Below are positions 1 to 39,456 of a stretch of DNA of 39,456 nucleotides, one piece after another. The stretch spans positions 1 through 39,456 of the forward strand of contig WGDB01000142.1 of NCBI GenBank assembly GCA_015493495.1, given 5' to 3'. Both the position numbers and the translations under genes were made by a program. Below the pieces are notes generated by a model that searched no databases, was not told the DNA's origin, and worked only from the letters and a program-made list of their open reading frames with translations. The stretch's first letter is position 1; every line of letters begins with the position of its first letter. Source of the DNA: Helicobacteraceae bacterium (GTDB lineage: Bacteria; Campylobacterota; Campylobacteria; Campylobacterales; Sulfurimonadaceae).

Positions 1-19
1 AGGTGTCTTTAGTTCCGAT

Positions 20-139
20 TGTCTAGGTGGCTATAGAGAGAGGGAAACGCCTGGCTCCATTCCGAACCCAGAAGCTAAGCCTCCCTTCGCTGATAATACT
101 GCACCTTTCAGGTGTGGAAATGTAGGTCGCCGCCTAGTT
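20..139 (+). rRNA. rrf: 5S ribosomal RNA
   Basis: The stretch has the conserved 5S core, including CCGAACCCAGAAGCTAAGC in loops B/C and the late GGTGTGGAAATGTAGGTCGC arm. The ends pair (CTAGG near 24 with CCTAG near 134) to form the closing stem. Flanking CCGA (15-18) and TCGG (142-145) could extend this as a processing stem. It is the last gene of an rRNA operon whose 16S/23S lie before the window. The exact ends are uncertain by a few bases. Confidence 0.93.
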
Positions 140-526
140 CTCGGATTAACTTAATCACTTCAATCTTCAAATAAATCATAACTTTAAATCAATTCAATCT
201 CATATTAATTCTATACAACTATTATTTCATACAAAATATTCCATTGGGTGTCTTTTTTATGGGATATTCTAAAGATGAAACTTATTTAATCATGCCTGCC
301 TTATGGAGTGGGACAGGATCTGCCCCCTCGAGTATAGCTTTACTTTCTTAGCGCTTCGCTAAAAGTTAACCAATGTCCCTCTGTTGGACTGCTTGGATTT
401 CAGTCTTGTAAAGCTCTTACTTTTTTATACGCACTTGTCACGACAGAAGTAAATAGGAGTAGGGTTATAATAGTTTATAGAATTTTACTATTAACAGTTT
501 TGTAAATTGGTGTATGAAGGTTAGAT
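140..526. other. Gene-free spacer after the rRNA operon
   Basis: No gene is visible in these 387 bases. They hold several small inverted repeats: AATATTCCAT (236-245) with ATGGGATATT (259-268), one G-T wobble; GGGACAG with CTGCCCC near 310-326, one mismatch; TTAGCG (348-353) with CGCTAA (357-362). None is followed by a T-run, so none is a convincing intrinsic terminator for the rRNA operon. A TATAAT at 466-471 lies 55 bases before the next gene and could be its -10 box, but no good -35 box is in place. Confidence 0.5.
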
Positions 527-1174
527 ATGAAAAAGAATGAACTTGTAATACTTTTGCATGGACTTGGACTTTCCAGTTTTACGATGTTATATATCGAACG
601 CGGTCTAATCGCTGCTGGTTATGTGACGCTTAAAATTGATTATCCTTCTCGTAAATACAATGTCCCTCGTCTTTTAGAAATCACAAGCGGTCTTGTTCAA
701 AGGAATACCACTATATCAGATTATGAGAAAGTGCACTATGTTGGACACTCTCTCGGGGGTATATTGGCCCGTCTGTTAGCTTTGAAACATCTTGATAATA
801 ATCTAGGGTGCTGCGTAGCTTTAGGATCTCCAAACAGAGGGTCTGTATTAGCTGTGAAGATGTGTAAATATGGATTGATAAATGCTTTTTTTGGACCGGC
901 ATTGTCTGACATCTCTTCTGGATCAAAGTTTATTAATACTTTAACCGTATTACCTAAGTGTTATTTTGTTCTTAGAGGTACCAGAAGCAGCTTTACACCT
1001 TTTGGAAATTGTTTGGGTAAATCTAATGATGGTACTGTTATTGTAGACGAGATGGTGCCTGAGGGTATGGCAAGTGCATATGTTTATGATTTTTATGTGT
1101 CACATTCGTCTATGCTGTTTAATATAGATGTTAGAGATAAAGTAATTGATATTTTAGAAAATAATTTATTTTAA
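527..1174 (+). CDS. Lipase-like alpha/beta hydrolase
   Basis: A 215-residue protein with an alpha/beta-hydrolase fold. The sequence shows an oxyanion-type HGLG at residues 11-14, the nucleophile elbow G-H-S-L-G at 73-77 (Ser75), a likely acid Asp168 in NDGTV, and a likely catalytic His193 in VSHSSML. No signal peptide is seen; residues 5-12 are the first core strand. It most resembles the cytoplasmic lipase/PGAP1-like hydrolases found in many proteobacteria, with unknown substrate. The ATG is preceded by GAAGGTTAG, an acceptable ribosome binding site. It stands alone between the rRNA operon and two opposing tRNA genes, and looks more AT-rich than the core genes further along, so recent arrival is possible. 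Fold and triad are fairly sure; the substrate is not known. Confidence 0.75.
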   Translation: MKKNELVILLHGLGLSSFTMLYIERGLIAAGYVTLKIDYPSRKYNVPRLLEITSGLVQRNTTISDYEKVHYVGHSLGGILARLLALKHLDNNLGCCVALGSPNRGSVLAVKMCKYGLINAFFGPALSDISSGSKFINTLTVLPKCYFVLRGTRSSFTPFGNCLGKSNDGTVIVDEMVPEGMASAYVYDFYVSHSSMLFNIDVRDKVIDILENNLF

Positions 1175-1189
1175 AAGTTGTTGGAAAGT

Positions 1190-1264
1190 TGGTGACCCCA
1201 AGGAGATTTGAACTCCTATGGCATGGATGAAAACCATGAATCCTAACCATTAGATGATGGGGCC
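1190..1264 (-). tRNA. tRNA-Glu (anticodon TTC)
   Basis: Read on the minus strand this is a full cloverleaf of 75 bases. The acceptor stem GGCCCCA pairs with TGGGGTC (one G-T pair), the anticodon stem CATGG/CCATG encloses the loop with TTC, and the T arm carries GTTCAAATC. The 3' CCA is encoded. It lies 12 bases downstream of tRNA-Lys and shares its promoter. Confidence 0.96.
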
Positions 1265-1276
1265 AACAATAATAAG

Positions 1277-1352
1277 TGGTGTCCCGTGATGGATTCGAAC
1301 CATCGGCATCCTCATTAAAAGTGAGATGCTCTACCAGCTGAGCTAACGGGAC
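1277..1352 (-). tRNA. tRNA-Lys (anticodon TTT)
   Basis: Minus-strand cloverleaf of 76 bases. The acceptor stem GTCCCGT pairs perfectly with ACGGGAC, the D arm is AGCTCAGCTGGTAGAGC, the anticodon loop CTTTTAA gives TTT, and the T arm is GGTTCGAATCC. CCA is encoded. It is the first gene of a two-tRNA transcript. Confidence 0.97.
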
Positions 1353-1389
1353 GTTAGCAAACGTTGAAACTCAATGTTTGTGGACGGGA

Positions 1390-1418
1390 ATTATAGACAA
1401 AAGTATCTTTAATGTCAA
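1390..1418 (-). promoter_or_regulatory. Consensus sigma-70 promoter of the tRNA-Lys/tRNA-Glu operon
   Basis: On the minus strand there is an exact TTGACA (1418-1413) and an exact TATAAT (1395-1390) separated by 17 bases. This is the best promoter in the window. It lies about 40 bases upstream of the tRNA-Lys 5' end, as expected for a stable RNA transcript with a short 5' leader. Confidence 0.92.
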
Positions 1419-1469
1419 GTGTTTTGAACTAAATTACTGAAATATTTCATAATTTGTTGATATTAACTT

Positions 1470-1525
1470 CAGTGAACAGTCACTGTGGGATTCATGAACA
1501 TTGGTAACATTCACTATTTAGTTAC
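1470..1525. promoter_or_regulatory. Cluster of inverted repeats, possible operator
   Basis: Between the tRNA promoter and the moxR operon lie a 16-base palindrome CAGTGA-ACAG-TCACTG (1470-1485), an 8-base palindrome TTCATGAA (1491-1498), and GTAAC/GTTAC arms (1504-1508, 1521-1525). Their position just upstream of the likely moxR -10 box suggests a regulator site. No known consensus is recognised. Confidence 0.3.
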
Positions 1526-1564
1526 TGTTTTTCTATTTTTGGCTTATTGTATTTGCTATAGATA

Positions 1565-1573
1565 TGGGATAAT
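1565..1573 (+). promoter_or_regulatory. Possible extended -10 box of the moxR operon
   Basis: TG-G-GATAAT matches an extended -10 element with one mismatch in the hexamer. It would start transcription about 39 bases before the moxR ATG. No well-spaced -35 box is visible. Confidence 0.35.
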
Positions 1574-1618
1574 ACAAGATATTTACATAGATGTCGCTAG
1601 ATTTAAAGGATAGGGTTT

Positions 1619-2566
1619 ATGATCAATAAGATTGAGTCCATAAAAAAAGAAGTCGCAAAAGTTGTAGTAGGTCAGGAAAAGATGATTGATGGTCTTCTTA
1701 TAGGGCTGCTCTGTGAAGGTCACATACTTATAGAGGGGATTCCAGGTCTTGCCAAGACTACAACGGTCAATGCGCTCTCTAAAAGTCTTGGACTGAACTT
1801 TAAACGTGTACAGTTTACCCCAGACTTGTTGCCTTCTGACATTTTGGGTGCAGAGATCTATGACCCTCAGAACAACTCTTTTAAGATCAAACATGGTCCC
1901 ATCTTTACAAACTTGTTACTGGCAGATGAGATCAATCGCGCTCCAGCCAAGGTTCAGTCTGCACTTTTGGAAGTGATGCAGGAGAAACAGGTGACTATAG
2001 GTGATGAGAGTTTTCACTTGGAACTGCCTTTTTTTGTTATGGCGACGCAAAACCCTATAGAACAAGAGGGTGTCTACCAACTTCCTGAAGCGCAACTCGA
2101 CCGTTTTATGTTCAAACTTGTTGTGGGTTACAACACCAAAGAAGAAGAGTTAGAGATCGCACGTCGTGTGGCAAGAGGCACCGCTGAAGAGATAGAAGCT
2201 GTTGTTACGGTAGAAGAGCTGTTTGCTATGCGTAAGGCGGTTAAAGAGGTTCATATCGATGAAGAGGTCGAAAACTATATCATCGAGGTTGTAGCAGCTA
2301 CACGAGATCCTAAAGCCTATGGTTTAGAAGAGATAGAAGAGTACATACAGTTTGGTGCCTCTCCTCGTGTGAGTATTGATATGTTCAAAACAGTAAAAGG
2401 TATGGCATATCTACGTGGTAAAAGCTTTGTGACCCCTTCTGATGTGGCTTATGTTGCAAAAGAGTTGATGCGTCACCGTATTGTGTTGTCGTACGAGGGT
2501 GAGGCTGAAGGTATTACTACGGATGACCTTATTGTGAAGATCTTAGAAGCGGTTCCGATCCCATAA
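1619..2566 (+). CDS. moxR: MoxR-family AAA+ ATPase
   Basis: A 315-residue MoxR ATPase, a chaperone-like AAA+ protein that usually acts with a DUF58 protein and vWA proteins on a client complex. Visible motifs: Walker A GIPGLAKT (40-47), Walker B LLLADE (99-104), sensor 1 ATQNP (142-146), and the QLPEAQLDRF box (154-163) typical of MoxR. The C-terminal part carries the FGASPR sensor-2 region and the lid domain. Length is normal for the family. The ATG is preceded by AAAGGATAGG. It is the first gene of a five-gene operon, all on the plus strand with overlaps or short gaps. The client is unknown; in other bacteria such operons are linked to envelope stress resistance or cofactor insertion. Confidence 0.93.
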   Translation: MINKIESIKKEVAKVVVGQEKMIDGLLIGLLCEGHILIEGIPGLAKTTTVNALSKSLGLNFKRVQFTPDLLPSDILGAEIYDPQNNSFKIKHGPIFTNLLLADEINRAPAKVQSALLEVMQEKQVTIGDESFHLELPFFVMATQNPIEQEGVYQLPEAQLDRFMFKLVVGYNTKEEELEIARRVARGTAEEIEAVVTVEELFAMRKAVKEVHIDEEVENYIIEVVAATRDPKAYGLEEIEEYIQFGASPRVSIDMFKTVKGMAYLRGKSFVTPSDVAYVAKELMRHRIVLSYEGEAEGITTDDLIVKILEAVPIP

Positions 2567-2579
2567 TGGGTCTCTGAAG

Positions 2580-3413
2580 ATGAGTACATTAAACAAAATA
2601 TTGGTTCGGGCCCGCCGGCAAGTCTTTAGTGAGATGGTGGGAAACAACCCTTCTATATTTCAAGGAGAGGGGTATGACTTTATTGAACTCAGAGAGTACA
2701 TGCCAGGTGATGACATACGCCATATTGACTGGAATATTACGGCCAAGATGCAGACGCCGTACATTAAGGTTTTTAAAGAAGAACGTGAACTCAACATTGT
2801 TATAGCCACGATGTTAAATGGCAGTGTCTATTTTGGCAGTGACAAAATGAAACAAGAATTGATGGCAGAGATCGTTGCAAACCTCTCTTATGCGGTGTTA
2901 CATAATGGGGATCTGTTAAGTACCCATATTTATGCGGACAGGCTCTACAGCGAAAACAAACCTACCAAAAGGATCTCTTCTATCACTAAAAATGTGGATG
3001 AGATCTTGAAGTTTGATCCTCTGCACAAGCGAGCAGACTATCAGCAGCTTGCAGGTACTTTATATAAACGGGTACGGAAACGTTCACTGCTTTTGGTGGT
3101 CGCTGATTTTTTTGAGGTGCCTGACTTTAAACTTTTGGCTAAAAAACATGAGGTTATTGCAATTATAGTCAGAGACCGTTTAGAAGAACGTCCGCCAGTT
3201 ATGGGATTTACCTCTCTTCGTGATCCTGAGACGGGAGAGCAGTTAGAGGGTGACTATTCTCAAAAGAGTGTGGATGCTTATGCGAAAAAAGTACATGAAC
3301 ATGATAGAGAACTTTATCATCAACTTCGTAAAGATGGTGTACGCTTTACGAAGGTCTATACTGATGAAAACAGTGCCATAGCACTCCGACGTCTCTTTGA
3401 AGGGCGGTTATGA
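2580..3413 (+). CDS. DUF58 domain protein, MoxR partner
   Basis: A 277-residue DUF58 protein. The diagnostic block lies at residues 29-72: GEGYDF, ELREYMPGDDIRHIDWN and FKEERELN, where the conserved acidic and aromatic residues of the family are intact. The rest has the vWA-like fold of the family (hydrophobic strand LLLVVADFFEVP). It starts 13 bases after moxR, and its stop overlaps the next start (ATGA), so translation is coupled. DUF58 proteins regularly pair with MoxR, probably as its adaptor. No membrane segment is seen, so it is likely cytoplasmic. Confidence 0.88.
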   Translation: MSTLNKILVRARRQVFSEMVGNNPSIFQGEGYDFIELREYMPGDDIRHIDWNITAKMQTPYIKVFKEERELNIVIATMLNGSVYFGSDKMKQELMAEIVANLSYAVLHNGDLLSTHIYADRLYSENKPTKRISSITKNVDEILKFDPLHKRADYQQLAGTLYKRVRKRSLLLVVADFFEVPDFKLLAKKHEVIAIIVRDRLEERPPVMGFTSLRDPETGEQLEGDYSQKSVDAYAKKVHEHDRELYHQLRKDGVRFTKVYTDENSAIALRRLFEGRL

Positions 3414-3814
3414 GACCGGACACTAACATCATACCTATACACGATATCAAGCCACTTATGGAGGTTCCAGATAACTCGTTGACCTTTTTGATCATAGCGC
3501 TTATTATCGTCGTGAGTATTGCTAGTGGTATTATTTACTTGGTATATCGACATTTAAAAGACGGACGTGGATTTAACCAGCGTAAAAAGAGTTATAAGGC
3601 ACTGCTGAACATTGATTTTTCCCATCCTAAAAAAGCAGCTTATGAGATTACCTATTATGGACGTATCTTTTCTGAGGATTCTCAACGCCTCAAAGAGGCT
3701 TATCAAAATCTGCTAGAGTATTTAGAACGCTATAAGTATAAAAAAGAGGTAGACTCGATCGACGATGAGTCTATGAGTTACTACAAGATTTACCTTGAGA
3801 TGGTAGATGTTTGA
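3410..3814 (+). CDS. Single-pass membrane protein of the Bat operon, DUF4381-like
   Basis: A 134-residue protein with one strong membrane segment at about residues 24-46 (ALIIVVSIASGIIYLVYRHL) and a Lys/Tyr-rich cytoplasmic tail. The N-terminal IHDIKPLMEVP followed by a membrane helix resembles DUF4381, a family found between DUF58 and vWA genes in MoxR operons. The match rests mainly on layout. It overlaps the DUF58 gene by four bases and the next gene by eight. Function unknown; probably part of the same membrane complex. Confidence 0.6.
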   Translation: MRPDTNIIPIHDIKPLMEVPDNSLTFLIIALIIVVSIASGIIYLVYRHLKDGRGFNQRKKSYKALLNIDFSHPKKAAYEITYYGRIFSEDSQRLKEAYQNLLEYLERYKYKKEVDSIDDESMSYYKIYLEMVDV

Positions 3815-4691
3815 GGGACTTTATTTCGAATACCCAAAGCTGTCTACACTTATAGTCATCTTTATCGCTTGTGATGCTTACTGTAAACTGCGTTCTCGAG
3901 CACTCTACTTTCCCCATATTAATATTTTACATCAAGAGAAAAGCCCTGTTTCGACCATACTCCTTTGGTTAAAATGGATAGCACTCTCTTTGCTGGTGCT
4001 GGCGATGATGTCTCCTGTTCGTGACCAAACGATTAGACTCGCAGCAGACAAAGAACGTTCCATCCTCTTTATACTGGAGAATGCTAAGAATGCAGAAGCG
4101 CCGCTTTTGACATTTTCATCGCTAAAAGAACAGGTTGCTACTTTTATAGAGGATGAAAAGAGTAGTATATTTGGGGTGAGTTTTTTGAACAGCTCTCCTT
4201 ATTTGGCCACTCCGTTTACATCGAGTACTAAGGCACTGAAACTTGTTTTAGATATAAGTCAAAGAGAAGGAACCAAAGGTCCATTGGAAAAGGTCTTAAA
4301 TATAGCGATTGGCTCTTTTAACAGTATATCAGAGGGGTTGAAGGTTGTTATTGTAATAGCGCAAAGCCATGAGATGAACAGTACTGTGAACGCCCAAAAT
4401 ATATTACAAGATTATAAAGAACAAGGTATCCATCTGTATGGATTAAGCCTTTCTACTGATGTCAGTAGTAGTGATTCTCTAAAAAAGTTTGCAGAAGGAA
4501 GTGGTGGTGCATTCTACCAACTTGAAAACAGTAAGGATTTAAGTAGTATATTGGAGGAGATCGATAGGCTTGAGGAGGTGAATCAGTTTGAAACTGATTT
4601 CAAAGAGTATTTTTATGTTTTTCCTCTTTTTTCCTCATTTTTACTTTTTCTTATGCTGATCTATCTACGTAACAGACAGGTGCAGGTTTGA
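3807..4691 (+). CDS. BatA-like von Willebrand A protein with degenerate MIDAS
   Basis: A 294-residue BatA-type protein: membrane segments near residues 12-22 and 51-68, a vWA-like domain at about 82-250, and a C-terminal membrane segment (about 270-287). The layout and the block after the first strand (a phenylalanine-rich SLKEQVATFI, then GVSFLNSSPYLATPFTSS) follow BatA. The metal site does not: where family members have D-x-S-x-S, this protein reads E91-N-A-K-N95, so the Asp and both Ser are gone. The threonine of the later T motif (ATPFT) remains. It overlaps its neighbours on both sides. Expected role: membrane-bound partner of the MoxR/DUF58 pair, with the domain facing the periplasm. 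The changed motif suggests metal-independent binding or a structural role. Confidence 0.75.
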   Translation: MFEGLYFEYPKLSTLIVIFIACDAYCKLRSRALYFPHINILHQEKSPVSTILLWLKWIALSLLVLAMMSPVRDQTIRLAADKERSILFILENAKNAEAPLLTFSSLKEQVATFIEDEKSSIFGVSFLNSSPYLATPFTSSTKALKLVLDISQREGTKGPLEKVLNIAIGSFNSISEGLKVVIVIAQSHEMNSTVNAQNILQDYKEQGIHLYGLSLSTDVSSSDSLKKFAEGSGGAFYQLENSKDLSSILEEIDRLEEVNQFETDFKEYFYVFPLFSSFLLFLMLIYLRNRQVQV

Positions 4692-6028
4692 GCTTTTTAC
4701 ATCCAGAGTTTATCTATATGATGTTGCCCATATTGGTGATACTTTTTGGAATGTTATTAACGCAAAAAGAGAAAGTAGAAGCGCACTTTTCACCAAGGAT
4801 ACTTGAAAAGCTGCAAGTGGACAGTGATCAGTTTTCTACAAAGACACGTAATTTCTTCTACTTTTTAATGCTGCTTTTTATGATCATATCTCTTGCCGGA
4901 CCTGTGGTTGAAAAAGGCAGTGCAAAAATCGACGTTAAAAACGATACGGTCTATGTTGCTTTAGGCCTAGACGAAGGTGCAGAAAAAAGTAAAGAGGCAT
5001 TGATAAAGACACTTGAAGATCTTGATAGACTCAAAGTTGGTGTGATTGTCTATGCTGAAGAAAGTTATCTGTTATCACCACCTACCTCTGATTATAGCTT
5101 TCTTAGATCCCAAATGAAAGAGCTTCGATTTTCTTCAGGTGCTTTAGATACACAACGTCTTATGAAAGCAGTAGCAACACTGTGGGAACCTGAAAAAAGA
5201 AAACAGCTTGTGATCTTGGTTGATGAAAAAGAGGCTAAGAGACTCTCCAAATATCAGTCAGAGATAAGAGGGACTATAGATACCCTTTATATTGTCACTA
5301 CTCAAGATACCCTTAGTAATCGTCTTCATGCACTTTCCTCGCAAGTGGAAGTTGCTGAAAAACCTATTTATGTGTATCTTTTTGCGATACCTATTGGTTT
5401 TGCGATGTTAATGTTTATTTTGGCAAGCAGCTCTTTTCATCGTGGTGAAAAATACTATCTTCCGCAAGTTTTACTTCTCGGAATGTTGCTCTTTTCTGAA
5501 AAGGCTGAAGCAGGTTTTTTAGATTATCAAGTATTAGATCGTGCAGTACACTTTTATGATGATACAAAGTTTAGGAGCAGTGCTAAGGTGTTTGAAAACT
5601 ATGGTTTGAAATATGAAAGTAAAGAGGCTATTTATAATGCTGCCAACAGTTATTATAAGATGGGTGACTACAAAAGAGCGGTGGCACTTTATCGCTCCAT
5701 ACATTTTGTTGATCGTGTATCAAATCATATGTTGTATCACAACTTGGGCAATGCTTTAGTGCAACTTCATGATGTGGTGTATTTAAGAGAGGCAGGGACA
5801 GCTTACAGGAAATCTTTAAAATACCAGTATGATCAGGAGACAAATGAGAACTTGGAAGCAGTTTCCAACTATTTAAATAGTATAAAAGGGAAAAATGTTA
5901 CTCGTGTGCTGAACGCTTATATAGATCAAAAGCATAAGAGCGTTACTCTTCAAAATAAGAAGACTGAAAATGCTTTTTTGGCCCCAGAAAATAGGGCTAA
6001 AGTCCATTTATATAAGATCTTGCCTTGA
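4688..6028 (+). CDS. BatB-like vWA protein fused to a TPR (BatC-like) domain
   Basis: A 446-residue protein. Residues 1-22 and 56-72 are membrane segments in the BatB arrangement (start SFLHPEF), about 85-210 is a vWA-like domain, about 228-246 a third membrane segment, and about 300-390 holds tetratricopeptide-like helices (NAANSYYKMGDYKRAVALY and YHNLGNALVQL). BatB and the TPR protein BatC are often separate or fused in this way. The MIDAS motif is missing: the position of D-x-S-x-S reads around G93-L-D-E-G97. The start is TTG in a TTGA overlap with the previous stop, supported by the BatB-like N-terminus; the nearest ATG would delete ten of those residues. It is the last gene of the operon. 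No BatD follows: the opposite-strand tyrA ends two bases away. Confidence 0.74.
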   Translation: MSFLHPEFIYMMLPILVILFGMLLTQKEKVEAHFSPRILEKLQVDSDQFSTKTRNFFYFLMLLFMIISLAGPVVEKGSAKIDVKNDTVYVALGLDEGAEKSKEALIKTLEDLDRLKVGVIVYAEESYLLSPPTSDYSFLRSQMKELRFSSGALDTQRLMKAVATLWEPEKRKQLVILVDEKEAKRLSKYQSEIRGTIDTLYIVTTQDTLSNRLHALSSQVEVAEKPIYVYLFAIPIGFAMLMFILASSSFHRGEKYYLPQVLLLGMLLFSEKAEAGFLDYQVLDRAVHFYDDTKFRSSAKVFENYGLKYESKEAIYNAANSYYKMGDYKRAVALYRSIHFVDRVSNHMLYHNLGNALVQLHDVVYLREAGTAYRKSLKYQYDQETNENLEAVSNYLNSIKGKNVTRVLNAYIDQKHKSVTLQNKKTENAFLAPENRAKVHLYKILP

Positions 6029-6030
6029 TC

Positions 6031-6864
6031 TTATGAGAAGATCTCTTCAAGCTCATTGCCTTTATGCATCTTTTCACTGACTTTATCCCAATCTTCATTT
6101 TTGATATCTTTTTTAAAGGCATCGAGTTCTGCTTGAAAGAGTTCTATGGCATCGAGAAGATTACCCCTGTTTTGTCTAAAGATATCTTCCCACATGTGGG
6201 GAGATGATTTGGCAAGGCGGCTCATCGAACGAAACCCTCCTGCTGCCATAGCTAAAATATTGTACTTGTCCTCTTGAGCTAAAACGGTGTTGGCTATTGA
6301 GTAGGAGATGACGTGTGGCATGTGTGAGATAAAGGCGGCGTGGCGATCGTGCTCATGGGCATGCATATAGCTCAGACGCATGTGGATCCCCGAGAAGATA
6401 CGTACGGCGACCTCTTGTTGTTGGGTTCCGGACTCTTCCAAATCACATAAGACCACGACCTTATCATGATAGAGACCGTCAAATGCTGCTGCGGGACCAT
6501 TATGCTCTGTTCCCGTCATAGGGTGTGCAGCGACAAAGTTTTGGCGTATACTTTGAGGTACGGCTTTGACAATAACCTCTTTGGTACTTCCCAAGTCGAT
6601 GACGGTTGTAGAAGGAGCTATCTTTCCTTCAAGGTCTTGAAGTGACTGTATGACCCCGTTTACCGGGATAGCTAAAATAATGACATCCATACTGCAAAGG
6701 GTCTCGAAATCTATAAAATCTTTGACCAAGCCCAGTTTGAGTGCCTCTTGTTGATGTTGTGAGTTGTGATCGAGACCATAGACCTCTTTGACAAAGGCGA
6801 GCTTTTGGAGACTAAGAGCTAAAGAGCCGCCCATCAACCCTAATCCAACAATACCAATTTTCAT
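6031..6864 (-). CDS. tyrA: Prephenate dehydrogenase
   Basis: A 277-residue cytoplasmic enzyme that oxidatively decarboxylates prephenate to 4-hydroxyphenylpyruvate for tyrosine synthesis. Visible: the NAD-binding GLGLMG (7-12) after the first strand, the end of the second strand YGLDHN (acidic Asp32), the AHPMTGTEHNGP block (113-124) and the HDRHAAFISHMPH block (172-184) that form the substrate site. A 14-residue upstream extension is open, but the start at 6864 is preferred because GTGAGG lies 5-10 bases before it and homologues begin with MKIGI. It converges with the Bat operon, with two bases between stops, and diverges from bamA. Confidence 0.93.
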   Translation of the reverse strand: MKIGIVGLGLMGGSLALSLQKLAFVKEVYGLDHNSQHQQEALKLGLVKDFIDFETLCSMDVIILAIPVNGVIQSLQDLEGKIAPSTTVIDLGSTKEVIVKAVPQSIRQNFVAAHPMTGTEHNGPAAAFDGLYHDKVVVLCDLEESGTQQQEVAVRIFSGIHMRLSYMHAHEHDRHAAFISHMPHVISYSIANTVLAQEDKYNILAMAAGGFRSMSRLAKSSPHMWEDIFRQNRGNLLDAIELFQAELDAFKKDIKNEDWDKVSEKMHKGNELEEIFS

Positions 6865-7067
6865 ATAAACCTCACTACTTTTTAATCGTTTGTAATCATA
6901 ACTCATAGCTCTGTATAAATATCTTAGAAATCGCTACTATAGGGAATCTATTTACCCTATGTTAATGCTACTGCTGTTAAAATCACAGCCTAAAACTGTT
7001 GATATAGTGTTTTTGAAAAGTCACCTCGCAGAGCGCGGTTTTTTAGAGATACTCACGAAAGAGACTG

Positions 7068-9320
7068 ATGAAGTTTATACATGCCGTTTCGGCACTCATG
7101 TTATCACTGCCACTATTCGCGACCACGATAACGGAGATAAAATTTGTCGGTATGGTTCACATCTCTGAGTCTATAGCCAAAAGCATGTTGAGCATCAGAG
7201 AGGGAGAACCTCTTGACCTTGAGGCGGTAGACGCTTCTGTTAAGAAGTTTTACAAGCAGGGTTATTTTACGGACATCTGGGTTGATGAAAAAGATGGGGT
7301 GGTGATTTTTCACTTTGTAGAGAAGCCTATTATCTCAAAGATCTCCATGAGTGGTTGGAAAGAGAGTGACAAAGATGTCCAAAGCTCTCTCTTGCAGATC
7401 AAAAAAGGGGCGCTTTATGATGAGAAGCGTCTTTTGGAAGCTAAAAAACGTATTATTGCTGCGTTGTCACAAGAGGGAAAGATCGACTCTGTTGTTGAGA
7501 TCGAGACAGAATACCTAGACAACGGGAGTGTTGCAGTTGAGTTCAAAGTCAACGAAGGTGAGACTATTATTATCGAAGAGATGCAGTACTCTGGTAATGA
7601 AGGACTGGAGGCGGAAGTCTTTGAGCCACAGATCGCCAACAAAGCCCATCAGTGGATGGGTTGGTTTTGGGGTCGTAATGACGGTAAGATGCAGTTGGCA
7701 GAGCTGGGTTATGATCCTCTGCGTATTCGTGATGTCTATATGCAATATGGTTACCTCGATGCTAAGATCGATGAGCCTTTTACCCGTGTCGACTTTGACT
7801 CTTATACAGCACAGATGAGCTACCAAATAAGCGAGGGTGATGTCTACCGTACCAGTGGGATCGTGCTCTCACAACAAAAAGAGGTCATTGATGAGGCGAC
7901 CTTGCGAGAAGTGGTTCGACTTAAGTTACAAGAGCCCTTTAATATCAAGACCTTCCGTGAAGATGCTGATCGTATTAAGACCAAGATCGCTGACTTGGGA
8001 TACGCTTTTGTTCAGGTTGTACCTGACCTGCGTAAAGATAAAGAGAACAAGACTGTTGAGGTAGTATTTCGTATCACACCAGGTGAAAAAGTCTATATCC
8101 GTAACGTTATTATTGCTGGAAATGGTAGGACACTTGACCGGATTATCCGCCGTGAACTCTATCTTGGACCGGGTGAGCGTTATAACCTGACAGACCTTCG
8201 TGACTCTAAAAACTCACTGGGACGTACAGGTTTTTTTGAAAGTTCTACCATAGAAGAGAAACGTATTGATGAGCGTACTATGGACCTTGTGGTTAAGGTC
8301 AAAGAAGCACCAACAGGTAATATTCAACTGGGTGGTGGTTACGGCTCCTATGGCGGTATCTTGCTGAGTGTGGGTGTCAATGACAGAAACCTCTTTGGCT
8401 CTGGTATCAATGTTGGTATCAAGGTAGAACATTCTCAGCGTACCAAAAACTACTCATTTAACATTTCAAACCCTCGTCTGAACGACAGTGATTTCAGTGG
8501 TAATTTCTCGATCTACAAGTCGATCTATGAGTACAATGACTATACGGTTAACTCTGATGGGATTACTATGGGTATAGGACATCGTTTCACCCGTTTTATC
8601 AGTGGTTACTTGGGTTACAACTATGCTTCGGTGAGTTATGATGATATTGATCCTAATTACTTTGTATTAAACCCGCAGCTCAAACAGTATTTTGAGAGTT
8701 ATAACAAAAGCTCGGTGACCATCAGTGCTAACTTTGATAATACAGATGATTACTATCTGCCACGTCGTGGTTGGGCTATCTCTCAATCATTTGAAAAAGC
8801 GGGGATCGGTGCTGATGCCAACTTCTTTAAAAGCCGTAGTACCATCAATAAGTACAATGGTCTTCAGGAATACATCGGTTTCGATGCGATCTTCAGATGG
8901 AAAAACCGTTACTTTGCTGCGGCAGACACAGGTTTCTTGCCTCAGGCAGAAGGTTTCTATATGGGTGGTCTGGGTTCAGTACGTGGTTATGAGTCGTACT
9001 CATTGCCATATATAATAGACCAAAATGGAAATGCCGTACGTGTCTCTGCAACCCAGACGGCTTCGAGTAATGTCGAGATGAGTTTTCCATTGGTACCAAA
9101 AGCAAAGATGCGTTTTTCACTCTTTTATGATGTGGGTTGGATCCATACCGGTCGTCCAGAACTTGGAACTGTCCCTGATATGTTCCGTATGGGTTATGGA
9201 GTAGGGTTGGAGTGGTTTTCACCTGTTGGACCACTCCAGCTTGTCTTTGCGAACCCTGTCAATCCTGAAAGTAATGACAAGGTCTCTCACTTCGAATTTA
9301 CTATTGGACAGCGTTTCTAA
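7068..9320 (+). CDS. bamA: Outer membrane protein assembly factor BamA
   Basis: A 750-residue Omp85 protein that folds and inserts beta-barrel proteins into the outer membrane. It has a signal peptide (about 1-18, cleaved after LFA), five POTRA domains (about 19-400; the fifth ends near FESSTIEEKRIDERT), and a 16-strand barrel. The lid-loop motif VRGY is at 638-641, and the C-terminus ends in the aromatic residue expected of barrels (GQRF). Length is typical for Campylobacterota. The ATG follows GAAAGAGA. It is divergent from tyrA, with about 200 bases between the starts; a TACTAT at 6935-6940 is only a weak -10 candidate. No other Bam gene is nearby. Confidence 0.96.
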   Translation: MKFIHAVSALMLSLPLFATTITEIKFVGMVHISESIAKSMLSIREGEPLDLEAVDASVKKFYKQGYFTDIWVDEKDGVVIFHFVEKPIISKISMSGWKESDKDVQSSLLQIKKGALYDEKRLLEAKKRIIAALSQEGKIDSVVEIETEYLDNGSVAVEFKVNEGETIIIEEMQYSGNEGLEAEVFEPQIANKAHQWMGWFWGRNDGKMQLAELGYDPLRIRDVYMQYGYLDAKIDEPFTRVDFDSYTAQMSYQISEGDVYRTSGIVLSQQKEVIDEATLREVVRLKLQEPFNIKTFREDADRIKTKIADLGYAFVQVVPDLRKDKENKTVEVVFRITPGEKVYIRNVIIAGNGRTLDRIIRRELYLGPGERYNLTDLRDSKNSLGRTGFFESSTIEEKRIDERTMDLVVKVKEAPTGNIQLGGGYGSYGGILLSVGVNDRNLFGSGINVGIKVEHSQRTKNYSFNISNPRLNDSDFSGNFSIYKSIYEYNDYTVNSDGITMGIGHRFTRFISGYLGYNYASVSYDDIDPNYFVLNPQLKQYFESYNKSSVTISANFDNTDDYYLPRRGWAISQSFEKAGIGADANFFKSRSTINKYNGLQEYIGFDAIFRWKNRYFAAADTGFLPQAEGFYMGGLGSVRGYESYSLPYIIDQNGNAVRVSATQTASSNVEMSFPLVPKAKMRFSLFYDVGWIHTGRPELGTVPDMFRMGYGVGLEWFSPVGPLQLVFANPVNPESNDKVSHFEFTIGQRF

Positions 9321-9376
9321 AAACGTTTGAAGAAGTGCTGTGTAGCACAGAAATAGGCTTTGATCGTGCAACAAAC

Positions 9377-10846
9377 TTAGGCTGTTGTAAAACGTACCTC
9401 AATCTTATTCTGACCGATGGCCATAACACTTTCTTGTGCCAAGTAGGCCACTTTTTTATGACTCTTTATCACTAAAACATCATCTTCAAAACTAAGATCA
9501 AAATCACGTACTCTTGGGTGATGTGCCAAGAGCGCATCTGCGAGTGCCATAATGTTAGTGAGTCTTTGTAAAGCATCTTGGGTTGGAAGTAAAGCGGCAT
9601 ATTTAGCAAAATAGTTCTTTTTGATACCCTTACCAAGTTGATGTAAGACCAGCGTCGAGATCAGCGCGATCTCTTCATGGGTATAGCCATACTCCAGAGC
9701 AGTCAGTGTGAGGTATTGGCTATGGTTCTCAAATGAGTAAAAATGATGCGAGGCACCGATCTTGGCAAGTTTAGTGGCGATCAGCAGAGGTTTTTCAAAA
9801 CCACTTTCAAGAGATAGTCTGGCGTGCAGAAGTGTAAAAAGTTCTTTTGTCAGTTTGACACGCAACTCACGTTGGGGTGCATTATGTGTGTGTTGGTCGA
9901 TGAGGTATTTGAGTGATGGGTTGAAGTTTGCAGGAAAGACATCTCTGTTGTTTCTAAGCAGATCACTCAAGTAAAGACCCTCTCTTACACCTACACCACT
10001 ACAGGTCAAGCTGACAGCATCTACTTTTTTGATGATACGCAGTAAAATAAGAACACCAGGTTTAATAACATCAAGACGATCTTTTTTAACACCGAGTGCT
10101 TTGAGGTCTGCTTTACTCTTTGCTTTGAGTATCTTTTTGCCTAAACTTACAAGTTCAGATGCTTTAAAAGTATAGGCATGAACCTTATTGAGTGGATGGT
10201 TATTAGCTTTTAGCAAGATAAGGGCTAAGGCTCTAAAGGTCCCGCCCACACCTACGATATGTTTTTGTTTATCTACTTTTAAAGCCTTAAGTGCCTCGTC
10301 TATGTATCGCTTGGCTCCATCGACATCATCTTGGTCAAAAAAGAGCTCTTTCAGACGTACTGTTCCGAGGTTAAGAGAGTCAGATGCTACTACAACACCT
10401 TTTTCTATGCAGGCACACTCACTCGAACCACCACCGATGTCTAGTGTCATGGCATCATTGGCTGGTAAGAGGTTGGCACAGGCGATGCCGCCTAAATAGG
10501 CTTCTCTCTCTCCACTGATGACCTTGATGTTGAGGCCGATCTCTCTTTTAACACGTTTAACAAACTCTTTTTGGTTAGAGGCATCGCGAACAGCAGACGT
10601 AGCAACACAAAGCATCTTTCGTGCATCATAGGAGTTTGCGATCTGAACAAAGTCTTTAAGGGCGAGGAGGGCACGTTGCATGGCCTCCTCTTGCAGAGCA
10701 CCACCGTTTTGATAAGCATCTGCAGAGATACGTACCCGTGACTTCACTTCATGGAGCAGATGAAAGGCAAAGCGGCTGGTTTTTTCGATGATGATCATCC
10801 GCGCTGAGTTGGAACCTATGTCAATGACTGCAGTACGTTTTGCCAT
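9377..10846 (-). CDS. ppx: Exopolyphosphatase / pppGpp phosphohydrolase (Ppx/GppA)
   Basis: A 489-residue cytoplasmic ASKHA-fold phosphatase that splits terminal phosphate from polyphosphate and/or converts pppGpp to ppGpp. Motifs: phosphate-1 loop DIGSNS (9-14), VATSAVRDA (81-89), the catalytic-glutamate region SGEREA (111-116), and phosphate-2 loop DIGGGSSE (136-143). The second ASKHA lobe follows, and from about 310 a helical C-terminal domain as in long Ppx proteins. Ppx versus GppA activity cannot be told from sequence. It lies 94 bases downstream of the ferredoxin gene on the same strand and probably shares its transcript. From memory, C. jejuni has the same pair. Confidence 0.88.
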   Translation of the reverse strand: MAKRTAVIDIGSNSARMIIIEKTSRFAFHLLHEVKSRVRISADAYQNGGALQEEAMQRALLALKDFVQIANSYDARKMLCVATSAVRDASNQKEFVKRVKREIGLNIKVISGEREAYLGGIACANLLPANDAMTLDIGGGSSECACIEKGVVVASDSLNLGTVRLKELFFDQDDVDGAKRYIDEALKALKVDKQKHIVGVGGTFRALALILLKANNHPLNKVHAYTFKASELVSLGKKILKAKSKADLKALGVKKDRLDVIKPGVLILLRIIKKVDAVSLTCSGVGVREGLYLSDLLRNNRDVFPANFNPSLKYLIDQHTHNAPQRELRVKLTKELFTLLHARLSLESGFEKPLLIATKLAKIGASHHFYSFENHSQYLTLTALEYGYTHEEIALISTLVLHQLGKGIKKNYFAKYAALLPTQDALQRLTNIMALADALLAHHPRVRDFDLSFEDDVLVIKSHKKVAYLAQESVMAIGQNKIEVRFTTA

Positions 10847-10940
10847 GATCTTACCTTGGGATGAACCACATAGAGTGGCTCAGATGATTTATATAGGAAT
10901 TATAGGGGATGGAGGGTTAAGAAGGCGTAAGAGAAGCGGA

Positions 10941-11204
10941 CTACTCTTCCTCTTCTTCTTCATTCAAGATCTGCTTATATTTGAACTGGAGTTCGGCAAT
11001 CGTCTCAACATTGTCTTTGTCTAAGATAAAACAGTCAACAGGACAGACAGCAATACATGCAGGCTCATCATAGACCCCTACACACTCTGTACAACGGTCA
11101 GGGTCCACAACGTAAATCGGGTCTCCCTCTTCAATCGCTTCAGTCGGACACTCTTCACGGCAAGCATCACATGCAATACATTCATCATTTATTAAAAGTG
11201 CCAT
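10941..11204 (-). CDS. fdx: Ferredoxin, 2[4Fe-4S], Alvin/YfhL type
   Basis: An 87-residue electron carrier with two cluster-binding sets: Cys9, 12, 15, 19 and Cys38, 41, 50, 54. The eight-residue stretch between Cys41 and Cys50 (VGVYDEPA) and the C-terminal helix are marks of the Allochromatium vinosum-type low-potential ferredoxins. An extra Cys58 is present. The tail ends in six or more glutamates. It would be cytoplasmic and hand electrons to reductases not seen here. It sits between the sensor kinase and ppx, all on the minus strand, with 134 bases of spacer upstream in which I see no strong promoter. Confidence 0.93.
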   Translation of the reverse strand: MALLINDECIACDACREECPTEAIEEGDPIYVVDPDRCTECVGVYDEPACIAVCPVDCFILDKDNVETIAELQFKYKQILNEEEEEE

Positions 11205-11338
11205 TATAAACCTTAGCTATAACTACTTTAGAGGTACTCTAAAACAGTTTTTATATTTTCTAGTGCGATTTATAGCAGAAGAATGCTTGAAGTAATTTTA
11301 AATAGAAAAATTCTTCTTTGGGTATGGTAAATATATAC

Positions 11339-12646
11339 CTATTTTAGGGGCAAAATACAGTGCAGTTTAGAGCGTAAAAGGAGTGAGGCAACGGCACCCT
11401 TGTCATCATCCCTATTTTTGATAGAGAGCTGACCACCTAAGGCATCAGCAGCACTTTTTGCCAAAAAGAGTCCCAGTCCGGCACCAGACTTGCTTCCTTG
11501 ACGCATAAAGGGGGCAAAAAGGTCTACAGCATCATCAATACCACACCCTTCGTCGATCACTTCGATCAGCAACCCCTCATCATTATGATGGCTTGTCAAG
11601 ATCACTTTTTTACCAGTAGGTGTAAACTTGAGTGCATTTTGAAGCAGATTTTGAATGATCTGATTTAGAAGGCTCTCCTGCAGGGTACACATAAAGGCGT
11701 CCGGATGAAAACTCATCTCCAAGGTCTTGTTCTCTGATGCAGCAAGGAGGGCAAAGTCGTTGGCTTTACGTCGTAGTATCTCGATGACATCGGCTTGTAT
11801 CGGTGTCTCAAGTTGTGCACCCTCTTGTCTCCCTATGTTTAAGATACTGCTGACAATAGCGTTCATCTCATCAATACTTTTGTTACTCACCTTGATCGCT
11901 TCGATATACTCTTCGGGGGTACGCTTTTTAATCGTGGTGACTTGGTTTTTGAGCTTCATTACGGCCAGGGGAGTCTTAAGCTCATGTGCAGCACCTATAA
12001 AGAGCTCTTTTTGGTACTTTACAAAGTTCTGGATCCGGTTAATAAGATGGTTGATACTCTCACCTAGAGGTTCAAATTCAATAGGAAGCTCTTCTACCAC
12101 TATTGGTCGGATCATATGCTCACTCATGTTGGAGAGGCGATTGTTAAGCCCTTTGATCGGTGATATTAGCATTTTAGAGAAGATGACAGCATAGATAATG
12201 ACCAACAAGAACCCAATGGCATTAATAATAAAGATCGCATTTAGGATCTTTTTTAAGAGATGTTTGGTAGGTGTGATGTTTTTGGTGAGCTTGATGTAAC
12301 TTTTTTCACTGATATCAAAAGGGTAGTATAGTACCAAGTCTGTGTGTTGTGCTACAGATTTTTCAAGTATCTGAATACTGTTTTCAGGGGTATTATATTT
12401 GACCAGTTCAATACTGAGCCCTAAAAGTGCATCATTGCCATTTTCCTTGGCATCGACTAAAGATTTATAAGAACATATATTCTCTGCGAATGCTATCATT
12501 TCGGTACGTTTCTCATCGTAGATAGAGGATTGTATATAAAGATAGAGTAGTGAAGAGAAGATGATCATCAGTGCAAAGGTGGCGATGATGAGTTGTACAA
12601 TAAAACGGCTGCGTATACTTCGATCTGAAAACAAATGATACTCCAT
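11339..12646 (-). CDS. Membrane sensor histidine kinase next to hsrA
   Basis: A 435-residue two-component sensor kinase. Two membrane segments (about 14-38 and 137-157) enclose a periplasmic sensor of about 100 residues with no recognised domain. A HAMP-like linker (about 158-210) leads to the dimerisation domain with phospho-accepting His221 in HELKTP, then the ATPase domain with N box (NQIIQNLLQNALKF), G1 box DEGCGID and G2 box GAGLGLFLAK. All catalytic motifs are intact. The gene follows the response regulator gene with 124 bases between them, containing a stable hairpin, so its expression may be lower than that of the regulator. Context makes the HsrA-like regulator its likely partner. 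Confidence 0.9.
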   Translation of the reverse strand: MEYHLFSDRSIRSRFIVQLIIATFALMIIFSSLLYLYIQSSIYDEKRTEMIAFAENICSYKSLVDAKENGNDALLGLSIELVKYNTPENSIQILEKSVAQHTDLVLYYPFDISEKSYIKLTKNITPTKHLLKKILNAIFIINAIGFLLVIIYAVIFSKMLISPIKGLNNRLSNMSEHMIRPIVVEELPIEFEPLGESINHLINRIQNFVKYQKELFIGAAHELKTPLAVMKLKNQVTTIKKRTPEEYIEAIKVSNKSIDEMNAIVSSILNIGRQEGAQLETPIQADVIEILRRKANDFALLAASENKTLEMSFHPDAFMCTLQESLLNQIIQNLLQNALKFTPTGKKVILTSHHNDEGLLIEVIDEGCGIDDAVDLFAPFMRQGSKSGAGLGLFLAKSAADALGGQLSIKNRDDDKGAVASLLLRSKLHCILPLK

Positions 12647-12742
12647 GGTCCACAGATATAGGTTTGTGGTATAAATATCTTATTATTTTATCAGGATGTT
12701 ACTTGTTTTGAGTAGAAAAGGAAAATTTTTGTGTTGAGGGGT

Positions 12743-12763
12743 AAAGGAGCGTGAAGCTCCTTT
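12743..12763 (-). terminator. Hairpin between hsrA and the kinase gene, attenuator-like
   Basis: A perfect 8-bp stem, AAAGGAGC with GCTCCTTT, encloses a 5-base loop eight bases after the hsrA stop. In the minus direction only TTT ends the stem and no further T-run follows, so it is at best a partial terminator. It could also protect the 3' end of a processed hsrA transcript. Confidence 0.5.
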
Positions 12764-12770
12764 GGAGTAT

Positions 12771-13442
12771 TTAGATCTCTTTTGGAAAACAGAAACGGTA
12801 ACCACGACGACGTACAGTCTCGATAGTTGTGATGTTCAATGGCTTGTCCATCTTCTGTCGAATCTGGTTGATCGCTACTTCAATAACATTTGGTGTTACC
12901 AACTCAGGCTCTTCCCAAATGGCGTCAAGAAGCTGCTCTTTAGAGACGATCTGATCACGGTGACGTGCAAGGTGTGTAAGAACTTCAAATGGCTTACCCT
13001 TAAGTTCGATCTCGAGGTTATTATAGATGATCTTCTCTTCTTCCGGGTTGATAATAAGGTCATCGATCTCGATGATGTTAGAACCACCAAAACGCAGTTG
13101 CGCTTCGATACGTGCTACAAGAACATCAAAGTCAAATGGTTTGCGGATATAATCATCAGCACCAGATTTAAGTGCAGTAATCTCACTCTCATTGTCATCA
13201 CGAGCGGAAAGAACCACTACTTTAGTTTTAGGTGTGTTGGCTTTGATGTCAGGAATGATATCTACGCTGTTGCCATCTGGAAGCATCCAGTCCATAAGTA
13301 CTAAGTCGTAGTTACGGATGTCTAGGTAGTATTCGCCATCTTTTAGTGTCTCAACAACATCACTTTGGTAGCCAAATTCTTTAAGGCCTTCTGCCAAAGT
13401 TTTGTTCAGTGTTACTTCATCTTCGATGATTAAAATGCGCAT
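12771..13442 (-). CDS. hsrA: OmpR-type response regulator, HsrA orthologue with intact receiver
   Basis: A 223-residue regulator: receiver domain about 1-115 and winged-helix DNA-binding domain about 125-220. The DNA-binding half, including KGKPFEVLTHLARHRDQIVS and the VRRRGYRFC end, matches from memory the essential Helicobacter/Campylobacter regulator HsrA (HP1043/Cj0355c) nearly residue for residue. Unlike the H. pylori protein, the receiver has a full phosphorylation site: acidic pair in EDE (7-9), Asp51 in LMDWMLPDG, Ser79 and Lys101. The ATG is preceded by GAGG. Genes on either side (folB and plsY upstream, kinase, ferredoxin and ppx downstream) reproduce the Campylobacter neighbourhood except for the extra kinase. 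It likely controls growth, respiration or redox genes by binding promoters. Confidence 0.92.
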   Translation of the reverse strand: MRILIIEDEVTLNKTLAEGLKEFGYQSDVVETLKDGEYYLDIRNYDLVLMDWMLPDGNSVDIIPDIKANTPKTKVVVLSARDDNESEITALKSGADDYIRKPFDFDVLVARIEAQLRFGGSNIIEIDDLIINPEEEKIIYNNLEIELKGKPFEVLTHLARHRDQIVSKEQLLDAIWEEPELVTPNVIEVAINQIRQKMDKPLNITTIETVRRRGYRFCFPKEI

Positions 13443-13476
13443 GCATTACCTCATATATATTAAATTTTAGGGCGGA

Positions 13477-13485
13477 AGTATACCA
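13477..13485 (-). promoter_or_regulatory. Extended -10 promoter of hsrA
   Basis: On the minus strand TGG-TATACT is an extended -10 box about 35 bases before the hsrA ATG. Upstream (13497-13530) lies a dense run of A and T tracts that could act as an UP element. No consensus -35 is present, as is common in Campylobacterota. Confidence 0.6.
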
Positions 13486-13522
13486 CAGTTTTAGGTTAAT
13501 TTAATAATTTTTTAAAAAAATT

Positions 13523-13846
13523 TTAATATTTGGTGGTTTCGGAGAGGGAAACCTCGCAATTATCGAGGATGTCGGGTTTAGAAATCTTTAAGAAAAGTGT
13601 CTCGATCAGAGGAAATTCCTCTTTTAAAGTGCTTTTTAGGTGTAAAAGTGCTGTTTCTATCAGCTCAAATCGCTGTTTTTGCATCTCATTTTGGATGGCT
13701 TCTGCGACCAAAGCATAATTAATGAAAGTCTCTTGATAATGGTACTGTATTTGACAATTGACCCGTACCAATTGCTCTTTGGCACGTTCAAAGTCCAAGA
13801 TACCGATGATACAAAAAAACTCTAGGTCTTCGATCTCTATGGTCAT
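13523..13846 (-). CDS. folB: Dihydroneopterin aldolase
   Basis: A 107-residue FolB-type enzyme, which cleaves 7,8-dihydroneopterin to 6-hydroxymethyl-dihydropterin in folate synthesis. The family start IEDLEFFCIIGILDFER (residues 4-21) carries the conserved Glu20. NYALVAEAI (43-51), the ELIE segment (61-64) that binds the pterin, and Lys90 in ISKPDI, the usual catalytic lysine, are all present. It is a little short of the usual 115-120 residues. It starts two bases after plsY and is probably translated with it. The fit to the family is good though divergent. Confidence 0.82.
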   Translation of the reverse strand: MTIEIEDLEFFCIIGILDFERAKEQLVRVNCQIQYHYQETFINYALVAEAIQNEMQKQRFELIETALLHLKSTLKEEFPLIETLFLKISKPDILDNCEVSLSETTKY

Positions 13847-13848
13847 CT

Positions 13849-14463
13849 TTAAACGACAGCTTTCTCTTCGCCTTTGATCAAGCGCACGATGTTAGGTATA
13901 TGTTTGTAAAAAAGAATGATGGTGATGATGACAACCGGGGCATGTGCCATATCGGGATGTATAAAAAATGATGCTGCCAAGAGTGCAAGAACACCACTGA
14001 GTGAAGAGACGGAAGAGATCTTCAATGTTTTGGCCAAAACACCCCAGACAACAAAACCTATCAGTGTCTCTATTGGAAGCATGACCAGCAGAACGCCCAG
14101 TCCAGTCGCGATCCCTTTGCCACCTTCAAACCAAAGATAAGGACTGAAGCAGTGACCAACTACAGCCATAACTGCAACACCCCAGAGTGTGGATTCGGGC
14201 ATATCCAAAGCGATTGCTACCAGTAATACAGCAATCCCTTTGAGTGCGTCCAGCAGTAGTGTTGCGGCGCCCAGTTTTTTTGCGAGGGCAGGGTTGCTCT
14301 CTTTGACCACGCGAAGTACATTGGTCGCGCCTATACTTTTAGAGCCACTCTCTTTGACATTGACGCCAGCGATGAACTTGGCGAGTAAAAGGCCAAAAGG
14401 GATACCTCCTATAAGGTAAGCGGCAAGGTAAAACTGTGCATTGATGTTAAATAGAAAATCCAT
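13849..14463 (-). CDS. plsY: Acyl-phosphate:glycerol-3-phosphate acyltransferase
   Basis: A 204-residue inner-membrane enzyme that transfers an acyl group from acyl-phosphate to glycerol-3-phosphate, the first step of phospholipid synthesis. About five membrane segments are visible. The three family motifs are intact: SGSKSIGATNVLR (39-51), HCFSPYLWFEGGKGIAT (104-120, with GGKG at 114-117), and the late KHIPNI region. Length is typical. It is the first gene of a minus-strand run with folB and then hsrA. Confidence 0.93.
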   Translation of the reverse strand: MDFLFNINAQFYLAAYLIGGIPFGLLLAKFIAGVNVKESGSKSIGATNVLRVVKESNPALAKKLGAATLLLDALKGIAVLLVAIALDMPESTLWGVAVMAVVGHCFSPYLWFEGGKGIATGLGVLLVMLPIETLIGFVVWGVLAKTLKISSVSSLSGVLALLAASFFIHPDMAHAPVVIITIILFYKHIPNIVRLIKGEEKAVV

Positions 14464-14561
14464 AAATATAATAGCCTTGTAGATAATATGGGTGAATTCT
14501 ACATAAACAAGAGTTATAAGACGATGAATTTTAGAGAAAAATAGGTTACTTATTACAACTT

Positions 14562-14570
14562 TGATATAAT
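14562..14570 (+). promoter_or_regulatory. Extended -10 promoter of nadA
   Basis: TGA-TATAAT is an exact extended -10 box, 55 bases before the nadA start. No recognisable -35 box lies 16-18 bases upstream. It faces away from plsY and would drive nadA-nadC and the genes that follow. Confidence 0.6.
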
Positions 14571-14625
14571 CGCGAAATTAATATCCCTATATAGTATGAA
14601 ACTAGATTAGGCGCAAGGACACGGT

Positions 14626-15624
14626 GTGAACTACACAACAGAAGAACTCAAAGAGAAGATAATAGCACTAAAAAAGAAGTTAGACGTCACAGTGGTGGCG
14701 CATTTTTATCAGCGTGATGAGGTCTTTGAAATGGGTGACATTACGGGTGACTCACTGGAGTTGGCTAAAAAGACGATGGCAGATGACTCTAAATTTGTAC
14801 TCTTTTGTGGGGTAGCATTCATGGGCCAAAGTGTTAAGGTCTTAAGTCCTGAAAAACGTGTGGTGATGCCAAAACTGGCCTGCTGTTCAATGGCGCGTAT
14901 GATCGACTCTCTCTATTATGATGATGCGGTCAAGGCTATGGTGGCTGACGGTATTGCAGAAGAGAACATCCTGCCTATTACTTACATCAACTCCAATGCT
15001 GATGTTAAAGCGAAGGTTGGAAAGATGGGTGGCATGGTCTGTACCAGTTCAAATGCCAAAGTGATCATTACTAATGCGCTTAAAGAGGGTAAAAAGATCC
15101 TTTTTGTACCTGACCGATGTCTAGGCCAAAACATCGCCAACCAGATGGAACTTAAATCTGCAGTGATCGGTGAAGACAGTGACTTGGCTTCTGCTGACAT
15201 CATCTGTTACAACGGTTTTTGTGCTGTACACCAACTTTTCAATGTTGATGACATCAACTTTTATCGTAAAAAATTCCCCGGTATTAAGATCGTGACCCAC
15301 CCTGAGTGTGATCCTGCTGTCTGTGATGCTTCTGACTTTGTGGGTTCGACCTCTCAACTCATTAAATACATCGCTGATCTTGATCCTGATCAGAAGGTGG
15401 CAGTAGGAACAGAGTTTAACCTTGTCAACCGTCTGCGCCCTGACAACACTTATGTACTTTCATCAACCAAGCCGGAGTGTCCTACGATGAACGAGACGAC
15501 ATTGGAAGATCTCTACTTGACGTTAAAATCTATAGAAGACGAAGAACCTCTAAACGAGATCTTTGTAGATGATGACACCCAGAAGTGGGCGAAGATCGCA
15601 CTAGACAGAATGATGGCACTTTAA
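14626..15624 (+). CDS. nadA: Quinolinate synthase
   Basis: A 332-residue [4Fe-4S] enzyme that condenses iminoaspartate with dihydroxyacetone phosphate to quinolinate for NAD. Three pseudo-repeated domains are visible. Likely cluster cysteines are Cys86 or Cys87, Cys199 (NGFCAVHQ) and Cys285 (ECPTMNET). Other family motifs are VVAHFYQRDEV (23-33) and MGDITGDSLELAKK (36-49). The start is GTG with CAAGGA eight to ten bases before it; no better ATG lies upstream. Its stop overlaps the nadC start by one base. nadB (aspartate oxidase) is not in the window. Confidence 0.95.
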   Translation: MNYTTEELKEKIIALKKKLDVTVVAHFYQRDEVFEMGDITGDSLELAKKTMADDSKFVLFCGVAFMGQSVKVLSPEKRVVMPKLACCSMARMIDSLYYDDAVKAMVADGIAEENILPITYINSNADVKAKVGKMGGMVCTSSNAKVIITNALKEGKKILFVPDRCLGQNIANQMELKSAVIGEDSDLASADIICYNGFCAVHQLFNVDDINFYRKKFPGIKIVTHPECDPAVCDASDFVGSTSQLIKYIADLDPDQKVAVGTEFNLVNRLRPDNTYVLSSTKPECPTMNETTLEDLYLTLKSIEDEEPLNEIFVDDDTQKWAKIALDRMMAL

Positions 15625-16436
15625 TGAAGCAGTTTGTACTTGAAGCATTGGCAGAAGACGTTGGCAGAGGCGATCTTTATGCCCTGGTCTTTAAAACAGA
15701 AGCTGCCTCAGCCAACATCATCGCTAAAAGTGATGGTGTGTTAGCAGGTGCAGCCTACTGTGATGTCTTGGCAAAAGAGGAGGACCTTTTTATTACTTGG
15801 CATAAAAATGACAGTGAAGCTTTTGTAAAAGGTGACCTGATCGCCGTGGTGGAGAGTGACTCTCATACACTGTTGCGTTGTGAACGTACTCTGCTTAACA
15901 TGTTACTTCATGCCTCTTCCATTGCAACTTTGACTGCTAAGTTTGTAGATTTGGTGGCACCTTACGGAACGCGTCTGCTTGACACAAGAAAGACCCGTCC
16001 AAAATTGAGAGTGTTTGAAAAGTATGCAACCCGTTGTGGTGGTGCGGTCAACCACAGAATGGGTCTCGATGACTGTTTGATGTTAAAAGATACCCATCTC
16101 AAGACCATCGACGATTTGGAGGCTTTTATGAAAGAGGCCCGTCAGAAGATCCCTTTTACCTCTAAAATAGAGATAGAAGCTGAGACCTTTGAGCAGGCAA
16201 AAACATTTATGGTGTTTGGTGCTGATATTGTTATGTGTGACAACATGACGCCGGAGCAACTTCAAGAGGTGGTTATTTATAAAAAAGAGTACCATCCCAA
16301 TGTCCTTTTAGAAGCCAGTGGCAATATCTCTTTAGAGACCATAGAGTCCTATGCCAAAACCGGTGTTGATGCCATTAGCTCTGGAGCTTTGATCCATCAA
16401 GCCAACTGGATCGATCTCTCTATGAAAGTGAACTAA
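15624..16436 (+). CDS. nadC: Nicotinate-nucleotide pyrophosphorylase (carboxylating)
   Basis: A 270-residue enzyme that turns quinolinate and PRPP into nicotinate mononucleotide. The substrate-binding block LLDTRKTRPKLRVFEKYA is at about 117-134, followed by CGGAVNHRMGLDD, and KIEIEAE and LEASGNIS in the barrel. The reading frame is open 13 codons further upstream inside nadA, but the ATG overlapping the nadA stop (TAATG) gives the family N-terminus and is preferred. It acts directly after NadA, so the coupling makes functional sense. Confidence 0.95.
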   Translation: MKQFVLEALAEDVGRGDLYALVFKTEAASANIIAKSDGVLAGAAYCDVLAKEEDLFITWHKNDSEAFVKGDLIAVVESDSHTLLRCERTLLNMLLHASSIATLTAKFVDLVAPYGTRLLDTRKTRPKLRVFEKYATRCGGAVNHRMGLDDCLMLKDTHLKTIDDLEAFMKEARQKIPFTSKIEIEAETFEQAKTFMVFGADIVMCDNMTPEQLQEVVIYKKEYHPNVLLEASGNISLETIESYAKTGVDAISSGALIHQANWIDLSMKVN

Positions 16437-16442
16437 ACCCTT

Positions 16443-17372
16443 TTGTTTGAAGCGATAGTGGGGGCAAAACACATTGTGCTGATCGCACATATCAACCCTG
16501 ACGCAGATTCTTTGGGCGCAGCATCAGCGATGTATACCCACCTTATGCGTTTGGAAAAGAGGGTGACACTTTTTTGTGTTACCGAACACATCAACCACCG
16601 TTTGGCATTTTTACCGTGGTTTGATAAAATTCGGCATCAATTTCCCACTCAGGCAGATTTGGCCATCAGTTTTGACTGTGGTGCTTACAAACGCCTTGGT
16701 GTTGAGGTGACAGTGCCCCTGATCAACGTAGACCATCACAAAAGTAATGAGGCTTATGGTCAGATCAATCTCATAGAGACTAAGGCTATCAGCACCACTC
16801 AGGTACTATTCAACGCCTTTGAAGAGCGTGGTATCAAGATCAATCCTAAGATGGCAACGGCACTTTACGCAGGACTTTTAGATGATTCGCATGGCTTTTT
16901 AGGAGCCAAGACGGATGTGCGAAGTTTTGAGATGGCAGCAGCTTTAACAGCAGCAAAAGCAGACATACAAGCCTGTGCCAATGCACTGTTTCATCAAAAT
17001 TCTCTAGCCGCGCTGCGTCTTAAAGGTCTGATGTTTGAGCAGATGTATCTTCTTCATGAGGCACGGGTAGTCGTGCATAGAGTGACCCAGGAGATGATGG
17101 CGCAGAGCGGCGGTAGAGAAGTGGACTGTGAAGCTGCCTTGGAAGAGAGTATGGGACTGCCACATGTAGAACTTGCTGTTATGCTTAGAGAAAACCGTGA
17201 TGGAAAGATCAAAGGTTCTCTGCGTTCTCGTGGAGACTTAGATGTAGAAGAGATGGCAAAAAACTTTGGCGGTGGCGGGCATTTTCACGCTGCAGGTTTT
17301 GATGTGAACGATAAAGACTTGGACAGTGTATATGATGTCTTAGAAACTATAATACAAGAGGAATTCAGATGA
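16443..17372 (+). CDS. DHH/DHHA1 phosphoesterase, NrnA-like
   Basis: A 309-residue cytoplasmic phosphoesterase of the RecJ-like DHH superfamily, most like NrnA, which degrades short oligoribonucleotides or pAp. Metal ligands are visible: His16, Asp20 and Asp22 in HINPDADSLG, Asp78, and the DHH triplet 97-99. Asp157 lies in LLDDSHGFLG, and the DHHA1 motif GGGGHFHAAGF is near the C-terminus. The start is uncertain: the best candidate is TTG two codons after the nadC stop and in the same frame as nadC, with no clear ribosome binding site. GTG at 16458 is the alternative. The end overlaps the next gene (ATGA). Nuclease versus pAp phosphatase activity is not separable here. Confidence 0.85.
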   Translation: MFEAIVGAKHIVLIAHINPDADSLGAASAMYTHLMRLEKRVTLFCVTEHINHRLAFLPWFDKIRHQFPTQADLAISFDCGAYKRLGVEVTVPLINVDHHKSNEAYGQINLIETKAISTTQVLFNAFEERGIKINPKMATALYAGLLDDSHGFLGAKTDVRSFEMAAALTAAKADIQACANALFHQNSLAALRLKGLMFEQMYLLHEARVVVHRVTQEMMAQSGGREVDCEAALEESMGLPHVELAVMLRENRDGKIKGSLRSRGDLDVEEMAKNFGGGGHFHAAGFDVNDKDLDSVYDVLETIIQEEFR

Positions 17373-18733
17373 GAAAAAAATCAAACTTTGGTTCAATGAT
17401 GGCAACAGCCATCTTTTTAGCAATAATAGGCGGGGTGATCTATCTTTACAACTCTGTGATGTTCGAGCGAGACAAGCCAAATATCGTCATAGAAAACAGT
17501 GGCTTTTGGAACCTGCGTGCCCCACTAAAGATCAAGATCGATGATGCGAGTGGTTTGACTGCGTACAAGGTAACCCTTAAAAGTGGTGAAGAAAGCTTTG
17601 TGCTAGCAGATGAGCTGTTTGTATCACCAGCAGGTTCTCAGACCTTAGAGCTTAAAACACCTAAGCGTGCTTATGCTCTGAAGAACAGTGAAGTGACCGT
17701 GAGTGTTGAAGCTACAGATGCAAGTAAGTGGAACTTTATGGCAGGTAACAGCGCCAGTAAAAAGGTGACACTGCAGGTGGATAAAAAACGTCCTTACATC
17801 TCTACTATCGCCTCTTCTTATCGCATTATTAAGGGCGGCTCTGCAGTTGTTGTCTTTAAAGCTGAAGACAATAACATGGAAGAGTTTTATGTTGAGACGA
17901 ACTTTGGAAAACGTTTTAAAGCCCAGCCTTTTTATAAAGAGGGTTATTATGTGACTTTGATCGCTTGGCCTGTAACAGAAGATACTTTCCGTGCAACCAT
18001 CATCGCTAAAGACAGTGCCGGAAATGTTGCGAAGTCATCAGTTCCCGTGATCCCTTACAACAAAAGATACAGGACCTCTCACATCAAGCTGAGTGACCAC
18101 TTTTTAAACGGTAAGGTCTCTGAACTGGCATATGCTTATGGTGTTGATGACAATGCTGACATCATTGAGCGTTTTAAGTTTGTGAATGAAGAGATGCGTC
18201 ATAACAACGAAGAAGTGATCCATGAGATCACCTCTAAGGTGAGTGACAAGATGATCAACAATCTGCCGATCAAAAAGATGTATCCACTTAAAAATGGTCA
18301 GGTCGTGGCACAGTTTGGAGACCACCGTATCTACTCTTATAAGGGTGAAGAGGTCTCTGAAGCTTATCACTTGGGTCTTGACTTGGCAAGTAATGCCATG
18401 TCTCCTATAAAAACACAAAACCCTGCGGTGGTCGCTTTTGCGGAAGAGAACGGTATCTATGGAAATATGCCGGTACTGTATCACGGTTTAGGACTTTACA
18501 CGATTTACGGTCACTGTTCAACCTTGATGGTCAAAGAGGGTGACACGATCCGTTCTAAAGAGACCATCGCCAAAACGGGTCGCAGTGGTTATGCTATGGG
18601 AGACCACCTCCACTTTGGTGTCTTGGTTCAAGGTATCGAAGTCCGTCCTCAAGAGTGGATGGACCAAGACTGGATCCGTAAAAGCATTACCGACCCAATG
18701 CGTGAAGCGAGAAAGTTAATTAACCAGCGTTAA
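17369..18733 (+). CDS. M23-family metallopeptidase, membrane-anchored
   Basis: A 454-residue peptidoglycan endopeptidase. One N-terminal membrane helix (about 10-31) anchors it in the inner membrane. Residues 40-230 form beta-rich Ig-like regions. The LytM domain lies at about 305-430, with zinc ligands His334 and Asp338 (HLGLD), His415 (in HLHFG) and catalytic-site His382 and His413. The site is complete, so it should be active on cross-linked peptides. The ATG overlaps the previous stop and has GAGGAATT before it. From memory, C. jejuni has a similar peptidase (Cj0131) directly before lpxC, as here apart from the insertion in between. Confidence 0.9.
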   Translation: MRKKSNFGSMMATAIFLAIIGGVIYLYNSVMFERDKPNIVIENSGFWNLRAPLKIKIDDASGLTAYKVTLKSGEESFVLADELFVSPAGSQTLELKTPKRAYALKNSEVTVSVEATDASKWNFMAGNSASKKVTLQVDKKRPYISTIASSYRIIKGGSAVVVFKAEDNNMEEFYVETNFGKRFKAQPFYKEGYYVTLIAWPVTEDTFRATIIAKDSAGNVAKSSVPVIPYNKRYRTSHIKLSDHFLNGKVSELAYAYGVDDNADIIERFKFVNEEMRHNNEEVIHEITSKVSDKMINNLPIKKMYPLKNGQVVAQFGDHRIYSYKGEEVSEAYHLGLDLASNAMSPIKTQNPAVVAFAEENGIYGNMPVLYHGLGLYTIYGHCSTLMVKEGDTIRSKETIAKTGRSGYAMGDHLHFGVLVQGIEVRPQEWMDQDWIRKSITDPMREARKLINQR

Positions 18734-19002
18734 CGTTGGAGAGAAAAAGAAGGTATAGGTATCAGCTCTTGATATCTTATGATCTACTTTTCCGATGTGT
18801 TGGCTCTCATCTGTTTTTTTAGTTGATCCCTGGTTTTTTCTCTTAGTCTTTTTTTCCAATTCTTGCCTAACTTCAAACTATAATATTTGTCAGCTTCTCT
18901 GTTTTTTACATGCTCTTCACTACTGTTTGCACTTTTTACAATACAACCCTTGAATTCATACACTATATTGATTCCAAGGTTTTTTGCCACTTCTTTTTCT
19001 TT

Positions 19003-19027
19003 ATTAAGGGCACCTCTAAAAACCCTA
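19003..19027 (+). repeat. Left terminal inverted repeat of the element
   Basis: A 25-base arm beginning ATTAAGGGCACC and ending CCCTA. It is the exact reverse complement of 19254-19278. Confidence 0.95.
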
Positions 19028-19277
19028 ACTATTCTCAGAGGAAAGAAAAAGAGATGAGATCGTGCAAAATCTTTTTTGAGTCATAGCCGTAGCTATGAGG
19101 ATAAAAAGTTTTGTGTGAGATCGCTCTTTTTATCCCTCCCTTCGGGCACTAGAGAGGAGTCCACACTCGGCGTTGTCCTTTCTCGCCTTAGCTACAGCTA
19201 GGGCTTCAAAAGGTCGCCTTGATTGTGAACTCCTCTCTAGCGCTGAGGATGGCTAGGGTTTTTAGAGGTGCCCTTAA
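19004..19277. mobile_element. MITE-like palindromic element with TTAA flanks
   Basis: A non-coding element of 266 bases (19008-19273) between two copies of TTAA. The ends form inverted repeats of 25 bases without mismatch when TTAA and one further base pair are counted, extending with mismatches to about 39 bases. Inside are an imperfect stem at 19055-19121 with CATAGC-CGTA-GCTATG at its tip, and a 19-base stem (19146-19164 with 19225-19243, 17 of 19 matching) that encloses CCTTAGC-TACA-GCTAGGG. No transposase frame is present, so movement would need a partner in trans. A TTAA duplication suits the YTAR target of IS5-group elements; this family link is inference. Confidence 0.83.
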
Positions 19278-19278
19278 T
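19254..19278 (-). repeat. Right terminal inverted repeat of the element
   Basis: A 25-base arm beginning TAGGG and ending GGTGCCCTTAAT on the plus strand, pairing perfectly with 19003-19027. The outer TTAA belongs to the likely target duplication. Confidence 0.95.
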
Positions 19279-19624
19279 GTAGTTTATGTTTGGTTTTCCA
19301 CTAATGGACACTATATAAATAGGTGCAGCATTTATGACTATTGAGCCAGTGAGTAGAATTACAAATATTATTCTTTTGATCATGTTTTATTATACAGTAA
19401 CAATAAAGGCTTTGTTTACATTTAAAGGCAGGTATCGAAAAAAGGTGGTGATACATCTTGCCACAAAATATTTCAGGGTAGAATGCGCACTATTAAACAA
19501 ACCTATTTGTAAAAAAGTTGATTAGGTAACGTTAAATATTTTAATTTTGAGCTTTAAAGCTTCTATTAGACTTTACTCATTGGGCTCTCTTTAGATGTTG
19601 AGGTTTGCATCTCAAGATATTCGC

Positions 19625-19630
19625 TATAAT
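19625..19630 (+). promoter_or_regulatory. Possible -10 box of lpxC
   Basis: An exact TATAAT lies 46 bases before the preferred lpxC start. There is no TGn extension and no well-spaced -35 box, so it is tentative. The rest of 19384-19652 shows nothing else clear. Confidence 0.4.
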
Positions 19631-19676
19631 AATACAATTTATTTTGCCATAAATGTTGGCAGAGCCTTTTGCAAGG

Positions 19677-20567
19677 ATGACAGTGACACAAACAACAATT
19701 AAAAAAGCAGTAGAATTAGTAGGGATAGGCCTTCATAAAGGCAACCCTGTTCGCTTACGTCTTGAACCTCTTGAGGCCAACAGTGGCATTGTTTTTCACC
19801 GTAAGGATGTAGGAGTCTCGATCCCTCTTAAACCTGAAAATGTTGTGGACACCAAGATGGCGACTGTTATTGGCAGAGAGGGACATTTCATCTCTACTAT
19901 AGAACACCTTCTCTCAGCAGTATATGCTTATGGCATAGATAATCTTAAAGTCATCGTGGATGCTGATGAGATCCCAGTTATGGACGGCTCCAGTGCTAGT
20001 TTCTGTATTTTGCTGGATGAAGCGGGAACCAAACATCTCGATGTTGCTAAAAAGATCATCCGTATTAAAAAAGAGATCACCGTTAAAGAAGGCGACAAGT
20101 ATGTCAAGCTTTTTCCTTCTGAAGATCTTAAATATGACTTTACCATCAAGTTCGCCCATCCTGTCATCTCTGAGCAGAGTTTTGTACTGAACTTTAACAA
20201 GATCAACTATAAACACGAGATCTCTCGTGCGCGTACCTTTGGCTTCTTACATGAGATGCAGTATTTGCAGTCTAAAGGTCTGGCCCTTGGTGCGAGTCTG
20301 GACAATGCGATCGGTCTTGATGACAAAAAAGTGATGAACCCTGAAGGTCTGCGTTACACTGATGAGTTTGTACGCCATAAGATCTTGGATGCTATTGGTG
20401 ACATGTCTCTTCTGGGTCTGAACTTTATAGGTTCGTATGAAGCTTTTGCCGGCAGTCATGATCTTAATCATAAATTGACTTTGGCACTCCTAAAAGATCC
20501 TGAAAACTTTGAAGTGATTGAGCTTTCAGGTGCTGAAGAGAAGGAGATGGCCAAAGCTTATGCATGA
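19677..20567 (+). CDS. lpxC: UDP-3-O-acyl-N-acetylglucosamine deacetylase
   Basis: A 296-residue zinc enzyme for the committed step of lipid A synthesis. Zinc ligands His77 (in EHLLSA), His234 and Asp238 (in RHKILDAIGD), catalytic Glu76 and His261 (GSHDLNHK) are all present. Residues 180-240 include the hydrophobic acyl tunnel region (SRARTFGFL). An ATG eight codons upstream (19653) is in frame, but the start at 19677 gives the family length (about 295) and N-terminus just before QTTIKK. Its ribosome binding site is poor. The end overlaps the next gene by eight bases. It opens a long block of core genes. Confidence 0.95.
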   Translation: MTVTQTTIKKAVELVGIGLHKGNPVRLRLEPLEANSGIVFHRKDVGVSIPLKPENVVDTKMATVIGREGHFISTIEHLLSAVYAYGIDNLKVIVDADEIPVMDGSSASFCILLDEAGTKHLDVAKKIIRIKKEITVKEGDKYVKLFPSEDLKYDFTIKFAHPVISEQSFVLNFNKINYKHEISRARTFGFLHEMQYLQSKGLALGASLDNAIGLDDKKVMNPEGLRYTDEFVRHKILDAIGDMSLLGLNFIGSYEAFAGSHDLNHKLTLALLKDPENFEVIELSGAEEKEMAKAYA

Positions 20568-21012
20568 TCTGGTTGTCATAGCACTGACCTCTCCCATTAT
20601 AATAGGGGTCTATAAAGATAAAAAATTGGTAGAGACCATCAGCAGTGAAGCGCGCAGCTCTGAAGTGATGCCTGAGCTTTTTAACGCATTAATACAAAAA
20701 TATGATATAAAGCATATCGTTTATGCCAATGGCCCTGGAAGCTTCATGGCGATTAAAGTGAGTTACATATTTTTGAGAACACTCTGTATTGTTAAAAATA
20801 TATCCCTTTTGGCTACAGATGCGTTTTACTTTAACAACAATAGCCCTATAAAAGCAGTAGGAAAGCTCTATTTCGTTAAAAATAGGGACAGCATCGAGAC
20901 AGAGACGCTTCGTGAAGCCCCCGTGATGGAATTTACTCTGCCTCAACAATTAATACTCGAAGATTTTAGTAGAGAGAGCGCACCCTTTTATGGTATAGGC
21001 GCTGTCGGATAA
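20560..21012 (+). CDS. tsaB: Short TsaB-like protein (tRNA t6A modification)
   Basis: A 150-residue protein with the N-terminal ASKHA lobe of TsaB, a partner of TsaD in making t6A on tRNA. The pattern YANGPGSFMAIKVSYIFLRTL (71-91) corresponds to the GPGSFTGLR segment of TsaB, though the usual Thr-Gly is Met-Ala. TsaB of E. coli is about 230 residues, so the second lobe is reduced or absent here; short forms seem usual in this phylum. The ATG inside the end of lpxC (eight-base overlap) is chosen over an upstream TTG. Assignment is moderate. Confidence 0.65.
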   Translation: MHDLVVIALTSPIIIGVYKDKKLVETISSEARSSEVMPELFNALIQKYDIKHIVYANGPGSFMAIKVSYIFLRTLCIVKNISLLATDAFYFNNNSPIKAVGKLYFVKNRDSIETETLREAPVMEFTLPQQLILEDFSRESAPFYGIGAVG

Positions 21013-21021
21013 GGACATAAT

Positions 21022-21903
21022 GTGACGATCAGTGTACCTGCAACCAGTGCAAACCTTGGACCAGGGTTTGACTCTTTAGGTTTGGCAGTGAGTCTAAGGA
21101 ACCGTGTGGAGTTTAAACCTTCACGTTTTTTTAGTGTAAGCATCAAAGGTGAGGGCGAAGGTAACCCCAGACTCAAAGGTAACAACCTTTTTGTCAGTAT
21201 CTTCAACGAACACTATAAACGCTTGACCAACAAACGCCAAAACTATAAGTTTACCTTTTATAACAACATCCCTCTTTCTCGTGGATTGGGTAGTTCATCA
21301 GCAGTGATCGTTGCAGCAATAGCAACAGCACATGAAGCAGCCGGGGTACGTGTCTCAAAAAGACGTATTTTGAACCATGCACTTGTCTACGAAGCGCATC
21401 CTGACAACATTACACCGGCTGTTATGGGTGGTTTCAATGCAGCTACTGTGGAAAAGCAGAAGGTGTTTTCTCAGAAAAAGCATCTTCCTGATTATATAAA
21501 AGCAGTAGTTGTGATCCCTAACAAGCCGATCTCAACAGCCAAGTCCCGAACGACGTTGCCACGATCGTACTCAAAAGAGAACGCGGTCTTTAACCTTTCT
21601 CATACCGCATTGACGGTAGCGGCATTTTTTAACGAAGATTGGGAGATGTTACGTTTGGCGACACAAGACCGTTTTCACCAAAAGGTACGTATGAAAATGT
21701 TGCCAGAATTGTTTGCTATACAGAAAGCAGCCTACGAACAGGGTGCTTTAATGAGTACGCTTTCAGGTTCAGGGTCAACATTCTTTTCCATGGTCTATGA
21801 TGAAGATGCGCGTAAACTACACGATCTTTTCAGTAAACAGTATCCTGATTACAGAGTCAAGACTCTCGATTTTGATAACCACGGAATCATCACAGAACGT
21901 TAG
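21022..21903 (+). CDS. thrB: Homoserine kinase
   Basis: A 293-residue GHMP kinase that phosphorylates homoserine in threonine synthesis. Motif 1, [17 protein letters not shown], lies at 6-22. Motif 2, the ATP loop [11 protein letters not shown], lies at 84-94. Motif 3, LSGSGSTFF, is near the C-terminus. The start is GTG with AAGGA nine bases upstream; an ATG two bases earlier would stop at once. Position between tsaB and ylxR-infB agrees with the Campylobacter order as I recall it. Confidence 0.94.
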
Positions 21904-21954
21904 TTATTAATGTTCTGTTAATACGCACTTACTTTCAAGGAAGAATTAGATATA

Positions 21955-22218
21955 ATGGCGCCAAAAGTAACCTATCCCCAACGAATGTGTGTTGCTTGTC
22001 GTGAACGTTTTGAGCAGAGATCGCTTTTACGTTTACAGTGCAAGCAACAGCAGCTACTTAGCTTTAGTGGTTCAGGACGGAGTTTTTATCTCTGTTATGA
22101 ATGTACTAAAAATGAGAAGAAAGCAACACGTGCCTTGGCACGTGCTTGCAAGAGTGGGGACATGAACTACCTCTCGACCCAATTAAAGGAGATCATCACT
22201 GATGTCAGAAAAAGTTAG
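21955..22218 (+). CDS. ylxR: YlxR-family RNA-binding protein (DUF448)
   Basis: An 87-residue basic protein. The family signature [18 protein letters not shown] (10-27) is clear, followed by [12 protein letters not shown] in place of the usual GRGAYIC. YlxR proteins bind RNA and in some bacteria act as nucleoid or RNase P regulators. It lies just before infB, its usual neighbour, and overlaps it by 17 bases. The ATG has AAGGAAG 11 bases upstream. Confidence 0.88.
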
Positions 22219-24853
22219 AGTACACGAGATTGCTAAAGAACTCGGTATCGATTCAAAAGAAGTTGTAACAAAAGCCTCAGAGATGGGACTTGTTGTCAAG
22301 TCAGCTTCATCTTCAGTTTCTATGGAAGATGCAGAAAAGATCGCCAACTTCATTATCAATGGTGCACCAGCTCCTAAAGCAGCTAAGCCAAAGATCACTG
22401 TTAAAAAAGCAGTGAAAGAAGAAGCGCCAGCGCAGAGCACAGAGACAGCTGTAGAAGAAAAACCTGCTGCAACAGTTGATGAGAAACCTGCTTCAACGCC
22501 AACAGCAACACCAGAAAGTGCTGAAAAAGAGGCAACTCCTGTAGCTGAAAAAGCAGCTGAACCTGCTGCTAAAGAAGAGGCAACGCCTAAAGAAACGGTA
22601 AAGCCTGCAGCTGAAAAGCCACGTGTCGGCCCAAAAGTGGTAGCACCTCTAAAACGTTCTAAGCTTAAGATCGTTAAGAAAAAGAAACCACGTATTGATC
22701 CTAATGCTACGGCTGCTTCTGCATCTGCAGCAGCACTTAAGGTCTCTTCATATGGTAAGGTCAGTGAAGACGTTCTTAAAGAGCTTCAAGAACGTAAAGC
22801 TAAAAAACGTAACAAGGGTGGCGCAGCTAAGAAATCAGGCGGCCAGTCTATGGATATCTTCGGTGGAAGTATGTCTGACGTCTCTATGGACTATGAATCT
22901 GACCAAGTTGTTCTTCTAGACCTTAAAGAGATCGATAAAGTTGCTCCAAAAGAGGAACAACGTAAACCACGTCAGCCACGTCCTATTGGCCGTAACTCTA
23001 AAGCGGGTCAAAAACGTGGTCAAAACCGTGGACGTCAAGTCTCACGTGGCAAGCGTAAAAAGTATAATAAAGTGATCGAGGACGAAGTTGTTACTCACGT
23101 AGAGATTCCTGAGGACATTCGTGTTTACGAGTTCGCAGAAGCACTTAACAAAAGCATGTCTGATGTTATTAAAGTCCTTTTCGAACTTGGTATGATGGTT
23201 ACTAAAAATGATTTCTTGAAAAAAGATGAGATTGAGATCCTTGCAGAAGAGTTCGATGTCGAAGTGACAACAATTGATCCTAAAGATGCCTTCAACTATG
23301 AAGAAGAGTATGATGATGCTGAGGATGTAGAAGATCCTAACATGGTGGAACGTCCTCCAGTTATTACGATCATGGGTCACGTTGACCATGGTAAGACATC
23401 TCTTCTTGATGCTATTCGTAGTGCACGTGTAGCCAACGGCGAAGCCGGTGGAATCACACAGCATATCGGGGCATACTCTATAGAGAAAAATGGTAAGCAG
23501 ATCACATTCTTAGATACTCCGGGTCACGCGGCTTTCTCTGCTATGCGTAAACGTGGTGCTGATGTGACTGACATTATTATTATTGTTGTTGCTGCTGATG
23601 ATGGTGTAAAACCACAGACTGAAGAGGCGATCAAACATGCTAAAGAGGCAGGTGTTCCTGTTATCGTAGCCGTCAATAAGATGGATAAAGAGACTGCCAA
23701 CCCTGAACTGGTCAAAGGTCAGATGGCAGAACGTGAGATGACACCTGTTGATTGGGGTGGAGATATTGAGTTTATTCCTGTCTCTGCCAAGACAGGAGAA
23801 GGCATTGATGATCTTCTTGAAAACATCTTACTTACTGCTGAAGTACTTGAACTTAAAGGTAATCCGACTGCAAAAGCCAAGGCTGTTGTTGTTGAGAGTA
23901 CAGTAGAAAAAGGTCGCGGTCCGGTAGCAACAGTTATCGTTCAAAACGGTACACTTAAAGTGGGTGACAATGTTGTCTGTGGTTCTGCTTATGGTCGTGT
24001 TAAAGCCTTGGTTAATGACCAAAAGAAGATGGTGAAGACATTGGGTCTTTCAGACACAGCAGTTGTTGTTGGTCTAAACTCAGTACCACCATCGGGTGAA
24101 GTAATGATCGCGATGGACTCTGACAAAGAGACACGTGAACTTGCTACCAAGCGTGCTGAATATGATCGTATGAAAGAGCTTTCTGCAAGTACTAAGACAT
24201 CACTCGATGAGCTTACAGCACTGATAGCAGAGGGTAACTTGAAGCAACTTAAGGTCGTTCTTAAAACAGATGTTCACGGTTCATTGGAAGCGATTAAGTC
24301 AAGTTTGATGGAACTTCGTAATGAAGAAGTTAAAGTTGAAGTGATCTCATCTGGTGTAGGTGGTGTTACTGAGAGCGATCTTGCTCTTGTTAACAACTCT
24401 GAAAACTGTGTGCTTCTTGCTTTTAACGTACGTCCAACAGGTTCAGTTAAAGCCTCTGCGAAGCAAAAAGGTATAGAGATCCGTACTTATACGATCATCT
24501 ACCAACTACTTGACGATATTACAGGTATGTTAACCGGTATGATGGCTCCGAAATATACTGAAGAGCACTCTGGTCAAGCAGACGTACGTGACACCTTCAA
24601 GATTCCTAAGGGAATGGTTGCAGGTTGTATGGTTATGGACGGTAAAATGGTTCGTGGCGAGCTGGTACGTGTTATCCGTGATGGTGTTATTATCCATGAA
24701 GGTAAACTTGACTCTCTTAAACGTTTCAAAGACGATGTTAAAGAGGTAGGTAAAGGTCTTGAGTGTGGTGTTGTACTTAATGGTTACGAAGATGTTAAGG
24801 TTGGCGATGTTATCGAGACCTTCATTAAAGTCGAGCAAAAAGTAGAACTTTGA
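22202..24853 (+). CDS. infB: Translation initiation factor IF-2
   Basis: An 883-residue GTPase that brings initiator tRNA to the small ribosomal subunit. Order: IF2_N domain (1-50), a long Ala/Pro/Glu- then Lys/Arg-rich linker (about 55-300), a second IF2_N-like domain (about 300-355), and the G domain with G1 GHVDHGKT (392-399), G3 DTPGH (438-442) and G4 NKMD (492-495). Domains II, III and C2 follow to the end. The start ATG sits inside the end of ylxR and has AAAGGAG before it. The stop overlaps the rbfA start (TTGA). Confidence 0.97.
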
Positions 24854-25215
24854 CACCTGCCGAGATAAAGCTCAAACGTTTTGACTCCATTCTGGGTGAG
24901 TTGATCCCTGAAGCCCTTTCACAACTCAGTGATGCACGCCTACGCGAACTCGATGTTATCGAAGTCCGTTGTGCCAAGGGTCGTGATGATGCTAAGGTCT
25001 ATCTAGACCCTAGTATGTATTCTGAAAAAGAGCAGATCGAACTCTTGCGTCAACTCAAAAAAGCCCGTCCTATTATAGAAACACATTGTATGAAAGACCA
25101 AGGCTGGTTCCGTTCTCCAACGTTAAAGTTTGAGTTTGATGCACTGCTAGAACAGAGCCAGAAAATCGAAGATCTGTTTAAACAGATTGCCAAGGAGAAA
25201 AAAGATGAGTCTTGA
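24850..25215 (+). CDS. rbfA: Ribosome-binding factor A
   Basis: A 121-residue KH-fold factor needed for late 16S rRNA maturation and cold growth. The N-terminal [22 protein letters not shown] and the segment [20 protein letters not shown] are typical. The start is TTG, overlapping the infB stop as TTGA; no in-frame ATG would keep the conserved N-terminus. It overlaps rimP by 11 bases. Confidence 0.92.
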
Positions 25216-25639
25216 ATCTGACATCAAAAGTATGGTGGAGTCACTAGAACTTAGAGTCTATGACATCACTACTGTGACAGAAAATGACGAAACGATCTAT
25301 CGTGTCAACATCATCTCTCCTAAAAGTGAAAAGATCACTATGGACCAAGTGGTTCAAGTGACTAAAATGATCTCTCCACTTCTTGACGTTACTGCTCCTG
25401 TACGTGGGGATTACCGTTTAGAGGTAAGCTCTCCTGGTATTGAGCGTAAGTTGAAATCTTTAATGCATTTTGAATGTGCTATAGGTGAAAAAGTCAAGGC
25501 TGAGACAACTGAAAAGAAAAAACTACGTGGTACTTTAAAAAGTGTTGCAAGTGGTAGAATCACACTTGAGACAGAAGATGGTGATGTGACTTTTGCTTAT
25601 GGCGACGTAATCAAAGCAGCGACATACTTCGAGTGGTAA
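25205..25639 (+). CDS. rimP: Ribosome maturation factor RimP
   Basis: A 144-residue protein that helps assemble the 30S subunit. The N-terminal alpha/beta domain includes LELRVYDITTV. The family motif DYRLEVSSPGIERKLK (about 73-88) is followed by a C-terminal SH3-like barrel. ATG 25205 is preferred to an earlier TTG because AAGGAG stands before it. It overlaps rbfA by 11 bases and ends this translation block. Confidence 0.92.
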   Translation: MSLESDIKSMVESLELRVYDITTVTENDETIYRVNIISPKSEKITMDQVVQVTKMISPLLDVTAPVRGDYRLEVSSPGIERKLKSLMHFECAIGEKVKAETTEKKKLRGTLKSVASGRITLETEDGDVTFAYGDVIKAATYFEW

Positions 25640-25697
25640 GCCCCGTGCTTTTCACCTCCTCTTTAAAAACAATTCCTCTATCTAAAGTTTACTGATC

Positions 25698-26705
25698 ATG
25701 TTACTTCATGGACCATCACCTATGCAGGTCGCCATAGATTCTGCATGGGAGTTTCAAGGTTTAACCTTTCCTAACCCAGCTGTAGGATGTTCTGTTGTGG
25801 ACAAAAATGGCAAGATTGTTGCAGTAGGTGTCCATGAAAAAGCAGGCGAACCCCATGCGGAGGTCAATGCACTGCAGATGGCATATGCCCAGTTAACAGG
25901 CGACAGTTCTATTTTACTACTCTCAGCATCAGACAAAATTCATGACTTTCTAATAACGTATCATCATAATATTTTTACAGAGTGTACGTTGTATGTTACG
26001 TTGGAACCATGTGCGCACCATGGAAAAACTCCTTCATGCGCCCAACTTATTAAAGCTTTGGGTATTAAAAAAGTGATTATTGGACAGAAAGATCCTAATG
26101 CTGAAGCAACCGGCGGTATGACACTTCTAGAAGATAGCGGTTGTAGGGTAGAGATGTCTGAAGGTTGTGAAGCCCGTGCGCATGACCTTTTAAAACCTTT
26201 TATCAGTTGGCAAAACAGACCTTATGTTACTTATAAATGGGCGCAGAGACTAGACGGTACTATCGATGGGGGTACCATCTCTTCACACCTCTCTCGTATA
26301 CAAGTCCATGCGATGCGCGATTGTAGTGACCTCATAGTCATTGGCGGAGAGACGGTGCGTAACGACCGTCCCACATTGGATGCACGTCTTGTAGATGGCA
26401 AAGTGTGTGATGTCCTTGTTTACTCACGCCAAAAAGAGTTTGACAAGAGTACACCTCTTTTTAATGTCGAGGGACGAAATGTTTACATAGAGTCATCATT
26501 AGAGCGCATTAAGCAGTACAAAAACATCCTTATAGAGGGTGGCCCTGCGATGTTTGAAGCAACAAAAGAGGTGGTAGACGCTTACCTCTGTTTTGTTGCA
26601 CCAAAAAGCGGTGGTACAATACGTTTCACAAACAGTTATAATGATTTTAAGATCTTGCAATCACGCAACAGTGGTGGTGATGTGATGATGTGGATGGAAA
26701 AATAA
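25698..26705 (+). CDS. ribD: Bifunctional riboflavin deaminase/reductase
   Basis: A 335-residue enzyme for two steps of riboflavin synthesis, deamination then reduction of the pyrimidine intermediate. The deaminase zinc site is His53 and Glu55 (HAEVNA), Cys105 (EPCAHHGKTPSC) and Cys114. The reductase half starts near 175 with YVTYKWAQRLDG and includes IGGETVRNDRPTLDAR. The deaminase domain has an insert (about 70-95) compared with the usual spacing. The ATG has a poor ribosome binding site; an ATG eight codons later is possible. Confidence 0.92.
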   Translation: MLLHGPSPMQVAIDSAWEFQGLTFPNPAVGCSVVDKNGKIVAVGVHEKAGEPHAEVNALQMAYAQLTGDSSILLLSASDKIHDFLITYHHNIFTECTLYVTLEPCAHHGKTPSCAQLIKALGIKKVIIGQKDPNAEATGGMTLLEDSGCRVEMSEGCEARAHDLLKPFISWQNRPYVTYKWAQRLDGTIDGGTISSHLSRIQVHAMRDCSDLIVIGGETVRNDRPTLDARLVDGKVCDVLVYSRQKEFDKSTPLFNVEGRNVYIESSLERIKQYKNILIEGGPAMFEATKEVVDAYLCFVAPKSGGTIRFTNSYNDFKILQSRNSGGDVMMWMEK

Positions 26706-26803
26706 ATAGTATTGATTAAGTTTAACAAACCGTTACTCCTGCACAGGCAGAAGCCTACATATTTAAACTTACTGAATATTCTAAAAAATACAATGGATAA
26801 ATA

Positions 26804-27514
26804 ATGGAAAAACAAGAAAAAATTGTAGAGATGTTTAATGATATTGCCCCAACTTATGACACAGCAAACCGTGTGATGAGTATGGGTGTTGACAGAAGCT
26901 GGCGTAAAAAAGGGTGTGATAAATCGTTTGATTTTTATGGTCAAAAAGAGATCGACCTCATAGTTGATGTGGCTTGTGGTACAGGTGATATGATGGATTA
27001 CTGGCGCAAGCAGGCTGAAAAGGGTGACATAAAGGTCGCCAAGCTTTTGGGTGTTGACCCTTCCGAAGGTATGGTCGGTGTGGGCATTGAAAAGTTTCCG
27101 GAGTTTGACTTTGTCATTGCTCCGGCTACTGAGATCCCCCTTGAAGATGCTCAGGCTGACATGCTCTCTATCTCTTATGGTATCCGTAATGTAGTGGAAC
27201 GTGAAAAAGGTTTGGCAGAGTTTAATCGCGTACTTAAACCAGGTGGCATGGTCGTCATCTTAGAGTTTATGAAAAACGAAAACCCTTCACTGCTTGGAAA
27301 GATCCGTGACTTTTACATGAACAGTATCTTGCCAAAGGTGGGCGGATTTATCTCTAAAAACCTCGAAGCTTATGAGTATCTTCCAAACTCTATCGAGGGC
27401 TTTTTGACGGTAGCCAACATGCAAAAGGAACTCGAAGAAGCAGGCTTCGAGATCATGTACACAGAGAGTTTCTCTATGGATATCTCTACACTGATAATCG
27501 CTCGTAAAAAGTAA
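26804..27514 (+). CDS. ubiE: Demethylmenaquinone C-methyltransferase
   Basis: A 236-residue SAM-dependent methyltransferase of the UbiE/MenG family. Motif I VDVACGTGDM lies at 54-63, NRVMSMGVDRSWRKK (22-36) is the family signature, and GIRNVVEREKGLAEFNRVLKPGGMVVILEF covers the second signature. In Campylobacterota the respiratory quinone is menaquinone, so the MenG reaction, the last step of menaquinone synthesis, is the likely role. It is followed at once by xseA. Confidence 0.9.
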   Translation: MEKQEKIVEMFNDIAPTYDTANRVMSMGVDRSWRKKGCDKSFDFYGQKEIDLIVDVACGTGDMMDYWRKQAEKGDIKVAKLLGVDPSEGMVGVGIEKFPEFDFVIAPATEIPLEDAQADMLSISYGIRNVVEREKGLAEFNRVLKPGGMVVILEFMKNENPSLLGKIRDFYMNSILPKVGGFISKNLEAYEYLPNSIEGFLTVANMQKELEEAGFEIMYTESFSMDISTLIIARKK

Positions 27515-27521
27515 CCGTCTT

Positions 27522-28772
27522 TTGCAACCTATTACCGTATCAACACTAAACGAACAGATCAAAGGGCTTTTAGAGTCTACTTTTGTTCAGATCGCTGTTG
27601 AGGGTGAACTCTCCCGTATTACCCATCATAACAGTGGACACATCTACTTTACACTTAAAGACTCAGGCTCCTCCATAAGTGGTGTGATGTTTCGTGGTAA
27701 TGCCGTGAAGTTGAAGTTTCGTTTGGAAGAGGGTTTAAAAGTGGTGGTGCGTGGCGCAGTGACACTTTACGCACCAAGAGGCGCGTATCAGATCAATGCC
27801 TTTGACATAGAACCGGCAGGTCAAGGTGCTTTGGCCTTGGCTTTTGAACAGTTAAAAGCAAAACTGAGTGCACAGGGCTATTTTGCACCTGAGATCAAAA
27901 AAACAGTGCCCAAGTATCCCCGCCGTATCGCACTGGTTACCTCTGCAACAGGTGCTGCGCTACAGGACATGCAACGTGTGGCAGCACAGCGTTATCCTCT
28001 GGTCAACCTCTATGTATATGACACTGTAGTTCAGGGTGAGTATGCCGCACCCTCGATTGTTAATGCTATTAAGGCGGCAGATGCTCAAAGTTTTGACGTC
28101 ATAGTTGTAGGACGTGGCGGTGGAAGCATGGAAGATCTTTGGGGCTTTAATGAAGAGGTGGTGGCAGATGCTATCTACAACGCACAGACTCCGGTAGTCT
28201 CTGCGGTTGGTCATGAGATAGACTGGCTGATAAGTGACTTTGTCGCTGACCTGCGGGCACCAACACCAAGTGCTGCCATGCAGATGATCTTGCCAGACCA
28301 AAACGAGTTGCTGCAAACATTAGACGTCATAGCGCAGCAGATGGAACAGCGCCTTAACCAATGTCTCTACAGTGCTACAGAAAAGCTGCGACATCTTGTC
28401 AGCAGTTATGAACGAAACTCCATAGAACAGCGTATTAAAAACCGTCTGAGTGAGATCATAGAGCTGCAGCAGCGTTTTAAACAGAGCATTAGTATGGCGA
28501 TAGAGGCTAAAAGCCGTCAACTCGCCCCTGTAGCTGAAAACTTGACACGTCAAACACAAGCTATAATCTTACATAAACAAAACACAGTCCAAGGTCTTCA
28601 GCAGGCACTTCTCTCTCAAAACCCGAAACTCAAAAGTAAAAAAGGGTATGCGCAAGTCACTCAAAATAACCAACTTGTAGACCTAGACAGACTTGAAGTG
28701 GGTGTAGAGATCGCACTTTTAAGCAGCGAAAAAAGGGTCTCTGCAAAAGTTACCGCAGTAGAAACACTCTAA
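27522..28772 (+). CDS. xseA: Exodeoxyribonuclease VII large subunit
   Basis: A 416-residue nuclease subunit that degrades single-stranded DNA together with XseB. The N-terminal OB fold (about 1-100, VEGELSRITHHNSGHIYFTLKD) is followed by the catalytic region with GRGGGSMEDLWGFNEE (197-212) and HEIDWLISDFVADLRAPTPSAA. A coiled-coil region (about 260-370) leads to the C-terminal strand. The start is TTG, supported by the family N-terminus (PITVSTLNEQIK). No xseB gene is visible in the window. Confidence 0.94.
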   Translation: MQPITVSTLNEQIKGLLESTFVQIAVEGELSRITHHNSGHIYFTLKDSGSSISGVMFRGNAVKLKFRLEEGLKVVVRGAVTLYAPRGAYQINAFDIEPAGQGALALAFEQLKAKLSAQGYFAPEIKKTVPKYPRRIALVTSATGAALQDMQRVAAQRYPLVNLYVYDTVVQGEYAAPSIVNAIKAADAQSFDVIVVGRGGGSMEDLWGFNEEVVADAIYNAQTPVVSAVGHEIDWLISDFVADLRAPTPSAAMQMILPDQNELLQTLDVIAQQMEQRLNQCLYSATEKLRHLVSSYERNSIEQRIKNRLSEIIELQQRFKQSISMAIEAKSRQLAPVAENLTRQTQAIILHKQNTVQGLQQALLSQNPKLKSKKGYAQVTQNNQLVDLDRLEVGVEIALLSSEKRVSAKVTAVETL

Positions 28773-28813
28773 AAAAGAGCTTGTTATAAGTCAATTCCTT
28801 TTTTAACCTTCTT

Positions 28814-28822
28814 TGCTATACT
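28814..28822 (+). promoter_or_regulatory. Extended -10 promoter of the FmdE-like gene
   Basis: TGC-TATACT is an extended -10 box 25 bases before the ATG, giving a short leader with TGAGGAAG as ribosome binding site. No consensus -35 box is seen. Confidence 0.5.
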
Positions 28823-28847
28823 CCTCTAAAAACATGAGGAAGTATAT

Positions 28848-29459
28848 ATGCAATATCCAACATTTTTCAATGAGGTAGAGACCATAGAGATTGTTGACCC
28901 TCTCTCTATGGTACTAGGTGCATTTGAGGGTGGAAATATCACTTTTAACTACTTAGATGTTGTTAAATCAGCAGGACACAGTTGTCCCACAGTAGCAGGG
29001 GCTTATTTGATAACGCTAAAGGCGCTACAAGCACTATATCCTCATGATACACCAGTCCGGGGAAATATCAAGGTGGCCTTTAAAGAGCCGATGGAAGAGG
29101 GTGTTGCCGGTGTGATTGGCAATGTTGTCTCTCAACTGACAGGTGCAACGGACAAAAGTGGTTTTAAAGGGCTCAACGGCAAGTTCGCCCGCCATTCGCT
29201 TATGGAGTTTAATGCCGGTCTTCATTCCAGTGGACGTTTCACCCGTGTAGACACAGGTGCTTCAGTCGATGTGTTTTACAACCCAAATGTCGTACCCCCA
29301 CTGCCAGACATGCAGCCTTTAATGCAAAAAGTGATGGGTGGAAGTGCAGAACCTGAAGATATTAAAGCTTTTGGGATCTTTTGGCAAGAGCGTGTAGAAC
29401 GTATTTTGATAGAGAACAGCGATAACAGTGAGATGATTCGTGTGGAGTCTGTGTCGTAG
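28848..29459 (+). CDS. FmdE-like domain protein, function unknown
   Basis: A 203-residue protein without signal peptide or membrane segment. AGHSCPTVAGAY (42-53) resembles the N-terminal pattern of FmdE-type domains (GHxCPG...G), with His44 and Cys46 as possible metal or cofactor ligands. A second His/Cys-type site is not obvious. FmdE was named after a methanofuran enzyme subunit, but in bacteria the domain occurs in proteins of unknown role. It is a single-gene unit with its own promoter between xseA and a toxin-antitoxin pair. Confidence 0.5.
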   Translation: MQYPTFFNEVETIEIVDPLSMVLGAFEGGNITFNYLDVVKSAGHSCPTVAGAYLITLKALQALYPHDTPVRGNIKVAFKEPMEEGVAGVIGNVVSQLTGATDKSGFKGLNGKFARHSLMEFNAGLHSSGRFTRVDTGASVDVFYNPNVVPPLPDMQPLMQKVMGGSAEPEDIKAFGIFWQERVERILIENSDNSEMIRVESVS

Positions 29460-29504
29460 GTCTTCTTTATATTCTTTTTACAGTTAATTTATTAACTTTT
29501 CTCT

Positions 29505-29531
29505 TATGTTATAATACTGTATTACAACATA
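29505..29531 (+). promoter_or_regulatory. Promoter and palindromic operator of the toxin-antitoxin operon
   Basis: A 27-base near-perfect palindrome (12 of 13 pairs) is centred on T29518, with half-sites GTTATAATAC and GTATTACAAC at its core. It covers an extended -10 box, TGT-TATAAT (29507-29515). The site ends 15 bases before the antitoxin start. This is where an RHH antitoxin would bind to repress its own operon. Confidence 0.8.
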
Positions 29532-29546
29532 CATGAGGAGAGTCCT

Positions 29547-29774
29547 ATGATTGCAACAGTTAGATTAGATAGCGAATTGGAAGAAGTGTTAAACTCTATT
29601 GCAAAAAAATTCCATAAAAAAAAGAGTGATGTCATACGAGAAGCGATCTCACATTATGCAAAAAGTTTAGAGAAAAGTCAAAAAACAAGAATACAAAAGG
29701 CGATGGCCAAAACGATGGAGAGTGATTTTAGTGAATATAAAGAGATAGAAGGTTCTCTAGATGACAGCTTCTAG
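29547..29774 (+). CDS. Ribbon-helix-helix antitoxin
   Basis: A 75-residue protein with an N-terminal RHH DNA-binding fold: strand ATVRLDSEL (3-11), then two helices (EEVLNSIAKKFHKKKSDVIREAISHYAKSL region, to about residue 42). The acidic C-terminal part (from about 50, with DFSEYKEIEGSLDD) would wrap and block the toxin. AGGAG lies seven bases before the ATG. It overlaps the toxin gene by 14 bases, the usual order for such pairs. Confidence 0.87.
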   Translation: MIATVRLDSELEEVLNSIAKKFHKKKSDVIREAISHYAKSLEKSQKTRIQKAMAKTMESDFSEYKEIEGSLDDSF

Positions 29775-30102
29775 AGGTGATATCTGGCTTATAAATTTCA
29801 ATCCTACTAAAAAGTCTAATGAAATAGGAAAGATAAGACCAGCTCTTGTCTTTCAAAATGACGAACTAAACAGTGGTGGGTATCCAACGACTATTGTATT
29901 GCCTTTGACTACGCATCTTATTGACGATGCAAAGCCTTTAAGATATCGTATTGTGCAGTCTGGAAAATTAGAGCAGGATTCAGATCTGTTAATAGCACAT
30001 ATCCGTTCTATAGATAACTCCAGATTTATTGAAAAACTAACTTCTTTAAACGAGAAACAGATGGTTGTCATCAAAAAACTTCTAGATGAAGTGTTGAATT
30101 AA
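29761..30102 (+). CDS. MazF/PemK-family mRNA interferase toxin
   Basis: A 113-residue toxin of the MazF/PemK fold, which cuts mRNA at short sequences when the antitoxin is lost. The RGDIWLINFNP start (5-15), the GKIRPALVFQ segment with conserved Arg26 and Pro27, and the TTIVLPLTT strand are family features. The S-type region (IAHIRSIDNSRF) follows. All expected residues appear intact, so the pair is likely active. The cut site cannot be predicted. Confidence 0.88.
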   Translation: MTASRGDIWLINFNPTKKSNEIGKIRPALVFQNDELNSGGYPTTIVLPLTTHLIDDAKPLRYRIVQSGKLEQDSDLLIAHIRSIDNSRFIEKLTSLNEKQMVVIKKLLDEVLN

Positions 30103-30299
30103 AGAACACTATAGATACCTCATAGTAATTTCGCCAGACTGAAATAATCAAATCTTTTACCCAATAAACTAATTTTAGTTTGATAATAGGTCGATATGGT
30201 TAACTTGCATATTTGTTAGGAGAAGCTTTGGAGTCAGAGATAGTATAATGTCATATCCAAATCCTAAGAGACGATATTTAGGAATAACAAAGAAGTACA

Positions 30300-31676
30300 A
30301 TGAACACAAAACTATTTTCAAACCTCCCTTTAGAGAAGGCCATGTTAGATAACCTCGAACAGATGGGTTACACAGAGATGACGGCTATTCAAGAACAGAG
30401 TCTTCCTCTGACATTAGCGGGGGAAGATGTTATCGCTCAGGCTAAAACAGGCAGTGGTAAAACGGCTGCTTTTGGTCTTGGGATGTTACACAAGCTTGAT
30501 GTTAAAAAGTGGAAGATCCAAGGACTGATTATGTGTCCTACTCGTGAGTTGGCTGACCAGGTTGCCAATGAGCTGCGCAAACTTGCCCGTTTTAAACACA
30601 ACATCAAGATCTTGACACTCTGTGGCGGTATGCCGCTCACACCACAACGTATCTCTCTTGAACATGGTGCTCACATCATAGTTGGGACACCGGGGCGTAT
30701 CCAAGACCATATTGGTAAAGATACATTAGACCTCTCACATGTGCATACACTGATCTTAGATGAGGCAGACCGTATGTTGGACATGGGCTTTTTGGATGAC
30801 ATCAAGCAGATCATCTCCCATATGCCTGCCAACCGCCAGACCATGTTGTTTTCTGCGACTTATCCTGATGAAATCGGTTTTTTAAGTAAGACGATCATGA
30901 AAAACCCTAAGCGCGTCAGTGTTGAAGCTGGTGAAGCCAAGCCAGATATCAATGCAAATTTCTATAAAACGACCGTTAATGAAAAAGAGGGTGATCTTCT
31001 ACGTCTGCTTCTGCACCATCAGGCTGACTCTACGATCATTTTCTGCAACATGAAGGTGACTTGTGATGAGGTGAGTGACTACCTTAATGACATGGGGCTT
31101 TATGCTTTAGCACTTCATGGTGATTTGGAACAGCGTGAGCGTACCGAGGTCTTGGCACTTTTCAGTAACGGGAGTGCTTCGATCTTGGTGGCGACTGATG
31201 TGGCTGCACGAGGCCTTGACATCAAAGATCTGGATCTGGTGATCAACTATGATGTTCCTACACAGAGTGAGGTCTATGTACATCGTATCGGTCGTACGGG
31301 TCGTGCGGGTAAAAGTGGGATCGCCGAGACTCTGTACACAGCAAGAGAGGCTTCTAAAATAGAAGAGATCGAAGCAGAGATAGGTGAGGGTGTGAACTAT
31401 GGTTATTTGGACAAGCTCAAACATAATGATCTCTACACACCAAAATATATAACTCTGAAGATCGACGGCGGGAAAAAAGACAAACTGCGTCCTGGTGACA
31501 TTGTAGGTGCCATCACTTCGAGTAAGCAGATCAAGGGTGATGAGATAGGTAACATTAATGTTACCGCGATGCGTTCTTATGTCGCAGTAGAACGAGACAA
31601 GGCAGAAACAGCTTATAAACTCATCCGTGATGGCAAAATGAAAAACCGAAAATTTAGAGTTCATCTACTCGATTAA
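30300..31676 (+). CDS. dbpA: DEAD-box ATP-dependent RNA helicase DbpA
   Basis: A 458-residue helicase. Q motif (7-31), Walker A AKTGSGKT (48-55), PTRELA (80-85), DEAD (154-157), SAT (185-187), and motif VI HRIGRTGRAG are present. The C-terminal domain from about residue 380 (ITLKIDGGKKDKLRPGDIVG, then GDEIGNINVT) is the DbpA RNA-binding domain, which recognises hairpin 92 of 23S rRNA, so a role in 50S assembly is likely. It is a single-gene unit; a TATAAT at 30244-30249 is a possible -10 box. Confidence 0.92.
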   Translation: MNTKLFSNLPLEKAMLDNLEQMGYTEMTAIQEQSLPLTLAGEDVIAQAKTGSGKTAAFGLGMLHKLDVKKWKIQGLIMCPTRELADQVANELRKLARFKHNIKILTLCGGMPLTPQRISLEHGAHIIVGTPGRIQDHIGKDTLDLSHVHTLILDEADRMLDMGFLDDIKQIISHMPANRQTMLFSATYPDEIGFLSKTIMKNPKRVSVEAGEAKPDINANFYKTTVNEKEGDLLRLLLHHQADSTIIFCNMKVTCDEVSDYLNDMGLYALALHGDLEQRERTEVLALFSNGSASILVATDVAARGLDIKDLDLVINYDVPTQSEVYVHRIGRTGRAGKSGIAETLYTAREASKIEEIEAEIGEGVNYGYLDKLKHNDLYTPKYITLKIDGGKKDKLRPGDIVGAITSSKQIKGDEIGNINVTAMRSYVAVERDKAETAYKLIRDGKMKNRKFRVHLLD

Positions 31677-31693
31677 GACTCATATACCATTTG

Positions 31694-31717
31694 AAAAAGA
31701 GAAAAATACTCTTTTTT
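31694..31717 (+). terminator. Intrinsic terminator after dbpA
   Basis: AAAAAGAG pairs with CTCTTTTT across a 7-base loop, ending in six T. The stem is A/T-rich, so termination may be partial. It lies 18 bases after the dbpA stop. Confidence 0.55.
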
Positions 31718-31828
31718 GGTGTTGGTAACTCCTCTTCTATATGATAGTAATCAAATATAATATATTGCGTTCAGTCCCGTTCCTATAAGGGTTTGCGTGG
31801 ATAAATGAAGCTCAGTATTATAATATCT

Positions 31829-31837
31829 TGCTATAAT
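31829..31837 (+). promoter_or_regulatory. Extended -10 promoter of the type I secretion operon
   Basis: TGC-TATAAT is an exact extended -10 box 63 bases before the tolC ATG. No clear -35 box is present. The region 31677-31828 shows no other signal apart from the dbpA terminator. Confidence 0.5.
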
Positions 31838-31900
31838 TCTTTGCATAAAAACTACTTATGATGATAGTCTGTGCTACAAGCAGACAAAAGGATAAAACAC

Positions 31901-33469
31901 ATGCGATTTAACAGACTGTTATGGTTTCCTTTCGCCTTGACATTAAGTGTACAAGTCAATGCCTTGACACTGCAAGAGAGCGTCTCAGAAGTTTTAGAGA
32001 CAAACCCTACCGTAGTAGAGAGACTCAAAAACTATAGAGCCTCTAAAGCAAAAGTAGGTGTGGCAGATGCAGGTTATATGCCGACGATTGACCTTGAGAC
32101 CTCTGTAGGCCGTGAAGAAGGAGGTGTTTTTTTTGAGCGTATAGATCGTACAGGTGACTGGGTATTAGAACACTCTCTTATACTGCGTCAAAACCTTTTT
32201 GATGGTTTTGGTACCGTTGAACAAGTCAACTATGAAAAGATGCAGACACTTGCTGCTGCGCACAGTTACTTGGAAGTTGCCAACGATACATCACTGAAGA
32301 TGATAAAAAGCTACCTTGATGTCTTACGCGAGTATGAGTTGTTGATCAATGCAAGAGATAATGTGCAAGAACATCAGAAGATCTATGACAAGGTCTTGAC
32401 TCTTTACAATGGCGGTCTGACAACACTTTCAGAAGTTGAGCGTATTAAAGCATCCCTTTCATCAGTAGAAGCGAACCTGATCTTACAAAAAAACAGTGTT
32501 CGAGATGCACAATTTAGCCTCAAACGAGTCTTAGGACGTCTGTTGACACTTGAAGAGTTGGAAGTACCAAATTATAAGCCTCCTATGCCTGATAGTTTGG
32601 ATCAAGCCAGTGCGTATGCTCTAAAATACAACCCATCACTACAGGTAAGCCGTTTTAACATTAAAAGTGCACAATCACTTCTTAAGCAAGATAGAAAAAA
32701 TTTCTATCCTACCTTAGATGCAGAGTTGAGTGCAAATTTTGATGATTATGCCAAAAATGAAAATGCCCGTCAAGATGATCAAGAGTATTACAGAGCGATG
32801 CTGGTCTTACGGTATAACCTCTATCGTGGTGGCAGTGACAGTGCCAAAAAACAGATCAATATCTCTAAGATCAACCAAGAAGTGGCCATACAACAAGACC
32901 TTCGTCGACAGACCTTAGAGTCACTGGCACTCGCATGGAACTCTCGAGACCTGTCTATACAGCAGATCCCGATCTTAGAAGATTACTACCTTCACTCCAA
33001 GCGTACACTTGGTCTCTATATTGATGAATATAACTTCGGTAAACGTTCACTTCTTGACCTGCTTGCTGCACAAAACGATGTGGCCCGTTCAAATACACAG
33101 ATCATTGATGCCAACTATAAGTTACTTTACTCAGAGTACCGAATTATGGATGCTATGGGCTTGACTATGGCAGCAGTTGTAGGCGATGTTAATAAGTATT
33201 ATCAGAATGTTGGACTTCGTGTTGACGAAGAAGCACAAGCGAAGATGAGTGATGAAGAGCGTGAAAAAGCAGAAAAAGCATCTCAAGATACATTACCAAT
33301 CAAAAACGATATGGACAATGATCATATTGTAGACAGTAAAGACCTTTGTGATAACTCCGAAGCCAACACCAGTGTCAGGGCTTTAGGATGTGTGCGTTTT
33401 GATGATGGCCTGGATGCTTTAGACACAGCAACAGCAAACGAACCAACTCAAATAGATAATATAAAGTAG
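31901..33469 (+). CDS. TolC-family outer membrane channel with a TSP3-like tail
   Basis: A 522-residue TolC/LapE-type protein forming the outer-membrane channel of a type I secretion system. The signal peptide is residues 1-21 (ends SVQVNA). Two outer-membrane-efflux repeats follow, with coiled-coil helices and the usual GGLTTLSEVERIKASL and FGKRSLLDLLAAQNDV segments. After the channel (from about 440) a polar tail carries one thrombospondin-type-3-like motif, NDMDNDHIVDSKDLC (about 468-482), then a second Cys in ALGC. Such a calcium-binding motif is unusual in TolC. ATG 31901 is preferred over an earlier GTG because AAAGGAT precedes it and it begins the signal peptide. Confidence 0.9.
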   Translation: MRFNRLLWFPFALTLSVQVNALTLQESVSEVLETNPTVVERLKNYRASKAKVGVADAGYMPTIDLETSVGREEGGVFFERIDRTGDWVLEHSLILRQNLFDGFGTVEQVNYEKMQTLAAAHSYLEVANDTSLKMIKSYLDVLREYELLINARDNVQEHQKIYDKVLTLYNGGLTTLSEVERIKASLSSVEANLILQKNSVRDAQFSLKRVLGRLLTLEELEVPNYKPPMPDSLDQASAYALKYNPSLQVSRFNIKSAQSLLKQDRKNFYPTLDAELSANFDDYAKNENARQDDQEYYRAMLVLRYNLYRGGSDSAKKQINISKINQEVAIQQDLRRQTLESLALAWNSRDLSIQQIPILEDYYLHSKRTLGLYIDEYNFGKRSLLDLLAAQNDVARSNTQIIDANYKLLYSEYRIMDAMGLTMAAVVGDVNKYYQNVGLRVDEEAQAKMSDEEREKAEKASQDTLPIKNDMDNDHIVDSKDLCDNSEANTSVRALGCVRFDDGLDALDTATANEPTQIDNIK

Positions 33470-33480
33470 AGGATAAGTAG

Positions 33481-34569
33481 ATGATGAAAATAGCATTAAC
33501 AACCCTTATAGCCACATTGACGCTGAGTGGTGCTTCTATGTATGATGATAACTACTCTTTGGAAAAACAGCCTCAAGTCAAAGGGGCTAAAAAAGCACAA
33601 TATGCAGAGCATAAAGAACTGGATGGTAGTTTTTTCCTAGGTGATTTTTTTGACAAGATCATCCGCTATGAACCTGTTTTCTTTGATGGCGAAAGTATCA
33701 GCAGCGGGCAAGAGAGTATTGATAAACTTTTAAAAGATCTCGAGGCTCAGGACCTAAACCGTAGTCGTATCACTGTTATTGGCTATACCAATGAGTCGGA
33801 TGATCCTGATGCTGACAAGGCAGTGAAAACTAACGCTTTTATAGACTTTTTTCAAAACATAGCAACTCATAAAGGGGGAGATAAGGTTTCAGACATAAAT
33901 CTCTCTAAAAAGCGTTCAGAAGTTGTTTTTAACAAACTTGTTGATGAAAATGTCTCCGAGTCGATCATCTACAAAGAGATGCGCGGTGGTGATGATCCAC
34001 TTTATACCGAAGGTACCTCTAAAGGTATTGACTTGAACAACCGTGTCGAACTAGCACTTTACGTCATTGGCGATGAGGATAAAGATGGTGTCTTAGATCC
34101 TTATGACAGATGTCCAAAGACCTTCCCAGGTCTGGAAGTAGACAAATTCGGATGTGCGGGCAGTATCAATCTTGAGGTTAACTTTAAACTTGACTCCTCT
34201 GATGTCTCAGGTGATGACAACAGTAGTGTAGAAGCCTTTGCTAACTTCTTAATAGACAATCCACCATATGATGCTGTGATCGTTGGACACACTGACAAGC
34301 AGGGTCGTGCAGAATATAATGTGAAACTTTCTGAACGTCGTGCGAAGACTGTACTCGACATGTTAGTGAAAATGGGTGTTGATCGTAGTCGTCTGAAGTT
34401 TGAGGGTAAAGGTTTCTCTGAGCCGATCATTGACGAAGATACTCCTGAGGCCTACGCTAAAAACCGTCGTATTGAGGCGCACTACTTTATACGGGATTCT
34501 GAAAAGAAGAAGATGCAGAAAGAAGTGACAGTACCGAAACTTCGACAAGAACCTCAAATTAAGAAGTAG
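33481..34569 (+). CDS. Tandem OmpA-domain protein of the secretion operon
   Basis: A 362-residue exported protein (signal peptide about 1-19). Two OmpA-like domains flank a thrombospondin-3-type motif. Domain 1 is about 65-196: FFDGESISSGQESI, GYTN (101-104), LSKKR (141-145), NNRVELAL. The TSP3 motif DEDKDGVLDPYDRCP is at 198-212, with a second Cys at 225. Domain 2 is about 229-337: GHTD (269-272), LSERRA (283-288), KNRRIEA. Domain 2 has the Asp and Arg used to bind diaminopimelate of peptidoglycan. Domain 1 has Asn in place of that Asp and may not bind. It sits between tolC and the ABC gene, suggesting that it anchors the secretion channel to the cell wall. Confidence 0.87.
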   Translation: MMKIALTTLIATLTLSGASMYDDNYSLEKQPQVKGAKKAQYAEHKELDGSFFLGDFFDKIIRYEPVFFDGESISSGQESIDKLLKDLEAQDLNRSRITVIGYTNESDDPDADKAVKTNAFIDFFQNIATHKGGDKVSDINLSKKRSEVVFNKLVDENVSESIIYKEMRGGDDPLYTEGTSKGIDLNNRVELALYVIGDEDKDGVLDPYDRCPKTFPGLEVDKFGCAGSINLEVNFKLDSSDVSGDDNSSVEAFANFLIDNPPYDAVIVGHTDKQGRAEYNVKLSERRAKTVLDMLVKMGVDRSRLKFEGKGFSEPIIDEDTPEAYAKNRRIEAHYFIRDSEKKKMQKEVTVPKLRQEPQIKK

Positions 34570-34574
34570 CGATC

Positions 34575-36728
34575 ATGGCATCAAAACAACTACATTCTCA
34601 AGCGTTGTTAGATGCACTCTCTCTCTTCACTAAACGCTACCATAGACCTGTTTCTAAAGAAGCTTTAATAGCTGGTTTGCCTACTGCAACGGCTTCATCG
34701 ATCCCTGACCTTTTAGACCACTCACAAGCAAGTACACTTTTTACACGCATCTCTGAGCGTGCGGGGTTTAAGTCAACATTGGTTGAACGTCCACTTGACA
34801 AGATATCTGCACTGCATCTACCTGCTATTTTAATCCTTTCCGATGCCAACACGGCTATTTTAGAAGCATTTAACGAAGATCGCAGCAAAGTGAAACTGAT
34901 CTATGTTGAAGGTGAAGTCGAAGAGTGGGTCGATGTAGAAAAGGTGCAAGAGAGTTATTTGAACTTTATGTTGATGTTAAAGCGGGTTGTTGATGTCCAA
35001 GATGAGACACTCTCTGTACGTCATGGCCATGATGGACACTGGTTTTTTGATACCTTGAAACTCTCGTTGCCAATCTATAAAGATGTTTTGATCGCCTCTT
35101 TGTTGATCAACCTCTTTGTCTTGGCCACCCCGCTCTTTACGATGAATGTCTATGACCGGGTCATACCAAGTAATGCAACTGAGACACTTTTGGTCTTTTC
35201 TGTAGGTATTATGTTTGCCTATCTGCTTGACAGTTTTTTAAAGTTTACCCGTACTCGTTTACTGGAGATCGCAGCTAAAAAGAGTGACATTGTTATGAGC
35301 TCTATTGTCTTTGAAAAGATCTTGGATCTTAAGATGGCCATGCACCCCTCATCAGTTGGCTCTTTTGCCAATAATATAAAAGATTTTGAGTCTATTCGTG
35401 GTTTTATGACCAATGCCACTATGGCGGCTGTCATAGACCTTCCTTTTGCAGTACTTTTTTTACTGGTCATCTACTATATCGGTGGGGTGATAGTCTTTAT
35501 ACCAATGACGATCATGGCATTGATACTTATTTATGCGTTTATCATCAAAAAGCCACTTCAAGAGAGTATTGAGAGTACACATGAGGCTGCCGCTCGTAAA
35601 CATGGTGTCTTGATAGAGACATTGCAAAATATTGAGACTATTAAAACACAGGGAATGGTAGGAAAACAGCAGTTTTTATATGAAGAGTCAGTAGGTGAGA
35701 TCGCACAAAAGAGCTTCTACTCACGTATGCTCTCTGCGAGCGTTCCTACCATCACCGCATTACTCACACAGGTCAACACAGTGGCTATTGTTATTACGGG
35801 AGTCTTTATGATAGGTGACCTTGAATTGACGATGGGTGGACTTATAGGAATTGTGATCTTGTCCTCCAGGACTGTTTCCCCTATGGGACAGGTGGCAGGG
35901 CTTATTACCAATTATGCCGATGCAAGATCTGCATTTGACACGATCAACACAATTATCTCTCAAGAGCAAGAACGTCCCAATGGCCATAACTTTTTAGAAC
36001 GTGACCACTTTAGAGGAAAAATAGAGTTTAAAAAGGTCTCTTTTAGTTACCCTAATTCTGAAGTTCAAGCACTTAAAGAGGTCTCTTTTGTGATAGAGGC
36101 TGGTGAACATGTGGGTGTGATCGGACGGATTGGTTCCGGAAAAAGTACCATAGAAAAGCTTATTTTGAAACTTTACGAACCGGACGAGGGAAGTATCTTG
36201 ATCGATGATGTTGATATCGCTCAGATAGATCCAGCTATCTTACGTGCCAATATAGGTTATGTAGCACAAGATGTGGCCTTGTTTAGAGGCACACTTAAAG
36301 AGAACATCTTGAACCGTAACAGTGGTGTGAGCGATGAGGATTTTTTAGTGGCAACGAAACTGAGTGGGGTTGATGAGTTTGCACGGATGCACCCACATGG
36401 CTATGGGATGATGATAGGTGAACGGGCGCAAGGACTCTCCGGCGGCCAGCGTCAAAGCATTGGGATCGCGAGAGCATTGATCGCTGATGCGCCTTTAATG
36501 CTTTTGGATGAACCGACCAATGCTCTTGACCAGCTCAGTGAATCCCGTCTTATTAACTATTTAAGTCAGAGTCTAAGTAACGCAAAAACGGTACTTTTGG
36601 TGACTCAAAAATTAGGATTGCTCTCTATGACACCGCGTGTTATTGTGATGCATGAAGGTCAGGTCTATCTTGATGGAAAACGTGAAGATGTCTTGAAAAA
36701 ACTTCAAGGAGTGGAGAGTCATGGCTAA
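34575..36728 (+). CDS. lapB: Type I secretion ABC transporter, LapB-like
   Basis: A 717-residue inner-membrane ATPase that drives export of the adhesin. Residues 1-130 are a C39-like domain without catalytic cysteine, as in LapB/HlyB, used for substrate docking. The membrane domain is about 165-440. The nucleotide-binding domain has Walker A GRIGSGKS (517-524), signature LSGGQRQ (621-627) and Walker B LMLLDEP (Asp645, Glu646). The switch histidine of the H-loop is replaced by Gln678 (VTQK where relatives have VTH), an odd change because this His is essential in HlyB. It starts five bases after the OmpA gene and overlaps the next gene by eight bases. Confidence 0.92.
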   Translation: MASKQLHSQALLDALSLFTKRYHRPVSKEALIAGLPTATASSIPDLLDHSQASTLFTRISERAGFKSTLVERPLDKISALHLPAILILSDANTAILEAFNEDRSKVKLIYVEGEVEEWVDVEKVQESYLNFMLMLKRVVDVQDETLSVRHGHDGHWFFDTLKLSLPIYKDVLIASLLINLFVLATPLFTMNVYDRVIPSNATETLLVFSVGIMFAYLLDSFLKFTRTRLLEIAAKKSDIVMSSIVFEKILDLKMAMHPSSVGSFANNIKDFESIRGFMTNATMAAVIDLPFAVLFLLVIYYIGGVIVFIPMTIMALILIYAFIIKKPLQESIESTHEAAARKHGVLIETLQNIETIKTQGMVGKQQFLYEESVGEIAQKSFYSRMLSASVPTITALLTQVNTVAIVITGVFMIGDLELTMGGLIGIVILSSRTVSPMGQVAGLITNYADARSAFDTINTIISQEQERPNGHNFLERDHFRGKIEFKKVSFSYPNSEVQALKEVSFVIEAGEHVGVIGRIGSGKSTIEKLILKLYEPDEGSILIDDVDIAQIDPAILRANIGYVAQDVALFRGTLKENILNRNSGVSDEDFLVATKLSGVDEFARMHPHGYGMMIGERAQGLSGGQRQSIGIARALIADAPLMLLDEPTNALDQLSESRLINYLSQSLSNAKTVLLVTQKLGLLSMTPRVIVMHEGQVYLDGKREDVLKKLQGVESHG

Positions 36729-38043
36729 ATTTACCAAAGAAGATTTTGAATACATGAACACACTCTCCTCTGTAGTCAAGGAGAAAGAGTCTCATCGTAT
36801 CCGGGTGGTACTTTATCTTTGGGCCTTTGCTTTGTTCTCTTTTATAGTTTGGGCCTATTTTGCTGAGATCGATGAGATTGCCAGAGGTAAAGGTGAGGTC
36901 GTTCCAAGTGGCAACAACCAGATGGTGCAAAACCTTGAGGGTGGGATCGTTAAAAAGATCTTGGTCAAGCCGGGGGACTTTGTAGAGAAGGGTCAACCTC
37001 TTATGAAGATAGATAATTCCAAATCTGAAGCGCAAAAAGATTCTGGTGCGCTAAAGAGCTTGGAGTTGGAAGCAAAGATCATCAGACTCAAAGCGGAGTC
37101 AGAAGGCCTGCCTTTTGAAGTCAATGCTACGACAGTGGCGCGTATGCCACTGCTTATAGCCAATGAACGAAGTCTCTACTTGGGGCGTAAAAATGCTTAC
37201 CGTTCAAGTGTCAGTGTTCTTGATGAACAGCTTAGCCAAAAGCGTACCGAGTTGAAAGAGACTTACTCCCACATCGAACACCTCAAGCGCTCGTTGGAAT
37301 ATGTTACGACTGAAGTGGCTATGACAGAACCTATGGTAGCCAAGGGTGTCAAGTCCAAGGTAGAGTTTTTACAACTGCAACGTGAACAAAATGAGATCTC
37401 AGAGCGCTATCAGGCTGCTAGAGTCTCCGTAGCACGTATACAGTCTGCCATTGCTGAGGTGACAAGTAAAATAGAGCAGACCCGTAGTGAGTTTAAAAAC
37501 AAAGCCAAACAAGAGCTGAACGAAGCAGTGGCAGAGAAGATGCGTCTTAAAGAGAGTATGAAAGCTTATCGTGACCAGGTAGACAGAACCTTGTTACGTT
37601 CACCTATTAAAGGTGTTATTCAAAAGCTCTACATTTTTACAGAAGGCGGGGTCGTGAAACCGGGTGAAGACCTTATAGAGATCGTACCTACAGATGAAGC
37701 ACTCTGGATAGAGGTAAAAGTAAAACCTTCGGACATCGCTTTTATCTATCCAGGGCAAGAGGCTATTGTGAAGTTCTCTGCTTATGATTTCGCTATTTAT
37801 GGAGGATTAGAGGCCAATGTCTTTCATATTTCAGCAGACACTACCACTGATCGTAAAGATAATGTCTATTATACGGTGCACCTCAAAACTAAAAAGAATT
37901 ATCTTGGAAATGCCTCAAAACCATTGAAGATCATACCTGGTATGACGGTTAATGTTGACATTATTACAGGTAAAAAATCTGTATTAGACTATATTTTGAA
38001 ACCTATACTGCGTTCAAAACAGTATACCTTTACGGAGCGTTAA
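36721..38043 (+). CDS. lapC: HlyD-family membrane fusion protein, LapC-like
   Basis: A 440-residue periplasmic adaptor joining the ABC transporter to TolC. One membrane helix (about 27-46) is followed by the first lipoyl half (NLEGGIVKKILVKPGDFVEKGQPL), a long coiled coil (about 110-280), the second lipoyl half (LLRSPIKGVIQKL), and a beta-barrel domain (VKPSDIAFIYPGQEAIVKFSAYDF), ending with GMTVNVDIITGKKSVLDYILKPI, the HlyD signature region. The ATG is in the end of the ABC gene, with AAGGAG before it. Length is normal. Confidence 0.93.
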   Translation: MAKFTKEDFEYMNTLSSVVKEKESHRIRVVLYLWAFALFSFIVWAYFAEIDEIARGKGEVVPSGNNQMVQNLEGGIVKKILVKPGDFVEKGQPLMKIDNSKSEAQKDSGALKSLELEAKIIRLKAESEGLPFEVNATTVARMPLLIANERSLYLGRKNAYRSSVSVLDEQLSQKRTELKETYSHIEHLKRSLEYVTTEVAMTEPMVAKGVKSKVEFLQLQREQNEISERYQAARVSVARIQSAIAEVTSKIEQTRSEFKNKAKQELNEAVAEKMRLKESMKAYRDQVDRTLLRSPIKGVIQKLYIFTEGGVVKPGEDLIEIVPTDEALWIEVKVKPSDIAFIYPGQEAIVKFSAYDFAIYGGLEANVFHISADTTTDRKDNVYYTVHLKTKKNYLGNASKPLKIIPGMTVNVDIITGKKSVLDYILKPILRSKQYTFTER

Positions 38044-38052
38044 ATGATGACT

Positions 38053-38081
38053 TTAAAAAAATACAATACGGCTTTTATACT
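38053..38081 (+). promoter_or_regulatory. Possible promoter of the adhesin gene
   Basis: TTAAAA (38053-38058) and TATACT (38076-38081) are 17 bases apart, 60 bases before the adhesin ATG. Each box is an imperfect match. If used, the adhesin could be expressed apart from its exporter. Confidence 0.45.
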
Positions 38082-38140
38082 ATTTTGTAGTAAAATTAAT
38101 ACATTAGCAGAACAAACAGTTAGAGTAAAAGGAATTTATT

Positions 38141-39456
38141 ATGCATAATATCATTGCTTATTTAAATAGAAAAGATGGTCAGTTTTTTGCAAAAGACGAA
38201 TTGGGTAATTTAAGAGAGATCGCTTTTGGTGATCCTATTTTTGAAGGAGAAGTGGTTGTTCAGGTTGTTGCTGATGCTGCTAAGACTGCTGAGACTGAAG
38301 GTGAAATTATTTTAGAGATCACACCTGAAGAGAGCGCTTTTCAGAAAATGCCACTTAATGAAGAAGCTGCAAGACGTCTTGATACAGCGACCTCTGTGGA
38401 AGTCCTTTTACCACTTAGCAATCCAGAAGTCAACGTTGTTGCTACACTGCGTCAAGGCCATAGTTTTGAAGAACGGTATGTTAAGCCTATCTCAGAGATG
38501 GTTGAAGAACAAAGTCTTTTGGATAGTACACCTGTTGCCAATCCTGATACAGCAAGAACAGACGAAGACTTTACAGGCTTGCTCAATGGTAATGTTTTTA
38601 ACAACGGCCAAAGCGGTGATGTTGCAGACAGCCTGGGGCGTGATGATGGCGTTTCACAGCCCATTATTGGTGTTCAAGTAGGTAGTACTGAGGATGAAGT
38701 ACACGGTGGTCTTGGAAATACCTTGACTGGTACTTATGGAACCCTTGTATTAGAGGCTGATGGCTCGTATGAGTATGATCTGAATGAAAACTCTGTCGTG
38801 ACACAAGCTTTAGTAGATGGTCAGGTTGGTAAAGATGTGTTTTCTTATACCATTACGGATTCTGACGGTGATACTGCAACAACAACGTTGACTATAAATG
38901 TTATTGGTGCAGATGATGCCAGTTACATTGTTATACCACCACAAACAGTTTACGAAGCAGGTCTGCCTGAGGGTACTTTGGCTGATGGCAGTGATCATGT
39001 TGTGGACAAAGAGATACAAATACAGGCAAAAGATATACTTGACACGGTGACTATTGGCGGAACAACTTTGACATTAGCACAACTTCAAGACCTTGCAAAT
39101 AACAATGCAAGTATAGATACTGGTGAAGGTACATTGACCTTGACAGATTATAACTTCAATCTAACGGGATTTGTGACGACTCTGACCTATACCTATGCAC
39201 TAAATGATAATCTAGACCATCCTGCAGCAGCGGGTAATAATACCTTAGAAGATGATATCGCAGTCAGTGTAGTAGATGTTAATGGTTCTCTGGCTAATGG
39301 TACTTTAGCGATCACAATCGTTGATGATGTACCTGTAACAGTAGTCGATACCAATGAGATCACTGAAGATGGTATGCCAAATACTGTTAGCGGAAATGTC
39401 TACAGTACAACAGGTGCAAGCAGTGGTGACAATGCAGACAACATCGGTGCTGACAC
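38141..39456 (+). CDS. Large VCBS-repeat adhesin, LapA/BapA-like, 5' part
   Basis: The frame is open from ATG 38141 (AAAAGGA before it) to the window edge: 438 codons and no stop. Residues 1 to about 125 look like the LapA-type retention module (GQFFAKDELGNLREIAFGDP, then IFEGEVV), which plugs the TolC channel and keeps the protein on the surface. A VCBS-type repeat follows at about 130-255 (GTYGTLVLEADGSYEYDL, VFSYTITDSDGDTATTTLTI). From about 256 comes a second repeat type with VYEAGLPEGT and ITEDGMP, as in T1SS-143-type adhesins. The secretion signal would be at the unseen C-terminus. It is the obvious cargo of the transporter just upstream. No LapD or LapG gene is in view. Confidence 0.88.
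   Translation, partial: MHNIIAYLNRKDGQFFAKDELGNLREIAFGDPIFEGEVVVQVVADAAKTAETEGEIILEITPEESAFQKMPLNEEAARRLDTATSVEVLLPLSNPEVNVVATLRQGHSFEERYVKPISEMVEEQSLLDSTPVANPDTARTDEDFTGLLNGNVFNNGQSGDVADSLGRDDGVSQPIIGVQVGSTEDEVHGGLGNTLTGTYGTLVLEADGSYEYDLNENSVVTQALVDGQVGKDVFSYTITDSDGDTATTTLTINVIGADDASYIVIPPQTVYEAGLPEGTLADGSDHVVDKEIQIQAKDILDTVTIGGTTLTLAQLQDLANNNASIDTGEGTLTLTDYNFNLTGFVTTLTYTYALNDNLDHPAAAGNNTLEDDIAVSVVDVNGSLANGTLAITIVDDVPVTVVDTNEITEDGMPNTVSGNVYSTTGASSGDNADNIGAD

Follow-up and report, generated by a model that had tools for sequence, protein, structure and literature searches.

A 362-residue periplasmic protein with two OmpA-type domains in tandem is encoded inside a Lap/Bpf-type type I adhesin secretion operon of a Helicobacteraceae bacterium. 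We lean towards the reading that this protein acts as a clamp, with its second domain (D2) holding peptidoglycan and its first domain (D1) docking on the TolC-type channel, so that channel and adhesin would be tied to the cell wall. It has been known since at least 2015 that an OmpA-like gene of adhesin secretion operons influences biofilms, though not in what capacity. A concrete job for it, that of tying an adhesin-bearing TolC to peptidoglycan, is suggested by the fused, split and SPOR-substituted forms described below. More tentatively, these forms may represent a modular anchoring device not described as such, in which an OmpA-derived D1 recognises the TSP3 tail of TolC, is paired with a wall-binding domain, and is exchangeable with TolC-OmpA and TolC-SPOR fusions. 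If that proposal is true, giant adhesins pull on peptidoglycan and not on the outer membrane alone.

Operon and domain architecture

The window, i.e. the whole stretch of 39,456 nucleotides that was analysed, corresponds to contig WGDB01000142.1 (C142) of a 2.57 Mb assembly that is 99.9% complete. Its gene order is tolC, tandem ompA, lssB, hlyD and a giant adhesin, all on the forward strand. The tandem ompA gene (33481-34569) starts 11 nt past the stop codon of tolC (31871-33469; TIGR01844, 242.5 bits). The LssB/LapB-type ABC transporter gene (34575-36728; TIGR03375, 811.5 bits) follows its stop codon after 5 nt and overlaps by 8 nt with the gene for the HlyD-family adaptor (36721-38043; TIGR01843, 412.9 bits). 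The adhesin gene (38141-39456) is cut by the contig end and opens with a divergent retention-like N-terminus, followed by VCBS and T1SS-143 repeats. An earlier note, made from the sequence alone, had placed the tandem ompA gene inside a secretion operon, and the shared strand and tight packing with tolC, lssB and hlyD bear this out. With an LssB/LapB-type ABC transporter, HlyD, TolC and a large repeat adhesin, the operon belongs to the Lap/Bpf-type adhesin systems. The first scan of the collection for close relatives returned one partial copy in a genome of the same genus (97% identical) and one weak match, and no homologues of the tandem protein were found among the viral contigs scanned. The window's own genome also carries another type I secretion operon, a diverged one (locus L038; contig C149, 20000-31727), with a TolC-OmpA (D2) fusion and without a separate ompA gene. 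A PemK/MazF-type toxin gene lies upstream of the window's operon (29761-30102; Pfam E=3.9e-25).

The Pfam OmpA model (PF00691) matches the tandem protein in two stretches, with 98.8 bits against a cut-off of 27.2 (E=2.3e-28). Profiles built from relatives delimit D1 at residues 51-196 (33631-34068; 124 bits) and D2 at residues 228-335 (34162-34485; 136 bits). The TSP3-type linker that joins them (34072-34155) contains the calcium-type motif DEDKDGVLDPYDRC, found by the pattern D.D.DG..D..D.C at residue 198; the Pfam TSP_3 model scores on relatives but not on the window protein. The arrangement that had been read from the letters, two OmpA-like domains around a TSP3 motif, thus stands. A predicted signal peptide (33481-33537) shows no lipobox pattern on inspection, so that the mature protein is predicted to be soluble and not lipid-anchored; it also falls short of the Pal lipoprotein family TIGR02802 (86.6 bits, cut-off 125.35). 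A single-sequence AlphaFold run on the mature protein gave a pLDDT of 32.6 and no usable model.

In OmpA of A. baumannii, one Asp and one Arg hold diaminopimelate (PMC6572160). The window D2, a canonical OmpA/Pal-type domain whose PDB matches include Pal and OprF, has both residues of this pair, the Asp of GHTD (34285-34296) and the Arg of LSERRA (34327-34344), as the earlier note had stated; family knowledge and these conserved residues suggest that D2 would bind the wall. In D1, the position of GHTD is occupied by GYTN (33781-33792), which the note had also recognised, with Asn replacing Asp. It had overlooked the arginine of LSKKR (33901-33915). Only the Asp of the pair is therefore lost from D1, which, retaining the other half, may still bind peptidoglycan weakly.

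The profile of the D1 family (30 members) matches PDB chains of YiaD, MotY, MotB, OprF and Pal (best E=1.8e-13) and aligns with the D2 profile at an hhalign probability of 99.4%. Judged by these profile comparisons D1 has an OmpA fold, on which the interpretation given in the earlier note hinged. In a tree of 57 domains, a branch with support 98 has every D1 on the same side, and on this ground we reject the idea that D1 arose from D2-like domains that decayed independently several times. The start of D1 carries a signature Ile-x-Arg-Tyr/Phe (I60 and R62 in the window protein; 33658-33669), whose Ile and Arg are near-invariant across 30 D1 sequences. D1 is a distinct altered OmpA domain family, which may have switched from wall binding to protein binding. 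We found no D1 outside Campylobacterota in the Pseudomonadota samples and the Marinomonas operon examined.

Among the domains surveyed, Arg is present in all 42 D2s and is accompanied by Asp in 29 of them; in the fused D2s of family f7, Ser replaces Asp. The 34 D1s include eight with Asp, 17 with Arg and seven with both, which means that in some systems D1 may bind peptidoglycan. When only the 12 separate D1-D2 proteins are counted, Asp occurs in one D1 versus 11 D2s and Arg in four D1s versus 12 D2s. The division into two classes holds for the window protein by its motifs and is not absolute across the family. A reciprocal swap of motifs was observed at locus L077, where D1 has GHTD without Arg and D2 has GHAS with Arg.

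Fused, split and SPOR-substituted forms

The lssB-type loci were drawn from 397 Campylobacterota genomes, and 84 of them (the window and 83 others) were examined. D1 and D2 both occur beside lssB in 28 loci, D1 only in six, D2 only in five, and neither in 45, proportions that are not unbiased frequencies since near-identical loci were thinned by hand. With neither domain present in 45 of 84 loci, the proposed clamp is not essential to this type of secretion. The domains occur in several arrangements. tolC followed by a D1-D2 gene is found in the window, L040, L041, L042, L057, L067 and L077. TolC-D2 followed by D1-D2 is found in L039, L049, L054, L056 and L061, and a single TolC-D1-D2 chain in L066, L071, L073, L074, L076, L078, L079, L084 and L087; among the chains scanned with Pfam, which include L076 and L087, the presence of OEP and OmpA in one chain was confirmed. 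A D2 gene precedes TolC-D1 in L045, L048, L052, L055, L072 and L068 (with a broken frame in L068), and TolC-D1 occurs alone in L050, L053, L060, L062, L064 and L065. One genome (G337) carries both a split copy (L077) and a fused copy (L076).

The tolC-ompA pairing is kept in relatives, as conservation of the gene order noted earlier would have it. On the lssB tree the window groups with L040, L041 and L042, all of them split, with support 99. The order in L041 and L042 is lssB-hlyD-tolC-ompA, from which it follows that the ompA gene travels with tolC and not with lssB. All fusions found join D1 or D2 domains to TolC, and none joins them to HlyD or LssB. A test of D1/D2 co-occurrence beyond shared ancestry yielded two supported pairs, too few independent pairs for significance. 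Divergent D2 neighbours in L069, L075 and L080, which lie on the opposite strand, were left out of the system. Also left out were the family-level matches to the whole protein, mostly ordinary OmpA-family proteins matching only TSP3-D2, since the loci fetched for them mostly had no adjoining secretion gene.

The C-terminal end of the window TolC is a TSP3-like segment, NDMDNDHIVDSKDLCDNS...GC (33308-33391), homologous by sequence comparison to the linker that bears the OmpA or SPOR domains in fused relatives. Such a tail was found on 37 TolCs, leading into OmpA in 26, into SPOR in two (L088, L098), into neither in one, and being terminal in the remaining eight. These eight adjoin a D1-D2 gene, one of them (L006) being cut by the contig end; every TolC with an adjoining D1-D2 gene and without a fused domain ends in the TSP3 linker of the fused forms. 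None of the seven split loci surveyed lacks the tail, and on the lssB tree the split state counts as four changes, which may have been fusions or fissions. Judging from these sequences, retention of the tail exceeds what would be expected of a useless scar.

SPOR is a wall-binding domain of a family unrelated to OmpA. It occupies the same position on TolC in L088, L098 and L117, with two SPOR stretches in L117, and that two unrelated wall-binding domains occur at one position of TolC argues more strongly than anything else for anchoring. In L116 a TolC-SPOR fusion was noted whose SPOR lies just below the Pfam cut-off. The TolC-SPOR fusions (L088, L098, L116, L117) lie in type I secretion operons of Campylobacterota. 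In the titles and abstracts of the literature collection searched, fusions of TolC with OmpA or SPOR domains in type I secretion were not described.

Some loci showed further peculiarities. The TolC/OmpA frames of L068, L086 and L114 look broken or oddly split, with TolC in two pieces in L114 and D1 in a separate frame with the end of TolC in L068. TolCs of family f3 (L097, L101, L104, L106, L107, L111) carry about 160-190 extra residues N-terminal to the channel domain, a stretch that had no Pfam match in the four that were scanned (L097, L101, L106, L107).

Probable anchoring role and alternative readings

In the proposed clamp, D2 would grip peptidoglycan in the manner of Pal and OmpA. D1, without the peptidoglycan-binding Asp, would dock on TolC from the periplasm, with the conserved TSP3 tail as the probable site, and the adhesin would probably be held in the TolC channel by an N-terminal plug. 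With TolC tethered to the cell wall, pulling forces would not extract the channel. Relatives would form the same link through fusion of D1-D2, D2 or SPOR with TolC; gammaproteobacteria would use a separate protein, often with a lipid anchor. Domain identity, the operon, the fusions, the homology of the tail and the recurrence of wall-binding domains were computed directly, and for anchoring the support is fairly good. That TolC is the partner of D1 is suggested by the fusions, by retention of the tail and by the lack of a lipid anchor; wall binding by the window D2, the load-bearing role and retention of the window adhesin are inferred as well. The earlier note had proposed that one half of the protein holds peptidoglycan and the other binds another partner, perhaps the tail of TolC. 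The residues fit the first part of this proposal, except that D1 retains half of the binding pair. The second gains indirect support, in that many relatives have D1 fused to the tail, which is also kept where the two are split. The earlier interpretation is partly supported overall, and its functional guess is largely plausible.

The main doubt about the clamp concerns D1. It persists in fused forms, where docking is unneeded, so that docking is not its sole role there, and the six loci with D1 and no nearby D2 speak against the clamp. D1 also keeps part of the wall-binding site, which makes a second grip on the wall conceivable. Both domains would then bind peptidoglycan, D1 with an altered preference for stem peptides, and TolC would be met by another surface or never. 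The LSxxR arginine of the window D1, the seven of 34 D1s that retain Asp and Arg, and the tandem SPOR domains of L117 are in keeping with this possibility, which we nevertheless regard as doubtful given the scarcity of both residues in the D1s of the 12 separate proteins and the signature that D1s have of their own.

We consider it unlikely that D1 docks instead on the HlyD adaptor, LssB or the N-terminal plug of the adhesin, the protein serving to steady the assembly or to sense the retained adhesin. These candidate partners are encoded in the same operon, and adhesins of this group start with divergent retention-like modules; however, every fusion found is to TolC, and ompA keeps its place beside tolC in L041 and L042, where lssB and hlyD have moved. 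Very improbable, in our judgement, is a general OmpA-like envelope tether co-transcribed by chance, with D1 as a decaying copy and the TolC tail as a scar of gene fission. In its favour, these genomes contain many OmpA-family proteins, and the known ligand site has degenerated in D1; against it, the D1s make up a single supported family in which some residues hardly vary, the tail survives in all seven split lssB loci surveyed across the four changes scored on the tree, and fusion to TolC is repeated.

Adhesin cargo and related systems

The N-terminus of the window adhesin, MHNIIAYLNRKDGQFFAKDELGNLREIAFGDPIFEGE, scores 14.8 bits with the LapA retention module NF033682 (cut-off 50). It resembles the adhesin starts of relatives, which score 23-28 bits against the same cut-off, and this likeness makes a retained adhesin that plugs the window's TolC plausible. 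No LapG protease (PF06035) was found in the window's genome assembly, and release, if any, may work differently here; LapG is present in 52 of 200 genomes of the phylum.

Most lssB loci in the Pseudomonadota samples have no adjoining OmpA gene. Two gammaproteobacterial genomes (G920, G952) have the order lssB-hlyD-tolC-ompA with one canonical OmpA domain, a single D2, and no D1; the single-D2 proteins of gammaproteobacterial loci L141, L153 and L158 are lipoproteins by sequence. LapA-type operons of Pseudomonas have no such protein between channel and ABC genes (PMC4523816), and to that extent the remark made in the earlier note was right. The novelty it implied was overstated, since OmpA genes are known in Shewanella Lap/Bpf operons. 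In Shewanella oneidensis, SO4321 is an OmpA-like gene of the bpfA cluster, whose deletion affects biofilm formation and whose role was not known according to the authors (PMC4523816). Like the window gene, SO4321 (bpfA/agg operon) lies beside genes for type I secretion of a Lap/Bpf-type adhesin, but the gene order is different, and the gammaproteobacterial relatives found here, SO4321 itself not being among them, have one canonical domain without D1. An OmpA gene in Lap/Bpf operons being already known, the window gene with its extra altered D1 is a variant, and its novelty is lowered accordingly.

The plasmid-borne lap operon of Marinomonas algicola has the order tolC, lptE-like, ompA, lapG-like, EAL-domain, lssB and hlyD. 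As in the window, the gene for an OmpA/TSP3 protein (WP_191603727.1) lies between tolC and the ABC/HlyD genes, which runs counter to the implied novelty of an ompA gene between channel and ABC genes. In contrast to the window protein, WP_191603727.1 has a single OmpA domain with several TSP3 repeats, and lapG- and lapD-like genes also belong to its operon. The gene annotated lptE between tolC and ompA (L163, 6765-7619) was rejected as a D1 candidate, with no D1 match; its product is an LptE-like lipoprotein (Pfam LptE, 29.5 bits).

Among better-known proteins, D2 shares sequence and the Asp/Arg binding pair with Pal and the C-terminal domain of OmpA, but the window protein has no lipid anchor and no outer-membrane barrel, and it carries the extra altered domain. 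SiiA of Salmonella SPI-4 is an accessory protein of type I secretion whose periplasmic domain binds peptidoglycan (PMC12607715), a combination that is predicted for the window protein too. SiiA differs in sitting in the inner membrane, where it is the MotB-like part of a proton channel formed with SiiB, whereas the window protein carries a signal peptide and its gene adjoins none for a SiiB-like partner. In Arcobacter cloacae, the plasmid-encoded TolC family outer membrane protein WP_172658350.1 is a single TolC-TSP3-D1-D2 chain, and its gene is followed by the same ABC and HlyD genes; unlike the window proteins it is a covalent fusion, and its D2 has GHAS instead of GHTD.
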